From contig NZ_JACHBL010000001.1 of the NCBI RefSeq assembly GCF_014200305.1, positions 1,736,001 through 1,800,000 on the forward strand: 64,000 nucleotides of DNA. The letters are read 5' to 3'. Made by a program: the position numbers and the translations under genes. Shown piece after piece: positions 1 to 64,000 of this stretch; the stretch's first letter is position 1, and every line of letters begins with the position of its first letter. Below the pieces are notes generated by a model. It was not told the DNA's origin and made no database searches. It saw only the letters and a list, made by a program, of their open reading frames with translations. The DNA comes from Neomicrococcus lactis. Its GTDB lineage: Bacteria; Actinomycetota; Actinomycetes; Actinomycetales; Micrococcaceae.

Positions 1-1491
1 ACCGGACGCGAGACCTTCCACCAACGGCTCGAAGGTACGCAGAATGTCGTTCTGATAGGTCACGTCATCAAAGACGCCCTCGGCCACCATCTTCTTCACG
101 AGCATGCGCGCGGCATGCATCGCGCCGATGGCCATCTTGAGCGGATCGGATTCGCCGCGCTCCGCAGACTCCGCATCCTCATCCAAGTACGCGATGACCG
201 CCGACTGATACTCAGCGTCAGATTCAAAGCCCCACTGGTCAAACGGGTGTCCCAAGCGCGGAACGTCGAGCCAGCCCGCACCGGGCGCACTCTGCTCCAC
301 ATGGCGTCGCACCGACGTCAGCCACACCTTCTGGCCGTGTACGCGCTGCGCTCCCAAAAGCTCTTCTAGACGTGCCGCGAAGGATCCCGCAGCCTCAGTA
401 CCGCCAAAAAGTTCAGGTCGCTGCTCCGCCAGTACGCAATAGTAGGTCCGCAACACATCGCGGTGAATGAGTGGCCACACGTGCGCCGCAAAAGACACCT
501 TGCCCGCGGATTCACCCGGAACACCGCTACTCGCAAGAGCTCGGATGGACTCTTCGGTCACGAATTTGAGCGAAACACTCGTGGGCACAAAAGCATCGAC
601 TGCGGCCTTCGCCCGGTACGGAGTGCCGCGGCGCGAAGCCGCCCACATGCGTGGTTCCTGGCCGCTCGGTACGTAGCGCAAGGGTCCGCGCGCGGGGCGA
701 GCTGCGGCATCGTCCTCCCCCGTCTCAGAACTGGAGAGCAGCGATTCGAAACGGCCACCGCGGCCCGTAGTCAGCTCCGTGACGGCATCGAAAAAGTTCA
801 AACCAAGCCCGCGAATCAAGACGTTCTCTCCGGCGGGAATGGCGCCCCAGTCCACGTCAGGCGGCACATTCGGCGGTAGGTACATGAGGCCCAACTGCGC
901 AGCCTGCTCACCGGCAACCTGCTGGCGCGGGTTCAGTTTCGCGGGGACGTGGCCCACTGCCAGTACGACGGCGTCAGCGAGCGTCGCGCCGGAAGCTGGC
1001 GTGCCGTCCGGGGCGGTATCGCGGTATTCGAGCACGTAAACGTCGCCCGAAGCGCGCAGCGACGTGACCTCAGCGTGAAGATGCGTCACGGACTGCACGC
1101 GCGGGTGGGTGTTCAGGACTGCGAGCGCGCGCTCGGCGATATCGCGCAAGTATTCGCCGTACAGCGCGCGGGGAGGGTACGAACCGGCCCCCAAAGCGGC
1201 GACGTCGGCACGATGCGGCGCGTTCTCGAGGCGCCACTGATCGAAGCTGTAGTCCGGGGAGGCCGTGGGGAACATCGCGGGCGTGTTCATGAGGAAGTTG
1301 CGGGACTGGTCCGTGCGCCACACGTGGCCTGGGCCGATCTCGAACGGCTCAAGAATCACGATTTCGAGGGGCGATCCCGCTTTTTCGCCAGCCTTTGGCG
1401 TGTTCTCCGCGAGCGCGTGAGCTAACCGGTCCAGAAAGCTCGTGCCGCGCGGGCCCGCGCCGACAACCGCGATCCGAAATGGTTTGCGCAT
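1..1491 (-). CDS. FAD/NAD(P)-binding protein, YdhS-like (partial)
   Basis: Reading leftward from an ATG at 1491, the frame stays open to the window edge (497 codons), so the C-terminus is missing. The N-terminus begins MRKPFRIAVVGAGPRGTSFL, a dinucleotide-binding GxGxxG-type loop, followed by a segment with GPGHVWRTDQSRNFLMNTPA and later a second nucleotide-binding stretch (AVVLAVGHVPA and NVLIRGLGLNFFDA). This arrangement fits the uncharacterised FAD/NAD(P)-binding family of E. coli YdhS (COG4529). Members are flavoproteins of unknown substrate, some resembling ornithine or lysine N-hydroxylases. It is divergent from the peptidase gene at 1518, with only 26 bases between the start codons. 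Family assignment is fairly firm; no specific reaction can be given. Confidence 0.75.
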   Translation of the reverse strand, partial: MRKPFRIAVVGAGPRGTSFLDRLAHALAENTPKAGEKAGSPLEIVILEPFEIGPGHVWRTDQSRNFLMNTPAMFPTASPDYSFDQWRLENAPHRADVAALGAGSYPPRALYGEYLRDIAERALAVLNTHPRVQSVTHLHAEVTSLRASGDVYVLEYRDTAPDGTPASGATLADAVVLAVGHVPAKLNPRQQVAGEQAAQLGLMYLPPNVPPDVDWGAIPAGENVLIRGLGLNFFDAVTELTTGRGGRFESLLSSSETGEDDAAARPARGPLRYVPSGQEPRMWAASRRGTPYRAKAAVDAFVPTSVSLKFVTEESIRALASSGVPGESAGKVSFAAHVWPLIHRDVLRTYYCVLAEQRPELFGGTEAAGSFAARLEELLGAQRVHGQKVWLTSVRRHVEQSAPGAGWLDVPRLGHPFDQWGFESDAEYQSAVIAYLDEDAESAERGESDPLKMAIGAMHAARMLVKKMVAEGVFDDVTYQNDILRTFEPLVEGLASG

Positions 1492-1517
1492 AGTTGCTCA
1501 TCCTTAGACTGTTCTTT

Positions 1518-3734
1518 ATGACCGATTCCGCGTTCCAGCCTACTCAACCCGCAGCAACCGCCGTCGCCGACGAGCCCCATGACGATTACTTGTGGCTCGA
1601 GGATATTCATGCGGAGGAAGCGCTGGACTGGGTCAAAGCGCAAAACGCCCTCACCGAGGACGCGTTTCAGGATGCAGATTTTGAGCAGACCTCAGCGAAG
1701 ATTCTCGCCATTTTGGACTCCGAGGACAAGATCCCGGGCGTCGTGAAGCGCGGTGCCTTCTATTACAACTTCTGGCGCGATGCCCAGCACCCGCGCGGTC
1801 TCTGGCGCCGCACCACGTGGGAGTCCTACACGAGCGACGCCACGGAGTGGGAAGTCCTGCTGGACGTGGACGCGTTGGCCGCCGCGGAAGGAACGCCGTG
1901 GGTCTTCTCCGGGGCGACCCTCTTGAAGCCTGCGGACCCCGCAGAGCTGTACGAGCGCGCACTGGTCAAGCTCTCCCCGGATGGCGGCGACGCCGTGACG
2001 GTGCGTGAATTCCGCCTATCCACGCTGTCATTCCTTGCCGCGCCCGAAGGATTCGAGCTGCCGCTCGCGAAGACCAGCGTGGCTTGGGATGGCCCGGATG
2101 CGCTGTACGTCGCGAGCAACTTTGGTCCGGAATCCTTGACAAAGTCCGGCTACGCGCGCACGGTGCGCCGTCTAGAGCGCGGACAGTTCCTCGAGGAAGC
2201 GCCGGAAGTCTTCTCCGTCCCCGAAGATCACGTGCTGGCCGCCGTCAGCAAGGACAACACCCGCGGATTCAAGCGCGTCTTCGCGACCGACGCCGTGGAC
2301 TTCTTCACGTCCCGCACCTATGTTTTGGCCGCCGACGGATCGTGGGAACTCATCGATGTTCCCGAGGACGCTTCTGTGGATTTGCACCACGATTGGTTGC
2401 TGGTTTCGCCACGCCTCGAATGGCAGCTCCCCGGCCAGACCGTGCCGGCGGGGTCGCTGGTAGTGGCGGATTGGGAGGCCTGGCGCGCCGGTTCCCGCGA
2501 GGTCACTTTCATTTTTGAGCACGACGACGCCGCCTCACTTGAGGGATGGAGCTTTACGAAAGATTTCCTCCTCCTCAATACGCTGCGCGATGTCTCCTCG
2601 AAGATCTTGGTGGCGGATCCGCAGAATGGCTGGAGGACCCGAGTCCTTGAGTTGGGCGAACCTTTGAGTTCTTCTTCCACAGGCGCTGTGGACGACGAAG
2701 ATCCCGAGACCGCGAACGACATCTGGCTCACCACCACCGGGCATCTCACCCCAACGACGCTCTTGAGAGCCACGCTTTGCGGCGATGATTCTGTAGACAT
2801 TCTGTATCGCGACGAAAATCCGGCTCCCGAGGCAGCCTCGCCGGTGGTCGTGAAGTCGGCTCCGTCCTTCTTCGATTCTTCCCAATTTGAGGCCACCCAG
2901 CACTTCGCGATCTCAGCCGATGGCACCCGTGTTCCGTACTTCCAGGTCTCGCCGAAGGACATGCCACTCGATGGCGACAACCCGGTACTCATGAACGGCT
3001 ATGGCGGCTTCTTGATTTCGCTCTCGCCAAGCTACTTGGGTTCTATCGGCGCCACATGGCTCTCCCGCGAAACTCCGGCTGGCCGCAAGGCGAGCTACGT
3101 CGTGGCCAACATCCGAGGCGGTGGCGAGTACGGACCGCGCTGGCACTCGGCTGCGCTCAAGGAAAATCGGCACCGCGCATATGAGGACTTCGCAGCGGTG
3201 GCAAAGGATTTGATCGCGCGCGGCGTGACGAAGCCTGAGCGACTTGCGGCCTCCGGAGGCAGTAATGGCGGCCTGCTCATGGGCAACATGATCACGAGCT
3301 ACCCGGAGCTGTTCGGTGCGATCTCCTGCGGCGTTCCCCTGCTTGACATGCGCCGATATACCAAGCTGTCCGCGGGTCACTCGTGGGTGGCAGAGTACGG
3401 CGACCCCGATGTTCCCGAAGAGTGGGAGTTCATCAAAACCTTCTCGCCGTACCACCTCCTGGATGCCACCGGCGGCTCAGAGAACCACAACGGCACGGAA
3501 GGTGAGCACGAGAGGCGAGCTCCGGCGTCGTACTTCTGGACCGCTACCAGCGACGACCGCGTAGGTCCCGTGCAGGCGCGCAAGATGGCAGCGAAAATGC
3601 GGGAACTCGGCTATCGCGATGTGTGGTTCCACGAAGACCTCGACGGCGGCCATTCCGGTGCCAGCGATAACCGTCAGGCTGCCCGCAATTCCGCGCGCAG
3701 CCAGCGTTTCTTGTGGCACTGCATTGGCCAGTAA
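1518..3734 (+). CDS. Prolyl oligopeptidase family serine peptidase (S9)
   Basis: 738 residues starting at ATG 1518; an upstream TTG-type start would add eight unconvincing residues. The N-terminal part (about 30-440) fits the beta-propeller domain that gates the active site. The C-terminal alpha/beta-hydrolase domain carries the nucleophile motif GGSNGG with Ser582, a DDRVGP segment holding the acid (Asp679 or Asp680) and GGHSG with His712, so the triad is complete. S9A enzymes cleave after proline in short peptides, usually in the cytoplasm; no signal peptide is seen here. The gene is monocistronic, followed by the tRNA-Ser promoter. It could act more like oligopeptidase B; the propeller alone does not settle specificity. 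Confidence 0.88.
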   Translation: MTDSAFQPTQPAATAVADEPHDDYLWLEDIHAEEALDWVKAQNALTEDAFQDADFEQTSAKILAILDSEDKIPGVVKRGAFYYNFWRDAQHPRGLWRRTTWESYTSDATEWEVLLDVDALAAAEGTPWVFSGATLLKPADPAELYERALVKLSPDGGDAVTVREFRLSTLSFLAAPEGFELPLAKTSVAWDGPDALYVASNFGPESLTKSGYARTVRRLERGQFLEEAPEVFSVPEDHVLAAVSKDNTRGFKRVFATDAVDFFTSRTYVLAADGSWELIDVPEDASVDLHHDWLLVSPRLEWQLPGQTVPAGSLVVADWEAWRAGSREVTFIFEHDDAASLEGWSFTKDFLLLNTLRDVSSKILVADPQNGWRTRVLELGEPLSSSSTGAVDDEDPETANDIWLTTTGHLTPTTLLRATLCGDDSVDILYRDENPAPEAASPVVVKSAPSFFDSSQFEATQHFAISADGTRVPYFQVSPKDMPLDGDNPVLMNGYGGFLISLSPSYLGSIGATWLSRETPAGRKASYVVANIRGGGEYGPRWHSAALKENRHRAYEDFAAVAKDLIARGVTKPERLAASGGSNGGLLMGNMITSYPELFGAISCGVPLLDMRRYTKLSAGHSWVAEYGDPDVPEEWEFIKTFSPYHLLDATGGSENHNGTEGEHERRAPASYFWTATSDDRVGPVQARKMAAKMRELGYRDVWFHEDLDGGHSGASDNRQAARNSARSQRFLWHCIGQ

Positions 3735-3744
3735 GCCCTTCATT

Positions 3745-3774
3745 TTGAGTCTTGGGGTAGCTATCCGGTAGTCT
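3745..3774 (+). promoter_or_regulatory. Promoter of tRNA-Ser(GCT)
   Basis: TTGAGT at 3745-3750 and TAGTCT at 3769-3774 are separated by 18 bases, placing transcription start about a dozen bases before the tRNA. Inferred from spacing and consensus only. Confidence 0.5.
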
Positions 3775-3795
3775 TGACTGGCGCGTAAGCGTGCT

Positions 3796-3887
3796 GGAGA
3801 CGTGCCAGAGCGGCCGAATGGACTTCACTGCTAATGAAGGGTCCGGGGAAACTTGGACCGGGGGTTCAAATCCCCCCGTCTCCGCCA
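3796..3887 (+). tRNA. tRNA-Ser (anticodon GCT)
   Basis: Class II tRNA with a 7-bp acceptor stem (GGAGACG with CGTCTCC), a long variable arm, a T arm containing GGTTCAAATCC and an anticodon arm CTTCA-CTGCTAA-TGAAG giving anticodon GCT for AGC/AGT serine codons. The CCA end is encoded in the DNA (3885-3887), unlike the other two tRNAs in this window. Confidence 0.95.
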
Positions 3888-3911
3888 AATTTTGACGAGT
3901 TCGTCAAACCC

Positions 3912-3953
3912 CGTGTGGACCTAGGGCTTCGGTCTTGGGTCCACACGTGTTTT
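3912..3953 (+). terminator. Rho-independent terminator after tRNA-Ser(GCT)
   Basis: CGTGTGGACC (3912-3921) pairs perfectly with GGTCCACACG (3938-3947) and is followed by TGTTTT. It sits 25 bases after the tRNA. Confidence 0.75.
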
Positions 3954-4017
3954 CCCACCATTTTTCTCACACACCGAGGCCTTCTCAAACGGCGCCCACA
4001 CGTGCTGGACTGGCACC

Positions 4018-4416
4018 ATGCAATATCCCGCGCTTCATCTTTCGATCAGCATCGATGCCGCTCCGTCCGATGTCGCCGCCTTTACCGGCAATCCAGCGAA
4101 TCTTCCACAATGGGCCGCGGGGTTGAGCGCGGGCATTCGCCAAGAAGCAGGCAAGTGGATCACGGACTCCCCAATAGGCGTTGTTGAAGTTCGCTTCACG
4201 GGTTCTGTGGAACTCGGCATTCTGGACCATGACGTGACGTTGCCAGATGGCACCACGGTCCAGAATCCACTGCGCGTCCTGGCGAACGGCACCGGCAGCG
4301 AGGTCGTTTTCACGCTCTATCGATTGCCGGACACCTCCGATGCCGACTACGAGCAGGACGCCGCCATGATTCGGGACGACCTGGTACGGCTCAAGGCGCT
4401 ACTCGAAGCGGCTTAA
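4018..4416 (+). CDS. SRPBCC family protein
   Basis: 132 residues. The start MQYPALHLSISIDAAPSDVA, the phrase NPANLPQWAAG and the C-terminal helix rich in D/L match the START/Bet v 1-like (SRPBCC, polyketide cyclase/AHSA1) fold, a hydrophobic ligand-binding helix-grip. No ligand can be inferred. The ATG lies 6 bases after a weak TGGACT hexamer, so the message may be leaderless. The last four bases overlap the 3' end of the convergent ABC-like gene. Small SRPBCC proteins of this size are common in soil actinobacteria and mostly unstudied. Confidence 0.7.
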   Translation: MQYPALHLSISIDAAPSDVAAFTGNPANLPQWAAGLSAGIRQEAGKWITDSPIGVVEVRFTGSVELGILDHDVTLPDGTTVQNPLRVLANGTGSEVVFTLYRLPDTSDADYEQDAAMIRDDLVRLKALLEAA

Positions 4417-6152
4417 GCGTTCACCGTGACGGGCAACATCGCGGGCGCATCCACGTTCCACGCGCGCCATGAATCCATCAGTTCCTCCGGACGAGCGCTC
4501 GCAAAGATCACGACGCCCGGATAGTCCGCGAGAAGCTCCCGCAAGACGTCACGGCCTTCTTCTGTCAGGTCCGCTTCAATGTTTTTGAGCAACAGCAACG
4601 CTGGCGATCCAAGGGTCGCGCGGGCCACTTGCAACAGTGCGACTTCACTGCGATCCAGCGGAGCACCGCCACCGCGCAGTTGTGTGTGTTCGCGTTCGGG
4701 CAGCTTTTGGACGCGCTCGAGCAGTCTCACGCTCGCGAGCGCATCTACGCCGCGGCTCACCGAAAGTTCGGGCCGCCGGTATCGCACCGAGCGCGCGACT
4801 GTGCCGCGCTCGAGGGGGACGCCGCTTGCAGCATATCCCGTACGACGACGCCGCTCCTTTCCGCTAGCGCCATACAGTTCCTTGCCGTCGACAGCGAGCG
4901 ACCACGTGTAGTCAGGCCCGCCATTCGTAGTAGACACCGGCGCCGAGAGTGCGCTGAAAAGTTCGTCAATGCGGCCCTGCGTGCTGGCTCGAACCAGAAT
5001 TCGTTCGCCTTCCTCGGCGTAGAGCGGAGGGACTCGTGTGCCGTTGACGCGCAGGCCGCGAATCACCACGCGGCCGCCTTCAGAATCGTCGACATCCCAG
5101 GCGGCCAGCGCCATGGATGAATCACCGCTCACCGAGTTGCCGGTCTCAGGCACGCTTTCGAGCTCAGTGACCTTGGCCGGCCCATTCTTGGCTGCGGCCG
5201 CACTTGCAAGCGCTGGCGCAATGGCCGGGCCGATAATGCGACGAGCCGCGTTGAAGTTCTGCCGGTATTCCACCACTCGACCAAGCTCGCTTACGGGTGC
5301 ACTGACAAAGCCCAACAACATGAGTGCCGTAGAAATGGTGGCCACGTCGATGGCGCCCGTGGCACCCAGGCCGGCGATCACCGCAGAGCCGAGCAGCGGC
5401 GTCGTCATGGAGAAACCGCGCAAAGAACCGGCAACCCGAGCCCGATCAATCGCTGCACCCATCACGCGCGAACCGCTGCGATCTAGGTTGCGGATCTCGC
5501 GATCCGTTCCTCCCGCGGCGCGAATGCCTTCGGAAGCGCGGACGGTGTCGCTGACGCGGGCGGCCAGGTTGCCTCGCAAGCGCCGGAGCTCCCGAGCGCG
5601 TTCCAACGCCGGCGTGGCAAGGTACGCAAGAATCACGCACAAGCCCAGCATGAGCGCTAGGACGGTCACACCGAGTGGCCACGAAAGCGCCCACAACAGC
5701 GCTACCGTCGCTGCCACCAACGGCACTGCCGCGATGACCGGAACGAGTCCTTGAGAGACCCAGTTGCGGATGCTGCTGAGGTCATTCGTGGAGCGGGCAA
5801 TCGTGATGCCGAGCGATGGCGTGCGGCCACCGTCCAGCGCCGCACGGAGCAGCAGCACACGGATTTCGTGAACGTAAGACTGCCCCAAGCGTTCGGCGAG
5901 CACGCGCTCCAAATACTTGGTGATGCCTACGCTAAGGACGCTGCCCGCGAGAATCGAGATGGAACCCGCGAGTGCTCCGATGTTGCCCGCTTGTTGGCTA
6001 GCTGATCCCGCGTAATCCGAGACCAGCCGGCCCACCGTGAGCGCCGCGATGATGGCGCAAGCGGCACCCGCTAGGGCGACTCCTAGCAGGGCCGCGAAAA
6101 TCTGCCGCCGCTCCCCTGCTAGGAGTCGGGGCAACTGATGGTTCTCACTCAT
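4413..6152 (-). CDS. ABC exporter-like protein with degenerate ATPase domain
   Basis: 579 residues from ATG 6152 (MSENHQLPRLLAGERR), preceded by a GAGG-type ribosome site and 11 bases after the upstream gene, so they form an operon. Residues 15-310 look like an ABC-exporter membrane domain with about six hydrophobic helices and a cytoplasmic RELRRLRGNLAARVSDTVRA loop. Residues 355-579 have the size and position of a nucleotide-binding domain, but every catalytic motif is lost: where GxxGxGKS should be there is VRASTQGRID (387-396), the signature region reads LRGGGAPLDRSE, Walker B reads ALLLLKNIEADL without the DE pair, and the switch His is absent (ASARPEE). It cannot be a normal ATP-driven exporter alone; it may be a regulatory or scaffold half. 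A copy of the GTACGACGACGCCGCTC motif lies inside. Confidence 0.7.
   Translation of the reverse strand: MSENHQLPRLLAGERRQIFAALLGVALAGAACAIIAALTVGRLVSDYAGSASQQAGNIGALAGSISILAGSVLSVGITKYLERVLAERLGQSYVHEIRVLLLRAALDGGRTPSLGITIARSTNDLSSIRNWVSQGLVPVIAAVPLVAATVALLWALSWPLGVTVLALMLGLCVILAYLATPALERARELRRLRGNLAARVSDTVRASEGIRAAGGTDREIRNLDRSGSRVMGAAIDRARVAGSLRGFSMTTPLLGSAVIAGLGATGAIDVATISTALMLLGFVSAPVSELGRVVEYRQNFNAARRIIGPAIAPALASAAAAKNGPAKVTELESVPETGNSVSGDSSMALAAWDVDDSEGGRVVIRGLRVNGTRVPPLYAEEGERILVRASTQGRIDELFSALSAPVSTTNGGPDYTWSLAVDGKELYGASGKERRRRTGYAASGVPLERGTVARSVRYRRPELSVSRGVDALASVRLLERVQKLPEREHTQLRGGGAPLDRSEVALLQVARATLGSPALLLLKNIEADLTEEGRDVLRELLADYPGVVIFASARPEELMDSWRAWNVDAPAMLPVTVNA
4840..4856 (+). 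repeat. Dispersed 17-mer motif, copy 1
   Basis: Exact GTACGACGACGCCGCTC. It lies antisense within the ABC-like gene, where the coding strand reads Arg-Arg-Arg-Thr. Identical 17-mers are at 49059, 54124 and (reverse) 58445. Confidence 0.6.
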
Positions 6153-6163
6153 GGGGCGCCTCG

Positions 6164-7312
6164 TTAGGAGCGTTCCGCGAGCGAATCGAGGATGCCCATC
6201 GCCACGTCGGCATCGCACAAATCGTAGGTGCCAACGAGCGGAACAGGCAGTACGCCTTGCGCTTCGGCGCTTGCGAGTGGCGACGCGGTGACGAGACCCG
6301 AGACGGCGGCGACGTTGACGTTGCTGCGCTGCAGCACGTCGAGACCCGCGACGGCGCCGAGCGCGTCCGCAGCAGAGAAGAGCGTGGTGTCGACGAGCGA
6401 AGCGTAAACCGGGTCCGCGAGCAGTCGCGAGGTTTCACCCTGGTAGACGCCATCTGCAATTTCAATCACGACGACGTCCGGTGCGGTTCCATCAACGGCT
6501 GCGGAGAGCTCTTGAATCATGGAAGAGAGCAGGCCACGAACGGTTTCGTAGTCCAGAAGGAACGTAGTGGGGTAACCGAAGTCGGTGAAGTCCACTACAC
6601 GGGTTGCGCCGGCGTCGTGGAAAAGGTTCGGATCATTTCCGGCGCCGGTGCCCGTGGACTTTCCGGCGGCCACGTTCAGGCCCGCATTGGTGAGTCCGTT
6701 GACGAGGCAGCCCAGAGTAGTGGACTTTCCGGAGTTCATTGAGGTGCCCATCACGGCGATGACGCGAGGCCGGGCGGAGCCCACGGCGTTGGCGGCCGCA
6801 ACAGATGGCGCGTCAACGGACAGCGGCGCGAAGCGCGAGAGGTTCACGATGCCGTGCTCATCTTCCAGAAGGCCGATCGGTTCGATCGACGTCGCCGCGT
6901 CAATGCTCGCGTGCATTTCCTTCACTTCGCCGGCAATGCCGCCTGCCGCGATCAAGTGGCACGGCTCAAGAGATTCAGGAACGAAGGCCAAAAACTGATC
7001 CGGTGCGTAGCGATTGCCGTACGCCACCATGATTTCTTGGCCTGGGAACAAGAGCTGACGGCGGGAAACGGGGCTTTCGAGGCGAGTGTGCTTGCCGATT
7101 TCTAGTACGCGGGCGATAACGACGTCGCCAGCTTGCGGCTTGATCTGTGGGCCGGAAACGAGGTGGTAGCCCGAGGCGTCTTGCTCAATGCTCTTGGCCA
7201 CAAAGCGGGTGGTGTAGGCCTTCGGGATTCGAGCCAAGCGTGCCGGAGCAATGGGCTCGCGGTATTCGCCGTCGAAGGTGTTGGAGCTGAGGTCCATAAG
7301 CGTTGAAGTCAT
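6164..7312 (-). CDS. P-loop NTPase of unknown function
   Basis: 382 residues. ATG 7312 is chosen because TTGGGAGA precedes it; a TTG four codons earlier overlaps that site. The first 165 residues look like a beta-rich domain (GDVVIARVLEIGKHTRLES). From residue 183 follows a nucleotide-binding domain: Walker A GTSMNSGKST (189-198), then a switch-like STGTGAGNDPNLFHDAGA and an acidic beta strand VVVIEIADGVYQGE that may act as Walker B. The fold resembles BioD/MobB/DUF1611-type P-loop proteins, but I do not recognise a characterised family. It is the first gene of an operon with the ABC-like protein that lacks its own Walker motifs, so the two may work together; this is inference. Confidence 0.55.
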   Translation of the reverse strand: MTSTLMDLSSNTFDGEYREPIAPARLARIPKAYTTRFVAKSIEQDASGYHLVSGPQIKPQAGDVVIARVLEIGKHTRLESPVSRRQLLFPGQEIMVAYGNRYAPDQFLAFVPESLEPCHLIAAGGIAGEVKEMHASIDAATSIEPIGLLEDEHGIVNLSRFAPLSVDAPSVAAANAVGSARPRVIAVMGTSMNSGKSTTLGCLVNGLTNAGLNVAAGKSTGTGAGNDPNLFHDAGATRVVDFTDFGYPTTFLLDYETVRGLLSSMIQELSAAVDGTAPDVVVIEIADGVYQGETSRLLADPVYASLVDTTLFSAADALGAVAGLDVLQRSNVNVAAVSGLVTASPLASAEAQGVLPVPLVGTYDLCDADVAMGILDSLAERS

Positions 7313-7466
7313 CGTGTCTCCCAAGTGCTTGGCTACCCCATTTCGGAGCGGCTGTCCTGTTGTTTTGCTGACAAATCAACACTAAAAAGCCCAGATGAGG
7401 CGAAGATGAGAGGAAGATGATGCGAAAATGAGAAGACTGAATTTAGCCCTGAAACGTAAGGAAATT

Positions 7467-7769
7467 ATGGCCTCGCTTCCAGCCGCCGCTCTGACCACCG
7501 TAGGACTCGTGGGTGGCTTCGCCACGGCTCGAACCACCAAGAACCGCCCACTGGGTGGCGCCGTTTTGGCCGCCGCTGGCGCAGGTGCATTTGCCTTGTG
7601 GAAGAAGGACGCAGGTTTGCCGGCAGCTATTGGACTGACGGTGCTGTACTTAGGCGCTTTCGGCGGTTCTCACCCGCTCGCGAAGAAGATCGGCGCCTGG
7701 CCAGCAGTGTGGGCAGTCACCGGCGCGACCGCTGCGGCATCACTTGCAGTGCCGTCTAAGAAGGCCTAA
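7467..7769 (+). CDS. Small membrane protein, unknown
   Basis: 100 residues from ATG 7467 (MASLPAAALTT), preceded by GTAAGGAAATT as ribosome site. Three or four hydrophobic Ala/Gly-rich segments with GG motifs (VGLVGGFATA, GGAVLAAAGAGAFALW, AIGLTVLYLGAFGGSHPLA) and a lysine-rich C-terminus suggest a small integral membrane protein. No family is recognised. It stands alone between divergent and convergent neighbours. Confidence 0.55.
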   Translation: MASLPAAALTTVGLVGGFATARTTKNRPLGGAVLAAAGAGAFALWKKDAGLPAAIGLTVLYLGAFGGSHPLAKKIGAWPAVWAVTGATAAASLAVPSKKA

Positions 7770-7796
7770 ACCTTCCGCTCTTGGATTCGAGGCTAA

Positions 7797-8237
7797 CTAA
7801 GCCTTCGAGCCGTCCTCCGGGGCGGAGTCGCCGTCGTGGCGGCGCCGCTCTGGATCAAGTGGATTGCTAGGAAGTCCCTCGAGTCCGGACAGGTCAGAGG
7901 GGACTTCGTAGGACTCTTCAAAGTCTCCCAGCTGATCCTCAAGACGGAATTCTTGTGGGTACTTGGAAAGTGCCTGCACGGCAATGATGGAGTCTTTGTA
8001 ACTAGCCTTGGTGGCATTGTGATACGCCTGAGCGGCGGGAATTAGCTGGCCCATGGCAATCTGTTTGTAGACCTCTTGATGCTGCTTCGCGGTCAACGCG
8101 GCCGATGCTTCGCGGGCACGCTCGGGCGTGATGGCGGCCGCCATCTGAGTAGCGTTCTTCTTCCTCACAGACTGCAGCCAGAAGAACAACAGGGTCAGAA
8201 TGAGCAAGGGCACCAAGACCCACAAGAGAGTTTCCAC
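7797..8237 (-). CDS. Membrane-anchored hypothetical protein
   Basis: 146 residues from GTG 8237 (VETLLWVLVPLLILTLLFFW). The GTG lies 6 bases after TACACT, which argues for a leaderless start rather than longer upstream frames. One N-terminal transmembrane helix (about 3-22) is followed by SVRKKN, then a soluble helical region (ITPERAREASAALTAKQHQEVYKQIAMG) and an acidic C-terminus. It looks like a single-pass protein with a cytoplasmic domain. It is divergent from the phosphohexomutase gene, 64 bases apart. No function known. Confidence 0.6.
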   Translation of the reverse strand: METLLWVLVPLLILTLLFFWLQSVRKKNATQMAAAITPERAREASAALTAKQHQEVYKQIAMGQLIPAAQAYHNATKASYKDSIIAVQALSKYPQEFRLEDQLGDFEESYEVPSDLSGLEGLPSNPLDPERRRHDGDSAPEDGSKA

Positions 8238-8301
8238 TCTTAAAGTGTAGAAAACCCATTTAAATCGAGAAAATCTGGGGCTCACCGATAGGATGGAAAA
8301 C

Positions 8302-9717
8302 GTGACTGCCATCGATCTTTCCCCGTCTTTCAAGGCCTACGACGTCCGCGGAATCGTGGGTGAATCCATCACCGCCGAAACCGTTCGCGCCGTGGGCGCC
8401 GCTTTCGTCGACGTATTAAAGCTCGCCGGACAGACCGTTCTGGTGGGCGGCGACATGCGCCCATCCTCCCCTGAATTCGCAGACGCTTTCGCTGCCGGTG
8501 CTGTTGCCCGCGGCGCGAACGTCCGGATGCTGGGTTTGATCTCCACTGATGAGCTCTACTTCGCGTGCGGCACGCTCAATGCTGCCGGCGTGGTGTTCAC
8601 GGCTAGCCACAATCCTGCCCAGTACAACGGCATGAAGATGGCCAAGGCCGGTGCCGTTCCTGTCTCCTCTGACACGGGCCTCTACGAGATTCGGGATGCC
8701 GCTCAGGCTTACTTGAACGCTGGCGACGTCCCGACCGCCTCTGAAGGACCTCACGGCACCATCGAGAAACTCGACGTCCTCGCTGATTACTCCGCCTACT
8801 TGCGCGATCTCGTGGATCTTTCCGCGATTCGCCCGCTCAAGGTGGTTGTTGACGCCGCGAATGGCATGGGCGGCATGACCACTCCCGCCGTCTTGGGTGA
8901 CACGATCCTTCCTGCGCTTCCGCTCGAGATCGTCCCCATGTACTTCGAGCTCGATGGAACGTTCCCGAACCACCCGGCCAACCCACTCGAGCCAGAAAAC
9001 CTCCGCGATCTGCAGGCTGCGGTCAAGGAACATGGCGCTGACATTGGCTTGGCCTTCGACGGCGACGCCGACCGTTGCTTCGTCATCGACGAGAACGGCG
9101 ACCCCGTCTCCCCGTCCGCTATCACCGCCCTCGTGGCACGCCGCGAGATCGCTCGCGCAAAGGCTTTGGGCGAAGAGACCCCGGTCATCATCCACAACCT
9201 GATCACTTCCCGCGCCGTTCCGGAGCTCGTGGAGAAGGACGGCGGCCGCGCAGTGGTCACTCGTGTGGGCCACTCCTTCATCAAGGCCGTGATGGCAGCC
9301 GAGGGCGCAGTCTTCGGCGGTGAGCACTCGGCTCACTACTACTTCCGCGACTTCTTCAACGCTGACACGGGCATGCTCGCAGCAATGCACGTCCTCGCGG
9401 CCCTGGGCACGCAGGACCTGCCGCTCTCGCAGCTCGCTGACGAGTACGAACCGTACGTAGCCTCCGGCGAAATCAACTCCGAAATCCACGACAAGGACGC
9501 CGCTGTTGCGCGCGTGCTGGACGCTTGCTTGGGCCAGGACGTGGAGATCGAGACCATGGACGGCACCACGGTGTCCGCCGTGGATGGTTCGTTCTGGTTC
9601 AACTTGCGCCCATCCAATACCGAACCGTTCTTGCGGTTCAATGGCGAGGCCAAGGACCGCCAGACCATGGAACGCGTGCGCGATCAGGTCCTCGCCGTCG
9701 TCCGCAACGAAGGCTAA
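8302..9717 (+). CDS. manB: Phosphomannomutase/phosphoglucomutase
   Basis: 471 residues from GTG 8302. This start has AGGA eight bases upstream and TAGGAT seven bases upstream (leaderless or SD-led); the in-frame ATG at 8293 has neither. All alpha-D-phosphohexomutase landmarks are present: the phosphoserine loop TASHNPAQYNG, the Mg-binding loop DGDADR, the sugar-binding GGEHSAHYYFRD and the phosphate-binding RPSNTEPFLR. The enzyme interconverts hexose 1- and 6-phosphates and supplies GDP-mannose or UDP-glucose for cell-envelope glycans. Substrate preference cannot be read from the motifs; actinobacterial relatives are usually annotated ManB. It forms an operon with the next gene. Confidence 0.9.
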   Translation: MTAIDLSPSFKAYDVRGIVGESITAETVRAVGAAFVDVLKLAGQTVLVGGDMRPSSPEFADAFAAGAVARGANVRMLGLISTDELYFACGTLNAAGVVFTASHNPAQYNGMKMAKAGAVPVSSDTGLYEIRDAAQAYLNAGDVPTASEGPHGTIEKLDVLADYSAYLRDLVDLSAIRPLKVVVDAANGMGGMTTPAVLGDTILPALPLEIVPMYFELDGTFPNHPANPLEPENLRDLQAAVKEHGADIGLAFDGDADRCFVIDENGDPVSPSAITALVARREIARAKALGEETPVIIHNLITSRAVPELVEKDGGRAVVTRVGHSFIKAVMAAEGAVFGGEHSAHYYFRDFFNADTGMLAAMHVLAALGTQDLPLSQLADEYEPYVASGEINSEIHDKDAAVARVLDACLGQDVEIETMDGTTVSAVDGSFWFNLRPSNTEPFLRFNGEAKDRQTMERVRDQVLAVVRNEG

Positions 9718-9735
9718 AACCTCTAAGGAGCCCGC

Positions 9736-10275
9736 ATGACCGAGAATCTTCCCGAAAACCGCATCGCCGAGCTCAGTCCGTCCGCTATCGAGGACTTGGA
9801 TCGCGTGGTGGGCACCGCTATTGGCGTGGCCCGCGAGCAGCTTGAGTCTGTCGGCGCGTTCTTGCCGTTTGGCATCGCTTTGCAGAAGCCTGCGGATCCT
9901 GCCGCTTCCGCTTCTGAGGACGACGACGCAGCCCCGGCCGGGGAGCTTCGCTTGCTGGCCGTCCAGCCCACCGAGGCAGAGGACGACGAAGCCGACATCG
10001 ACGCGGACGAAATGCTGGCCGATCTCGTGGCCCTGATTCGCCAGCAAGAGGAAGCTTTTCTTGCCGTCGCTTTGGTCTCCGACGTCACGCTCCTGAACGA
10101 AGATCGGGACGCCATCCACGTCAATGCTGAGCACCGCGAAGGCGGCGCCGCAGGTGTGGTTTCTGCGTACACGCCACCTGCCGATGACTCGGCTGCAGAA
10201 GAGTCCGCTGCCGGTTCCTGGACCTTTGACGCCCCTCAGACGGAGACCGGCGTTCGCTTGGTCTGGGTTGACTAA
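9736..10275 (+). CDS. Hypothetical acidic protein downstream of manB
   Basis: 179 residues, starting 18 bases after the mutase stop with AAGGAG as ribosome site, so it is co-transcribed. The sequence is acidic with two Ala/Glu/Asp-rich loops (EDDDAAPAGE, PADDSAAEESAAG) between predicted alpha/beta segments (FLPFGIALQK, EEAFLAVALVSDV, AIHVNAEHREGGAAGV). No membrane segment or catalytic motif is visible. Not recognised beyond being a soluble actinobacterial hypothetical. Confidence 0.65.
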   Translation: MTENLPENRIAELSPSAIEDLDRVVGTAIGVAREQLESVGAFLPFGIALQKPADPAASASEDDDAAPAGELRLLAVQPTEAEDDEADIDADEMLADLVALIRQQEEAFLAVALVSDVTLLNEDRDAIHVNAEHREGGAAGVVSAYTPPADDSAAEESAAGSWTFDAPQTETGVRLVWVD

Positions 10276-10311
10276 GTCCGTTCCTGACAATTTTCGCGAG
10301 AGAATGGAAGC

Positions 10312-10776
10312 GTGAAACTCAACGCTTTCGGTGACGTGTGCCTGCGCACGCTCATGCTGTTGGGTGCCGATCCGGATGTCCAGCTCACCAGCAAGGAGAT
10401 TGCCGACGCCATCGGCATCCCCTACCACCACGTGAGCAAAGCCGTCCTTGAACTGCGCAATCGCGGCGCTCTTGACGTCTCTCGTGGCCGCCTTGGCGGC
10501 GCGCGCATCACGGAAACTGGCCGCAGGATGACGGTCGGGGAACTCTTGCGCAGCATCGATGTCCAGCCGGATATTGTGGAATGCGTTTCCGGAGATCACG
10601 CATGCCCGCTCATCGCTGGTTGTACATTGCGAACTGCTTTGAACCGCGCTCGTGAAGCTTTCTATAGTGAGCTTGATCACCTTTCAGTCGAGCAACTCTC
10701 ATCCAAAAACACCTTGAATCTCCTGCCCTTCCCTGCCATTAGGCCGCGCGAAGACGAGCATTCTAGCTCGCTTTAA
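10312..10776 (+). CDS. nsrR: Rrf2-family nitric-oxide-sensing repressor NsrR
   Basis: 154 residues from GTG 10312. Residues 1-75 form the Rrf2 winged helix (SKEIADAIGIPYHHVSKAVLELRNRG with wing GRLGGARI). Cys91, Cys98 and Cys104 (ECVSGDHACPLIAGC) are the three ligands expected for the NsrR Fe-S cluster, which is damaged by NO to release DNA. The next gene is the NO-detoxifying flavohaemoglobin, and a matching operator lies between them, so function is well supported. The start follows GAGAAT by 6 bases, possibly leaderless. Confidence 0.9.
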   Translation: MKLNAFGDVCLRTLMLLGADPDVQLTSKEIADAIGIPYHHVSKAVLELRNRGALDVSRGRLGGARITETGRRMTVGELLRSIDVQPDIVECVSGDHACPLIAGCTLRTALNRAREAFYSELDHLSVEQLSSKNTLNLLPFPAIRPREDEHSSSL

Positions 10777-10819
10777 GACACACAACGCAATACCGCTTCG
10801 CCCCCAATTTGCACTCAAC

Positions 10820-10836
10820 TTCTACGCGGAGTAGAA
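10820..10836. promoter_or_regulatory. Second palindrome in the hmp promoter
   Basis: TTCTAC-GCGGA-GTAGAA is a perfect 6-bp inverted repeat with a 5-base centre. It lies between a candidate -35 (TTGCAC 10809-10814) and overlaps a candidate -10 (TAGAAA 10832-10837), so a protein bound here would block the promoter. It does not resemble the NsrR site. Confidence 0.4.
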
Positions 10837-10846
10837 AATACTAAGA

Positions 10847-10869
10847 ATCTTGCATTCCCAATGCAAGAT
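10847..10869. promoter_or_regulatory. NsrR operator upstream of hmp
   Basis: ATCTTGCATT-CCC-AATGCAAGAT is a perfect 10-bp inverted repeat with 3-base centre. Its core GCATT-N3-AATGC has the same geometry as known NsrR sites. It sits just downstream of the presumed -10 box and 17 bases before the hmp start codon. Confidence 0.8.
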
Positions 10870-10886
10870 AAAAACAAGGAGTCAGC

Positions 10887-12071
10887 ATGCTTTCCGATAA
10901 GTCCCGCCCCATCATCGAGGCCACTCTGCCAGTCGTTGGCGAAAACCTCCCTGAAATCACCAAGCGTTTCTATGCGCGAATGTTCTCCGCTCGACCAGAG
11001 TTGCTCGACGGCGTCTTCTCACGCGCAAACCAGAAGAACGGCACCCAGCAGCAGGCACTTGCCGGCTCCATCGCCGCTTTCGCCACGACGCTCGTGAAGA
11101 ATCCGGGCACCCTCCCCGAAGAGGTACTGTCCCGCATCGCTCACAAGCACACCTCGCTAGGTGTCGTCGAAGAGCAGTACCCCATCGTGTACGAGCACCT
11201 CTTCGCAGGCATCGTAGAAGTTCTTGGCGACGCTGTCACCCCTGAGGTCGCCGAGGCGTGGAGCGAGGTCTATTGGCTCATGGCCGATGCCCTCATCAAG
11301 ATTGAAAAGGGCCTCTACTCAGAGCAGGCCAACAACAAAATGTGGGCAAACTGGAAGGTCACCGCGAAGGAAGAAACCGGCGAAGGCGCCTACATCTTCC
11401 GCCTCGAGCCTGCCGACGACACCCCAGTAACCATCGCCAAGCCAGGACAGTTCGTCTCTGTGCGCGTCCGTCTCGAAGACGGCCTCCGCCAGCCTCGCCA
11501 GTACTCACTCTCGGAAAGCATCTACTCCCCCACCGAGCGTGTATTCACCGTTAAACTCGACGAGGGCGGTGAGGTCAGCCCCTTCTTACACCGCAACGTC
11601 AACGTTGGCGACATCGTGGAACTCTCCAACCCCTACGGCGACATTATCCTCGAGGAAGAGGAAACCCGCCCATTGATTATCGCCACCGCCGGTATCGGCT
11701 GCACGCCAAGCGCCTCCATCCTCTCTGCACTTGCAGAGCGCAACTCGGATCGCGAAGTCTTAGTACTTCACGCAGACCGCCACGAAGGCAGCTGGGCACT
11801 CAAGGACCAAATGCTCGAGTCCATCGACAAGCTCCCGAATGCATCAATCAAGGTTTGGCTCGAGGACAAGAACGGTTCCGCTGAATCCTTGGAAGCGTTT
11901 GAAGGTTTCATGAATCTTGCCGACGTGCAACTCCCCGAGAACGCCAACATGGTTCTATGCGGCCCGCTCCCATTCATGCGAGCTGTCCGCTCCGCCGCCA
12001 TCGACGCCGGCGTTTCCGCCCAGCGCATTCAATATGAGGTCTTCGGTCCAGACCTCTGGCTGGCCGCCTAG
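10887..12071 (+). CDS. hmp: Flavohaemoprotein, nitric oxide dioxygenase
   Basis: 394 residues, the usual length, started at ATG 10887 after AAGGAG. The globin domain (1-145) has the proximal haem His88 in IAHKHTSLGV, Tyr98 in EEQYPIVYEH and the distal-pocket Phe44. The reductase half has the FAD-binding RQYSLS motif and the NAD-binding AGIGCTPSASIL and CGPLPFMRAV segments. The enzyme converts NO plus oxygen to nitrate in the cytoplasm using NAD(P)H. Control by NsrR is indicated by the adjacent gene and operator. A decayed partial copy lies at 13435-13970. Confidence 0.95.
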   Translation: MLSDKSRPIIEATLPVVGENLPEITKRFYARMFSARPELLDGVFSRANQKNGTQQQALAGSIAAFATTLVKNPGTLPEEVLSRIAHKHTSLGVVEEQYPIVYEHLFAGIVEVLGDAVTPEVAEAWSEVYWLMADALIKIEKGLYSEQANNKMWANWKVTAKEETGEGAYIFRLEPADDTPVTIAKPGQFVSVRVRLEDGLRQPRQYSLSESIYSPTERVFTVKLDEGGEVSPFLHRNVNVGDIVELSNPYGDIILEEEETRPLIIATAGIGCTPSASILSALAERNSDREVLVLHADRHEGSWALKDQMLESIDKLPNASIKVWLEDKNGSAESLEAFEGFMNLADVQLPENANMVLCGPLPFMRAVRSAAIDAGVSAQRIQYEVFGPDLWLAA

Positions 12072-12083
12072 TAGCTAGTTTTT

Positions 12084-12123
12084 GGGGGACGACGACGCCA
12101 CTCGGCTTCGTCGCCCCCCTTTG
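12084..12123 (+). terminator. Terminator of hmp
   Basis: GGGGGACGACGACGCC pairs imperfectly with GGCTTCGTCGCCCCCC (the 5-base GGGGG/CCCCC base is exact), followed by TTT. Its right half recurs at the end of the hmp pseudogene. Confidence 0.6.
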
Positions 12124-12166
12124 CGTTAAAAGAGCCTCCACTAAGCGGAAAACCGCTACGCTTGCA

Positions 12167-12502
12167 TCAATCCGAAGTGGCCCATACAAGTTTCCCAGGA
12201 TTGTTTACAGTCGGATCTTCGCCAAACAAACGATGGAATATTTCCATCGGTTCTAGACCTTTTCTCCCCAAATGATGATCTGTGGTCGATAGAAAAACTT
12301 CAAAAGACCCACTTTTGCATTGTGCGCGCGCCCACTCATATACCTCCCAGAAGTCTCGAGCTTGCGAAACTCGCCAGGTCTCCTGGCTTGGCATCGTCGA
12401 AATTCCAGAGTTCGTCCAAATTCGAACCCAATATGTTTCCTCTTCGAGGAAAACACCGGATCCGAAACCGGATCCGAGTGAGTCAAAAGATTCTATCTTC
12501 AC
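12167..12502 (-). CDS. Hypothetical protein in AT-rich region
   Basis: 111 residues from GTG 12502 (VKIESFDSLGSGFGSGVF), with AAAGG upstream as ribosome site; a longer frame from TTG 12541 overlaps that site. The protein is rich in Trp and Phe (YWVRIWTNSG, DFWEVYEWARAQ) and looks like a small folded soluble protein. No family recognised; the composition recalls contact-toxin immunity proteins but that is only an impression. Base composition is clearly more AT-rich than neighbours, consistent with recent acquisition. Confidence 0.45.
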   Translation of the reverse strand: MKIESFDSLGSGFGSGVFLEEETYWVRIWTNSGISTMPSQETWRVSQARDFWEVYEWARAQCKSGSFEVFLSTTDHHLGRKGLEPMEIFHRLFGEDPTVNNPGKLVWATSD

Positions 12503-12817
12503 AGGAACCACACCTTTCGTTCCACACCGTCGGGAAAACAAAATTACGAAACTATTGAAATTAGAAGAACTTCAGGACACTATCCGATGAAACGTATCAG
12601 GACAGGTCACATCTTTATCAGAGGGGGACGCATGTTGGGCAAGTAGGCGATAGGTTGGGCTTTACCCGCATTTCTACTAATTTACGGCGCTACTTTCGAG
12701 CAACCTGCGCATGCTGCAGTTATCAGTGTCTGTTCTGTCAAATCAAATTATCCGCATCCGTCAACGCACGTAAACGGAACTATAAACGCGGTAGGTACTA
12801 TTTCCTGCGACCGAAAC
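12503..12817. other. AT-rich intergenic stretch, no gene seen
   Basis: About 315 bases with only short, overlapping frames and no convincing start. Composition matches the AT-rich neighbours. Nothing else identifiable. Confidence 0.5.
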
Positions 12818-13225
12818 ATGGTAGAGATCTATCTGCGAACGACTCTTGTGAAAACCACCACTGGAGCGTCCTGGGCCGGGTCAGTATTCAATCAATTCGG
12901 CGCTAGATCAGGAAATAGTAATGCAGCGACTAGCTGCACCCAGGGTCCGGCCAGCTTCCAAACGAAAACGTACTACTCAATTACCTTCCCTTCCCCATCA
13001 ACTCCTAGTCACCAATCTGGCTGGGTAAATAGCTCCATCGTCAGCGTCGATTGCGGAGCAAATCGAATTGCAGGGCTGACTTCTGACGATTACCAGTCGC
13101 CGTATACCGGAGACAAGCAAGAAATCAATGAGACATCTAAAGAAGTAGTCATAACGGCGTCCGAATCTGTGACACCGTCTACTGCAACAAACCGTACTGC
13201 AAATGGACTAAGAGAATTCAATTAG
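12818..13225 (+). CDS. Doubtful ORF, Ser/Thr-rich
   Basis: 135 codons (MVEIYLRTTLVKTTTGASWAG). The product is rich in Ser, Thr and Asn with two Cys, as in secreted proteins, but has no signal peptide and no clear ribosome site, so it may be the remnant of a longer exported protein. Not recognised. It lies in the AT-rich segment between hmp and the hmp pseudogene. Confidence 0.25.
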   Translation: MVEIYLRTTLVKTTTGASWAGSVFNQFGARSGNSNAATSCTQGPASFQTKTYYSITFPSPSTPSHQSGWVNSSIVSVDCGANRIAGLTSDDYQSPYTGDKQEINETSKEVVITASESVTPSTATNRTANGLREFN

Positions 13226-13434
13226 CAAAGGCGTCGAAATGGATTCCGTCTTCTTGTGATCGTAGTGAGGTCTGAAAATAAGCCACTGCGTGAGTCTCTT
13301 CCAGAAACCGCTCTAAAGGTTCTGACTACCAATTGGTGCAAGAACTACGAAATGAGCCACGAGGGCGTGAAGTTGCCACAATCAACAACAATAATTCAGT
13401 GGAGCTTTGACGGTTAGCAACGCATCAGAGCAAT

Positions 13435-13970
13435 CAAGTGCGTTCGCCACGACGCTCGTGAAGAATCCGGGCACCCTCCCCGAAGAGCTAATGTCCCGCA
13501 TCGCTCACAAGCACACCTCGCTAGGTGTCATTGAAGAGCAGTACCCCATCGTGTACGAACACCTCTTCGCAGGCATCGTTAAAGTTTTCGGCGACGCCGT
13601 CACGCCGGAAATTGCCTAAGTCTGGAGCGAGGTCTACTGGCTGATGGCAAACGCCTGGAGCGAGGTCGACTGGCTGATGGCAGACGCAGTGATCAAGATC
13701 GAAATGGATCTCTGCGCGCAGCAGGGTAATGACAAAATATGGGCTGACTGGAAGGTCCCCGTGAAGGAAGAAACCGGCAAAGGCGCTTACATCTTCCGCT
13801 TCGCACCTGCCGATGACACCCCGGTCACCATCGCCCAGCCCGGCCCGTTCGTCTCCGTGCCCGTTCGCCTCGAAGCAGGCAGGCTACATGGTCCTCGAAG
13901 AAGAGAAAACCCGCCCACGGATCATAGCCACCGCCGGCTTCGTCGTCCCCCGCACTTTAAGAGGACCACA
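13435..13970 (+). pseudogene. Truncated, decayed copy of hmp
   Basis: From about 13435 the DNA matches hmp codons 64 onward (TTLVKNPGTLPEE, SRIAHKHTSLGV, EEQYPIVYEHLFAGIV). It stops at a TAA after EIA, then contains a tandem duplication of about 33 bases (two copies of a WSEVxWLMA segment), continues to VPVRLEAG, then jumps across a deletion and frameshift to LEEEKTRPRIIATAGF. A second deletion joins that point to the right half of the hmp terminator (CGGCTTCGTCG...). The haem domain start and most of the reductase are gone, so it cannot be functional. The high similarity of the first part indicates duplication of the resident gene or a close relative. Confidence 0.85.
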
Positions 13971-13974
13971 CAAT

Positions 13975-14520
13975 TTAGGCAGGCAGAGATTTGAGCTGCT
14001 TGAGCGTGGACTTGACCCATTTCAGCTCAGCCTCGAGCTTCACGATGGTGGCCTCTAGGGTAGCGGCCATCAAGAACGACCGGCGGTTTCCTGCACGCTG
14101 CGCGGCATCCCCTAGGGCGTCGCGCTCAGCATTGAATTCTGCAATCTCACGTTCGAGCACCTCCTGGCGCACAGCAAAGAGGGTTTCCAACTCGACGGCT
14201 TCGAGGTTGCCGGCATTGAAGACGCGAATCAAGAACGGCTCGCGTACCGTCTGCTTTTCATTGGGGCCCAAGAGCCACTCGCGAAGAACCTCACGGCCCT
14301 TGTCCGTGATGTGGTGCTCTTGGCGGTCCGGGAAGTTCACGCCGCGGACCACGTGCACGGTGGCGAGGCCTTCATCGACCATCGTGGCCAGAGTGCGATA
14401 CACCTGAGCCTTGTCCGCGCTCCAAAGATGCGAAATGGACGAATCCAGATGCTTCTTGAGGTCGTAACCGGTCATCGGTGAAAGTTGCAGAAGTCCCAGC
14501 AGGACATGATTGAGCGCCAC
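13975..14520 (-). CDS. PadR-family transcriptional regulator
   Basis: 181 residues from GTG 14520 (VALNHVLLGLLQLSPMTGYDLKKHL). The N-terminal winged helix (residues 5-90) has the PadR pattern LLGLL...GYDL, YRTLATMVDEGL and the wing RQEHHITDKGREVL. The C-terminal PF10400-type helical region (AVRQEVLEREIAEFNAERDAL) is the dimerisation part, making this the Vir-like long PadR subfamily. It usually controls its own gene and an efflux or detoxification gene, but no obvious target is adjacent. Longer upstream frames have no better ribosome site. Confidence 0.85.
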   Translation of the reverse strand: MALNHVLLGLLQLSPMTGYDLKKHLDSSISHLWSADKAQVYRTLATMVDEGLATVHVVRGVNFPDRQEHHITDKGREVLREWLLGPNEKQTVREPFLIRVFNAGNLEAVELETLFAVRQEVLEREIAEFNAERDALGDAAQRAGNRRSFLMAATLEATIVKLEAELKWVKSTLKQLKSLPA

Positions 14521-14612
14521 GGAACCATTCTGTCCCACATCTAGGTGCAAATACACCCAAGACACACCCGCGCATTCATCACCGCACCCTGCCCAAGTGA
14601 CCACAACGCAAC

Positions 14613-14640
14613 GATGCCCGGCCCCGAAGAGCCGAGCATC
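14613..14640 (-). terminator. Hairpin downstream of pckG
   Basis: GATGCCCGGC (14613-14622) pairs with GCCGAGCATC (14631-14640) with one mismatch. It lies 28 bases beyond the pckG stop. The T-run on the leftward strand is weak. Confidence 0.45.
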
Positions 14641-14650
14641 GTCGTCGTAC
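14640..14650 (-). repeat. Dispersed GTACGACGACG motif, intergenic copy
   Basis: Reverse-strand GTACGACGACG in the gap between pckG and the PadR gene; not protein coding here. Confidence 0.55.
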
Positions 14651-14667
14651 TAAATTCTTTGGCGGAA

Positions 14668-16509
14668 TTACTTCGCGCCCAAGCGTTCCTTCAAGCCTTC
14701 GAGTTCAGCCTGAAGCGAGGCGGGGAGGGAGTCGCCGAACTTCGCGAACCATTCCTCGATGCTCTTGAGCTCGTTAGCCCACTCGGAAGCATCGAAACGA
14801 GTGGCTTCTTGTAGCTCGTCTTCACTCAAGTCAAGACCCTCGAGGTCAAGCGCACCCGGAGCTGGGGTGAAGCCGATCGGAGTCTCCAGGGCCTCAGCCT
14901 TGCCCTCGATACGCTCGATAGCCCACTTGAGGACGCGGGAGTTCTCGCCGAAGCCAGGCCACGCGAAGCCTCCCTCAGCGTTGCGACGGAACCAGTTGAC
15001 CAAGAAGATCTTCGGCAAACGCTCCGGATTAGCCTTCTGGGAGATGCGTTCCCAGTGCGCCAAGTAATCGCCGGCGTCGTAACCGATGAACGGAAGCATA
15101 GCCATCGGGTCGCGGCGAACCACACCCACCTGACCGGCGGCAGCTGCCGTGGTCTCGGAAGAAAGCGTGGCGCCCATGAAGACACCGTTGGTCCAGTCGC
15201 GAGACTGGGTGACCAATGGGATGGTGGTCTTGCGGCGACCACCAAAGAGGATCGCGTTGAGTTCCACTCCATTTGGCTCGTAGTACTCCTTGGCGAGCAT
15301 GTCGATCTGATCGATCGGCGTGCAGAAGCGGGAGTTCGGGTGAGCAGCCGGCTCCTTGGATTCTGGAGTCCAGTCGTTGCCGCGCCAGTCGGTGAGGTGA
15401 GCCGGAACATCGTCCGTCATACCTTCCCACCACACGCCACCATCATCGGTGAGTGCAACGTTCGTGAAGATCGAGTTGCCCTTGGCAATACCGCGCATTG
15501 CATTCGGGTTGGTTGACCAGCCCGTGCCCGGAGCAACACCGAAGAGGCCAGCTTCTGGGTTCACGACGCGCATTTCGCCCTCGCGGCCCAGACGGATCCA
15601 GGTGATGTCGTCGCCGAGGGTCTCGGCCTTCCATCCCTTGATGGTTGGCTGAATCAAGGCGAGGTTGGTTTTGCCCGTTGCGGAAGGGAAGGAACCTGCG
15701 ATGTGGTACGCCTTTCCTTCAGGCGAGGTCAGGCGCAGGATGAGCATGTGCTCTGCGAGCCATCCCTCATCTCGAGCCATCACGGAAGCAATACGAAGCG
15801 CATAGCACTTCTTACCCAAGAGAGCGTTGCCGCCGTAGCCGGAGCCGTAGGACCAAATGGAACGCTCTTCAGGGAAGTGAACAATCCACTTCTCTTTGTT
15901 GCATGGCCAGGAAACGTCCTGCTGGCCCTCTTCAAGCGGTGCGCCAACGGAGTGGAGTGCTGGAACGAAGAATGCGTCCAGCTCCTCCATTTTGCGAAGA
16001 ACGTCCGTGCCGATGCGAGCCATGATGCGCATGGAAGCCACAACGTAGGCGGAGTCGGTGATTTCGACGCCGAACTTTGGATCATCAGCGTCGACGTGGC
16101 CCATGACGAAAGGAATCACGTACATGGTGCGGCCGCGCATCGAGCCATCGAAGAGGCTCGTGAGCTTGGCCTTCATCTTGGAAGGCTCCATCCAGTTATT
16201 GGTGAAGCCGGAATCGCGCTCATTCTCAGAGCAGATGAAAGTCTGTTCTTCGACGCGGGCCACGTCTGCAGGATCAGAGAAAGCTGCAAACGAGTTAGGG
16301 AACAACTCAGGGTTCAGTCGCGTCAGCGTTCCAGCGTCAACGAGTTCCTGCGTGAGCCGATCCCACTCTTCTTGACTGCCATCGACCCAATAGACCGAGT
16401 CAGGCTTGGTAAGTTGGGCAACCTCGTCGACCCATGCAGCCAATTTGGCATGGGTTGTGTGTGCCGCCCCTTGAGCGTCAAGGACTTGGTGATCGGAGCT
16501 CTCGCTCAT
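14668..16509 (-). CDS. pckG: Phosphoenolpyruvate carboxykinase (GTP)
   Basis: 613 residues from ATG 16509 (MSESSDHQ), preceded by GAAGGGAACG; an ATG five codons upstream would swallow that ribosome site. It converts oxaloacetate and GTP to phosphoenolpyruvate, the entry step of gluconeogenesis. Visible landmarks are the kinase loop [13 protein letters not shown], the nucleotide-binding [12 protein letters not shown] and the C-terminal [16 protein letters not shown]. The position normally held by the hyper-reactive Cys in FPSACGKTN is Thr here. The leader contains a long inverted repeat and a CRP/GlxR-like site farther upstream, which fits control by carbon source. Confidence 0.93.
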
Positions 16510-16530
16510 ATCCGTTCCCTTCATTGGGTG

Positions 16531-16584
16531 AATACGTGTGCTATCGATGCTATTGCTGCCATCACAGCTATAACCACACGTATT
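16531..16584 (-). promoter_or_regulatory. Inverted repeat in the pckG leader
   Basis: AATACGTGTG (16531-16540) and CACACGTATT (16575-16584) are perfect complements separated by 34 bases, starting 21 bases before the pckG start codon. As RNA this could form a hairpin next to the ribosome site; as DNA it could be a divided operator. Confidence 0.4.
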
Positions 16585-16659
16585 GCCGTGAACTCAGACG
16601 AAATTGCACGCTTCGCACGGCTTAAACCGCGCAACTACGCAGGAAACAAGCCTAACGCA

Positions 16660-16675
16660 TGTGAGTAAGGTCACG
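16660..16675. promoter_or_regulatory. CRP/GlxR-like site upstream of pckG
   Basis: TGTGAGTAAGGTCACG matches the TGTGA-N6-TCACA consensus at 9 of 10 defined bases. It lies about 150 bases upstream of the pckG start. GlxR-type cAMP regulators control pck genes in related corynebacteria; function here is inferred. Confidence 0.5.
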
Positions 16676-16687
16676 TAGACCGGTCTA
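16676..16687. promoter_or_regulatory. 12-bp palindrome next to the CRP-like site
   Basis: TAGACCGGTCTA is a perfect palindrome directly abutting the CRP/GlxR-like site, between pckG and tRNA-Arg. Possible second operator. Confidence 0.3.
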
Positions 16688-16760
16688 ATAATGTTTCGCC
16701 ATGCTGTAACTTCCGCAGAATCTCAACGAAATTTGTTAAGAACGGGGCATAGAGCCCGAT

Positions 16761-16789
16761 TTGTGGAGGTGCGAAAACCTGTGTATAGT
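16761..16789 (+). promoter_or_regulatory. Promoter of tRNA-Arg(ACG)
   Basis: TTGTGG (16761-16766), a 17-base spacer and TATAGT (16784-16789), 33 bases before the tRNA. Confidence 0.65.
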
Positions 16790-16821
16790 TATTCGAGTTC
16801 GCCGGTCAGACCGGAGAAAAT

Positions 16822-16895
<74 letters not shown>

Positions 16896-16900
16896 CAGCA

Positions 16901-16948
16901 AAAACCCCGTGATTTCAAGGCTAGACAGCCAAGAAGTCACGGGGTTTT
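16901..16948 (+). terminator. Terminator after tRNA-Arg
   Basis: AAAACCCCGTGA (16901-16912) pairs perfectly with TCACGGGGTTTT (16937-16948). The A and T tracts make it effective in both directions, so it also serves the leftward gene neighbourhood. Confidence 0.8.
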
Positions 16949-16994
16949 CGAATTTCTGGAACCGAACAAAACCCCCGGAAACACCTCAAGTTAA

Positions 16995-17336
16995 TCAAGT
17001 TGCCTCAAGGTAAACCCCCCCTGCAAACTCCCTGAGCGGGACTGCGCACACCCTACGGCCCATCGATTCTTCTGGAACGGAAACAATCTTCGAGAGGATC
17101 GCGCGGACGTGAGATTCAACGGTCGGTGACGACAAGTTCAAACTCCCGGCGATCGTTTCATTCGCGAGTCCGTCGGCCATAAAGTTCAAAACCGATTTCT
17201 CGCTCGGTGACAATCGATCAAACAGTCGTTCGTCTTCACCACGGCAGCTCAAGCCTTCGACTCGATCGTCAGTCGCCACGTTGAATAGCGCCTTTGCCAC
17301 TAGGTAGCTTTCACATTTCACAAGGTACACCCGCAC
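16995..17336 (-). CDS. LuxR-type HTH protein without receiver domain
   Basis: 113 residues from GTG 17336. Residues 42-87 form a LuxR/NarL helix-turn-helix (LSPSEKSVLNFMADGLANETIAGSLNLSSPTVESHVRAIL). The first 40 residues are too short for a receiver domain, so it is either a GerE-like stand-alone regulator or the tail of a degraded response regulator. No kinase is adjacent. The start is uncertain. Divergent from the TetR gene with 66 bases between them. Confidence 0.6.
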   Translation of the reverse strand: MRVYLVKCESYLVAKALFNVATDDRVEGLSCRGEDERLFDRLSPSEKSVLNFMADGLANETIAGSLNLSSPTVESHVRAILSKIVSVPEESMGRRVCAVPLREFAGGVYLEAT

Positions 17337-17402
17337 GAAATGTTCACTATTTTATTAGTAGATTCCCAGTTCATACACCTTAATTGCTGGTAAGTTAGCT
17401 GC

Positions 17403-17948
17403 ATGACCGCGCGAGAACGTGCCCTGAAAGCAGCTGTTTCCGTAGTCGCAGACCTCGGCTTTCAAGCATTAACCCACGCCAAGGTCGATGCCACAGCGAA
17501 GCTGCCGCCGGGCTCCACTTCTAACTACTTCCGCACGAAAGACGCTCTGGTCAGCGGTCTCATCCGCCACATCGCGGATCAGGAAATGAGCAACGGCGGC
17601 GGCTCACTCGCCGCCAAGACGCCAGAGGAACTAGTGGAGAAAATCGGCGGCCTCATCTTGGCGCTCACCACAGTCCGCCGCGAACTCACAGCCGCTCGCA
17701 TGGCCATCTTCCTCTCAGGAAAGCACGCCGGGGAGATTCGGGATAGCTTCGCAGAAGGTGCAGCGTTCTTCCACCGCGAGCTGGTGGCCACTTTCACGGA
17801 ACTTGGTGCAGCAGACCCTCACTCGGCCGCTTCGGCCTTGATGTCCTGCGCTGAGGGAATCATCTTGCATCGCCTCACGTGGGATGCAGATCCCGACCCC
17901 CTCCCTCAACTGGCCTTAGTCGTCAAAGGTGCGCTGGCGTCGTCGTAA
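17403..17948 (+). CDS. TetR/AcrR-family transcriptional regulator
   Basis: 181 residues from ATG 17403, 6 bases after TAAGTT (leaderless arrangement). The N-terminal helix-turn-helix reads RALKAAVSVVADLGFQALTHAKVDATAKLPPGSTSNYFRTKDAL split across residues 5-45, with the SNYF recognition motif typical of TetR repressors. The rest is the ligand-binding helical domain. Target and ligand unknown; no efflux gene is adjacent. Confidence 0.88.
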   Translation: MTARERALKAAVSVVADLGFQALTHAKVDATAKLPPGSTSNYFRTKDALVSGLIRHIADQEMSNGGGSLAAKTPEELVEKIGGLILALTTVRRELTAARMAIFLSGKHAGEIRDSFAEGAAFFHRELVATFTELGAADPHSAASALMSCAEGIILHRLTWDADPDPLPQLALVVKGALASS

Positions 17949-17969
17949 TCAAGAAATAGCGAGAAACCG

Positions 17970-18491
17970 CTAGCGAGGCACCACGAAGGAAACGAGCTTC
18001 GCATCGCGGCCATCCAACTCAGCCCACGGCTTGTTGACCTCGAAAGCGGTCAAACCGAGCGTTGGGTAGCGCGTGGCCATGTCCATGACAGACTCCTCGT
18101 CAGACTCGATCGAGGCGAGGCGCATTGATAGATCCTGGACCGTAGGCATGTGGCCGATGACCATGAGCGTGCGGACGGTCTCGGGAGTCTCATTGATGAT
18201 GGACAACAGCTGCGTAGAGCCGGCCTCATAGATTCGATCATCAATGTACGGAGTGGGAGCCTCGTCACCTAGTTCACTCGTCACCCAGGCACACGTGGCG
18301 CGCGTGCGCTGCGCCGATGACACCAAGATGTAATCCGGCACCCAGCCATGTTCCTTGAGCCAACGGCCGGCTGCAGGCGCTTCCCGATTACCGCGACCTG
18401 CAAGGGGACGGTCGTGATCGGAGACGCCGAACGGGTAATCGGACTTGGCATGACGAAGGACCACCAAGCGGCGCTCAAAAGAAGAACTCAT
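17970..18491 (-). CDS. SixA-like histidine phosphatase
   Basis: 173 residues. The phosphatase motif RHAKSD near the N-terminus (residues 13-18), a second conserved Arg in SSAQRTRAT and the catalytic MVIGHMPTV histidine place it in the histidine phosphatase superfamily, SixA branch. SixA removes phosphate from His-containing phosphotransfer proteins; actinobacterial homologues are mostly annotated by homology only. It is separated from the winged-helix gene upstream by 49 bases and may be co-transcribed with it. Confidence 0.85.
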   Translation of the reverse strand: MSSSFERRLVVLRHAKSDYPFGVSDHDRPLAGRGNREAPAAGRWLKEHGWVPDYILVSSAQRTRATCAWVTSELGDEAPTPYIDDRIYEAGSTQLLSIINETPETVRTLMVIGHMPTVQDLSMRLASIESDEESVMDMATRYPTLGLTAFEVNKPWAELDGRDAKLVSFVVPR

Positions 18492-18540
18492 GAGAACAGC
18501 CTAGTGATCCTTCGTGAAGACCAGCTAAGAAGCGGAAACG

Positions 18541-19344
18541 CTAGATGGCATATTCCGGAGCAGCCCAAACAACAACCTCAGGGTGCTCGTAGAAGCGGTA
18601 GCCCTGGCCGCGCACGGTGCGAACCGTGTTGGCAAGGCGGCCCAACTTCGAGCGCAAGCGGCGGATGTGAACGTCGATGGTGCGCTCATTCGGCACTTCT
18701 TCGGCGTTCTTCCACAAGTTCTCGAGCAACTCTTCGCGGCCAACGGTGCGCTGACCGTTTTCCACGAGGTAGTTCAAGAGCTCAAATTCCTTGAACGTGA
18801 GGTTCAGGGTGTCGCCATCGAGGTGCACTTCGCGGCGAGACAGATCAATCAAGACACCCGTGGAGTGCTTGAAGTTGTTCTGGTTGCGGACCAAGTTCTC
18901 GACAATGCGAGGGCGGCGATTGATAGTTGGATCGCCGAGCGCCTGGCGGACCACGTCAAGGTGTGCGCCCTGGGCATTCGAAGGAGCCAAAGCCACAGCA
19001 GCGTGGGTCTGGGCGTTCGGAGCGATCGACATCAGGTAAGAACGAACCTGGGTAGCAATCTCGGCGAGCGTGGTGCCGTTCTCGGCAGCGCCTGCTTCGT
19101 TGAGACCTACGTAGAGCACGAATCCGCGAGCAGCCGTTTCGCCAACTGCCTGTGGGCCTGGCTGACCATTGCCAGCAATGACTGCCGACGGCATGGGCTC
19201 TTCGACCGAGCGCGGGAAGTTGCGCACGTTTCGGTATCCAGGCTCAGAATAGCCAGCCGCCTGCGAGGCGTGGCGCTGTGCCGCAAGTGCGCGGTCCTGC
19301 GCATTGCGAACGGAAATGTGTACGTAGCCGGATGAAACGGACAT
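18541..19344 (-). CDS. Winged-helix regulator with non-receiver N-terminus
   Basis: 267 residues from ATG 19344 (AGAGG ribosome site). Residues 160-255 form an OmpR/PhoB-type winged helix (LTFKEFELLNYLVENGQRTVGREELLENLW, RTIDVHIRRLRSKLG, VRGQGYRF). The N-terminal 150 residues are not a receiver domain: no Asp-pocket pattern is visible; instead a Gln/Ala-rich lead and a stretch FVLYVGLNEAGAAENGTTLAEIATQVRSYL. Phosphorylation is therefore unlikely and the signal is unknown. Such orphan regulators recur in Micrococcaceae. Confidence 0.75.
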   Translation of the reverse strand: MSVSSGYVHISVRNAQDRALAAQRHASQAAGYSEPGYRNVRNFPRSVEEPMPSAVIAGNGQPGPQAVGETAARGFVLYVGLNEAGAAENGTTLAEIATQVRSYLMSIAPNAQTHAAVALAPSNAQGAHLDVVRQALGDPTINRRPRIVENLVRNQNNFKHSTGVLIDLSRREVHLDGDTLNLTFKEFELLNYLVENGQRTVGREELLENLWKNAEEVPNERTIDVHIRRLRSKLGRLANTVRTVRGQGYRFYEHPEVVVWAAPEYAI

Positions 19345-19952
19345 ATCTTTACCTCTTGCTCAGTGCGTGATTTCTCATCACAGTTCGTGCGTGGGCGTGA
19401 GTTCTACTTAGAACGTTCTTTCAAGAACTCCCTCGACGAATTTCGCTCCGTCCCCCGAAGCAAGATTCATTGCGACTTGTGTCGCGCCGAAGTTCACATA
19501 AATGAGTTTTCACGTAATAAAGCGAACGCGCAAGTAATAATGCCGTCACCTTCTCACATTGTGAGACGACTTGCATGAAATGTGATGCGAAACACATGTA
19601 AAGCGTTTTGCATCACATTTCATGCCAGATTGTTGAACGATCCGTGATATGACGGGTAAGAATGGGGAAATTGGCCGTTCTAAAGTGTGAAAACGCTTCC
19701 ACTCTTACCTGAATATTCATGCAGCGGTCTGTATGTAATGAATTTTTCAATTGACAGTACTGGAAATTCGGTGGAGCGGTCTTGTATGGCGTGAAACTTC
19801 TGTGAAGCCCGGAAATGCGGCGCTTTCCACTGTTCGCTCCCCATACGAATGAGGCCCGGATGCCCCACGGCTCGAAACCGACGCGGTAGGCTCACAGGAA
19901 TAACACAGGTTCGGCAAAGTAGTTTCTGAATCCCCATTGAAAGGGTGATGAC
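19345..19952. promoter_or_regulatory. 608-base intergenic control region
   Basis: No convincing gene on either strand. It separates two divergent regulators and contains CTCACA-T-TGTGAG (19553-19565), a long inverted repeat (19574-19624) and a weaker hairpin formed by GGTAAGAATGGGGAA (19655-19669) and TTCCACTCTTACC (19697-19709). The unusual length and density of dyads suggest several regulators act here. Confidence 0.5.
19574..19624. repeat. 20-bp inverted repeat
   Basis: The arm 19574-19593 (CATGAAATGTGATGCGAAAC) and arm 19605-19624 (GTTTTGCATCACATTTCATG) are complementary at 19 of 20 positions with an 11-base spacer. There is no T-run, so a DNA-binding site or RNA structure is more likely than a terminator. 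Confidence 0.75.
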
Positions 19953-20693
19953 ATGACCACTTCCCGCTTTTCTCCGGCTGACCTCCCTCGGCTTCAGCAC
20001 CCTGACGGCTCGCCTATTAAGGCGCTGGTAGTGGATGACGAACCCACGCTCGCAGAGCTGGTCACGATGGGCCTGCGCATGCTGCACTGGGAAGTTTTGA
20101 CGGCGCATGACGGCCCGAAGGCCGTTCAAATAGCGCGCGCCGAAATGCCTGACGTCCTGATCCTGGACTGGATGCTTCCCGGCTACGACGGCCCCGAGGT
20201 CCTCGAAAAGATCCGCCTCTTCTTGCCGGACGTTCCGGTCATGTTCTTGACGGCGAAGGACACTGTGGATGACCGCATCGAGGGTCTCGCGAAGGGCGGC
20301 GACGACTACGTCACGAAGCCGTTCAGCCTCGAGGAAGTCCTGATTCGTTTGCACCGTTTGGTGTCGCGCAGTGGCGCGGCGACCGCGGATTCCGCCGAAA
20401 TGGTGGTGGGCGACCTGGTCATGAACACGGATTCGCGCGAAGTCCGCCGCAACGGCGAGGAAATTACCTTGACGGCAACGGAGTTCGATTTGTTGCGCTA
20501 TCTCATGGAGAACCCGCGGCGCGTACTGTCCAAGACGCAGATTCTCAATGCTGTGTGGAACTACGATTTCGGCGGCCAGGCCAACATCGTGGAGCTTTAT
20601 ATTTCCTACCTGCGCAAGAAGATCGATGCCGGGCATGAGGCCATGATTCACACCGTGCGCGGCGCCGGTTACGTCCTCAAGCCGGCCTCCTAG
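19953..20693 (+). CDS. OmpR-family response regulator
   Basis: 246 residues from ATG 19953 after AAAGGGTGATGAC. Receiver domain residues 22-140 with Asp28/Asp29, phospho-acceptor Asp72 (LILDWMLPG), Thr100 and Lys122 (VTKPFS). The C-terminal winged helix covers about 150-245 (LTATEFDLLRYLMENPRRVLSK, YISYLRKKID, VRGAGYVLK). The sensor kinase starts 18 bases downstream, so they are an operon and cognate pair. The stimulus cannot be read from the sequence. Confidence 0.93.
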   Translation: MTTSRFSPADLPRLQHPDGSPIKALVVDDEPTLAELVTMGLRMLHWEVLTAHDGPKAVQIARAEMPDVLILDWMLPGYDGPEVLEKIRLFLPDVPVMFLTAKDTVDDRIEGLAKGGDDYVTKPFSLEEVLIRLHRLVSRSGAATADSAEMVVGDLVMNTDSREVRRNGEEITLTATEFDLLRYLMENPRRVLSKTQILNAVWNYDFGGQANIVELYISYLRKKIDAGHEAMIHTVRGAGYVLKPAS

Positions 20694-20710
20694 GCGCCGG
20701 GGCTCGATCT

Positions 20711-22192
20711 GTGAAACGCGCCGCTCTGCGGACCCGCTTGGTTGCGGCTCTGCTCATTATGCTGACGTTGATTTGTTTGGTGATTGGCTTCTTTACACAC
20801 ACTATTTTGCGTACGACGACGCTGGGTCAGTTAGATGCCGAGCTTCAAGATGCCACCAATCGCGCAGTCAATTTCCGCGACGGTTCCGACCGAATTCGTA
20901 CGGACGATGACGATCCGCTTTACGCGCCTGGTCAGGCCTCCGGAACGCTGACGGTTCGCGTGTCTAGTGGTCTTGTTGCTTCTTCGGGTGTCTTGGATTC
21001 AACGACCGGCGAACGAGTGAGCCTCACCGCGGACGATCTCGAAGAACTCACGAAGGAAGCCGACACTGCTAGCCCTCAAGACGCCGAATTGTCTGTTGGA
21101 GAATACCGAGTGCTGGCCAAAGAGGACCACCACGGCGGGTTCATCATTGTGGGTCTTCCCACCGCTTCGGCCAAGCAGACACTGCGAACGTTCGATAGGT
21201 CGATCATCATTGTGGCGACGTCCGGCATTCTGGTGACTGGCGTGATTGGTTGGCTCATCATTCGCCGCTCGTTGCGGCCTCTTGAACGCGTCTCGAGCGT
21301 TGCCACGAGTGTGGCCGATTCCGTTTCTGACCTGTCTTCCGAGAAGGAGCATGCGCCCATCACGCAGCGCGTAGATGCCCGCGACGCCCAGCCTGGTACC
21401 GAGGTTGGCAATGTGGGCTCAGCTCTCAACAACCTCTTGGACAACGTTGATCAGGCACTGACCGTGCGTCAACGTTCTGAACAGCAAATGCGAAACTTCG
21501 CCGCGGACGCCTCCCACGAATTGCGCACTCCACTCGCCGCAGTGCGCGGCTACTCCGAGCTCATTCGGGCCACCGAGCACTTGAGTGAAGACGGCGAGAA
21601 ATCGATCCAGCGCGTGTTGGATCAGTCGGACCGGATGAGCGCCTTGGTGGAGAACTTGCTGCTCTTGGCGCGTCTCGATCAAGGCCAGAAGCCCAAGGAA
21701 GAGCCGGTTGACTTGAGCATTCTCGTAGCTGAGAGCGTGCAAGATCAACGCATTGCATCCGCGGATCACCAATGGAAAATGCAGTTGCCGGAATCCAGCG
21801 TCACGGTGCGCGGCGACCGGCAGCAGCTGGCTCAGGTGCTTTCTAACCTCTTGTCCAACGCACGAAAGCACACGCCCGAAGGTTCAGAAGTCATTGCCTC
21901 TCTGCGCATAGCCACGGACCGTGCGCATGCCGAACTCAGCGTTCAGGACAACGGTCCCGGCATCACACCAGAGTTCTTGCCGTACATCTTCAAGCGCTTC
22001 GCGCGCGCCGACAAGGCTCGTTCGGGCACCGATGGCACCACTGGACTGGGCTTGCCGATCGTCAAGGCAATCGTCGAAGCACACGGTGGAACTATCGTTG
22101 CGGCTAGCCGCCCAGGGCATACGGAATTTGTGGTCCGGCTTCCCTTGGCGGTGCCTCCGCAACCGGACCGAGCGCCGTCGTACTCCGCATAG
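20711..22192 (+). CDS. Sensor histidine kinase
   Basis: 493 residues from GTG 20711. Two membrane helices (about 8-30 and 163-185) enclose a 130-residue extracytoplasmic sensor, followed by a HAMP region (RRSLRPLERVSSVATSVADS), the H box FAADASHELRTPLAAVRGYS with His269, N box LSNLLSNARKHTPEGS, and ATP-lid motifs DNGPGI and GTTGLGLPI. It autophosphorylates and passes phosphate to the regulator encoded just upstream. A GTACGACGACG motif copy codes for Arg-Thr-Thr-Thr near the first helix. Confidence 0.93.
   Translation: MKRAALRTRLVAALLIMLTLICLVIGFFTHTILRTTTLGQLDAELQDATNRAVNFRDGSDRIRTDDDDPLYAPGQASGTLTVRVSSGLVASSGVLDSTTGERVSLTADDLEELTKEADTASPQDAELSVGEYRVLAKEDHHGGFIIVGLPTASAKQTLRTFDRSIIIVATSGILVTGVIGWLIIRRSLRPLERVSSVATSVADSVSDLSSEKEHAPITQRVDARDAQPGTEVGNVGSALNNLLDNVDQALTVRQRSEQQMRNFAADASHELRTPLAAVRGYSELIRATEHLSEDGEKSIQRVLDQSDRMSALVENLLLLARLDQGQKPKEEPVDLSILVAESVQDQRIASADHQWKMQLPESSVTVRGDRQQLAQVLSNLLSNARKHTPEGSEVIASLRIATDRAHAELSVQDNGPGITPEFLPYIFKRFARADKARSGTDGTTGLGLPIVKAIVEAHGGTIVAASRPGHTEFVVRLPLAVPPQPDRAPSYSA
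20811..20821 (+). repeat. Dispersed GTACGACGACG motif, copy in kinase gene
   Basis: Exact 11-mer; read in the frame CGT-ACG-ACG-ACG, different from the frames used at other copies. Confidence 0.5.
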
Positions 22193-22243
22193 CTAGCGAT
22201 CCTCGAAAGGGGCACTAGCTCTTCGCGGAATCGTTGCCGCTAT

Positions 22244-23414
<1,171 letters not shown>

Positions 23415-23433
23415 TCCGGGCCATACTGGAGGG

Positions 23434-26400
23434 GTGACTGAAACGTTTACTTCACAAGAGTCTTCTGATCATCAAGGTCTCGACGCCTCCTCACCCCTTG
23501 AGGCTTTCGCTGAACCTGCCATCCATACTGTGCGCCGCTGGCTGCGCGAAGCCGCGGACTATCCGGTGGATTCGGCTGCCGCGCAGCTCGCGTCTGTGCT
23601 TCGGGATCCGTCTGGGCTCGAGTTCACGGTGGGCTTCGTGGATGGTGTGATCCGTCCAGAGGATCCGTCCGTGGCGGCCGCGAAGCTGCGATCTCTTGCT
23701 GCGAGCGCTCCGTCGTTCTTGCCGTGGTACCTCTCCGGGGCTTTGAAAGCCGGATCTCTGGCCTCTCATGTGGCTCCTTCCGTGGTGGTTCCGGCCGCTC
23801 GCCGGGCTTTGCGCGAGATGGTGGGTCACCTCATCATCGACGCGTCCGATGACAAGTTGGGCCGTGCCATTGCGCGCTTGCGCCAGGACGATGTTCGACT
23901 CAACGTCAATCTTCTGGGCGAGGCGATTCTTGGCGAGCAAGAGGCTGAGCGCCGACTTGCCGGAACCTCGCGGCTTCTCTCCCGTCCTGACGTTGACTAT
24001 GTATCCATCAAGGTCTCGGCAACCGTCGCCCCACACAATCACTGGGCTTTCGACGAAGCCGTTGAGCACATCACGTCTAAGCTCCTTCCGTTGTTTGTTC
24101 AGGCCTCCTTGGCCTCGCCTGCTCCGAAGTTCATCAATCTGGACATGGAGGAATACAAAGACCTCGAACTGACCATCGCGGTCTTCACTTCCCTACTGGA
24201 CCGCCCCGAGCTCAAGAACCTGTCCGCGGGCATCGTGTTGCAGGCGTATCTGCCGGATGCATTATCTGCGATGCACCGTCTGCAGTCCTGGGCTGCCTCT
24301 CGCGTGGCGTCTGGCGGCGCGCCGATCAAGGTTCGCGTGGTCAAGGGCGCCAACTTGCCGATGGAGCGCGTGGACGCCGACCTGCACGGCTGGCCGTTGG
24401 CGACGTGGAGCTCAAAGGCCGAGTCCGATGCCTCCTACAAGGCCGTTCTCGATTTCGCGTTGCACCCTGAACGAATCGCCAATGTTCGCATTGGCGTGGC
24501 TGGCCACAACTTGTTCGATGTGGCGCTCGCATGGCACGTGGCGACAGCTCGTGGTGTCATGGACGGCATTGATTTCGAGATGTTGTTGGGCATGGCGACT
24601 GGTCAGGCTCAAGCGGTGAAGAAGGACGTAGGGCACTTGTTGCTTTACACACCAGTGGTTCACCCGGCCGAGTTCGACGTAGCGATTGCCTACTTGGTGC
24701 GACGCTTGGAAGAAGGTGCGAGCCATGAGAACTTCATGTCCGCCGTCTTCGAGCTCGATTCCAACGAAGCGCTTTTTGAGCGCGAGAAGGACCGTTTCCT
24801 CACTTCCCTGGGCATGGTTTCCGAGCTGGGGATTCCTTCTGCTCGGCGCACGCAGAATCGTTCGACAGAGAATTTCTTGGATGGTTCGGATATTTCGGAC
24901 AGTTCAGAGAGTTCGGACATTTCAGACTCTTCAGACGTACTAACACCTGCTTTCCACAACACTCCGGACACGGATCCGGACTTGCCGGCCAACTGCGCGT
25001 GGGGCCGAGAGATTCTGTTACGGGCTAGGACCTCGAAGCTCGGCGAAGAGACAGTGCGCTCCCACCTGGTTGACACCCCATCCGCTCTGGACATTGTCAT
25101 GGATGCCGCCACGTCCGCGAATGACGCCTGGCGGGAGCTCTCTGGCGCCGAGCGCGCTGCGGTACTGCGCCGGGTGGGCCGCGAGCTGGCCCAACGTCGC
25201 GGAGAACTCCTTGAAGTGATGGCTTCTGAGGCCGGAAAGACCTTGGAACAAGGCGACCCAGAAGTCTCTGAAGCGATCGACTTCGCGAACTACTACGCGC
25301 AGCTCGCCGAAGAACTCGACGACGTTACCGGCGCTCGCTTTGTCCCGTCCCGGATCACCGTGGTCACTCCCCCATGGAACTTCCCTGTGGCGATTCCGGG
25401 CGGCTCGACTCTCGCTGCGCTCGCTGCCGGTTCCTCGGTCATCCTCAAGCCCGCCGGACCAGCGCTCCGTTGTGGTGCGATCCTCGCCGAGGCCATCTGG
25501 GCAGCGTTCGATGCGCACGGAATCTCGCGGGACGTCCTGCAGTTCGTGAAGTTGTCCGAGCACGCGTTGGGCACCCAGCTCATTTCCCATCCGCTCACGG
25601 ATCGCGTGATCTTGACCGGCGGCTACGAGACGGCCGAACTCTTCCGCTCCTTCCGCACTGATCTGCCGTTGCTCGCTGAGACGTCGGGCAAGAATGCGAT
25701 TATCGTGACCCCGTCCGCCGACCTGGATCTGGCCGTCAAGGACGTGGTGAACTCGGCGTTTGGCCATGCGGGACAGAAGTGTTCGGCGGCGTCGCTGGTG
25801 ATTTTGGTGGGTTCCGTTGCGACGTCGAAGCGCTTCCACCGGCAGTTGGTCGACGCCGTACATTCGCTCAAGGTCGGCTATTCCACGAGCCCTGAGACGC
25901 AAATGGGACCCGTGATTGAAGTGCCGGGGCAGAAGTTGCGCCGCGGACTGACCGAGCTTGGACCGGGTGAAAACTGGGTGCTCCAGCCACGCCAGCTGGA
26001 TGACTCTGAGAAGTTGTGGTCGCCAGGTGTTCGTGCCGGCGTGAAGCGCGGCAGCGAGTACCACCTGACGGAGTACTTTGGCCCCGTTCTGGGCGTCATG
26101 ACAGCCAGCACGCTGGAAGAAGCCGTGGAGATGGTGAATGAGATTGACTATGGCCTGACCTCCGGTCTTCATTCGCTACATCCTGACGAAATTGAGCACT
26201 GGCTGGAACACATCGAAGCCGGAAACCTCTACGTCAACCGCGGAATCACCGGCGCTATCGTCCAGCGCCAGCCATTCGGCGGGTGGAAGAAGTCTGCAAT
26301 CGGCGCGGGCACCAAGGCGGGCGGCCCCAATTACCTCCTGGGCTTGGGCGATTGGGAAGACGCTCCCCTTGATTTCTCGCACGAAATTCCGTTGGGCGGG

Positions 26401-27018
26401 GTGGGGCAAAAGGTGTACGACGCCGCCGCTCACTTCGGGCTCGACGCCTCCGATCTCGAGTGGTTGCGTCAGGCAATGGCGTCTGACCACGAATGGTTCA
26501 CCAACGAGTTCTCGCAGGCCAAAGACCGGTCGGGACTCGAGTTCGAGCGAAATGTCTTGCGGTATCGGATTCATCCGGTCCTCGTTCGTTACGGTGCGGA
26601 CGCTGAATTGGTGCAGCTCCTACGAGTTGCGGCAGCTGGCGCCCAAGCCGGGGCCATCGCGAATCAAGGTACCCGCGTGACGGTAGCTGCGGCGTCGTAC
26701 TTGCCAGAAAATGTGGAGAACCTGCTGAAGGATCTGGGCATCACGGTGCTTGTGCGTGACGACGCCGCTTGGCAGCGGCAACTCAGCGAGTTGGCCGCAC
26801 AAACCGGGCCGCATTCTGGCGCGCGCATCCGGCTCATTGGCGAGGATGCACTGCCGGTGTTCGAGGCCGTGGGCGGCAAACCGGACATCGCCGTCTATGC
26901 GAATCCGGTGACAGGTGCGGGTCGTGTGGAAATGTTGCCGTTTGTGCGCGAGCAAGCGGTGGCGGTCACGGCGCATCGATTTGGCACGCCAAACCACCTG
27001 ACCGTCGGGATTTTGTAG
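23434..27018 (+). CDS. putA: Proline dehydrogenase/delta-1-pyrroline-5-carboxylate dehydrogenase
   Basis: 1194 residues from GTG 23434, which lies 6 bases after CATACT. The N-terminal half is the FAD-dependent proline dehydrogenase barrel (YVSIKVSATVAPH, KVRVVKGANLPMER, FDVALAWHVATARG). A Ser/Asp-rich linker near residues 485-505 (DISDSSESSDISDSSD) joins it to the NAD-dependent aldehyde dehydrogenase (TPPWNFPVAIPGG, ETSGKN, catalytic Cys in GHAGQKCSAA). A C-terminal region of about 190 residues follows. It oxidises proline to glutamate. No PutA DNA-binding domain is present. The linker is more repetitive than usual. Confidence 0.94.
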   Translation: MTETFTSQESSDHQGLDASSPLEAFAEPAIHTVRRWLREAADYPVDSAAAQLASVLRDPSGLEFTVGFVDGVIRPEDPSVAAAKLRSLAASAPSFLPWYLSGALKAGSLASHVAPSVVVPAARRALREMVGHLIIDASDDKLGRAIARLRQDDVRLNVNLLGEAILGEQEAERRLAGTSRLLSRPDVDYVSIKVSATVAPHNHWAFDEAVEHITSKLLPLFVQASLASPAPKFINLDMEEYKDLELTIAVFTSLLDRPELKNLSAGIVLQAYLPDALSAMHRLQSWAASRVASGGAPIKVRVVKGANLPMERVDADLHGWPLATWSSKAESDASYKAVLDFALHPERIANVRIGVAGHNLFDVALAWHVATARGVMDGIDFEMLLGMATGQAQAVKKDVGHLLLYTPVVHPAEFDVAIAYLVRRLEEGASHENFMSAVFELDSNEALFEREKDRFLTSLGMVSELGIPSARRTQNRSTENFLDGSDISDSSESSDISDSSDVLTPAFHNTPDTDPDLPANCAWGREILLRARTSKLGEETVRSHLVDTPSALDIVMDAATSANDAWRELSGAERAAVLRRVGRELAQRRGELLEVMASEAGKTLEQGDPEVSEAIDFANYYAQLAEELDDVTGARFVPSRITVVTPPWNFPVAIPGGSTLAALAAGSSVILKPAGPALRCGAILAEAIWAAFDAHGISRDVLQFVKLSEHALGTQLISHPLTDRVILTGGYETAELFRSFRTDLPLLAETSGKNAIIVTPSADLDLAVKDVVNSAFGHAGQKCSAASLVILVGSVATSKRFHRQLVDAVHSLKVGYSTSPETQMGPVIEVPGQKLRRGLTELGPGENWVLQPRQLDDSEKLWSPGVRAGVKRGSEYHLTEYFGPVLGVMTASTLEEAVEMVNEIDYGLTSGLHSLHPDEIEHWLEHIEAGNLYVNRGITGAIVQRQPFGGWKKSAIGAGTKAGGPNYLLGLGDWEDAPLDFSHEIPLGGVGQKVYDAAAHFGLDASDLEWLRQAMASDHEWFTNEFSQAKDRSGLEFERNVLRYRIHPVLVRYGADAELVQLLRVAAAGAQAGAIANQGTRVTVAAASYLPENVENLLKDLGITVLVRDDAAWQRQLSELAAQTGPHSGARIRLIGEDALPVFEAVGGKPDIAVYANPVTGAGRVEMLPFVREQAVAVTAHRFGTPNHLTVGIL

Positions 27019-27039
27019 GGCTGTTACTCCCCTGCCGAT

Positions 27040-27068
27040 TTGGGATGATTTCCGCGCTCCGGTACAGT
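27040..27068 (+). promoter_or_regulatory. Promoter of tRNA-Ser(CGA)
   Basis: TTGGGA (27040-27045), 17-base spacer, TACAGT (27063-27068), 11 bases before the mature tRNA. Confidence 0.6.
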
Positions 27069-27079
27069 GTTCGGGTACT

Positions 27080-27167
27080 GGTGACGTGTCCGAGCGGCCG
27101 AAGGTGCAACACTCGAAATGTTGTGTACGGTAACCCCGTACCGAGGGTTCAAATCCCTCCGTCACCG
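27080..27167 (+). tRNA. tRNA-Ser (anticodon CGA)
   Basis: Acceptor GGTGACG pairs with CGTCACC; anticodon arm CAACA-CTCGAAA-TGTTG gives CGA; long variable arm TACGGTAACCCCGTA; T arm GGTTCAAATCC. CCA is not encoded. Confidence 0.95.
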
Positions 27168-27176
27168 CGCTAATAC

Positions 27177-27219
27177 AAGGAAGTCCCTGATTACTTAGTA
27201 GTCAGGGACTTCCTTTTTG
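27177..27219 (+). terminator. Terminator after tRNA-Ser(CGA)
   Basis: AAGGAAGTCCCTGA (27177-27190) pairs perfectly with TCAGGGACTTCCTT (27202-27215), followed by a T tract. Confidence 0.85.
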
Positions 27220-27365
27220 TTTGCTTTCCCTGACTCAGAACCGGTTGCTTGCTAAGCGTTGTCAACGGTGAGGACATTCGGGGAATCCGCACCGACTATG
27301 GTTGCCAATAAAACGATCCACTTTGATCCCGACTTCCCCAGCCGATTGACAGTAGGTGTCTTGAG

Positions 27366-27848
27366 TTGAGCTCTTACCCAGCAACTGCCCCGACTCCCCC
27401 AGGCCTCGCATTCGTGGCTCAGATCCTTGTGGACGTTGGCAGCCCCATTGACTTCGGCCAGACAAGCGAGGGCCACCGGCGAGTAGTGCCGATCATCGGA
27501 GGAACTGTCTCAGGGCCTAGATTACAGGGAACTGTTCTGCCGATGGGCGCTGACTTTCAGCTCCTTCGCAGCACTGAGACTACTGAGCTGGACGCGCGTT
27601 ATGGCTTGGAGCTCGACGATGGATCACTGATCTATGTCCACAATTTGGCGCTGAGGTACGGTCTGGCTGCTGATATCGCGAAGCTCAATAAGGGTGAGCC
27701 TGTGGACCCTTCACTGATCTATTTCCGCTGCATGCCACGTCTGATGACCTCTGCCAGCAAGTGGGAGTGGATGAATCACACGCTGTTTGCCGGAACCGGG
27801 GAGCGGCTACCGAGCCAGGTTCGCATCAATATTTTCAAGGTTGAGTAG
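27366..27848 (+). CDS. DUF3237 domain protein
   Basis: 160 residues from TTG 27366. The pattern GLAFVAQILVDVGSPIDFGQT, RRVVPIIGGTVSGPRLQGTVLPMGADFQ split over two strands, and a C-terminal WEWMNHTLFAGTGERL are those of DUF3237, a small beta-barrel family often found near aromatic or ketone catabolism genes. Function unknown. The start codon choice is uncertain because no good ribosome site is seen. Confidence 0.75.
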   Translation: MSSYPATAPTPPGLAFVAQILVDVGSPIDFGQTSEGHRRVVPIIGGTVSGPRLQGTVLPMGADFQLLRSTETTELDARYGLELDDGSLIYVHNLALRYGLAADIAKLNKGEPVDPSLIYFRCMPRLMTSASKWEWMNHTLFAGTGERLPSQVRINIFKVE

Positions 27849-27990
27849 CTGGTGTTCGAGTTTTTTAGCTCAAGGAATGGCGAGTACCTAGAGGTGAATT
27901 TCACCCACAGGCACCCGCCTTCTTCGGCTTCTTGGAGAGTTCTGCACAAACGAATTGGTGTTGTTCTAAGTGTCGTAGGCCACACCTAAT

Positions 27991-29517
27991 GTGGATGCCA
28001 TGGACGAGCACAAGTCATCCAAAAACACCGATCCGCCGCCGCCTATTGACACGCTCAATATTCAAACTTTGCGCGCTCTTTTGAAGAGGCAGCGCGAGCT
28101 CGATGCAGTCCTCATTGAGGCTATTTCGAGGGTTCCTGCGTCTCCTTCTGAGTTAGACGGTCTCGGAGTGGATCTCGAGTCCTATTCCCACCAAACAGGC
28201 CGCGCCCAGGTTGCCTTTGCAGCGCGGATGGAGCGAGAGCTGGCTGAGATTGAGGCTGACAAGAAACTCTCCACGCGACGTTCTCCGTATAAGTCGGTCA
28301 AGGATCGGCTTTCTCAAGTGCTGCACATCAATCCGGGCGAGGTGCAGAAGCGACTCGACGTCGCACACGCAATTGCACCGGGTTCTCCTGTTGCCGCGAT
28401 GGACAACGGTCGCGAACTAGAAGCAGCTCATCCGATCACCCGCGCGGCTTTCGATAATTCGGACCTTTCCGTTCCGATGTCGGCCCGCATCGTGAGTGCC
28501 GTTGACCGACTACGCACGCCCATCGAGCAGGTCACGAAATCCTTGGCAGAGGCCGAAGCGCTACTCGCAGAGCTGGAAACGGATCTGGTTTCCACCGCGC
28601 AGAGTGCAACGCCTAAAGCGGTGGAGCGGAGCATCAAGAACTGGGAGCACCGGATCAACGCTCTCGGCGTTCAGCCCAGCCAGCGAATGAAGCAGGACTA
28701 CCAAGGTGCTTTCTACAAAGGGAAGAGGTTTGGTTTCCACGAGTGGATGCTCCGTCTTGACGATTTGCAGCACGAAACACTGCTAACGGCCGCCGCGCCA
28801 GAGGTGAATCCGCGTAGCGCCAACCACGACTCGTCCGACCTTGGCGAGCTCTCGCTCGCGGCAGATGAGAATGGGAAACCGATCGAGCCACCAAAGGACC
28901 AACGCTCGATCAACCAGAAGCGACTTGATGGCGCAATCCACGCGATGACAGTTGGACTCCGCACGGGGAAGCTCTCGATCAATGGTGGGTATCAGCCTCA
29001 AATCGTGGTGAATATTGACCACAAGACGCTCGAATCGGAGTTCAATACCAGCGCGCTCTTTCGTTCTGATGCTGTGCACTCGGGTCCTTTCAACCCCATC
29101 GCTATCCGCCAGCTGGCCTGCAATGCGGAGCTGATCCCGGTAGTGCTCGGATCGAAATCTCAGGTTGTCGACGCCGGAAATCGCAACAGACTCTTCAGCG
29201 CCGAACAACGCAAGATTCTCTACGCCCGGGATAGAGGATGCACCTTCCCTGGATGCACTTCAGGAGTTGACCGCTGCGAAGCGCACCACGTGCAGGAATA
29301 CTCCAGAGGCGGCGTGACCACGTTGGAAAACGCGGCCATGGTGTGCCGACATCACCACCATCTGGTCCACGAAACAGGCTGGATGATCTTGATGCGAGAC
29401 GGCGTCCCGTTCTGGAGCCCGCCTTTCGAAGAGGATCCCTCGCAACCGCTCACGCGAAACACCTATTTCCACCCGGAAAAGTCCTTCATCCTGCCCCGTC
29501 AAAAGATGCTGGCCTGA
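27991..29517 (+). CDS. DUF222 and HNH endonuclease domain protein
   Basis: 508 residues. The first 330 residues form the helical DUF222 (13E12-type) region; the last 110 carry an HNH nuclease domain with CTFPGCTSGVDRCEAHHV, GGVTTLENAAMVCRHHHH and the closing LVHETGW. These proteins are multi-copy in actinobacterial genomes and behave like mobile or homing elements, though no transposition has been shown for this one. No repeats flank it here. ATG 28000 is an alternative start to GTG 27991. Confidence 0.85.
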   Translation: MDAMDEHKSSKNTDPPPPIDTLNIQTLRALLKRQRELDAVLIEAISRVPASPSELDGLGVDLESYSHQTGRAQVAFAARMERELAEIEADKKLSTRRSPYKSVKDRLSQVLHINPGEVQKRLDVAHAIAPGSPVAAMDNGRELEAAHPITRAAFDNSDLSVPMSARIVSAVDRLRTPIEQVTKSLAEAEALLAELETDLVSTAQSATPKAVERSIKNWEHRINALGVQPSQRMKQDYQGAFYKGKRFGFHEWMLRLDDLQHETLLTAAAPEVNPRSANHDSSDLGELSLAADENGKPIEPPKDQRSINQKRLDGAIHAMTVGLRTGKLSINGGYQPQIVVNIDHKTLESEFNTSALFRSDAVHSGPFNPIAIRQLACNAELIPVVLGSKSQVVDAGNRNRLFSAEQRKILYARDRGCTFPGCTSGVDRCEAHHVQEYSRGGVTTLENAAMVCRHHHHLVHETGWMILMRDGVPFWSPPFEEDPSQPLTRNTYFHPEKSFILPRQKMLA

Positions 29518-29610
29518 GAGACCTTGCACCCGGCAACAGGTCATCGCCCAGCGCGCTAAACCGGTACGGCACCGCTAACGCCGATACGAATGCAGATTGA
29601 AATCTGAATA

Positions 29611-29724
29611 GTGAGAAGTGACAAGAAGAAACAAAGAAGAATGCCGAGTCCCGTCAATCCGGGCGTGGGCTCGGCACGCGATCTCCATATGCTTCGCGAG
29701 TACTTCAAGCGAGCCCAGAAATAG
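29611..29724 (+). CDS. Possible 37-residue ORF
   Basis: GTG-started frame encoding a basic peptide ending NPGVGSARDLHMLREYFKRAQK. It ends 15 bases before the oxidoreductase start and could be a leader or a remnant. Ribosome site not evident, so confidence is low. Confidence 0.2.
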   Translation: MRSDKKKQRRMPSPVNPGVGSARDLHMLREYFKRAQK

Positions 29725-29739
29725 GGCAAAGTGGACGGC

Positions 29740-30651
29740 ATGCGCATTTACGGTTTCGCTTCCTACGGTGGTCCTGAAGTCCAGCAGTTCATGGACGTCG
29801 AAGATGAGACACTTCGACCGGGAACGGTTCTCATTCAGACTTTCGCCGCAGGTGTAAACCCCGCAGACATCAAGGTTCGATCAGGAAAGCGCTCATCATC
29901 TGTGCCCGTCGAGTTTCCGATGGCTATTGGCCGGGAAGCCAGCGGAGTAGTTCTCGAAGCTGAACCAGGATCTGGCTTCGAAGTCGGTGACAAAGTGTTT
30001 GGTTCCACGGCGACCGGTAAAGGTGCACTCGCTGACCAAGTACTGGTCACGGCTTCACAAACGGCAAAGATTCCAGACGGCGTCTCGTTTGAGCAAGCGG
30101 CATGCATCCCAGTAGCCATCGCGACCGCTTGGGATGCCATCCAAGAACTCAAGCTCGAAGAAGGCCAGACGCTCCTAGTGCTCGGGGCAGGTGGCGGTGT
30201 GGGATCTCATGCGCTTCAGTTCGCACGGAATCTTGGTGTGCGAACGATTGGCGTCGCTAGTCACCGCAAGAAGAAACTCGTTGAGTCCTATGGCGCGCAG
30301 CATCTCGATTCGCAAACCTTTCAAGACGTTGGCGTGAACGCCGAGACCGAAGTGGATGCAGTCTTTGATTGCGTTGGCGGCGAGACGCTCCAACTTGGCG
30401 CGTCGCTGGTGGCCGACAAGTCCAAGATTCGCAGCATCGCGGCGACCGATCTCGCCAAGGAATTGGGCGGCGACGCTGTGACTCGACGACGAAGCTCCGT
30501 GGCCTATTTAGAAGTAGCCAACTTCATTGCAACGGGAGCTGTGGCACCGAACATCAACAGCGTCGTCGTCATTGAAGATGCCGCGGAGGCGATCGCCGAA
30601 GTAGAAGGCGGTCACTCGCTCGGCAAGACCGTGGTGGTATTCCGCGACTGA
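29740..30651 (+). CDS. NAD(P)-dependent quinone oxidoreductase (zinc-free MDR)
   Basis: 303 residues from ATG 29740 (MRIYGFASYGGPEVQQF); a GTG three codons earlier is possible. It is a medium-chain reductase with GroES-like N-terminal domain (AAGVNPADIKVRSG, GREASGVV) and a Rossmann domain with LVLGAGGGVGSHALQFAR. Structural-zinc cysteines are absent, as in quinone oxidoreductases. Substrate unknown. Its 3' end overlaps the convergent PAP2 gene by 40 bases. Confidence 0.85.
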   Translation: MRIYGFASYGGPEVQQFMDVEDETLRPGTVLIQTFAAGVNPADIKVRSGKRSSSVPVEFPMAIGREASGVVLEAEPGSGFEVGDKVFGSTATGKGALADQVLVTASQTAKIPDGVSFEQAACIPVAIATAWDAIQELKLEEGQTLLVLGAGGGVGSHALQFARNLGVRTIGVASHRKKKLVESYGAQHLDSQTFQDVGVNAETEVDAVFDCVGGETLQLGASLVADKSKIRSIAATDLAKELGGDAVTRRRSSVAYLEVANFIATGAVAPNINSVVVIEDAAEAIAEVEGGHSLGKTVVVFRD

Positions 30652-31385
30652 GCCCTGACCTCGCGAATTCCGTGGAACACTCGGTGCGCCAGGATGACGA
30701 CGCCTGCCCACGCGAGACCCAACGCGAAAGCTGCGAGCACGTCGGTGAGCCAGTGATGACCCAAGAACACGCGACTTAGACCCATCGCGAGCACGAACAC
30801 TGTGCAAGCAATGATGGTCATGACGCGCGTGATGTTTCCCTTCGCTTCGAGGAAGATCAGGTACGCCACGATGGCCATGATCGCCGTGGCGTTCAGCGTG
30901 TGTCCGGAGGGAAACGAGGGCGAGGTCTCATACGGCGGAACTGCGAGTTCCATAGCGGGCCGCGCTCGGCCAAAGGTTTGTTTGCCAACGATCGTCATCG
31001 CGACAGAACCTGCAGCCACAGAACCCAACAAAATGAGCGGACGCCATGAGCGGCTCCGCCACGTGATGACCGCAAGCACTATGAGCGCCAGGATCGGCAT
31101 GCCCACCTGACCGCCAACGTGGGTGAACCAGGTGACTCCTTGGTCCAAGGCTTCCGTGCGGTGAGCAATCATCCATTGCAACACGGGCTGGTCGAAGGCG
31201 GCTGCGCCGTCGTGCTCGCCAATGCTCTCGTAAATTTCCGCGGCTACCGCGGTCAAACCCACCACCGCTAAGAGGCCAAAAATGATGGTGATCCACATTG
31301 CCGTGTAGGGGCCGAGGAAGCTCGGCGCGCTTTCGCCCAAGCGACGCGTGATGGTCTGCTGCGGTTTCGTTTGATGGAGTTGCAC
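30612..31385 (-). CDS. PAP2-family membrane phosphatase
   Basis: 257 residues from GTG 31385, 6 bases after TACAGT (leaderless). Five to six membrane helices. The phosphatase signature is complete: KQTFGRARP, PSFPSGHT and SRVFLGHHWLTDVLA. Members dephosphorylate undecaprenyl pyrophosphate or phosphatidate at the outer face of the membrane; which lipid applies here is not known. The 3' end overlaps the convergent oxidoreductase gene. Confidence 0.88.
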   Translation of the reverse strand: MQLHQTKPQQTITRRLGESAPSFLGPYTAMWITIIFGLLAVVGLTAVAAEIYESIGEHDGAAAFDQPVLQWMIAHRTEALDQGVTWFTHVGGQVGMPILALIVLAVITWRSRSWRPLILLGSVAAGSVAMTIVGKQTFGRARPAMELAVPPYETSPSFPSGHTLNATAIMAIVAYLIFLEAKGNITRVMTIIACTVFVLAMGLSRVFLGHHWLTDVLAAFALGLAWAGVVILAHRVFHGIREVRAQSRNTTTVLPSE

Positions 31386-31474
31386 CTAAGAACTGTAGGG
31401 AGGAAGTCTGCGCATTTCCAGCTAGCCGGAAGTGCTGTTTCCTGCGACAACTGCGACGGTGGGAGAATATCAGC

Positions 31475-31933
31475 ATGTCATTGCGCGTTTTGGCCATCGG
31501 GAAGAAGCACGAGTCGTGGGTTACCGAGGGAATTGACCGGTACGAAAAGCGCATGAAGAAGCCTTTCGACCTCTCATGGCAGCTGTTGCCGCATTCGAGC
31601 CGCGAAGGCGATGCCGCACGCGCTGAAGAATCCGAACGAATTCTGGCGAAGGTCAACGATCAAGACTTCGCAGTGCTACTCGACGAGCGAGGCAAGAATA
31701 TTGACTCGCCCACGCTTGCAGCCACGCTGACTCAGGCGTTTGATTCGGCCAAGCCCGTGACGCTCATTATTGGTGGAGCATACGGAGTTGATGCGAGTGT
31801 TCACTCACGCGCGAACTTCGTGTGGAGTCTTTCCAAGCTAGTTTTCCCGCATCAGCTAGTGCGTCTGATCCTTGCGGAGCAGTTGTACCGTGCCCAGGAA
31901 ATCGCTGGCGGCCGGCCGTATCACCACGTCTAA
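31475..31933 (+). CDS. rlmH: 23S rRNA (pseudouridine1915-N3)-methyltransferase
   Basis: 152 residues from ATG 31475. The SPOUT-class trefoil-knot residues are visible in LIIGGAYGVD and the C-terminal LVRLILAEQLYRAQEIAGGRPYHHV, which ends in the conserved YHHV-type tail. The enzyme methylates the modified base in helix 69 of assembled 70S ribosomes. A GAGAAT hexamer lies 6 bases before the ATG. Confidence 0.94.
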   Translation: MSLRVLAIGKKHESWVTEGIDRYEKRMKKPFDLSWQLLPHSSREGDAARAEESERILAKVNDQDFAVLLDERGKNIDSPTLAATLTQAFDSAKPVTLIIGGAYGVDASVHSRANFVWSLSKLVFPHQLVRLILAEQLYRAQEIAGGRPYHHV

Positions 31934-32010
31934 CGCCAAGTTGAGCACGTTGTCCTGCTCTTCAGGCGAACTGCGTTCTAACTGTCGGTGACAGAACGTA
32001 GGCTAATGAA

Positions 32011-35000
32011 ATGAACACGCGGACAAATAGCTCCCCGGAAACGCAAGAGGTCCTTGGGAAGTTTTCGCGTGCCACGAAAGACTGGTTTGAAGGCGCTTTC
32101 GCCGGACCGACTCCTGCGCAGCTCGGCGCGTGGGATGCGATCTCGCGCAAGGAAAATGCGCTGGTCATCGCGCCGACGGGTTCCGGCAAGACCCTCGCGG
32201 CTTTTTTGTGGACGTTGGATTCGTTTATTCGAGATGCTTCGGCCAACGTTGTTCCTGAATTACCGCTGGATCTCGCGGAACCGGGGACACTGAAGAGAGC
32301 TCAAGCGAAGCAGAAGTCCGCCACGAAGGTTCTCTACATTTCACCGTTGAAGGCGCTCGGCGTGGACGTCGAGCGAAACCTTCGAGCGCCCCTCATAGGC
32401 ATCACGCAGACCGCGAGACGACTCCAGATTCCAGTTCCGGATATTACGGTTGGCGTTCGTTCGGGTGACACTCCGGCCAACGAGCGCCGCAAACTCCAGA
32501 CCAATCCTCCAAACATCCTCATCACCACGCCTGAGTCTTTGTATCTCATGCTGACGAGTCGCGCTCGTGAGACGCTTTCGAACGTCCACACTGTAATCGT
32601 GGATGAGATTCATGCAGTCGCTGGAACTAAGCGAGGCGCTCATCTCGCCGTGACGCTAGAGCGACTTGATGCTTTGCTGAAAGAGCCAGCTCAGCGAATC
32701 GGACTCTCGGCGACGGTTGAGCCGCAAAGTGAAGTGGCGCGATTCCTCGGCGGAAATCGTCCGGTCACGATTGTCTCTCCGCCGAGCCAGAAAACTTGGA
32801 ATCTCAAAGTCACGGTGCCCGTTGAAGACATGACGGACCTGCCTGCGGCAGTAGCCGCTCATGATTTGGGACCAGCGTCCGGGCTTCAGCCGCAAGCGAG
32901 CATCTGGCCACATGTTGAAGAACAGATCGTTGATCTCATCGAAGAGAATCGGTCCACGATTGTCTTCGCCAACTCGCGACGCCTAGCTGAGCGACTGACT
33001 GGCCGTCTCAACGAGATTCACGAGTCCCGGCTAACCGGCGGCGAAGTGTGGAATCCTTTCGCCCCCAACGGCATCGGATCCACGGCCGCCGAGATGATGG
33101 GGCCGTCAGGAGCGACTGGCGCAATCGCCAGCCAAGTGCCTGATAGTCCCATTGAACAATTGGCCCGCGCTCACCACGGGTCCGTCTCGAAAGAGCAGCG
33201 TGCGCAGATTGAAGACGATCTGAAGTCTGGGCGGCTTCGGTGCGTGGTGGCAACAAGCAGCCTTGAACTGGGCATTGACATGGGCCTTGTTGACTTGGTC
33301 ATTCAGGTCGAGGCCCCGACTTCGGTGGCTTCTGGTTTGCAGCGCGTGGGCCGTGCTGGTCACCATGTGGGCGAAGTGTCCAAAGGCGTGTTCTTCCCAA
33401 AGCACCGCGGCGATCTGGTCAACACCACCGTCACGGTCGAGCGAATGCTCAAGGGCAACATCGAAGCGCTCAAGATCCCGGCGAACCCGCTGGACATTCT
33501 GGCGCAGCAGACGGTTGCTGCTAGCGCGCTCGGAACGGTGGACGTTGAAGAGTGGTTCGACATTGTCCGCGGCTCCGCGCCATTCGCTAATCTTCCACGC
33601 AGCGCATTCGACGCCACCCTGGATCTGCTCTCCGGCAAGTACCCGAGCGATGAGTTCGCGGAGCTTCGCCCACGCATCATTTGGGACCGCGACGGGGGCA
33701 CGTTCGAGGGTCGTCCCGGCGCCCAACGTCTCGCCGTCACGAGCGGTGGAACCATCCCTGACCGCGGCCTCTTCGGCGTCTTCCTTGCAGGTAGCGAGGA
33801 CGCGGGAACCGGCGGGCGACGCGTCGGCGAACTCGACGAGGAAATGGTCTACGAGTCGCGAGTCGGCGACGTCTTCGCGCTCGGCGCCACAAGCTGGAAG
33901 ATCGAGGACATCACTTTCGACCGCGTCCTAGTCAGCCCCGCGTTTGGCCAGCCCGGCAAGCTTCCGTTCTGGAAAGGCGATTCGCTGGGTCGGCCGTATG
34001 AGCTTGGCGTTGCTTTGGGCCAATTCCAGCGTGAGCTGGTGCAGTTATCAGAGGACGACGCCGCAGCTCGGCTTTCAGAGGTCGGTCTAGATGAGTGGGC
34101 CACCGGAAATCTGACGCGGTACTTGGCAGATCAGTTGGAAGCCACCACCGCGATCCCGAGCGACAAGACACTCATTGTGGAGCGCTTCCAAGACGAACTT
34201 GGTGACTGGCGACTGGTCCTCCACTCCCCCTTTGGCATGTCCGTCCATGCTCCGTGGGCACTCGCCGTGGGAGCTCGACTCCACCAGCGTTACGGACTCG
34301 ACGGCTCCGCGATGGCCGCCGATGACGGCATTGTCCTTCGCGTTCCCATGATGGACGACGAACCACCGGGTGCTGAACTTTTCTACTTTGATTCGGACGA
34401 GCTGGACCAGATCGTGACCGCCGAAGTGGGCGGGTCTGCCCTGTTCGCCTCACGTTTCCGCGAATGCGCAGCGCGTGCCTTGTTGTTGCCCCGCCAGAAT
34501 CCGGCCAAGCGCCAACCGTTGTGGCAGCAACGTCAACGGTCTGCCCAACTGCTCGATGTTGCCAAGAAGTTCCCGAGCTTTCCGATCATTCTCGAGACCG
34601 TCCGCGAATGCTTGCAAGATGTATACGACCTCCCAGCTCTTCGCCACGTGGTCGCGAATATTGAGAACCGTAAGATTCGCGTGATCGAGACCCAGACGCA
34701 GCAACCGTCTCCGTTCGCACAGTCCTTGCTGTTCGGTTACGTCGCGCAGTTCCTCTATGAGGGCGACTCTCCGCTCGCTGAACGTCGGGCGGCTGCGCTC
34801 TCATTAGATCCCGGACTGCTTAACGACCTGTTGGGCAGAGCCGAGCTTCGAGAACTCCTCGATGCCGGCGTCATCCTGCAAACTGAGCGCGAGCTCCAAC
34901 GGCTCACGCCTGACCGGAAGCTCAAGGGCATCGAAGGCATCGCGGACCTACTGCGGCTCTTGGGTCCTTTGTCTGCCGATGAAATCGCTGATCGCATCGA

Positions 35001-36966
35001 CTGGGGAAATACCGAAGCGGAAACAAACGCGGATGCAGATTCAGATGCAGAAGCGCATGCACATGTCGGCGCAGGCGCAGTAGAACGCAGCCAGGAACTT
35101 GGCATGGAACTGGTTCGAGCGAATCGCGCGATGGCTGTCCGAATCGGTGGTCGGGAAGTATTTGCGGCTATTGAAGATGCCAGTCGTCTTCGTGATGCTC
35201 TCGGTGTTCCGCTGCCTATCGGTGTCCCTTTGGCGTTCGTTGAACCCGTCAATGATCCGCTCGGCGACATGGTGGGCCGCTATGCCAGAACCCACGGACC
35301 GTTCACGGCGGCAGAGGCTTCTCATCACTTGGGGCTGGGCGTCGCTGTCGTCAACCAGACACTGCGCAAATTGCTCGCCGAAGGCCGTCTCGCCGAAGGT
35401 GAGTTCCGTCCACATGGAACGAGCACGGGCACTAGCGCTGGCACGGGCACTGACACCGAAGACTCCTCGACACTTCCAGCTGCAACCGCCACAGATACCG
35501 AGTGGTGCGATGCGGAGGTTTTGCGAAGGATTAGGCGCCGTTCCCTTGCCGCGCTGCGCGCAGAAGTGGAGCCCGTAGACGCGGCAACCTACGGCCGCTT
35601 CTTGCCCGCGTGGCAGTACGTCGGTGAGAATCTGCGCGGCGTGGATGGTGTGGCCGCCGTGCTCGACCAACTCTCGGGCGTGCGAGTTCCTGCGAGCGCA
35701 TGGGAAACTTTCGTCCTCCCGGCGCGCATCAAAGACTACCAGCCGGCCATGTTGGATGAACTGCTCTCAAGCGGTGAAGTGTTGTGGCAAGGAAACGGAT
35801 CGCTCGCGGGCAACGACGGATGGCTGAGCTTCCATCTAAGAGACCACGCACCGCTGACGTTGCAGCGCGATCCGGAGTTTGAACCGAGCCCGTTTCACAC
35901 GGCCATCATGGACGCACTCTCGCTCTCCGGCGCTGCGTTCTTCAAACAGCTCCACTACCAACTTGGACCGCTCAACACGTCGACGCCTCCCACGGAACAG
36001 CAGCTTCTCGTAGCTCTGTGGGAACTCGTGTGGGCTGGCCGAGTCTCGAATGACACGTTTGCTCCGGTCCGAGGACTCCTTGGCGGCGGACGGACGGCAC
36101 ATCGTCAAAAAGCGAATCCTCGTGCACGGTCGGCCCAGTTGGGCCGAGTCCGCGGCATGAGAGTGCGCGGCTTAGGCGCCGGTTGGCAAGCAAGCAGCGG
36201 ACTCCGAGCAACGTCAGACACCTCTGACGGCGCCAGCGGAAGCATGAGTGGGGCAGCGCCTGGCATCACCGCGCAATCACCGTCCGCGGCCGGCCGATGG
36301 AGTCTGGTGTCCCAGCCTGAACAGGACACCACGCTGGCACTCGCGGCAACGGCTGAATATCTGCTTGACCGCTACGGCGTGCTCACGCGCGGATCGGTCA
36401 TGTCCGAAGAAGTCACCGGCGGATTCGGCATGCTCTATAAGTTGCTGGCTCGCATGGAAGAATCCGGCATTACGCGCCGCGGCTACTTCATTGAAAAGCT
36501 CGGCGCCGCCCAGTTCTCCACGCCTGCCACCGTCGACCGGCTACGCACCCACGTCAAAGACATGGACGTTGCTCACGACATTCCGGTCACGGCCCTGGCG
36601 GCAACGGACCCCGCGAATCCCTACGGCGCGGCACTGCCCTGGCCCACGCTCCCAACGGCGTCGAACGACGTCACCCCCACGGGCCATCGCCCGGGACGGA
36701 AGGCGGGCGGCGTCGTCGTACTCTCAAATGGTGAACTGGCACTGTATGTGGAGCGCGGCGGCAAGACGGTGTTGGCGTTCATCGATGATGCGGAGCGGCT
36801 GCAAGCTGCGGCGCATGAATTGGTGCGCGTGCTGCGGGTAGCGCGAGTGGACAAGATGGCGATGGAGAAGGTCAACGGCCGGCCGATTCTTGATTCGACG
36901 ATTGCAAAGGCTCTAGTCAATGCCGGTTTCTACACCTCGCCCTCCGGTCTAAGGTTCAGGAGCTAG
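32011..36966 (+). CDS. lhr: Lhr-type ATP-dependent DNA helicase
   Basis: 1651 residues from ATG 32011, 6 bases after TAGGCT. Superfamily 2 helicase: Walker A APTGSGKT (Lys60), DEIHAV, SATVEPQ and the C-terminal helicase lobe TSSLELGIDMG ... QRVGRAGH. The long remainder contains the winged-helix, beta-barrel and Lhr C-terminal domains typical of bacterial Lhr, a 3'-5' helicase and, in some species, uracil glycosylase. Two low-complexity linkers (about residues 1003-1028 and 1136-1157) are rich in Asp/Ala and Gly/Thr. The stop is one base before the start of the DNA glycosylase gene, pointing to a DNA-repair operon. Confidence 0.93.
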   Translation: MNTRTNSSPETQEVLGKFSRATKDWFEGAFAGPTPAQLGAWDAISRKENALVIAPTGSGKTLAAFLWTLDSFIRDASANVVPELPLDLAEPGTLKRAQAKQKSATKVLYISPLKALGVDVERNLRAPLIGITQTARRLQIPVPDITVGVRSGDTPANERRKLQTNPPNILITTPESLYLMLTSRARETLSNVHTVIVDEIHAVAGTKRGAHLAVTLERLDALLKEPAQRIGLSATVEPQSEVARFLGGNRPVTIVSPPSQKTWNLKVTVPVEDMTDLPAAVAAHDLGPASGLQPQASIWPHVEEQIVDLIEENRSTIVFANSRRLAERLTGRLNEIHESRLTGGEVWNPFAPNGIGSTAAEMMGPSGATGAIASQVPDSPIEQLARAHHGSVSKEQRAQIEDDLKSGRLRCVVATSSLELGIDMGLVDLVIQVEAPTSVASGLQRVGRAGHHVGEVSKGVFFPKHRGDLVNTTVTVERMLKGNIEALKIPANPLDILAQQTVAASALGTVDVEEWFDIVRGSAPFANLPRSAFDATLDLLSGKYPSDEFAELRPRIIWDRDGGTFEGRPGAQRLAVTSGGTIPDRGLFGVFLAGSEDAGTGGRRVGELDEEMVYESRVGDVFALGATSWKIEDITFDRVLVSPAFGQPGKLPFWKGDSLGRPYELGVALGQFQRELVQLSEDDAAARLSEVGLDEWATGNLTRYLADQLEATTAIPSDKTLIVERFQDELGDWRLVLHSPFGMSVHAPWALAVGARLHQRYGLDGSAMAADDGIVLRVPMMDDEPPGAELFYFDSDELDQIVTAEVGGSALFASRFRECAARALLLPRQNPAKRQPLWQQRQRSAQLLDVAKKFPSFPIILETVRECLQDVYDLPALRHVVANIENRKIRVIETQTQQPSPFAQSLLFGYVAQFLYEGDSPLAERRAAALSLDPGLLNDLLGRAELRELLDAGVILQTERELQRLTPDRKLKGIEGIADLLRLLGPLSADEIADRIDWGNTEAETNADADSDAEAHAHVGAGAVERSQELGMELVRANRAMAVRIGGREVFAAIEDASRLRDALGVPLPIGVPLAFVEPVNDPLGDMVGRYARTHGPFTAAEASHHLGLGVAVVNQTLRKLLAEGRLAEGEFRPHGTSTGTSAGTGTDTEDSSTLPAATATDTEWCDAEVLRRIRRRSLAALRAEVEPVDAATYGRFLPAWQYVGENLRGVDGVAAVLDQLSGVRVPASAWETFVLPARIKDYQPAMLDELLSSGEVLWQGNGSLAGNDGWLSFHLRDHAPLTLQRDPEFEPSPFHTAIMDALSLSGAAFFKQLHYQLGPLNTSTPPTEQQLLVALWELVWAGRVSNDTFAPVRGLLGGGRTAHRQKANPRARSAQLGRVRGMRVRGLGAGWQASSGLRATSDTSDGASGSMSGAAPGITAQSPSAAGRWSLVSQPEQDTTLALAATAEYLLDRYGVLTRGSVMSEEVTGGFGMLYKLLARMEESGITRRGYFIEKLGAAQFSTPATVDRLRTHVKDMDVAHDIPVTALAATDPANPYGAALPWPTLPTASNDVTPTGHRPGRKAGGVVVLSNGELALYVERGGKTVLAFIDDAERLQAAAHELVRVLRVARVDKMAMEKVNGRPILDSTIAKALVNAGFYTSPSGLRFRS
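36705..36721 (-). repeat. Dispersed motif, 16 of 17 match
   Basis: Reverse-strand GTACGACGACGCCGCCC inside lhr, read as Gly-Gly-Val-Val-Val on the coding strand. Confidence 0.55.
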
Positions 36967-36967
36967 C

Positions 36968-37807
36968 GTGCCCGAGGGAGATACCGTTTTCCGGACCGCC
37001 GCGAAACTCCGCGCCGCGCTGGAACACCAGACGCTCACCGGATCCGACTTTCGCGTCCCGAAATTCGCCACCGTGGACCTATCAGGTCGCGAATGCACCA
37101 GTGTGGAATCCCGTGGGAAGCACCTGTTCATTGTGTGTGAGGACCTCGCGATCCATTCGCACCTCATGATGGAAGGGCATTGGGACGTCTACCGGCCCGG
37201 CGAGCGCTGGCGCTCCCCCGCGTTCAAAGCGCGCTGCATTCTGTCCGTCGCAACTGCTCAAGCAGTGGGTTTCGAGTTGGGCTTCGTCCGGCTTGTTCCT
37301 ACGGCTTCCATGTACGACGACGTAGCTCACCTCGGTCCCGATCCTTTGGGTCCCAGTTGGGACCGGGATGAGGTGTTGCGGCGGATGAGGTTGTGGCCGG
37401 AGACCAAGATCGGTCTCGTGGTGCTGGATCAATCCGTGCTGGCTGGGGTTGGCAATATTTATCGTTGCGAATCTTTGTTCATGGCGCGCGTCAATCCGCA
37501 TTCGCTCGTGAGTGAATTGTCTGATGAGGTTCTGTTGGGTCTCATCGACATGATGCATCGGCTGCTGAATCTGAACCGCGAACGAGGCCGGCGCATCACC
37601 ACCGGCGCGGTGGGTCGTGAGCCGTACTGGGTGTACGGGCGTCGCGGAAAGCCGTGCCAACGTTGTGGCGCGCCCGTGGTTTATGAGCGTTTGGGCGATC
37701 CGCAGCTCCTGCGCGGCAGGGTCGGTGGGAGCAAGGATGGAGACTCGGTGAGCACGGAGTCCGTCGAGCGCGACTTATTCTATTGTCAGTATTGTCAACG
37801 AGCTTAA
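36968..37807 (+). CDS. Fpg/Nei-family DNA glycosylase (endonuclease VIII type)
   Basis: 279 residues from GTG 36968. After the initiator comes PEGDTVF, the Nei-type N-terminus with catalytic Pro2 and Glu3. The helix-two-turn-helix region (DQSVLAGVGNIYRCESLF) and the C-terminal zinc finger (CQRCG ... FYCQYCQ) are present; a Gly/Asp/Ser insertion lies between the zinc cysteine pairs. It removes oxidised pyrimidines and nicks the strand. It follows lhr by one base, so both repair genes are almost certainly co-transcribed. Confidence 0.9.
   Translation: MPEGDTVFRTAAKLRAALEHQTLTGSDFRVPKFATVDLSGRECTSVESRGKHLFIVCEDLAIHSHLMMEGHWDVYRPGERWRSPAFKARCILSVATAQAVGFELGFVRLVPTASMYDDVAHLGPDPLGPSWDRDEVLRRMRLWPETKIGLVVLDQSVLAGVGNIYRCESLFMARVNPHSLVSELSDEVLLGLIDMMHRLLNLNRERGRRITTGAVGREPYWVYGRRGKPCQRCGAPVVYERLGDPQLLRGRVGGSKDGDSVSTESVERDLFYCQYCQRA
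37312..37328 (+). repeat. Dispersed GTACGACGACG motif with TAGCTC tail
   Basis: GTACGACGACGTAGCTC inside the glycosylase gene. The copy at 57800 has the same GTAGCT tail, so there may be two sub-types. Confidence 0.5.
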
Positions 37808-37819
37808 AGGGGAACGCTT

Positions 37820-39022
37820 GTGAGATATTCGCCCGTCCGATCCAACCCGCGCGTCCTGGCGCTCCTCTTGGCCGGTGGCCAGGGAAGCCGGTTAGCCCCG
37901 TTGACGGAAGCGCGCTCCAAGCCTGCGATGCCCTTTGCCGGAACGTATCGGCTCATCGACTTCGCGCTCTCCAACCTGGCGAATTCGGGCATCCGCAATG
38001 TGTGGGTGGTGGAGCAATACAAGCCGTTCGAACTCAATCAGCATCTTGCTAATGGCCGCCCGTGGGACCTCGACGGCACCTATGAAGGCCTACGAATCCT
38101 GCCGCCTTTTGAAGGAAGCGAGCGCGACGGGTTCGCCGAAGGCAACGCTCACGCGATCTATCAGCAGATTCCAAAGCTCAAGGAATCTGGCGCGGAACAC
38201 GTCATCGTCATGAGCTGCGATCACGTGTACCAGTTGGACCTTCGCCCCGTGCTGGCTCAGCACGAAGAAACGGATGCGGACGTCACCATCGTGACCACCA
38301 CTGTGGATGACAACCCAACCCGCTACAGCGTCGTGACGGTGGACAAGAACTCCCGTATCACCGATTTTCAGTACAAACCAGACAACCCAAACGGGAACAC
38401 CGTGGCCACGGAAGTGTTCGTCTACAAGACTTCCGTGCTGATTGAGACGCTGGAGCGCTTGGCGCAAGAATCGGCGAAAGCATCCAAAGACGCAGACGAC
38501 GCTTCAGACGAGGGTTCGTCCATTGGTGAGCAGCTCGGCGACTACGGCGAGCGCCTTCTGCCCGCTCTCGTAGACGGTGGCCGCGCCTTCGCCTACCCGC
38601 TCCACGGGTACTGGAAAGATCTGGGTACCGTCGACGCGTATTTCGGTGCCCACATGCAATTGCTCGACGGCAACGGCGTCCAACTCGGGGACCCCGACTG
38701 GCCCATCATGACTAACACCATCGGTTTGCCACCCGCTTTTATCGACCACACCGCCACTATCGGGCACTCGCTGGTTTCCGCGGGCGCACGCGTGTCCGGC
38801 ACTGTGGAGCACAGCGTCATTGGCCCAGGTGTCACCATCGAAAACGGAGCGACCGTGTCTCGATGCATCTTGCTTGGCGACAACCACGTCAAGAAGGGCG
38901 CCGTCTTGGAGTCGGTGATCGCGGACATCGGCGCGGACTTCGAAGACGGCCGGGTGGGCGAAACAAAGCCGGGTCCGGGCAACATCACCATCGTTCAACC
39001 GGCCTCCCCTGGCATAGGCTGA
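37820..39022 (+). CDS. glgC: Glucose-1-phosphate adenylyltransferase
   Basis: 400 residues from GTG 37820 after AAAGGGG. N-terminal nucleotidyltransferase domain with ALLLAGGQGSRLAPLTEARSKPAMPF and the FALSNLANSGI and GTADA-region equivalents; C-terminal left-handed beta-helix (HTATIGHSLVSAGARVSGTV). It makes ADP-glucose for glycogen synthesis. It is embedded in a directon with DNA-repair and RNA-modification genes rather than other glg genes. Confidence 0.93.
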   Translation: MRYSPVRSNPRVLALLLAGGQGSRLAPLTEARSKPAMPFAGTYRLIDFALSNLANSGIRNVWVVEQYKPFELNQHLANGRPWDLDGTYEGLRILPPFEGSERDGFAEGNAHAIYQQIPKLKESGAEHVIVMSCDHVYQLDLRPVLAQHEETDADVTIVTTTVDDNPTRYSVVTVDKNSRITDFQYKPDNPNGNTVATEVFVYKTSVLIETLERLAQESAKASKDADDASDEGSSIGEQLGDYGERLLPALVDGGRAFAYPLHGYWKDLGTVDAYFGAHMQLLDGNGVQLGDPDWPIMTNTIGLPPAFIDHTATIGHSLVSAGARVSGTVEHSVIGPGVTIENGATVSRCILLGDNHVKKGAVLESVIADIGADFEDGRVGETKPGPGNITIVQPASPGIG

Positions 39023-39062
39023 AGAGGCATTACCTCGTGACATCTTGACTGGAAGGAAGCTT

Positions 39063-40139
39063 GTGACCGGTTCTGAGCCGCGCATCCTCAGCATCCACTT
39101 CAAGGACAATCGCATTGACGCTATCGACGGCGGAATCGTTGACGAAGGCAGCAAATGGATTCTGTTGGCTGCTGTCCGTGGTGGCGCCCGCCGCAACGGA
39201 CACGTCTTGATCCGCCGCAAGCATGTTCGCAAGATGGTGCCAGTAGGAAAGTTCACGAACCTCGCCGCAACCGTGGTGGGCAGCTGGCCGCCCGCCCCGC
39301 TCGTCGACGCTGACGGGAACTCCGTGGACCTCGACCTTGATCACGGCCATCTGGATCTCGCAGAGCTTTCCCGCACCGCACCCGTGCTGGGATTCCACTA
39401 CGAACGCCGTAAGGGCGAAGGCTTAGTGGACGGCGTTCCGGTTGATTTTGAGAACGACGACGACGCAGCCTTGTGTTTCCGAATCGTCACCGATGATGGT
39501 CGCGTACATTCATCCGTCACCGAGTTGAAACGGTCGGCCTTGATCGCGCTGGAGATCGGCTCATCCCGTCTTGTGAAGCTTGCCGCAAAAATGAACGAGG
39601 CCAACAGCGAACCTGCTGCGAGCACGGTTGAAATCATCAGCGCCAGCAAAGCTGTGCCTGTGAAGTCCACACCGTTCTTGATTCGTCTCGCGAATTTCAA
39701 GGATGTCCCCGGAATTCAGGCCCTGCACCAACGCGGAGGGTTCGCGCCACCATCGCCGCGGTTCCTCGAACGAGTCATGGTTGATGAAAACTCCATGGTG
39801 ATCGTCGCAGTGGACCTAGAAGACCACGTGGTGGCGTGGGCAAAAACCAACTACATCCCAGCATCCGTCGCTGAACCAGCCGGCTACTACCTCACCGGTG
39901 TGCGCGTCGATGACCAACACCGACGGATCGGGCTCGCTCGAGAAATGGCAGCTGCCCGCTTAGCCTGGCTGCGTCGTCGTACTGATACCGTCTATGCGAG
40001 CGTTCCGGCGCCCAACCAACCCGCGAGGCGCTATCTCAGCGCTGTGGGATTCACCGAAATCCCCCGCGCCACCCCGCGCACCAGTCCAACTGATTCCGTC
40101 TTGCTGGAACTCGACTTTACCGATGAGGCGGCACTCTAA
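39063..40139 (+). CDS. GNAT acetyltransferase with extra N-terminal domain
   Basis: 358 residues from GTG 39063, after GGAAGG. Residues 215-350 form the GNAT fold: substrate-facing FLIRLANFKDVPGIQALHQ and the acetyl-CoA loop VRVDDQHRRIGLAREM. The first 200 residues are a separate beta-rich domain (ILSIHFKDNRIDAIDGGIVDEG, HVLIRRKHVRKMVPVG) that I cannot place. The substrate is unknown. It lies between glgC and an RNA pseudouridine synthase. Confidence 0.75.
   Translation: MTGSEPRILSIHFKDNRIDAIDGGIVDEGSKWILLAAVRGGARRNGHVLIRRKHVRKMVPVGKFTNLAATVVGSWPPAPLVDADGNSVDLDLDHGHLDLAELSRTAPVLGFHYERRKGEGLVDGVPVDFENDDDAALCFRIVTDDGRVHSSVTELKRSALIALEIGSSRLVKLAAKMNEANSEPAASTVEIISASKAVPVKSTPFLIRLANFKDVPGIQALHQRGGFAPPSPRFLERVMVDENSMVIVAVDLEDHVVAWAKTNYIPASVAEPAGYYLTGVRVDDQHRRIGLAREMAAARLAWLRRRTDTVYASVPAPNQPARRYLSAVGFTEIPRATPRTSPTDSVLLELDFTDEAAL
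39972..39982 (-). repeat. Dispersed GTACGACGACG motif
   Basis: Reverse-strand exact 11-mer in the GNAT gene, coding Arg-Arg-Arg-Thr. Confidence 0.5.
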
Positions 40140-40142
40140 CTC

Positions 40143-41108
40143 GTGGCAATGAAATCTCCCCTCCCCGTGCGCAACGGGGTCAATGCCACTCGCCTGCGCT
40201 TGCCGCGCGCGGGTGAAGGCCCGTGGCTGACGGTCATGGACTATGTGCTGTTCCGGTTTGGGCACGTAGATCCAGATGGCATTGTGCAGCGCTTTGAAGT
40301 CGGCGAAGTGGTGGCGCTCGACGGCAGCGCGTTCACTCCGCACACGCCGCTGGGCCTGCACGAGTTCCTTTGGTACTACCGCGACTTGCCCACCGAGCCG
40401 CATTTGCCGGTGGAAGAGCACATCATTTTTGAGGACGAACACCTCGTCGCCGTGGACAAGCCGCACTTCTTGCCGACGACGCCGGGCGGACGCTACGTGC
40501 AGGAGTCTGCGCTGGTCAGGTTGAGGAATCGGCTGGGAATTCCGGATCTTATTCCGATGCACCGCTTGGACAGGGCGACCGCTGGCGTGGTGCTGTTTTC
40601 CAAGAATCCGGAGTCGCGGGGCGCGTATCAAGTGCTCTTTGAAAAGCGGAAGATCACCAAGCGATATCAAGCGGTCAGTGTGGTGGAGGCGGAACGGATC
40701 GATTGGTTGCAGGGTTGCTTCCCGCTGGTCTACAAGAACCGGATGAGTAAGGAAAAGGGCTACTTGCTCTCGCGCATGAGCGAAGGTCCGGCGAATGCTC
40801 GCACGCGGATTTCCATTCGCGAGGTGGGACCCAGCCAGGGCGAGCGCTACGGAACCGCGATCTTGTGGGATCTGGACCCGCACACGGGCAAGACGCATCA
40901 ACTGCGCGTGCATTTGGCCGCATTGGGGTGCGGGATTCTGCATGACCCGTTCTATCCCGTGTTGCTGGACGAAGCACCGGATGATTTCACGCGGCCGCTC
41001 CAGTTGTTGGCGTCCAGCATCTCGTTTGCTGATCCGTTCACTGGTGAGACGCGGCGTTTTGACTCAAAGCTCCGGCTCTCAGCAGCCCCGCTCGAAACGG
41101 GGCGCTAA
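40143..41108 (+). CDS. RluA-family RNA pseudouridine synthase
   Basis: 321 residues; GTG 40143 follows the previous stop by three bases (ATG 40149 is an alternative). The catalytic motif HRLDRATAGVVLFSK contains the invariant Asp. An N-terminal S4-like or short domain precedes EEHIIFEDEHLVAVDKPHFLPTTP, and the C-terminal GKTHQLRVHLAALG motif is present. It isomerises uridine to pseudouridine in rRNA or tRNA; the exact site cannot be assigned. Confidence 0.9.
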   Translation: MAMKSPLPVRNGVNATRLRLPRAGEGPWLTVMDYVLFRFGHVDPDGIVQRFEVGEVVALDGSAFTPHTPLGLHEFLWYYRDLPTEPHLPVEEHIIFEDEHLVAVDKPHFLPTTPGGRYVQESALVRLRNRLGIPDLIPMHRLDRATAGVVLFSKNPESRGAYQVLFEKRKITKRYQAVSVVEAERIDWLQGCFPLVYKNRMSKEKGYLLSRMSEGPANARTRISIREVGPSQGERYGTAILWDLDPHTGKTHQLRVHLAALGCGILHDPFYPVLLDEAPDDFTRPLQLLASSISFADPFTGETRRFDSKLRLSAAPLETGR

Positions 41109-41110
41109 CA

Positions 41111-41710
41111 ATGGACGCACCAACCAACGAATACGGCGCTTGGTACTACCCGCTCATGCTGTTTTTGGTGGCGATCGACGCTTCGATCCCACCGACTCCG
41201 AGCGAGCTCTTTGTTCTCGGCGCGGGTCCGCTGGTGGCGTCCGGTTCGTTGCTGTTGGTGCCCGCCTATCTGGCCGCATTTTTGGGGTGTTGGCTAGGCG
41301 ATATAGCGCTGTTTTATGCCTTCAGACTACGACTCACGCACTTTTTGGATCGCTTCACGTGGGGGCGCTGGGTTCACCGAAATGCCTTGCGGCTCACGCG
41401 AAAGCTGGGCGCCGACGCAACCCATGCGGGCTTGATCGGCGTGCGGTTCCTCTCGGGTGGCCGAACGGCAGCCGTGGTAGCTTCAGCATTGGGTGGCGTC
41501 ACCGTTAGACCCTTCATCTTCTACACAGGTGTTGGGTCAGCAATTTGGGCCGCGTACATGATGACTATTGGATACTTTGTAGGGAACACTACCGGCCTCC
41601 CCGCTTGGGCCTCCGCCGGGATTGGCATGGTTGTGGGTACTCTAATAGGTGTAGTTTTTGCGATGCTGCTTGCATTTTTTCGTAAGCTGAGGGGAGTTGG
41701 ACCGCGATGA
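41111..41710 (+). CDS. DedA/VTT-family membrane protein
   Basis: 199 residues from ATG 41111, two bases after the previous stop. Four to five hydrophobic segments; the pattern DASIPPTPSELFVLGAGPL, a central GCWLGDIALFYAFRL and RFLSGGRTAAVVASALGGV matches the DedA/VTT fold, whose members translocate undecaprenyl phosphate or other lipids. Its stop overlaps the ATG of the next gene (ATGA), so translation of the two is coupled. Confidence 0.8.
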   Translation: MDAPTNEYGAWYYPLMLFLVAIDASIPPTPSELFVLGAGPLVASGSLLLVPAYLAAFLGCWLGDIALFYAFRLRLTHFLDRFTWGRWVHRNALRLTRKLGADATHAGLIGVRFLSGGRTAAVVASALGGVTVRPFIFYTGVGSAIWAAYMMTIGYFVGNTTGLPAWASAGIGMVVGTLIGVVFAMLLAFFRKLRGVGPR

Positions 41711-43569
41711 CTAAACAAAGAGAAGACGACGACGCAGTCTCACCTGCCCTTGCACGCTTGCGTGAGGCGGTGCCTACAGAAACGCCTCAAAACGACGAAA
41801 AAGTCGGGCAGTCCGAAAGGGTCGAGAAGGCCACCGTCCGTGATGACGTGAAGTCGAGCGGCACCAAGTCAAGCGACGCCGAGTCGAACAAAGATTCAGA
41901 CAACCAAGAATCCAAGCGGATCGCAGATCTATCTGGCGACGGATTGTCTTCGTGGCTCGACAACATCGAAGTTCCTACTCCCGTTGAGATTAGCTCTCGC
42001 GTGGGACGCTGGCGCGCGCGCCGAGCCGCCGAGAAGGCTCTGGAACGCAAAAACATCGAGGCCGTCCGCGCCAAAGCTGCCGCGCGCGAAGAAGCTGCAG
42101 CGGCTGCTCGTGCCCGCGCCGAAGAAGAGCGTTTGGCGCGCTTGGCGACGCTGACGGGACCCATCGAAAAGGTTCCAGCTCCTGCCTCTGATGCGCCGAA
42201 GTCCACGGCTCCCGCATCGAAACCTACATCTGCGTCGGCAACCGCACCGGCAGCCGCACCTGCACCCGCGCCTGCGCCTGCGCCAGCGCTCGCACCAGTC
42301 CAGCGCACCGCGCCACCTCGCACTTCAACCCCAAACCGCATTGCCAACGATGCACAGCACTTGGACCGTTCCGGCGCTCGTCGTCGTACGGAGCCAGTAG
42401 ATAAGCGACGCCAAGAGGACGACCTCGCGCATTTGGTCGAGGAAGCTCGCGAAGCTGTGCTTCAGCGCAACCAGACGATCCCCGGCGTCAAGAAGTCCGA
42501 GGACCAAGTATCTGCCGAGGCCAACGCCGCGAAGGCTGCTGAGAAACCCAAGCCGCGTCGTCGTAATCCCCTGATGGACCAGCGAATTGCGGAGCAGCTC
42601 GCTCAAGAGGAGCAGGCGCAAGCTCAACGCCCTGTCAGCCGCGCCGTGCTGCAGCCAACCGCGCGCCCGCACCAGCCGGTGTGGGAAATCGAGACGGTGC
42701 CGGCAACGGTTTATGTGGCCCCGTACAACTTGCCGTCCAAGGCGCCGAACCCTAAGCCGGAACTCAAGGACTTTATTCGCCGCCTAGTGGTCACCCTCGT
42801 GATCCTTGCGAGCGCAGCTGTTGCGTTCATCCGCTTGGGTATTTTCGGCGGACCAGGCGTGCATGATCGCGAATTTTCGCCGTATGACCCGAACGTGAGC
42901 CTGCTGTCCATGGGTACGGTCGCGTACTTGCTGTGGGGGCTCATTTACCTGTGGCTGGTGGTGTACGCCGGCTACCAGTGGACGCGCGACGAAGCGTCCT
43001 CGCTACGCCAGCGCCGACTAGGATACCCCGTGGCGGCCGCGGCCATGCTTGGCGCGCTGTGGCTCGTTTTCGCAGGTCAAGGCTCTGACGGCTACGGAAT
43101 GCTCGCGAGCCTCGCGATGGTCGGCGTATTGGTCTACTGCTTGAACGTTTTGAACCAGCACACGGCCCGTACCCGGGACGAACGCGTGGCGGTGGACGGT
43201 CCCGTGGGATTGTTCCTGGGCTTTGGCCTGACCGTTGCTGCGATGAACGTGGCTATCTTCTTGACGACTCACAACATCAAGTTCTTGCTGCCCGGCGAGT
43301 GGTGGGCAGCGCTAGTCGTGGTGGGGATGACGTGGCTCGCAGCGACGCTGACGATGACCGAACGTGGGCGAATTGTCATGGCTCTGGGCTACGGATTCGG
43401 CCTGTTCTGGATCATGACCAGCCGATTGTTCGGATCTAATTCTTCTGCGCTCGTAGCCATCTTGGCTGGTATGTGTGGCTTCATTGTGGTGCTGGCGACG
43501 GAGAACCGTCGGTACCAGATCTCGCATGCTGAGCGCCGCGCGCTCCGCGGCAAGCCCACCGAATTCTAG
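41707..43569 (+). CDS. Large membrane protein with disordered N-terminus
   Basis: 620 residues. Residues 1-90 are charged and acidic; 95-145 form an Ala/Arg/Glu-rich helix likely to be a coiled coil (KALERKNIEAVRAKAAAREE); 150-210 is Ala/Pro-rich with APAPAPAPAPA; after 350 come about eight membrane helices (VTLVILASAAVAFIRLGIF to SALVAILAGMCGFIVVLATE). No family recognised. Coupling to the DedA-like gene suggests a joint membrane role. Two GTACGACGACG-type motif copies lie inside. Confidence 0.7.
   Translation: MTKQREDDDAVSPALARLREAVPTETPQNDEKVGQSERVEKATVRDDVKSSGTKSSDAESNKDSDNQESKRIADLSGDGLSSWLDNIEVPTPVEISSRVGRWRARRAAEKALERKNIEAVRAKAAAREEAAAAARARAEEERLARLATLTGPIEKVPAPASDAPKSTAPASKPTSASATAPAAAPAPAPAPAPALAPVQRTAPPRTSTPNRIANDAQHLDRSGARRRTEPVDKRRQEDDLAHLVEEAREAVLQRNQTIPGVKKSEDQVSAEANAAKAAEKPKPRRRNPLMDQRIAEQLAQEEQAQAQRPVSRAVLQPTARPHQPVWEIETVPATVYVAPYNLPSKAPNPKPELKDFIRRLVVTLVILASAAVAFIRLGIFGGPGVHDREFSPYDPNVSLLSMGTVAYLLWGLIYLWLVVYAGYQWTRDEASSLRQRRLGYPVAAAAMLGALWLVFAGQGSDGYGMLASLAMVGVLVYCLNVLNQHTARTRDERVAVDGPVGLFLGFGLTVAAMNVAIFLTTHNIKFLLPGEWWAALVVVGMTWLAATLTMTERGRIVMALGYGFGLFWIMTSRLFGSNSSALVAILAGMCGFIVVLATENRRYQISHAERRALRGKPTEF
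42379..42389 (-). repeat. Dispersed GTACGACGACG motif
   Basis: Reverse-strand exact 11-mer (Arg-Arg-Arg-Thr on the coding strand). A near copy, TTACGACGACG, follows about 170 bases later. Confidence 0.5.
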
Positions 43570-43581
43570 GACCGGAGCGCA

Positions 43582-44325
43582 GTGACGCGACCCTTCTTGG
43601 TGATTTCGACCCGAGAATCAGATGCAGCGACTCAAGACGAGCTGCGTAGCACCCTCCATCTTTCTGGGCTGACCGCGGATCAAGTAGTTCATTGGCGCCT
43701 TGAGCGCGATCCCCTGCCGCCACTGTCCGAATTGCAGCCGGAGAATTTTTCCGGCTTCATCATTGGTGGCAGCCCGTTCAATGCATCTGACACGGAGAAG
43801 TCCGCAGTACAGCTGCGCGTTGAAGCGGATCTGGCCCGTCTGTTGGACTGGATCGTGGAACACGACGCCCCTTTCTTAGGCGAGTGCTACGGAGTGGGAA
43901 CGCTCGGCGTACATCAGGGCGCCACGATCGATCGTTCGTACCCTGAACCGGTCGGCAGCACCTGGGTCACGCTCACCGAGGCTGGCTTGGCGGATCCAAT
44001 TTTGGCTGGCGTCCCGCAAGAGTTCGGTGCTTTCGTGGGGCACAAGGAATCCGTGAGCGCGCTGCCGGACCACGCCGTTCTGCTGGCCACCTCAGGTCCG
44101 GCGCCAGTGCAGATGTTCAAGATTCAGAACCATCAGTACGCCACCCAGTTCCATCCCGAACTGGATCAAGAGGGCCTCATCACGCGCATCGGAATCTACG
44201 CGCATGCGGGGTATTTTCCGCCCGAAGATGCCGAGCAGCTCGTTGAGCGCACGCGCCAACAAGACCATCCGTGGCCGCGCGTGATCCTCCAGAATTTCGT
44301 GCGCCTCTACGGATCTGGGGAATAG
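43582..44325 (+). CDS. Class I glutamine amidotransferase-like protein
   Basis: 247 residues from GTG 43582. The triad is intact: Cys102 in GECYGVGTLGVHQG, His191 and Glu193 in QFHPEL. It resembles the stand-alone GMP-synthase-like amidotransferases that act on small molecules or as gamma-glutamyl hydrolases. The partner, if any, is unknown. It starts 12 bases after the membrane protein gene. Confidence 0.85.
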   Translation: MTRPFLVISTRESDAATQDELRSTLHLSGLTADQVVHWRLERDPLPPLSELQPENFSGFIIGGSPFNASDTEKSAVQLRVEADLARLLDWIVEHDAPFLGECYGVGTLGVHQGATIDRSYPEPVGSTWVTLTEAGLADPILAGVPQEFGAFVGHKESVSALPDHAVLLATSGPAPVQMFKIQNHQYATQFHPELDQEGLITRIGIYAHAGYFPPEDAEQLVERTRQQDHPWPRVILQNFVRLYGSGE

Positions 44326-44353
44326 CACTCACTCGAAGTCAGTTGGCCCCACT

Positions 44354-45469
44354 GTGAGCAAACTATTTTCCCCTGTGACTATCCGTACCCTCGAAGGCGA
44401 CGGCCTGACTCTGCGCAACCGCAGCGTGCTGGCTCCAATGTGCACTTACTCCGTCACCGCGAAGGACGGCGTTCCTTCCGATTGGCACCTCGTGCATCTT
44501 GGCGCACGCGCCAACGGCGGCTTTGGCCTGATCATCGCCGAAGCAACCGGCGTGAGCCCAGAAGCTCGCATCTCGGACCAGGACTTGGGTCTGTGGAACG
44601 ACGAGCAGCGCGATGCCTTCAAGCGCATCACCAACTACTTACACTCCTACGGAGCGGCAGCCGGCATTCAGTTGGCCCACGCGGGCGGCAAAGCTTCGAC
44701 CTACCCGCACCTCCTCGAATACGTGGACTCGGACCGCAAGGGTTCCATCCCCGAAGAGCAGGGCGGCTGGGAAACCGTTGGCCCGTCCGAGACGGACATC
44801 CACCGCCTGCGCAGCCCTCGCGAAATGACCGCTGAGGACATCCAGAAGGTCATCAAGGACTTCACCGATGCTGCCCGCCGCGCTGACGAGGCCGGATTCG
44901 ACTTCATCCAGATCCACGCCGCGCACGGCTACCTCATCCACCAGTTCCTCTCCCCGCTGACCAACAAGCGTGAGGACGAATGGGGCGGCTCCTTCGAGAA
45001 CCGCACCCGTTTGGCACTTGAGGTCGTCAAGGCTGTCCGCGAAGTCTGGCCACAGAACAAGGCTCTGGGTATCCGCTTCTCCGGCACGGACTGGGTGGAG
45101 GAAGGCTGGACGATCGAAGAGACCATTCAGCTCTCGCATCTCGTGGCCGATCTGGGCGTGACGGCGATTGACCTTTCGAGCGCTGGCATCGGCCAGTACT
45201 TCGGCCCGATGGGTCCGGGCTACCAGACCCAGCTCGCCGCTCAGGTGAAGAAGTCCTTCGAAGGCCAGGACATGTTTGTCACCGCGGTGGGATTCATTAC
45301 GACGGCGGAGCAGGCCGAAACGCTCTTGATGACGGATCAGGCTGATGGCATCAGCATCGCCCGAGCCGCCCTCAACGATCCACACTGGGCAGCCAACGCC
45401 GCCAAGACGCTGGGTGTCACGGCAAAAGAAGATCCGCGCGCAGCACAATACTGGCGCGGATCTTGGTAA
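44354..45469 (+). CDS. NADH:flavin oxidoreductase, Old Yellow Enzyme (YqjM-like)
   Basis: 371 residues from GTG 44354. FMN barrel with the redox-tuning Cys of YqjM-type enzymes in VLAPMCTYS, the substrate-binding HAAHGYLIHQFLSPLTN and the flavin-binding RFSGTDW and ISIARAAL regions. Such enzymes reduce activated alkenes and nitro compounds with NAD(P)H. It ends the rightward directon. Confidence 0.92.
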   Translation: MSKLFSPVTIRTLEGDGLTLRNRSVLAPMCTYSVTAKDGVPSDWHLVHLGARANGGFGLIIAEATGVSPEARISDQDLGLWNDEQRDAFKRITNYLHSYGAAAGIQLAHAGGKASTYPHLLEYVDSDRKGSIPEEQGGWETVGPSETDIHRLRSPREMTAEDIQKVIKDFTDAARRADEAGFDFIQIHAAHGYLIHQFLSPLTNKREDEWGGSFENRTRLALEVVKAVREVWPQNKALGIRFSGTDWVEEGWTIEETIQLSHLVADLGVTAIDLSSAGIGQYFGPMGPGYQTQLAAQVKKSFEGQDMFVTAVGFITTAEQAETLLMTDQADGISIARAALNDPHWAANAAKTLGVTAKEDPRAAQYWRGSW

Positions 45470-45491
45470 AGCGTTTCTAGCTAGTTAGCCC

Positions 45492-46964
45492 TTAAGGCGC
45501 CGGGAGTTCTTCCGGCGCCTTTTTGCCGGGCATGAAGAAGCACAGCACCACCATGAGCACGGATACGATGGCCGCAGCCGTGTAGCCGTGCTGCAATCCG
45601 GAGACCTCAGCCGTGATGGGATCAGCACCCTGAGCAACCGCTGCGGCCGTTCCGGACACCATCAATCCAATGAGCAGAGCCGTTCCGGCTGCGCCACCCA
45701 ATTGCTGCAAAGCACTCAACAAGGCGGAGCCGTGCGAATGCAAAGAGTGCGGCAATGGGTTCAATGCCGTGGTGAACAGTGGCGTGAAGAGCAGCGCGAA
45801 GGACATGTTCATGGTGAACATGAGCGCCAGAATCAGCCAGATCGGTGTGGACGCATCGAAGCGCGTGAACTGCCACAGCACCAAGGACAAGAGGATCGAG
45901 CCCGGGACCACCAAGGAGCGGGCACCGATCTTGTCATACCAGCGGCCCACAAACGGTGCCAGCACGCCCATGAGAATGCCACCCGGAAGCAACATCAGAC
46001 CGGTCTGCAAAGTGGACAGCCCGCGCACTTGCTGCAGGTAGAGCGGCGCCAAGATGATGACGCCGAACAGAGCCACCATCGCCAACACCATGGTGATGAG
46101 CGACAGCGTGTACTCGCGGTAGGTGAACGGACGCATGTCCAACAAGGCCTTGTTGCTGCGCTGCAATCGCAACTGCAGCAGCACGAACGCGGTCAAGCAG
46201 ACTACGGAAATCGCGATCGCAACCCACGCAATGGTGGATTGTGAGGCACCCGCGGTAGCTGCGGCGTCGTGCCCTCCGCCAAGATTGCTCAGGCCGTAAA
46301 CTAAGCCGCCAAAGCCGGGGACGGACAGCAGGATGGACGGAATCGAGAGGTGCGAGACTTCGCCGCCGCCGTTGTTCGGGACGCGGGAGAAGCCGATGAT
46401 GAGGGCGATCAGCGCGATCGGCAGCACCACCACGAACATGAATCGCCAGGACAACCACTGCAAGATCAGGCCGGACAGCGTAGGACCGATGGCCGGTGCC
46501 ACCGAGATCACGATGGACACGTTGCCCATGATCTGACCACGGCGGGACACTGGCACCAAGTCCAAGATCGTGGTCATGAGCAGCGGCATCATGACGGCCG
46601 TGCCGGACGCCTGAATCACGCGGGACGCCAAGAGCATCTCAAAGAACTGGGATGACGCGGCCAGCGCAGTGCCCAAAATGAAGAGGGACATCGCGGCCGT
46701 GTAGACCTGGCGGATCGAGAAGCGGCGAAGTAAGTAGCCGGTGGTCGGGATGATCACGGCCAGGGTCAGCATAAACGACGTGGACAGCCACTGAGCGCGG
46801 TCAGCGCTGACGGAGAATTGCTCCATCAGAGTTGGCAGCGCGACGTTCATGATGGTCTCGTTCAAGATCATCACGAAGGCGCTCACAATGAGCACGGAAA
46901 TAGTCATCACCGAAGACGGCGAAAGTCGCTCAATATCGGGAGCAGAGTTGCGCGAGTTTTTCAT
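45492..46964 (-). CDS. DHA2-family MFS multidrug efflux transporter
   Basis: 490 residues from ATG 46964 (MKNSRNSAPDIERLSPSSVM), chosen over a longer frame because of the upstream AAAGA and the hydrophobic start of helix one. About 14 membrane helices; motif NETIMNVALPTLMEQF and RVIQASGTAVMMPLLMT are typical of EmrB/QacA drug:proton antiporters. No regulator is adjacent. Its stop codon region overlaps the terminator of the Old Yellow Enzyme gene. Confidence 0.9.
   Translation of the reverse strand: MKNSRNSAPDIERLSPSSVMTISVLIVSAFVMILNETIMNVALPTLMEQFSVSADRAQWLSTSFMLTLAVIIPTTGYLLRRFSIRQVYTAAMSLFILGTALAASSQFFEMLLASRVIQASGTAVMMPLLMTTILDLVPVSRRGQIMGNVSIVISVAPAIGPTLSGLILQWLSWRFMFVVVLPIALIALIIGFSRVPNNGGGEVSHLSIPSILLSVPGFGGLVYGLSNLGGGHDAAATAGASQSTIAWVAIAISVVCLTAFVLLQLRLQRSNKALLDMRPFTYREYTLSLITMVLAMVALFGVIILAPLYLQQVRGLSTLQTGLMLLPGGILMGVLAPFVGRWYDKIGARSLVVPGSILLSLVLWQFTRFDASTPIWLILALMFTMNMSFALLFTPLFTTALNPLPHSLHSHGSALLSALQQLGGAAGTALLIGLMVSGTAAAVAQGADPITAEVSGLQHGYTAAAIVSVLMVVLCFFMPGKKAPEELPAP
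45494..45525 (+). terminator. Terminator of the 32-45 kb directon
   Basis: AAGGCGCCGG (45494-45503) pairs perfectly with CCGGCGCCTT (45512-45521), followed by TTTT. It lies inside the last codons of the convergent transporter gene. Confidence 0.8.
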
Positions 46965-47105
46965 GCAGGTCTTTCGTTGAAGTGGTGGCTCACGAAGGCG
47001 CATTTGGCCGGGGTTCAGCCAAATGGCGCATGTTGAGTAGGAAAGTTTGTTCGCGTTGAGGCGTAATCGACCCCATGTGGGAAGAAATACGCTAACAATA
47101 GAGAT

Positions 47106-47645
47106 ATGAACGTTCGAACTCCGGATCCTAATCCCGGCTGGCTATCCAACGAGGACTTGTACGAAGCACGACGTCGCCTCCCAATGGTTTACGTGGAGGC
47201 GATCCCGGTGCGGTTAGACCCGCTGGGATACGTCAGTGAAGTCGGTCTATTGTATACGGCCGACGAAACCGGGAACTTCCGTCGCACGTTCGTTTCCGGG
47301 CGCGTGATGTACCGCGAAACCATCCGTGCAGCGCTTGTGCGGCACATGGAAAAGGACCTCGGTCCGTTCGCGATGCCACAGCTGCCTGCCTCCCCTGTTC
47401 CGTTCACGGTGGCGGAATACTTCCCGTCTCCGTCAGAAACCGGACTCACGGATGATCGCCAACACGCCGTAGCGCTCGCCTATGTGATTCCGGTGCGCGG
47501 CGAATGCTCGCCACGTCAGGATGCGTTGGAACTCACGTGGCTGACCCCTCAAGAAGCCCTGAGCGCCGAGGTTCAAGGCGACCTCAGCGGCGGCCGCGGA
47601 AACCTCATCAAACAGGCTCTCGCGCACATGGGTTGGTGTGAATAG
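47106..47645 (+). CDS. Nudix-like DUF4916 protein
   Basis: 179 residues from ATG 47106. The order of strands and the phrases VYVEAIPVRLDPLGYVSEVGLL and GRVMYRETIRAALVRHMEKDLG fit the Nudix hydrolase-like DUF4916 family, but the exact GX5EX7REUXEEXGU box is weak: the RET..AALVRHMEKDLG helix lacks the usual EE pair. Hydrolase activity is therefore uncertain. Single gene between the transporter and tgt. Confidence 0.75.
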   Translation: MNVRTPDPNPGWLSNEDLYEARRRLPMVYVEAIPVRLDPLGYVSEVGLLYTADETGNFRRTFVSGRVMYRETIRAALVRHMEKDLGPFAMPQLPASPVPFTVAEYFPSPSETGLTDDRQHAVALAYVIPVRGECSPRQDALELTWLTPQEALSAEVQGDLSGGRGNLIKQALAHMGWCE

Positions 47646-47663
47646 TCACCCCTAGCAGGTTGA

Positions 47664-49037
<1,374 letters not shown>

Positions 49038-49044
49038 GGTTTAC

Positions 49045-49107
49045 ATGGCACTTTTCCAGTACGACGACGCCGCTCAGGTGTCGCCGTACTTGTTTCTGTC
49101 ACGTTAG
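49045..49107 (+). pseudogene. Orphan 5' fragment of the GH76 gene
   Basis: ATG-GCA-CTT-TTC-CAG-TAC-GAC-GAC... encodes MALFQYDDAAQ then diverges and stops after 20 codons. Its LFQYDDAA is identical to the start of the GH76 protein 5 kb away. Probably the cut-off original start of that gene, left behind when the island entered. Confidence 0.65.
49054..49075 (+). repeat. Left 22-bp direct repeat flanking the island
   Basis: TTCCA followed by GTACGACGACGCCGCTC, identical to 54119-54140. It includes dispersed-motif copy 49059-49075. Confidence 0.75.
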
Positions 49108-49231
49108 TAGTTGCTTGTTTATCTATCGACCCGACGCGAACGGCATTGCTCCCACTAATGATCGGCCGTCTATGGGCCCTCGATATGGGACAGAAGAGAA
49201 GACAAAGGGTTCAACTGAATCGACATTTCTC

Positions 49232-49276
49232 TTGAACGTCACGGAGGAACATGTTTCACTAGTTGCAATTGCAACT
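49232..49276 (+). promoter_or_regulatory. P450 promoter with MarR-type operator
   Basis: TTGAAC (49232-49237), 17-base spacer, TTCACT (49255-49260), directly followed by the perfect palindrome AGTTGCAATTGCAACT (49261-49276). A repressor here would cover the transcription start. The same layout recurs at 53997-54039. Confidence 0.7.
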
Positions 49277-49288
49277 CGAAAGGCTTCG

Positions 49289-50494
49289 ATGTCCATCTCC
49301 GCTGAAATCAGCACGCCACGACTTGATCTTGATCCATTTAGCGATGAATCCCTACTCGATCCGTATCCGATCGAAGACGAGGTGCGGGAAGCAGGGGAAG
49401 TCGTCTGGCTGGAAAAGTACGGGGTCTGGGCTTCCGGTCGCCATCAACGAGTGACAGAAGTTTTCGGCGATCACGAGAAGTTCATTTCCTCTCATGGGAC
49501 TGGATTCACAAATACCTTCCTGACTGAAAACTGGCGTAAGCCAAGCGCGATTCTCGAGGCAGATCCGCCGGAACACTCGCGTGTAAGAACTGTGATGGTT
49601 CAAGCCCTCTCCCAGAAAGTCGTCAAGGGTCTGAAGGAGAGCTTCCAGCGAATCGCAGATGAAGTCGTACTTACGGCACTGGAGCACTCAGAGCTTGATG
49701 CGATGCAGGATTTGGCAGTGGCTTTTCCGCTACGAGCGCTTCCAGATGCCATCGGGCTCGCACCCGAGGGACGCAAACATCTGCTTACATACGCCAACCT
49801 CAACTTCCAGGCCATGGGACCGCGCAATGGTCGATACGAAGAGGCCCTAGCAGGAGCAACCGACGCCGCCGAATACGTGGAGTGGCAAATGCGTAGAGAG
49901 AATCTAGGCACTGAGGGTATTGCCGCCGCTATTTTTGCTCGAGTGGACTCCGGCGAGATCACCGAGTCCGAAGGTTCCTTGTTAGTGAGAGCATTCTTGT
50001 CCGCCGGATTAGATACCACCATGCTTGGAATCGGTAACGCTCTCGTTGCACTGAGCGAAAACCCCGCTCAGTGGAAACTCTTCAAAGAGGACCCCGAGAA
50101 GTTGGCTCGCAAGGTGTTTGAGGAGACACTTCGTCTTTTCGCGCCGAGTCCATTTATTGGCCGCACGGTAGGTGTAGATATGGAATTTGCCGGCATCCAG
50201 CTCCAAAAAGAAGATAAGTTCATCAATTTCGTTAGTGCAGCAAACCGTGATCCTCGAAAGTGGGCGAATCCGGAGCACTTTGACATCGCGAGAGACACTC
50301 GAGGACATGTTGCTTTTGGCTATGGGATTCATGCTTGCGTAGGGCAGATGATGGCACGCATGGAAGCAGAGACTCTGCTTAGCGCCGTTGGCCGCCACGT
50401 AGCTCACCTAGAAGTGGCCGCCGCACCAACTCGAAAGTTGAATAACTGGCTCCGCGGCTACGAGCACATACCGATGGCCTTCAAGGCTGAGTAA
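49289..50494 (+). CDS. Cytochrome P450, CYP199-like
   Basis: 401 residues from ATG 49289 (MSISAEISTPRLDLDPF), with GAAAGG upstream; the frame is open farther back but would cross the promoter and operator. The oxygen-activating helix SAGLDTTMLGIG, the EETLRLFAPSP ExxR helix and the haem loop FGYGIHACVGQ are intact. Overall wording (ILEADPPEHSRVR, SAANRDPRKWANPEHFDI) recalls the CYP199 enzymes that oxidise para-substituted benzoates; this is from memory of the family, not a search. No ferredoxin or reductase gene is nearby. It is probably controlled by the MarR regulator of the island. Confidence 0.85.
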   Translation: MSISAEISTPRLDLDPFSDESLLDPYPIEDEVREAGEVVWLEKYGVWASGRHQRVTEVFGDHEKFISSHGTGFTNTFLTENWRKPSAILEADPPEHSRVRTVMVQALSQKVVKGLKESFQRIADEVVLTALEHSELDAMQDLAVAFPLRALPDAIGLAPEGRKHLLTYANLNFQAMGPRNGRYEEALAGATDAAEYVEWQMRRENLGTEGIAAAIFARVDSGEITESEGSLLVRAFLSAGLDTTMLGIGNALVALSENPAQWKLFKEDPEKLARKVFEETLRLFAPSPFIGRTVGVDMEFAGIQLQKEDKFINFVSAANRDPRKWANPEHFDIARDTRGHVAFGYGIHACVGQMMARMEAETLLSAVGRHVAHLEVAAAPTRKLNNWLRGYEHIPMAFKAE

Positions 50495-50567
50495 CTCCTG
50501 ATTCTAGAAGGTACTCAGCCTTGTTCGCCTGAGTTCCCATCTCAGGTCGCGCTCAGCAGCAGTCCTG

Positions 50568-52397
50568 TCACTCGCGTGAGGCTTCCGCCAATGCAGTGAG
50601 CCAGAGATAAACTGCCCACGCTCCTGGATCCACTTCACCAACGGCCCTGTCGCCGACGTAGCTCGCACGACCTTTTCTCGCCCGCAACTCTCGGGTCGAT
50701 TCAGCACCGCGTTGCGCCGCAAGACTCGCTTGACTCAATGCCTCACCGACGCTCGCCCCACTTGCGGAAACTTCCAGCAGCGTGTTTGCCGCCGGGCGTA
50801 GTGCATCAATCATTGTGCAGTCGCCGACAATCGCACCGCCGAGCTCTTCGATCGCGCGCACACCTGCATCAAATGCCACAGCCCACAGTTTTGCTTCTGG
50901 TCGCAGATCCTCTGCCGACGGGCTTTCCTCTGGATCGATTTGCAGCCCCGTTGAAGACAAATCACCTAGCTGATGTGCCGCCCGAAGCAACCCAATCGCA
51001 TAGAGCGGCCCCGAGGTTCCCCCGACCGCCTTTCTCACCGCACTAGCTATGTCGGTCAATGCCTGCGAAGGATCTCGTGGCAGATCGTCGAGGAGGGCAT
51101 CAACTGTATTCGACGCATGCGTAAGGCTTAGTCCCAAGTCACCGTCACCAACGATGCGATCCATCCGCGTCAGCTCCGACTCAGAATTCTTCAAGGTTCG
51201 TGTGACCGCACGTAACAGAGCTAATTCGTCTTCGCCCATATTCTCGCATTTGCCTGTTACTGACTCAGCCGGAGAAGTCGATAGTTTTGGAGACTCCTCA
51301 ATCGAGATATCAGCAGGATCCTGCACATGCTCGTCCGGCAGTCTGCCTACCCACGGCGCAGGCCAAGCAAGCGTCGTCACCGGGGCATCTAAGAGATCGA
51401 GCAGTTCTTGTGCCGAAGCTTCGCCAGCAGCGCCAAGATGCAAACAAGTGACGGAGACACCGGGCATCTCAAGAGCTGTCATGAATGCTCCGCTCCAGAA
51501 GCGTTGGATCTTAACGTCGCGGTTCCGGATCTCATTCAGAACTTCTCGCGCCATCACCCCCATTTCAATGTTTGACGTGCCTCCCAGATTATTGAGCATC
51601 AGCACAACCTGGGGTTGTTCGGAAGTCGTCAGCGCGGAAGCCTCGGATAACACCCCTTCAAGCGTCCGCGACACTAGACGTTCAGCTGCTTTCTGAGCCG
51701 TCACATGTTTGGACCGTTCTACCCCGGATTCACCATGAATTCCGAGCCCCCATTCAACCTCATCCGCGGACAAATCAGAGGATGCTTCTTCCTCACCCGG
51801 AACGACGCATCCACCCAGTCCAACACTCATCGTGGAAAGTCCATCAATGACGCGTTCGGCAACCTTCATTACAGCTTCCAACGAGTCACCGCGATCGGCA
51901 GCTCCCCCAGCAATCTTGTGCACAAGAATGGTTCCGGCAAGCCCCCGACGTCCAGCATGCTGATGGTTCAGGCTCAAGGCGACGTCATCCCCAACCACCA
52001 CCATGTCAACGATGAGGCCCTCCCCTCTTGCAATCTCAGCAGCAAGCCCAAAGTTGAGCCGATCGCCCGTGTAGTTCTTGACGATCAGCAAGACCCCAGC
52101 TTGAGTCGCGCAAAGTCGGATCGCGGCCAAAATTTGATCCACGGATGGCGAAGCGAAAACCGATCCGGAAACGGCCGCTGTGAGCATTCCCGGGCCGACA
52201 AATCCAGCATGCGCCGGCTCATGCCCGGCACCTCCACCAGAAATCAATGCGACTTTTCCTTCGTTCCGAAACGTGGCTAAGTCGGCGCGAAACACGACGC
52301 GTTGTCCGGGAAGTAGCTTCACTAGGCCACTGCTGCCAACGATCCCCTCAAGCGCGTGATCCACAACCTCGCGTGAGTCATTTATCAGTTTCTTCAT
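50568..52397 (-). CDS. DhaK-DhaL fusion, dihydroxyacetone-type kinase
   Basis: 609 residues from ATG 52397. Residues 1-330 match DhaK: ISGGGAGHEPAHAGFVGPGML and the covalent-substrate His in LGIHGESG. After an acidic linker, residues 395-609 match DhaL: MDRIVGDGDLGLSLTHAS and GGTSGPLYAIGLLRAA bind ADP/ATP. The fusion is the ATP-dependent single-chain form, which phosphorylates dihydroxyacetone or related ketoses. The linker SPKLSTSPAESVTGKCENM is unusual but non-conserved. It is divergent from the marR gene, 41 bases apart. Its true substrate in this island is unknown. Confidence 0.88.
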   Translation of the reverse strand: MKKLINDSREVVDHALEGIVGSSGLVKLLPGQRVVFRADLATFRNEGKVALISGGGAGHEPAHAGFVGPGMLTAAVSGSVFASPSVDQILAAIRLCATQAGVLLIVKNYTGDRLNFGLAAEIARGEGLIVDMVVVGDDVALSLNHQHAGRRGLAGTILVHKIAGGAADRGDSLEAVMKVAERVIDGLSTMSVGLGGCVVPGEEEASSDLSADEVEWGLGIHGESGVERSKHVTAQKAAERLVSRTLEGVLSEASALTTSEQPQVVLMLNNLGGTSNIEMGVMAREVLNEIRNRDVKIQRFWSGAFMTALEMPGVSVTCLHLGAAGEASAQELLDLLDAPVTTLAWPAPWVGRLPDEHVQDPADISIEESPKLSTSPAESVTGKCENMGEDELALLRAVTRTLKNSESELTRMDRIVGDGDLGLSLTHASNTVDALLDDLPRDPSQALTDIASAVRKAVGGTSGPLYAIGLLRAAHQLGDLSSTGLQIDPEESPSAEDLRPEAKLWAVAFDAGVRAIEELGGAIVGDCTMIDALRPAANTLLEVSASGASVGEALSQASLAAQRGAESTRELRARKGRASYVGDRAVGEVDPGAWAVYLWLTALAEASRE

Positions 52398-52438
52398 GTG
52401 TAACCTTCACTAAATAGAAAGAGTGATTGGATGGTGAA

Positions 52439-52912
52439 ATGACGTCGGAAGATTTGGTTCGCGAGCGCTTACCAGAAACCATTGATCGCGAGACTTTTAT
52501 CCCTGCATATCTGGGGCTCGTCGCAAGTGCCCATACATGGGGCGGATCTCGCATCTATTCTGAGAAATTTGGAATAACCGCACCGGACTTTGCGATCATT
52601 TCAACGCTGTCGAACTATCCAGGTGTTCAGGCCTCTGAGATCACCGACATCGTGGGTCTCGACAAGTCTGTCGTGAGCCGACGTTTGCAACGCCTTGCGG
52701 CGAAAGAACTCGTCAAGGCGGACAACTCAGCAGGAAAACGGCTCCTCTTCTTGACGAGAAAAGGAGCCGAAATCCATAACAAAGTACTTCCCGTTGCTCT
52801 CGACAGATCTGAACGAATGCTGACTGGCTTCACAGAGCAAGAAAAGCACGACGTCCGTAACTACCTCAGGCGGATGTTTGAGAACATTCCGCGCATGAAT
52901 TACATGGATTGA
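52439..52912 (+). CDS. MarR-family regulator of the island
   Basis: 157 residues from ATG 52439 (MTSEDLVRERL); a TTG four codons earlier is possible. Winged helix residues 50-110: ISTLSNYPGVQASEITDIVGLDKSVVSRRLQRLAAKELVKA with wing SAGKRLLFLTRKG. It lies inside the island, and the identical palindromes before the P450 and the lipoprotein genes have the TTGC...GCAA form common to MarR operators, so it is their most likely regulator. MarR proteins often respond to aromatic acids. Ends three bases before the convergent lipoprotein gene. Confidence 0.87.
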   Translation: MTSEDLVRERLPETIDRETFIPAYLGLVASAHTWGGSRIYSEKFGITAPDFAIISTLSNYPGVQASEITDIVGLDKSVVSRRLQRLAAKELVKADNSAGKRLLFLTRKGAEIHNKVLPVALDRSERMLTGFTEQEKHDVRNYLRRMFENIPRMNYMD

Positions 52913-52914
52913 AC

Positions 52915-53943
52915 CTACTGAATATCTCGAGCAACCAAACCGTTCAGGGAAGCATCTACGTCATTGATAATGCCTGCGTTCTTGCTTGCCTCGGCTGCTG
53001 CTTTCATAGCGTCTTCAGGGAATCCCCATCCGAAGTTGGTGAGCGTCATTTTCTTGGCAACTTCGGGATCTATCGAAGTGAAGTTGCCCAATTCAGCGCG
53101 GAATTCGTCCGCATGCTCCAGTGCATACTCTTGGGACTTCTTAAGTGCCTCGTTGAAATTCCGATAGGTCTGCTGATCCGCGGAGAGCTTTTGCTCGGAG
53201 GTCATATAAACCGCTGTGACGAACTCTGGGCTGACATCCACGAATGGGCTTGCGATGAGTCGGTTACCGTCTTCAAGCGCCAAAGTAAGGAACGGCTCTG
53301 ACGTTGAAATAGCGTCGACATTCCCGCTTTTCATCGTTGCCGCCATATCAGTCAAAGGAAGCTCCAAGAATTTCACTTTGCTTGGGTCGCCACCCGCGTT
53401 GAGAACGGATGCGCGGTCTGCTGCTTCATGCAAACCCTTCACAGCATTCACGGCGAGTGAGTGGCCTTCAAGGTCTTTTGCAGTCTTGATAGGGCTGTCC
53501 TTCGGAACCACGATTCCACCGTGATCCTTACCTTGGACGCCAGTCGTTCTACCGCCTTCGGCGACGGCAACGATAGGCAGACCCTTCTCTCGAGCCTGTA
53601 GCGCATTCACGCTTCCGCTATAAACCACATCGAATTGATCCTGCATCATTGCAGGTATCGCCACCGAGCTGCCAGCCGTGAATTTGATGTCCAGCTTGAG
53701 GCCCTTCTCATTGAAGAAGCCTTGCTTTTCACCGATATACAAAGCCGCAACATCGACGACGGGTACGGCAGCTACGCGCAGAGTCTTGAGCGAGCTCTCC
53801 TGGGAATTCGATGAACTAGCGGACGAGGCGGACGTCGATGTACCGCCTGATCCGGAGGCAGCAGAGGGACTGCCTGCGCCACAACCAACGAGCGAGAGAC
53901 TCGAAATTGCCAGCGCCGCAAGTGCGAGGTGGAGTCGTTTCAT
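52915..53943 (-). CDS. NitT/TauT-type ABC substrate-binding lipoprotein
   Basis: 342 residues from ATG 53943. Signal peptide with lipobox SLVGC (Cys21) and a Ser/Gly-rich tether, then an NMT1/THI5-like periplasmic-type fold (LRVAAVPVVDVAALYIGEKQGFFNEKGLKLDIKF, MQDQFDVVYSG, MKSGNVDAISTSEPFL). Family members bind sulfonates, nitrate, thiamine precursors or aromatic acids. No permease or ATPase gene lies nearby, so it must share a transporter encoded elsewhere. Its promoter has the same operator as the P450. Confidence 0.9.
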   Translation of the reverse strand: MKRLHLALAALAISSLSLVGCGAGSPSAASGSGGTSTSASSASSSNSQESSLKTLRVAAVPVVDVAALYIGEKQGFFNEKGLKLDIKFTAGSSVAIPAMMQDQFDVVYSGSVNALQAREKGLPIVAVAEGGRTTGVQGKDHGGIVVPKDSPIKTAKDLEGHSLAVNAVKGLHEAADRASVLNAGGDPSKVKFLELPLTDMAATMKSGNVDAISTSEPFLTLALEDGNRLIASPFVDVSPEFVTAVYMTSEQKLSADQQTYRNFNEALKKSQEYALEHADEFRAELGNFTSIDPEVAKKMTLTNFGWGFPEDAMKAAAEASKNAGIINDVDASLNGLVARDIQ

Positions 53944-53996
53944 TATGCTCCTGCTTTCTCTTGCCGAGTCTGTGTCAAATACACAGAAGCTTCTCG

Positions 53997-54039
53997 TTGC
54001 AATTGCAACCAGTGTCGCAGGTCACCTTTCCGCTGACAA
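53997..54039 (-). promoter_or_regulatory. Lipoprotein-gene promoter with the shared operator
   Basis: On the leftward strand: TTGTCA (54039-54034), 17-base spacer, GACACT (54016-54011), then the perfect palindrome GTTGCAATTGCAAC (54010-53997). The palindrome abuts the -10 box exactly as at the P450 promoter. Confidence 0.7.
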
Positions 54040-54106
54040 GGGTCAAGCATTTTCATACCGAAACACAGTCAGGCAGACTAATGGTGCTCCAAAGAGAAAG
54101 GGCCAG

Positions 54107-55273
54107 ATGACTTCGCTATTCCAGTACGACGACGCCGCTCGGCAAGCGCTCTCACAATCGTTGAGCTGGCGGGCGGCTTCCGCGCGGGCCACGTTGGCGG
54201 CACGCTCCGTCACGACGGTCTTCGGCCACCGTTTGTTCGGGTGGGTGCCCGGAACGCATTTGGGCATGCCCTACGTGCCTCCCAACACGGCGCCTGTGGA
54301 TCAGACTGGATTGTGGCACTACTGGTGGCAAGCCCACTACGTCGACTGCCTGGTGGACGCCGGCTGGCGCGAGTACATCACGCGACAGCACGTCACGGGT
54401 GCTTCGTTGCCGAGTGCTGGAAAGCTCGGTGCGCGCACCATCATGACCGTGGGCATGCGCAACGGCTTCAAGTTCACGAATGAGTATTTTGACGACATGG
54501 CGTGGATGGCACTCGCCTCGCAGCGCTCGGCAGAACTCGCGGCTCAAGCCAAGAAGAACGAGAAGCGAGAACGCCGCGTAGCGCGGTACCTGCGTCCAGT
54601 CCTGCATTCCGCGCAGACTGACGACCTCGGCGGCGGACTGTTTTGGCATAAAGTTCGAGACTTCAAAAACACCGCCGCTACTGGCCCGGCGGCCCTGTAC
54701 TTCGCGCGCACGGGAGAACCTGAGCGCGCCGCGCCGCTGTTGGATTGGCTCATGGCGCATCTGAAGAGCCCAGAAACGGGCTTGCTCATGGACGGCCTGC
54801 GGATCGTCAACGGGAAGAGGGAGCTAGTCCCCCACATCTTTTCCTACAACCAGGGCCCGGTTCTCGGCATCATGTTGCAGCTGGGACGGGCCCAGGATCT
54901 GGAGAACGCGGCGGAGCTGGTTCATAACATCGCACGCCACCTCACGCTCGAGGACGGCGTCACGCTCAAGGCGCATGGGCACGGTGATGGCGGCCTGTTC
55001 ACGGGCATCCTGTGCCGGTACTTGGGTCTCGTGGCGCGCGATCAGCGCATCGACGAATCAGCACGCGTTACGGCCGAAGCGCTCATTCGCGCGACCGCCC
55101 GCAACCTGTGGGAACTTCGCCACGAGACGATGTGGAAGAAGCACCACGTCATGATCTTCCCGGGCGAGACCTCGCTGGATGTCACCCCCGTGGGTGAGCA
55201 TCCGTGGGAGCTCGCCCAGCAGCTTCAAGCGTGGATGATTTTCGAGGCGCAGGCTCGTCTCGAACTCGCCTAG
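54107..55273 (+). CDS. GH76-family glycoside hydrolase
   Basis: 388 residues from ATG 54107 (MTSLFQYDDAARQ), after GAAAGGG; a much longer frame upstream only reads through the lipoprotein gene antisense. The alpha6/alpha6-barrel family marker is the Asp pair Asp129-Asp130 in NEYFDDMAWMALAS, with NTAATGPAALYFAR and YNQGPVLGIMLQLG as further landmarks. GH76 enzymes cut alpha-1,6-mannan. No signal peptide is seen, so a cytoplasmic role is possible. The first codons duplicate sequence at 49045. Confidence 0.8.
   Translation: MTSLFQYDDAARQALSQSLSWRAASARATLAARSVTTVFGHRLFGWVPGTHLGMPYVPPNTAPVDQTGLWHYWWQAHYVDCLVDAGWREYITRQHVTGASLPSAGKLGARTIMTVGMRNGFKFTNEYFDDMAWMALASQRSAELAAQAKKNEKRERRVARYLRPVLHSAQTDDLGGGLFWHKVRDFKNTAATGPAALYFARTGEPERAAPLLDWLMAHLKSPETGLLMDGLRIVNGKRELVPHIFSYNQGPVLGIMLQLGRAQDLENAAELVHNIARHLTLEDGVTLKAHGHGDGGLFTGILCRYLGLVARDQRIDESARVTAEALIRATARNLWELRHETMWKKHHVMIFPGETSLDVTPVGEHPWELAQQLQAWMIFEAQARLELA
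54119..54140 (+). repeat. Right 22-bp direct repeat flanking the island
   Basis: Identical to 49054-49075; includes the dispersed 17-mer at 54124-54140. Codes for FQYDDAA in the GH76 gene. Confidence 0.75.
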
Positions 55274-55301
55274 CTAACCGCCAGAGGCGACCACTGAAGA
55301 A

Positions 55302-55898
55302 CTAAAGAATGCCCGTCTCGGGTTCGCTGCGGCGTCGTATTTTAGTGAAGAGCCAATAGAAACCGAAAGCCAGCGCGGCCAACAGGACCAGCACCAGAAT
55401 TGGCAAGAAAATGGCGGCAGCGGCAAGGCCTACGGCCGCGCCATCCTCGACGGCACTGACCACAGGAGCTGCAGTGCCGACGGTAGCTGTGTTCAGGACG
55501 GGCCTAGTGCCCATTTTGAACAGGTGCACCGCGAGGGCAATGACGACGCCGATGACCACCGGGATCCATTGATCCGAGGCGAAGAACGTACCCGGGTCAG
55601 AGACGGTCACGGTCTCAGAACCAACGCCGGACGCGAAGACCACGCCACCAGCGGCCGGACGGACCACGGTTTGGAGGACGTCGTTGATGGAGTCCACCAC
55701 GGGAATCTTGTCCGCGACAACTTCCACCACCAGCAGCACGCCAAGGATCCACAGCATCCAGTCGTTGGATAGCCAAGACCACGCGGGTGGCAGGTTGACG
55801 AAGTTGGTGAAGCGGTCCAGCAGGCCCAACGCGAGCATAGGAATGTACGCGTTGAGGCCTGCTGCGGAGCTCAGGCCAGTGGCAGTCAGAAATTCCAT
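55302..55898 (-). CDS. DUF4126 membrane protein
   Basis: 198 residues from ATG 55898, 6 bases after GATAAT. The start MEFLTATGLSSAAGLNAYIPMLALGLL and the central DKIPVVDSINDVLQTVVRPAAGGVVFAS are hallmark DUF4126 sequences. About five membrane segments and a basic C-terminal tail. Function unknown. Confidence 0.85.
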   Translation of the reverse strand: MEFLTATGLSSAAGLNAYIPMLALGLLDRFTNFVNLPPAWSWLSNDWMLWILGVLLVVEVVADKIPVVDSINDVLQTVVRPAAGGVVFASGVGSETVTVSDPGTFFASDQWIPVVIGVVIALAVHLFKMGTRPVLNTATVGTAAPVVSAVEDGAAVGLAAAAIFLPILVLVLLAALAFGFYWLFTKIRRRSEPETGIL

Positions 55899-55936
55899 CA
55901 CGGAATTATCATGACACTATTTATCCGATTGCGGAC

Positions 55937-56680
55937 CTAACGAGCCTCAGAAACCTCAGAAACCGCGGTCTGGTAGCTCGGTTCGCGGCGCTTGAACCAG
56001 CCAATCACTGCGGTGGTGACGGGTACGAAGATGAACTCGATGGCCGTCTTGTAGACGAAGCCCACCACCACGTAGTTGATGAAAGTGGGGACGTCAGCGA
56101 TGCCCAGCACCGGTGCGGCGATCGAGCAGAAGATCACCGTGTCAGCGAATTCACCCACGCCAGTGGAGCTCATGAGTCGGGCCACGAGGCCCTTTTCGCC
56201 GAAGCGTTCCTTCATGCGCACCAAGACGAATGAGTTCAGGGTCTGACCGACCACGAAGCCTGCGAGGGACGCGGCAACGATCTGCCAGACCGGTCCCAGG
56301 GTGCGCTCGAGGGCTGCTTGGCCGTCGTACCACTCGGCCGGCGGCAAGATGATCATGATGAAGAAGCACAAGATCGCGAACGCGGCGAGCGCGAACGTGG
56401 TGATGATGGCGCGGCGGGCCACCTTGAAGCCGTAGACCTCAGAAATGACGTCGCCCAGAATGTAGGCGAGCGGGAACAGGAAGAAGCCACCGTCGGTCAC
56501 GATGGGGCCGAACGTCACGCCCTTCGAACCGCCGATGTTAGAAAGAATGACCACTACGGCCATGAGGGCCAAGATGGTGGAGAAGTATGGGCTGCCAGCG
56601 GAGGCAAAAGCTGCGCGGCGGATGGTGCGGGAGGTGCTCTCAGAAGATGCGGAGGGCACGGAAGAGGTACCGGTATTCAT
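55937..56680 (-). CDS. yhhQ: Queuosine precursor transporter
   Basis: 247 residues from ATG 56680 (AGGAA upstream); an earlier GTG-type frame runs into the promoter region. Six or so membrane helices; GGFFLFPLAYILGDVISEVYG and SSTGVGEFADTVIFCSIA are signature phrases of the VUT/YhhQ (DUF165) family that imports preQ0/preQ1 or queuine-type bases. The partner enzyme Tgt is encoded 7 kb away on the other side of the island. I saw no preQ1 riboswitch in the leader. Confidence 0.88.
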   Translation of the reverse strand: MNTGTSSVPSASSESTSRTIRRAAFASAGSPYFSTILALMAVVVILSNIGGSKGVTFGPIVTDGGFFLFPLAYILGDVISEVYGFKVARRAIITTFALAAFAILCFFIMIILPPAEWYDGQAALERTLGPVWQIVAASLAGFVVGQTLNSFVLVRMKERFGEKGLVARLMSSTGVGEFADTVIFCSIAAPVLGIADVPTFINYVVVGFVYKTAIEFIFVPVTTAVIGWFKRREPSYQTAVSEVSEAR

Positions 56681-56855
56681 GATGTTCCTATCGAAAGTGG
56701 TTCGCCAGGCAGCGCTTTCTCGCACAAAACGTTCCACGGTTTCAAAGGGAGAAAGTGTCAATAACTGCCCGCTGTATTAGCACTTGACCGTCAATTTTCT
56801 CACGTAGTCACGGGTTCGCCGAACCACTCCTCTGAACCGGAATAGAATAGGGACC

Positions 56856-57707
56856 ATGACTTTTGCCGCATCCCCTTCTGCATCTGTGCCCGCAACCACC
56901 CTGTCACCAGCAGTGACGTTGACGATCGCTGGATCAGAAGCGACGGGCGGCGCTGGCGCGCAGGCTGACCTCAAGACCTTCCAGGAACTCGGCACCTACG
57001 GCATCGTTGCCCTGACATGCATCGTCTCCTTCAACCCGAAGGACAACTGGAACCACCGCTTCGTGCCAGTCGAGGCTCAGGTCATCGCTGATCAGCTCGA
57101 AGCCATCCAGTCTTGCTACGCGGGCGATCTCAAGACCGTCAAGCTTGGCATGATGGGCTCCCCTGTCACGATCGAGACCGTGGCCGCCGCGCTCGAGGCG
57201 CAGGAATGGGACAACATCGTGTTGGATCCCGTGTTGATCTGCAAGGGCCAGGAGCCAGGCCACGCTTTGGACACTGACCAGGCGCTCAAGACGAAGCTCC
57301 TCCCGAAGGCCACTTTCGTCACGCCGAACCACTTCGAGGCCGAACAGCTTTCCGGCATCACCATCAACAACGTTGAAGACTTGAAGGCCGCAGCAAAGGC
57401 CATCCACGAGGTCAGCGGCGCAGCCGTCTTGGCCAAGGGTGGCGTGCGCCTTGAAGGCGACGACGCCGTGGACGTGTTCTACGACGGCGAAACCCTCGAG
57501 GTCCTGAGCGCTCCTAAGGTCGGCGAGCACGCTGTTTCCGGCGCCGGCTGCACCTTGGCTGCCGCTGTGACCGCTGAACTCGCCAAGGGCGCCACTCCGC
57601 TCGAGGCCGCGCGCACCGCGAAGCAGATGGTCACCGAGGGCATCAAGAACCGCAAGGAGTCCCACGCGCCGTTCGACGCGCTGTGGCAGGGCGGCGCTCG
57701 CGCTTAA
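56856..57707 (+). CDS. pdxK: Pyridoxine/pyridoxal/pyridoxamine kinase (ThiD-like)
   Basis: 283 residues from ATG 56856, 7 bases after TAGAAT. Ribokinase-fold protein: LTIAGSEATGGAGAQADLKTF near the start, TFVTPNHFEAEQLSGI and the anion hole/catalytic VSGAGCTLAAAVTAELAKG near the end. Its wording (NPKDNWNHRF, DPVLICKG, AKGGVRLEGDDAVDVFYDG) follows the Firmicutes-type PdxK, a ThiD relative, so vitamin B6 salvage is preferred over thiamine synthesis. Confidence 0.8.
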   Translation: MTFAASPSASVPATTLSPAVTLTIAGSEATGGAGAQADLKTFQELGTYGIVALTCIVSFNPKDNWNHRFVPVEAQVIADQLEAIQSCYAGDLKTVKLGMMGSPVTIETVAAALEAQEWDNIVLDPVLICKGQEPGHALDTDQALKTKLLPKATFVTPNHFEAEQLSGITINNVEDLKAAAKAIHEVSGAAVLAKGGVRLEGDDAVDVFYDGETLEVLSAPKVGEHAVSGAGCTLAAAVTAELAKGATPLEAARTAKQMVTEGIKNRKESHAPFDALWQGGARA

Positions 57708-57799
57708 GCCTTTCTGGGGCGCAGCACGTCATAGTTATTCCCTTTAGCTACGTCGATAGTTAGTCTTCAAGTATCCGTGTAATTTCCGGTACTTCCTGA

Positions 57800-57816
57800 G
57801 TACGACGACGTAGCTA
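57800..57816 (+). repeat. Dispersed GTACGACGACG motif, intergenic
   Basis: GTACGACGACGTAGCTA between pdxK and the MFS gene, 12 bases before the start codon; not coding. Shares the GTAGCT tail of the 37312 copy. Confidence 0.55.
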
Positions 57817-57827
57817 AAGCAGGATTC

Positions 57828-59081
57828 TTGACTTCCGTTCCGCTCCCCTCCACTCCGGCGAACGCCGACTCCCACCCACGTTCACGTGCAGCCTGGGTGG
57901 TTGTGGTGTTCACGGGTGTGGTGGCGGCGATGCACATTTGGAAGCTGCCTGCCGCGCTCCCCATCATTCAGCAGCAGTTGGGCATCTCGTTGGTGGATGC
58001 CGGCCTCCTCTTGGGGACGGTCCAGATGTCCGGCATGCTCGGCGGCCTCCTAGTCTCCTTGTTTGCCGAGATGATCGGGCTACGCTGCAGCGTACTCATC
58101 GGCTTGTTGCTGCTCATAGTTGGCAGCATGCTCAGCATTTTTGCCCCCAACTACGTGTGGCTCCTCGTGGCGCGCTTCGTTGAAGGCGCCGGCTTCTTGG
58201 CGGCTACCATCGTGGCACCCGCTTTGATTCGTCGCGTCTCGCCGCTCGGGGCTATCAACACAGCTATTGGCTTCTGGGCCAGTTTTCAGGGTCAAGCCAC
58301 GTTCTTGGCACTTGTCGGAAGCACCATCGCCCTCCAGTTCATGCCATGGCAAGGCTGGTACTGGATCATGCTCGCCATCACGCTGGTCCCGATCGTCTTG
58401 GTACTCAAGGTTGTCCCGCGGGACCCGAGCGCTGAGCGGGAAGCGAGCGGCGTCGTCGTACCGGCGGTGAAAAAAATTGGGGTTACCGCGCGCTCGTGGA
58501 AACCGTGGATCGCGGGTCTGGTGTTCATGTGTTACACCGTGCAATGGATTGCCATTATTGGTTTTTTGCCCACCATTTATCAGCAAGTCGGCATCTCGGG
58601 ATGGCTTTCCGGTGTCCTGACGGCGGTGGCTGGTGGCGCGAATGCGGTGGGAGCCGTCATCTCCGGCGGGCTCTTTCAGCGCGGCTTTTCCGTCCTGCAA
58701 CTCGTGATTCCCACGTTTGTGGTCATGGGGCTCATGGCCTTTCTGACGTTCGCCGTTTCCTGGACCAGCGTTCCCGGCGGCTTCTTCTGGCAGTTCTTGT
58801 GCGTGGTGCTTTTCTCAGCGATGGGTTCGCTCATCCCGGCGTCCCTGACGCGCTTGTCCGTGGAACTGACGCCACCGGACGGATCGCCTCCGGCCGTCAT
58901 GGGACTCATGCAGCAGATCTATACCGTGGGATCCGTGTTTGGGCCTGCGATCGCAGCCTGGCTGGTGGTGACGACGGGCGGCTGGAACTCCACGTGGTGG
59001 ATGAACGCCTTCTTTAGCGCGCTGGGAATCATACTGGCGCTGTTCCTGAGCGCCAAGCGCCTACAGCTGGATCTTCGCTAA
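57828..59081 (+). CDS. MFS transporter, CynX/NimT-like
   Basis: 417 residues from TTG 57828, with AGGA close upstream. Twelve membrane helices; PIIQQQLGISLVDAGLLLG and SMGSLIPASLTRLSVELTPP fit the major facilitator branch of cyanate/nitroimidazole-type transporters. Substrate unknown. A GTG or internal ATG start cannot be excluded. A motif copy (58445-58461) codes for Ser-Gly-Val-Val-Val in the central loop. Confidence 0.82.
   Translation: MTSVPLPSTPANADSHPRSRAAWVVVVFTGVVAAMHIWKLPAALPIIQQQLGISLVDAGLLLGTVQMSGMLGGLLVSLFAEMIGLRCSVLIGLLLLIVGSMLSIFAPNYVWLLVARFVEGAGFLAATIVAPALIRRVSPLGAINTAIGFWASFQGQATFLALVGSTIALQFMPWQGWYWIMLAITLVPIVLVLKVVPRDPSAEREASGVVVPAVKKIGVTARSWKPWIAGLVFMCYTVQWIAIIGFLPTIYQQVGISGWLSGVLTAVAGGANAVGAVISGGLFQRGFSVLQLVIPTFVVMGLMAFLTFAVSWTSVPGGFFWQFLCVVLFSAMGSLIPASLTRLSVELTPPDGSPPAVMGLMQQIYTVGSVFGPAIAAWLVVTTGGWNSTWWMNAFFSALGIILALFLSAKRLQLDLR
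58445..58461 (-). repeat. Dispersed 17-mer motif, reverse copy
   Basis: Exact reverse complement of GTACGACGACGCCGCTC. Confidence 0.6.
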
Positions 59082-59263
59082 CGGTTCACATACATGTTTC
59101 CGCTTGTTAACAGGACAGGGAATTCTCGTCACATTCTCCACATAGTGTGAATTATTGATGCGCCCGCATACCCCTTTCTGATTGGAACAATTAGTCTCTA
59201 CAAAAGAGTGCTTTACCCGCCAGAAAATCTTCGGATTTTGTCCTTCAATCTAGGAGCACCTCG

Positions 59264-60784
59264 ATGGAACCGAGCTTAGGAACTGACGCTGCTTACTCGA
59301 CGGCCGCACCGGAAGTCGAGAAACGTCCGCTACGCAATATGTCGGAAGTGCGGCACTTTTTCCGCACGAACTCCACGCCGATCTTCTTCGTAGGTGCTAC
59401 GCCGTTCAACCTGCTGGGCCTTGACCGCTGGGTGCGTAACTTCTCCTACATTTGCTACTACGACGCTTGGGATGGCGCTCACCCGCGCATGTTCATGCCC
59501 AAGCGCAAGCCGTTTGAAGAGTTCGAGTCCGGCGAGGCCATCAACAACTGGCTCCTCAAGTCCCCCGAAGTACGTCAGTACATTCGCCGCAACACGCCTC
59601 GTGGCGAGCGTCCAAAGATTGCTTTGGTGTTCTTCAACGAGCAGACCGAGCAGATCTGTAGGGACCTCGGCTACGACCTGATCCTGCCTGCCGCTTCGCT
59701 GCGCGAGCACTTGGACTCCAAGATCGTCACCACGAAGCTTGGCAACCAGGCCGGTGCACCGTCGGTTCCAAACATCCTCACGAAGCTCGCGAGCTACAAG
59801 ACGCTCATGAGCCGTGCTGAGAAGGCCGGACTGGGCAAGGAACTTGTGGTCCAGACGCCATATGGCGACTCCGGCAAGACCACGTTCTTCATCTCGTCCG
59901 AAGAGGACTGGAAGAAGCACGAGAAGGAAATCGTCGGCCAGGACATCAAGGTCATGAAGCGCATCAACAACCGTCCGGTTGCTGTGGAAGCTGTCTTGAC
60001 CTCTTCCGGCACTGTGGTGGGTCCGTTCATGACGGAACTTGCCGGTTACCCAGAGCTCACGCCGTACCGCGGCGGCTGGTGTGGCAACGAGATGTTCCCC
60101 ACTGTTCTTGAGGGTGAGCAGCGTCGCAAGGCCTCCGAGCTGGTTCGCCGCTTGGGCGACCGTCTCGGCAAGGAAGGCTACCGCGGCTTCTTCGAGGTGG
60201 ACTTGCTCATCGATACGGACTCGGACGAGGTCTACCTCGGCGAGCTAAACCCGCGTATTTCCGGCGCTTCCGCCATTACCAACGTGACCGCCGGCGCTTA
60301 CGCCGACGTCCCGTTGTTCTTGTTCCACCTCTTGGAATTCCTCGATGTTGAGATCGATTTGGACGTCGACGAGATCAACGAGCGCTGGGAACATTTGGCT
60401 TCTGCAGACCTCTGGAGCCAGATGATCATCAAGGAAACTGACCCGATTGTTGAACAGCTTCTCGCCGCGCCGCGTACTGGCCAGTACTATTTCGACGATA
60501 ATGGAGTCCTGGTGTTCCGACGCGCTGCGTTGGACTGGCACCAGCTACAAAACGAAAACGAAGCGTTCTTCCTCCGCGTGTACGGTCCAGGTGACTACCG
60601 CTGGAAGGGCGCGGACTTGGGAATCCTCGTGACCAAGGGCCGTCTGCAAGTGACGGGCAAGAACGGGAAAACGGCACTGACCATTCGTGCTCAGGACTTC
60701 ATCTCTGCGATGCGGTCTGAGTTCGCCGGCGTGCCATTGGGGATTCCTGAGAACCCAAAAGAAATGACCTCGGAGATAGTGTGA
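59264..60784 (+). CDS. ATP-grasp ligase of unknown product
   Basis: 506 residues from ATG 59264 after TAGGAG. N-terminal domain 30-170; the ATP-grasp domain has a phosphate loop QTPYGDSGKTTFF, the lysine strand DIKVMKRINNRPVAVEA and the metal-binding LGELNPRISGASA. A C-terminal domain of about 150 residues follows (FDDNGVLVFRRAALDWHQLQ). Such enzymes join a carboxylate to an amine or thiol via acyl phosphate. It is not close in wording to biotin carboxylase, D-Ala ligase or cyanophycin synthetase. Its stop overlaps the start of the hydrolase gene, so the pair is made together. Confidence 0.75.
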   Translation: MEPSLGTDAAYSTAAPEVEKRPLRNMSEVRHFFRTNSTPIFFVGATPFNLLGLDRWVRNFSYICYYDAWDGAHPRMFMPKRKPFEEFESGEAINNWLLKSPEVRQYIRRNTPRGERPKIALVFFNEQTEQICRDLGYDLILPAASLREHLDSKIVTTKLGNQAGAPSVPNILTKLASYKTLMSRAEKAGLGKELVVQTPYGDSGKTTFFISSEEDWKKHEKEIVGQDIKVMKRINNRPVAVEAVLTSSGTVVGPFMTELAGYPELTPYRGGWCGNEMFPTVLEGEQRRKASELVRRLGDRLGKEGYRGFFEVDLLIDTDSDEVYLGELNPRISGASAITNVTAGAYADVPLFLFHLLEFLDVEIDLDVDEINERWEHLASADLWSQMIIKETDPIVEQLLAAPRTGQYYFDDNGVLVFRRAALDWHQLQNENEAFFLRVYGPGDYRWKGADLGILVTKGRLQVTGKNGKTALTIRAQDFISAMRSEFAGVPLGIPENPKEMTSEIV

Positions 60785-62313
60785 ATCAACTGCCAGTAGT
60801 GCCTAGTGCGTCGTCGTCAAAGTTCGGCATGGTCCCGAACTTGCAGCACAACGGCATCCCTCAAGGTATGGACCTTGAGAACTGGCAGCAAGATCCATAC
60901 CTGCACTGGACGTTCAGCCACGTCGCGGACTTCTTGCCTACGGCCAAGATTTCCCGCGGCGATGGCCCCGTCGCAGAGCTCCCCGAGAACTTCACTGACT
61001 TCACGTCCGTCGTCGTAGACTCCCCCGAGTACGGTGCGCCGACGAGCGTTGGCCAGATCATGGATGACACGTTCACCGATGGTTGGGCCGTCATGGTCGA
61101 TGGCGAATTGCTCACGGAAAACTACTTCGGGAAAGCGGACGCCAACATGTCCCACATCCTGATGTCCGTGTCCAAGTCGCTCGTCGGCGTGGTGGTGGGC
61201 GCTCTCGTCAACCAGGGCAAGCTTGATCTGTCCAAGACCATTGAGCATTACATTCCTGAGCTCAAGGGTTGCGGTTACGAGGGTGCGACCATTCGCCACA
61301 TCCTCGACATGCGCTCTGGCATCCAGTTCTCAGAAGAGTACTTGGATCCTCAGGCCGAGGTACGTCTCCTCGAGCAGGTCATTGGCTGGGCACCTCGCCG
61401 CGACCACTCCCTGCCGAAGACGATGTACGGCTTCCTCGCGAGCCTCAAGAAGGACGGCGAGCACGGTGGTCCGTTCCGGTACCGCTCGTGTGAAACCGAC
61501 GCCTTGGGCTGGCTCTGTGAGGTGGTCTCCGGCAAGAAGATGCCACAGCTGATGTCTGAGCTTCTTTGGAGCCGCATTGGCGCCGAGAACGATGCCACTA
61601 TTGGCATCGACAAAGAAGGCACCGGCATGTTCGATGGCGGCATCAACGCTTCTTTGCGTGACATGATCCGATTCGGCTCGCTGTTCCTTGAGCACGGTAA
61701 GTCGTTGACGGGCGAGCAGGTTGTGTCCGCGGGCTGGGTGGCTGACACCTTCGCCGGCGGCTCCACCTCCCGCAAGTCTTTCAAGCAGAGCCCGGATGAC
61801 AACCGCATGCCGGGCGGCATGTACCGCAATCAGTGCTGGTTCCCTTACGAGGGCAACGAAGTCATGTTGTGCTTGGGCATCCACGGCCAGATGATCTACA
61901 TCAACCGTCGCGCGAACATGGTGGCAGCTAAGCTTTCGAGCTGGCCGCTCCCCCAGAACGCGCGCATGTTGTTCCCGACCATCCAGGCCTTCGATGCCAT
62001 CGCAGAAGCTGTGGGCGACTCCGATTCCATTCCGGAGCTTCCACTGGACTTCGCACCGCTGGACCAGTACACCACCAGCATGCCGGTCATCGTTCCTGAT
62101 GCCCAGGTCCCAGCAACACCAGTCACGCCGGTCGCTCCTGTCGTTCCCGTAACGCCAGCTGCTCCCGTAACTCCAGCAGTCCCCGCGGCTCCTCAGATCC
62201 CCGCCGAGACGATCGCCTCTCAGGGCACCGTCGTAGCGGTGGACCCGGATTCCGGGGCAACCACGGTTGATTGGGGCGAAGGTCCGACGACGTACGGTGG
62301 CGCTACACAGTAA
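60781..62313 (+). CDS. NylB/beta-lactamase-type serine hydrolase
   Basis: 510 residues from GTG 60781, overlapping the previous stop. Penicillin-binding/beta-lactamase fold: nucleophile motif Ser129-Val-Ser-Lys132 (LMSVSKSL), Tyr234 in FRYRSCETDALGW as in 6-aminohexanoate-dimer hydrolase, and GIHGQMIYINR as the third element. NylB-type enzymes split linear amides; others are esterases. No signal peptide, so it should be cytoplasmic like its ligase partner. The last 80 residues are rich in Pro, Val and Thr (TPVTPVAPVVPVTPAAPVTP), an unusual tail for an intracellular enzyme. Confidence 0.82.
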   Translation: MNQLPVVPSASSSKFGMVPNLQHNGIPQGMDLENWQQDPYLHWTFSHVADFLPTAKISRGDGPVAELPENFTDFTSVVVDSPEYGAPTSVGQIMDDTFTDGWAVMVDGELLTENYFGKADANMSHILMSVSKSLVGVVVGALVNQGKLDLSKTIEHYIPELKGCGYEGATIRHILDMRSGIQFSEEYLDPQAEVRLLEQVIGWAPRRDHSLPKTMYGFLASLKKDGEHGGPFRYRSCETDALGWLCEVVSGKKMPQLMSELLWSRIGAENDATIGIDKEGTGMFDGGINASLRDMIRFGSLFLEHGKSLTGEQVVSAGWVADTFAGGSTSRKSFKQSPDDNRMPGGMYRNQCWFPYEGNEVMLCLGIHGQMIYINRRANMVAAKLSSWPLPQNARMLFPTIQAFDAIAEAVGDSDSIPELPLDFAPLDQYTTSMPVIVPDAQVPATPVTPVAPVVPVTPAAPVTPAVPAAPQIPAETIASQGTVVAVDPDSGATTVDWGEGPTTYGGATQ

Positions 62314-62323
62314 CGGCACCGCA

Positions 62324-62361
62324 CGGTGGGGTTACCTCAGCGACGCTGGGTAACCCCACCG
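62324..62361. terminator. Bidirectional hairpin after the ligase-hydrolase operon
   Basis: CGGTGGGGTTACC (62324-62336) pairs perfectly with GGTAACCCCACCG (62349-62361). It lies between convergent genes; no long T-run is present on either strand. Confidence 0.65.
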
Positions 62362-62402
62362 ACGGGCAACATCACGTACGTAGCAGCATCAACGCAGCAA
62401 CA

Positions 62403-64000
62403 TCACCAACGCTGCGGTCGAGGAAGCACCGAGTGGCTGACATGTTCGGCGGCCGCTTGGAGCATCTCGATCGCGGCGTTGATGCGTTCTTCAGGGGTTT
62501 CGACACCAAACTCTGAGGCAACGCGCTGCAAATGCGGCGAAATAACGCTGGCCGGCGTTCCGGTCTTTAGACCCATCACGGGTCCGAGCGCCTGACGGCA
62601 CAACCGTTCCACCTCGGTCTTTCGCAGCTGGTTCGCGAGCCCCAGTTCCTGGACGCGCTCGGCCAATTGGGATTCAACGTCCCATGCAGAGTCTGGAATA
62701 TGCGAAACGGCGCTGCGATCGAGCGCTTCGGCGACGAGGCGATCGGTGGTGGTCTCCGCTGCGACCTCGACGTCGTCGGCCACAAATTCCTCAGACATGT
62801 CCACGGTGATGGGCTGGAAGCGCGCTTCGTCGTCTCCGCTGAGGACGTGGTCCACGGCTGCGAGCGCGGCCGCGCTCTGGATGCGCTGGCGCACCGTAGA
62901 GGTCACCTTGGCACGAGCTTCACCACGAACGCGCGTTGCTTCGTCGTTGAACGCTGGGTAGGTGCGGTGTCCCACGGAGAGCACGGCGTCGCCAGCAAGG
63001 TAGGCGAACAAGGCTTCTTTCATGGCCCGAACTTCGTTGTTGTCCTCTGCCGTCACCGCTGGCGCTTGGCTCTGGCCTACACGCAAGGACAGCAGGGCTG
63101 GCGCTACGTGAGACAAGTTGAATCCGCCGGCGCCTGCAGCGCCGAACGGGCGGATAGCTGCTTCAACGAGCGGGACAGCCGCGGACCACTGGCCGCGATC
63201 AAACCACTGAAGCTGTGCTGCGCGGCGCTCGGTCAGCCACTCGAGGAATCCGACCGGCACCCACTGCGGAGCCTTGGTGGAGCGGGCATTGAGCCCAAAA
63301 AAGCGCTGGAAGTCTGCGGACTCAACGCCCGAAGGAGTTCCCGCGTGCCAACCGAAGACCACCACGCGAGAAGGGGCCAGCGCCACCAGACCGGTGGTTC
63401 CGTAGCCATCTGGCGTGCGAGCCGTCAGTCCAAAGCGCGTGAACGTGAAGCGACGCTCATCAAACGGCACTTCCTGCTCAGCCTCAGTGATAGCCGCCTG
63501 AGCCCACGCGATGATGACCTGACGAACCATGTTCAGCACGCCTTCATCGGAAGAACTCACGAACGGCTGCAAACGCTTGACGTCCCATACCCGCACCAGT
63601 GCCGGACCTTCCGAAGGCTGCAAGAGGCGAGCTACGGCGTCGTAATTAAGAACCGAAGCGTCCCCTGCGGTCCCCAGGGGCGCGGCGCTCGTCAAGTGAG
63701 CGTAGACGCGGCGAATGTTCGCGATGCCCGCCTGGACGGCGGCCGCGGACGGGTCTTTCGCCGTGACGTAGGTGGCGAGGGTGCGGAAGTGGGATTCGAG
63801 GTTGGCATCGCTCGCGATGACATTCGGCGCAAGGAAAGCGTTCATGCTGGACTTCGCGACGGCGAGCGGGTCGCCTTCAGGCTGCTCTTCCGGGTGCGCT
63901 TGGTCGATGAGCGACTGGATGAACTCGACAGTCTGCTGATCGCTCGCGAACGGCACGGCGGCGGAGAGGAACTTGTCCTTCCACGGCTCGTGCGTGTCTA
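62403..64000 (-). CDS. Unknown protein (partial at right edge)
   Basis: Leftward frame open from the window edge (…DTHEPWKDKFLSAAVPFASDQQ) to a stop at 62403, over 530 residues. A GTG at 63956 could start it, but the frame continues in a natural way upstream, so the N-terminus is probably outside the window. The protein is alpha-helical and soluble with segments VAPALLSLRVGQSQAP, HVLSGDDEARFQPITVDMSEEF and ERVQELGLANQLRKTEVERLC. No known motif recognised. Confidence 0.65.
   Translation of the reverse strand, partial: DTHEPWKDKFLSAAVPFASDQQTVEFIQSLIDQAHPEEQPEGDPLAVAKSSMNAFLAPNVIASDANLESHFRTLATYVTAKDPSAAAVQAGIANIRRVYAHLTSAAPLGTAGDASVLNYDAVARLLQPSEGPALVRVWDVKRLQPFVSSSDEGVLNMVRQVIIAWAQAAITEAEQEVPFDERRFTFTRFGLTARTPDGYGTTGLVALAPSRVVVFGWHAGTPSGVESADFQRFFGLNARSTKAPQWVPVGFLEWLTERRAAQLQWFDRGQWSAAVPLVEAAIRPFGAAGAGGFNLSHVAPALLSLRVGQSQAPAVTAEDNNEVRAMKEALFAYLAGDAVLSVGHRTYPAFNDEATRVRGEARAKVTSTVRQRIQSAAALAAVDHVLSGDDEARFQPITVDMSEEFVADDVEVAAETTTDRLVAEALDRSAVSHIPDSAWDVESQLAERVQELGLANQLRKTEVERLCRQALGPVMGLKTGTPASVISPHLQRVASEFGVETPEERINAAIEMLQAAAEHVSHSVLPRPQRW

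Follow-up and report, generated by a model that had tools for sequence, protein, structure and literature searches.

A conserved ATP-grasp ligase and NylB-like hydrolase gene pair in Neomicrococcus lactis points to a possible, so far undescribed step of amine handling behind a doubtful "biotin carboxylase" annotation

The window, that is, the whole stretch of 64,000 nucleotides analysed here, carries two forward-strand genes that overlap by four bases, the first of which encodes an ATP-grasp-type protein and the second a serine hydrolase related to NylB, the 6-aminohexanoate-dimer hydrolase. These genes and the features discussed below are located as follows:

59264..60784, forward strand: ATP-grasp ligase gene, ATG start, 506 aa, from the open reading frame list and the NF005096/PRK06524 profile match
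60242..60268, forward strand: ligase motif E327-L-N329-P-R331-I-S-G-A335, with E, N and R conserved in 44/44 ligases
60781..60784, forward strand: 4-base overlap GTGA, joining the ligase stop with the hydrolase GTG start
60781..62313, forward strand: NylB-like serine hydrolase gene (Beta-lactamase/class C fold), GTG start, 510 aa
61165..61176, forward strand: catalytic SxxK motif, S129 and K132 (NylB S112 and K115), from alignment with NylB
61372..61374, forward strand: E198, aligned with NylB residue 181 (Glu in 28/30 relatives, Asp in 2/30)
61480..61482, forward strand: catalytic Y234 (NylB Y215), from alignment with NylB
61633..61635, forward strand: D285, aligned with NylB residue 266 (Asp in 30/30 relatives)
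62071..62230, forward strand: Pro/Val/Thr-rich tail of the hydrolase, variable inside the genus
62324..62361, no strand assigned: strong hairpin by folding energy, between the convergent hydrolase gene and 62403-63998 gene

Both open reading frames, together with the overlap reported in the preliminary description, are confirmed as real genes; another genome from the genus retains the 4-base overlap, and dN/dS against that genome is low (0.034 for the ligase, 0.070 for the hydrolase), so the two behave as genes under purifying selection. Downstream, the hairpin (-39.2 kcal/mol, z -6.4 for a 62-base stretch) marks a possible transcript end. At this locus, the pair stands without the amine-metabolism neighbours that were tested, and a Puu-type set of oxidase, aminotransferase and dehydrogenase does not adjoin it.

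The first gene product matches the NCBIfam profile NF005096 (PRK06524, "biotin carboxylase") with 739.6 bits, which passes the curated cut-off of 684, and its Pfam matches, ATP-grasp_3 and CPSase_L_D2, are sub-threshold only. The AlphaFold model (mean pLDDT 87.2, pTM 0.84) aligns over residues 29-491 to structures of biotin carboxylase, PurK, PurD and PylC at a sequence identity of 10-16%; the C-terminal region once read as an extra domain falls inside this aligned part, a point of difference from the preliminary description. Among the best 50 matches listed, beyond which further ATP-grasp families may lie, biotin carboxylases are closest in fold, the top one at a VIA Z of 23.6, with PurD, PurK and PylC close behind at 21.9-22.8. 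Since PylC is an amide ligase, the architecture allows amide-ligase chemistry. The gene product is an ATP-grasp-type protein that probably joins an amine and an acid with ATP.

The ATP/Mg residues of E. coli biotin carboxylase are presumably Lys116, Lys159, Glu276, Glu288 and Asn290, and its bicarbonate site is taken to be formed by Gln294 and Glu296. Across 44 ligases of the family, K153, D313, E327, N329 and R331 are invariant, D313 being Asp in place of Glu, and the K159 position is Gln in 42 of them, so that the ATP site may be unusual. At the positions of Q294, V295 and E296 stand S/T/C, G and A (I or L once each); both bicarbonate-site residues are thus absent from all 44 sequences, which contradicts the database name. 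A true biotin carboxylase with the hydrolase as a chance neighbour would agree with the NCBIfam equivalog name and with the nearest fold among the 50 matches; however, these substitutions, the closeness in fold of PurD, PurK and PylC, the last of which is an amide ligase, and an adjacency to and co-occurrence with amidases far from chance render it hardly credible, and the identity was rejected on the active-site residues despite the nearest overall fold. Close homology to an enzyme of known product, which would have told against the preliminary description, did not emerge: no close relative with a demonstrated product was found.

The second gene product passes the Pfam Beta-lactamase profile (PF00144; 115.9 bits, gathering cut-off 27), finds its nearest relative of solved structure in NylB (residues 31-393 aligned, E 2.5e-71), and lacks a signal peptide on inspection by eye. 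S129, K132 and Y234 are conserved in 30/30 hydrolases, and the NylB Y170 position is also retained; judged from these alignments, the catalytic residue set is intact and the protein a predicted amide-splitter. The Pro/Val/Thr-rich tail noted earlier is present but not conserved, given that the same-genus protein is 24 aa shorter and that most open frames displayed for the relatives (32 of 38) measure 395-440 aa.

Within the window's family, Micrococcaceae, the same 23 of 149 genomes carry both ligase and hydrolase, and the remaining 126 carry neither. Among the 48 named loci of Actinobacteria, 40 have the hydrolase immediately downstream of the ligase and two further ones are cut off. Three loci (L055, L057 and L062) are without a neighbouring hydrolase, and each of these genomes encodes a 63-64% identical one elsewhere; for L064 and L079, which are metagenome bins with the ligase at a contig end, a hydrolase search at E 1e-20 was negative. 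At 52 other loci, mostly of Proteobacteria, the place downstream of the ligase is taken 48 times by a C45 Ntn-hydrolase amidase, which is unrelated to the NylB-like hydrolase yet fills the same place, and twice by a NylB-like protein. This adjacency and co-occurrence of ligase and amidase is far from chance, and the proposed coupling of an amide-forming to an amide-splitting enzyme type as a conserved unit holds beyond this strain, in many actinobacterial and proteobacterial loci, with carriers of the ligase family being broadly spread and including halophiles. The best ligase tree requires the amidase type to change twice, but the AU test does not reject a single change (p 0.106); the second rests on few rows, one with a long branch (L128), and, once this row is removed, well-supported branches force just one change. 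For these reasons, the claim of two or more amidase swaps as proven by the ligase tree was dropped, and the odds of the explanation given below were left unaltered because the pairing with either amidase stands.

Neighbouring open reading frames were called with a GC3-scored caller, and roles were assigned by tblastn with marker proteins, which is blind to unlike enzymes. The most constant third partner of the pair is an Orn/Lys/Arg-type (OKR) decarboxylase: it is present in 21 of 23 ligase genomes versus 5 of 126 others (Fisher p 8e-19, kinship ignored) and in 7/7 ligase genera versus 2/25 others (p 1e-5, kinship again ignored), and, for the window's family, 10 of 20 ligase loci have it inside the stretch, versus none of 20 arbitrary control stretches. 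Other neighbours, each at some loci, include amine oxidases, agmatinase, ketoarginine decarboxylase, dehydrogenases and aminotransferases. At L149, the ligase and a divergently read hydrolase are accompanied by a Cu amine oxidase, two aldehyde-dehydrogenase-like genes and a class III aminotransferase-like gene, and, at L061, an amine oxidase, an aldehyde-dehydrogenase-like gene, a permease and agmatinase occur near the pair; by sequence likeness, both are Puu-like sets of roles. A Puu-type oxidase or aminotransferase with an aldehyde dehydrogenase and a GABA-type aminotransferase is found in some lineages (L061, L149 and Halomonadaceae), and the Halomonadaceae ligase block sits amid ectoine-degradation genes, a setting that may suit a different amine. 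In the excerpts of the published SMa0682 work, no tie to locus L040 was found.

Elsewhere in the window's genome, an OKR decarboxylase is present, an agmatinase adjoins a ketoarginine-decarboxylase-like enzyme, and a PuuD-like C26 gene occurs with two class III aminotransferases. The PuuD-like protein scores 76.5 bits to the gamma-glutamyl-GABA hydrolase profile, below the cut-off of 266; together with a second glutamine-synthetase-like gene, it indicates that this genome may own a conventional Puu route, and the idea of the pair replacing that pathway here is unsupported.

Because the recurring neighbours serve basic-amino-acid and amine catabolism and the third partner is an OKR decarboxylase, an amine-handling role is favoured. 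Ligase and hydrolase are proposed, at a little less than an even chance, to carry out attachment and release within a single pathway that handles amines from basic-amino-acid or polyamine metabolism; the substrates, the flux direction and the product's nature as an amide are inferred. With ATP, the ligase would couple a carboxylic acid, which may be glutamate or an omega-amino acid, to an amine such as putrescine, cadaverine, agmatine or 1,3-diaminopropane; this conjugate would be converted into an aldehyde, by oxidation or transamination, and then into an acid, via enzymes differing between lineages; and the amidase, NylB-like here and of the C45 Ntn type elsewhere, would cut the amide to release an omega-amino acid and the carrier acid. 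The overall logic would be that of PuuA/PuuD, but the proteins are unrelated. The wider proposition, namely a cycle common to Actinobacteria, Halomonadaceae and rhizobia in which the OKR decarboxylase makes the amine, the PRK06524 ligase conjugates it with ATP and one or the other of two unrelated amidases sets it free, as a separate evolutionary invention of the PuuA/PuuD step, is offered more tentatively still.

The attach-and-release proposal is weakened at L035 and L036, where a ketoarginine decarboxylase and agmatinase stand at the locus and GABA can be reached by the known route without an amide step. An arginine-only function, suggested by these two loci and the agmatinase cluster of the window's genome, was set aside in view of the ectoine genes around the Halomonadaceae block and of the OKR decarboxylase as the most constant partner, and is kept within the rival explanations. 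A second weakness is the number of loci with the pair alone and the few with any of the five tested markers (OKR decarboxylase, agmatinase, ketoarginine decarboxylase, Cu amine oxidase and flavin amine oxidase), which amount to 15 of the 48 named loci in Actinobacteria and, among the 20 others that lie outside Halomonadaceae, to 6.

Loci of this bare kind, among them those of Brevibacterium and several of Mycobacterium, would fit a conjugate that is itself the end product, an amine-acid amide kept as a store, osmolyte or polyamine buffer from which the hydrolase frees the amine on demand, much as glutathionylspermidine synthetase/amidase or Ebony/Tan work or, in the analogy of the preliminary description, cyanophycin synthetase/cyanophycinase; the OKR decarboxylase would supply that amine, and halophiles are among the carriers. 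The catabolic neighbours of other lineages (amine oxidases, dehydrogenases, agmatinase and aminotransferases) and a ligase in which a Pfam scan (E up to 1) detected neither a Mur-ligase nor a GSP_synth domain count against such a store, which is considered unlikely. The suggestion that the pair makes and recycles a compound stands to the extent that enzyme types for making and splitting are paired; its cyanophycin-like form is less favoured, as the recurring neighbours are catabolic and the domain types differ, and it is kept alive by the many loci, the window's included, that show the pair alone.

The residues of the hydrolase bear on a third possibility, in which the ligase would activate an omega-amino or omega-guanidino acid (GABA or 4-guanidinobutyrate) and couple it to another amine, and the hydrolase would free the same acid. 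An omega-aminoacyl amide is what NylB cleaves, residue 181 of NylB presumably binds the amino group of the substrate, and the acidic residues found at that place and at 266 could suit a cationic acyl group; some loci, moreover, encode a route to 4-guanidinobutyrate or GABA. On the other side, the OKR decarboxylase should yield amines rather than acids, and the amino-group role of residue 181 is a presumed one. In PMC13269358, position 181 is named among the mutated positions of NylB, and GABA-polymer depolymerases are reported to have catalytic domains whose predicted structures look like those of NylB and further Beta-lactamase-type proteins, which favours activation at the acid end; one such depolymerase, however, has no activity on the 6-aminohexanoate dimer, so the substrate is not readable from a NylB-type fold (PMC13269358). 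Taken together, activation at the acid end is judged improbable.

ATP-grasp ligases and class C-type hydrolases also occur in specialised-metabolite pathways, and a RiPP-like cluster is found close to one locus on a rhizobial plasmid. That the pair makes and clears a small specialised metabolite, e.g., an antibiotic or signal bearing a basic-amine amide, is nevertheless very unlikely given the broad distribution, the low dN/dS and the ties to amine catabolism.

Returning to amine attachment and release, the pair suggests an undescribed amine-handling step; the open-licence literature yielded no description of the ligase/hydrolase or the ligase/C45 pairing, in line with the preliminary description of an undescribed module. 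The annotation "biotin carboxylase" is probably misleading wherever the PRK06524 family occurs. If the cycle is true, an unrelated enzyme set performs the chemistry of known amide-protected amine breakdown, a natural role is found for one group of the NylB-like hydrolases, which have been known chiefly from nylon waste, and arginine and polyamine use in some soil, marine and symbiotic bacteria becomes testable.

Among known systems, cyanophycin synthetase and cyanophycinase combine an ATP-dependent amide maker with a hydrolase; the present pair differs in having neither a Mur-ligase domain nor an S51 hydrolase in the Pfam scan (E up to 1) and in the catabolic neighbours. Glutathionylspermidine synthetase/amidase (GspSA) unites a ligase of the ATP-grasp type with an amidase whose substrate is a polyamine amide, whereas the same scan showed no GSP_synth or CHAP domain in the pair, which consists of two genes rather than one. 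Biotin carboxylase, PurK, PurD and PylC are of one architecture, to which the model of the ligase, with its five invariant residues, aligns; the low identity and the loss of the bicarbonate-site residues set the ligase apart. NylB has the S/K/Y set in common with the hydrolase, but its C216, N219 and N266 positions are R/K, E and D here, where a partner ligase is present. PuuA, the gamma-glutamylputrescine synthetase, is of the glutamine-synthetase type, and PuuD, the gamma-glutamyl-GABA hydrolase, is a C26 peptidase; the present proteins are instead an ATP-grasp ligase and a class C serine or C45 Ntn amidase. Insect Ebony and Tan, a beta-alanyl-amine synthase and a C45-family hydrolase, make and split an amine conjugate; the logic is the same, the hydrolase family is that of part of the loci, and Ebony, an NRPS-like enzyme, differs from the ATP-grasp ligase. 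With PuuA/PuuD and with GlnA2/GlnA3 of Streptomyces, whose roles are as given in the excerpts of PMC8998196 and of which GlnA3 is of the glutamine-synthetase type, the pair shares a predicted ATP-made amine amide that is then hydrolysed and, in some neighbourhoods, the genes for an oxidase or aminotransferase and a dehydrogenase.

The ligase gene and the NylB-like hydrolase gene share four bases, and the pair is followed by a hairpin between two convergent genes:

59264-60784, + strand, ligase gene (506 aa)
60781-62313, + strand, hydrolase gene (510 aa)
60781-60784, + strand, overlap GTGA, common to both genes
62324-62361, strong GC-rich hairpin 3' of the hydrolase, without a T-run on the + strand

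The overlap recurs in the same-genus genome G321, whose hydrolase is 24 aa shorter owing to a difference in the tail; compared with G321, the window's ligase has a dN/dS of 0.034 and its hydrolase one of 0.070. The genome to which the window belongs measures 2.70 Mb. A transporter-like gene recognized by eye (57828-59081, + strand) ends 182 bp 5' of the ligase, lies in a stretch that matches a same-genus genome at the DNA level, and may or may not be part of the pair's unit. Neither this gene nor the gene convergent to the hydrolase (62403-63998, - strand, at least 517 aa) has an NCBIfam match at E 1e-15.

Relatives of the ligase were sought by a scan of genome contigs, from which the best 80 of 142 stretches were kept; with plasmid and further genome loci added, 100 full-ligase loci were mapped besides the window, locus L134 being left out for want of a full ligase. 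The adjacency across genomes that the preliminary description proposed to look for is borne out, as in 40 of 48 named actinobacterial loci the next gene 3' of the ligase, on its strand and no more than 500 bp from the ligase match, is NylB-like; another two are cut off at a contig end, and six are exceptions. The hydrolase is absent within 8 kb of the ligase in L055, L057 and L062 (63–64% identical hydrolases are located elsewhere in these genomes) and upstream in L063 and L085, and in L070 the ligase is flanked, on the opposite strand, by both the hydrolase and C45, an Ntn-hydrolase-type amidase unrelated to NylB. No hydrolase is found at E 1e-20 in the genomes of L064 and L079, which are metagenome bins with ligases at contig ends. 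Among the 52 other loci (32 from Halomonadaceae, hence not independent), C45 takes the hydrolase's place in 48 and a NylB-like gene is present in two; one further locus is cut off, and one carries C45 on the opposite strand. Because an unrelated amidase occupies the same place next to the same ligase family, this arrangement of sequences argues that amidase activity is what is needed beside the ligase. The best tree of 44 ligases requires two changes of amidase type (L070 left out, four rows without label, L125 scored as C45 despite its opposite strand); the AU test (p 0.106) does not reject a single change, and only one is forced by supported branches once the long-branch row L128 is removed. 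Sampling of related sequences is uneven. Separately, Sinorhizobium plasmid matches H25-H32, each broken into two or three pieces, extend over no more than 42% of the ligase, which suggests decayed copies.

By NCBIfam the ligase is NF005096 'biotin carboxylase' (739.6 bits; cut-off 684). Its AlphaFold model (38-row alignment, pLDDT 87.2, pTM 0.84) is most similar to biotin carboxylase domains (Foldseek E as low as 6.7e-17; VIA Z 23.6, rmsd 4.1, 385 residues), closely followed in VIA Z by PurK (22.8), PurD (22.6) and PylC (21.9), and the supposed extra C-terminal domain falls inside the stretch aligned to biotin carboxylase-type structures. K153, D313, E327, N329 and R331 are invariant in 44 aligned ligases, in which the biotin carboxylase places Gln294, Val295 and Glu296 (E. 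coli numbering, as for Lys159) read S/T/C, G and A/I/L; residue 197 (window 59852-59854), at the place of the ATP contact Lys159, is Gln in 42 of 44. Because of these invariant and replaced residues, the ligase appears to retain the greater part of the ATP-grasp machinery, and it lacks the bicarbonate site.

In the hydrolase, the NylB match of the core spans residues 31-393, and S129, K132 and Y234 (NylB S112, K115 and Y215) are invariant in 30 aligned sequences. NylB residue 181 contacts the amino end of the substrate; 28 of the 30 hydrolases have Glu at this position and two have Asp, and all 30 have Asp at position 266. The NylB structure cited in PMC13269358 is altered at positions 112, 181 and 266; the same paper reports GABA-polymer depolymerases with catalytic domains predicted to resemble NylB, one of which does not split the 6-aminohexanoate dimer.

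Across 149 genomes of the window's family (ligase E <= 1e-50, hydrolase E <= 1e-40, long Orn/Lys/Arg-type decarboxylase, OKR, E <= 1e-60), the ligase occurs in 23 and the hydrolase in exactly those 23. The ligase of G316 is in pieces (L196, contig 3), with an intact hydrolase adjoining and OKR further downstream; that of G420 has one internal stop. Long OKR occurs in 26 genomes, 21 of them ligase-bearing (the two ligase-bearing genomes that lack it are G346 and G398); the association gives Fisher p 8e-19 with genomes counted regardless of kinship, and by genus 7/7 against 2/25 (p 1e-5, kinship ignored). All five OKR proteins inspected carry the PLP-lysine motif S-T-H-K.

Besides the window's genome, 22 family genomes carry the ligase; its surroundings were obtained for 20 of them, some shortened by contig ends, and OKR lies 1.3-5.2 kb 3' of the ligase in 10 of these 20. 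At least one of five markers (OKR, agmatinase, ketoarginine decarboxylase, Cu amine oxidase and flavin amine oxidase) is present in 10/20 family and 15/48 actinobacterial loci (some genomes in both sets), 32/32 Halomonadaceae loci and 6/20 others; none is found in 20 arbitrary 17.5-kb control stretches at hand-picked positions in seven genomes. SSADH-like dehydrogenases (3/20), permeases (3/20) and a class III aminotransferase (1/20) also occur in the controls and therefore carry little weight. L035 and L036 combine racemase, D-amino acid dehydrogenase, 5-guanidino-2-oxopentanoate decarboxylase, agmatinase and aldehyde dehydrogenase with ligase and C45; L061 joins ligase and hydrolase to Cu amine oxidase, an aldehyde-dehydrogenase-like gene, permease and agmatinase; and in L149 the ligase and a hydrolase read divergently from it are accompanied by Cu amine oxidase, a pair of dehydrogenase-like genes and one aminotransferase-like gene. 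In Halomonadaceae, ectoine-degradation doeA and doeB (called by HMM in L088; doeB marker in 31/32 loci) precede a carbon-nitrogen hydrolase, ligase, C45 and OKR. At many loci, including the window's own, the pair is all that is seen. Among rhizobial loci, the OKR-ligase-C45 block of L037 (Rhizobium leguminosarum plasmid p3, 1-12523) adjoins nifHDKEN, with a NylB-like gene further along (20210-21397), and L038 (1-2971) lies near an annotated Nif11-type RiPP precursor and radical SAM enzymes.

Elsewhere in the window's genome, the OKR gene is unlinked to the pair (42-45 kb of contig 1). Locus L136 (5695-12626; contig 1 at ~1.61 Mb, ~180 kb from the pair) may be a cluster for the breakdown of arginine or guanidinobutyrate: its agmatinase gene neighbours that of a ketoarginine-decarboxylase-like enzyme (328.7 bits, under the cut-off of 500), and the locus further includes an FAD dehydrogenase and a sodium-symporter-like gene. 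The genome also has a PuuD-like gene, which is accompanied by two class III aminotransferases and by ABC transporter genes recognized by eye.

The putative conjugate would join an amine to a partner acid and may serve either as a catabolic intermediate or as a store. Because the pattern seen here, namely amine supply, ATP ligase, oxidation and amidase, matches that of polyamine gamma-glutamylation, the ligase is read by analogy as the predicted conjugating enzyme and the amidase as the predicted releasing enzyme; in Streptomyces, according to PMC8998196, the enzymes of that route include the glutamine-synthetase-like GlnA2 and GlnA3.
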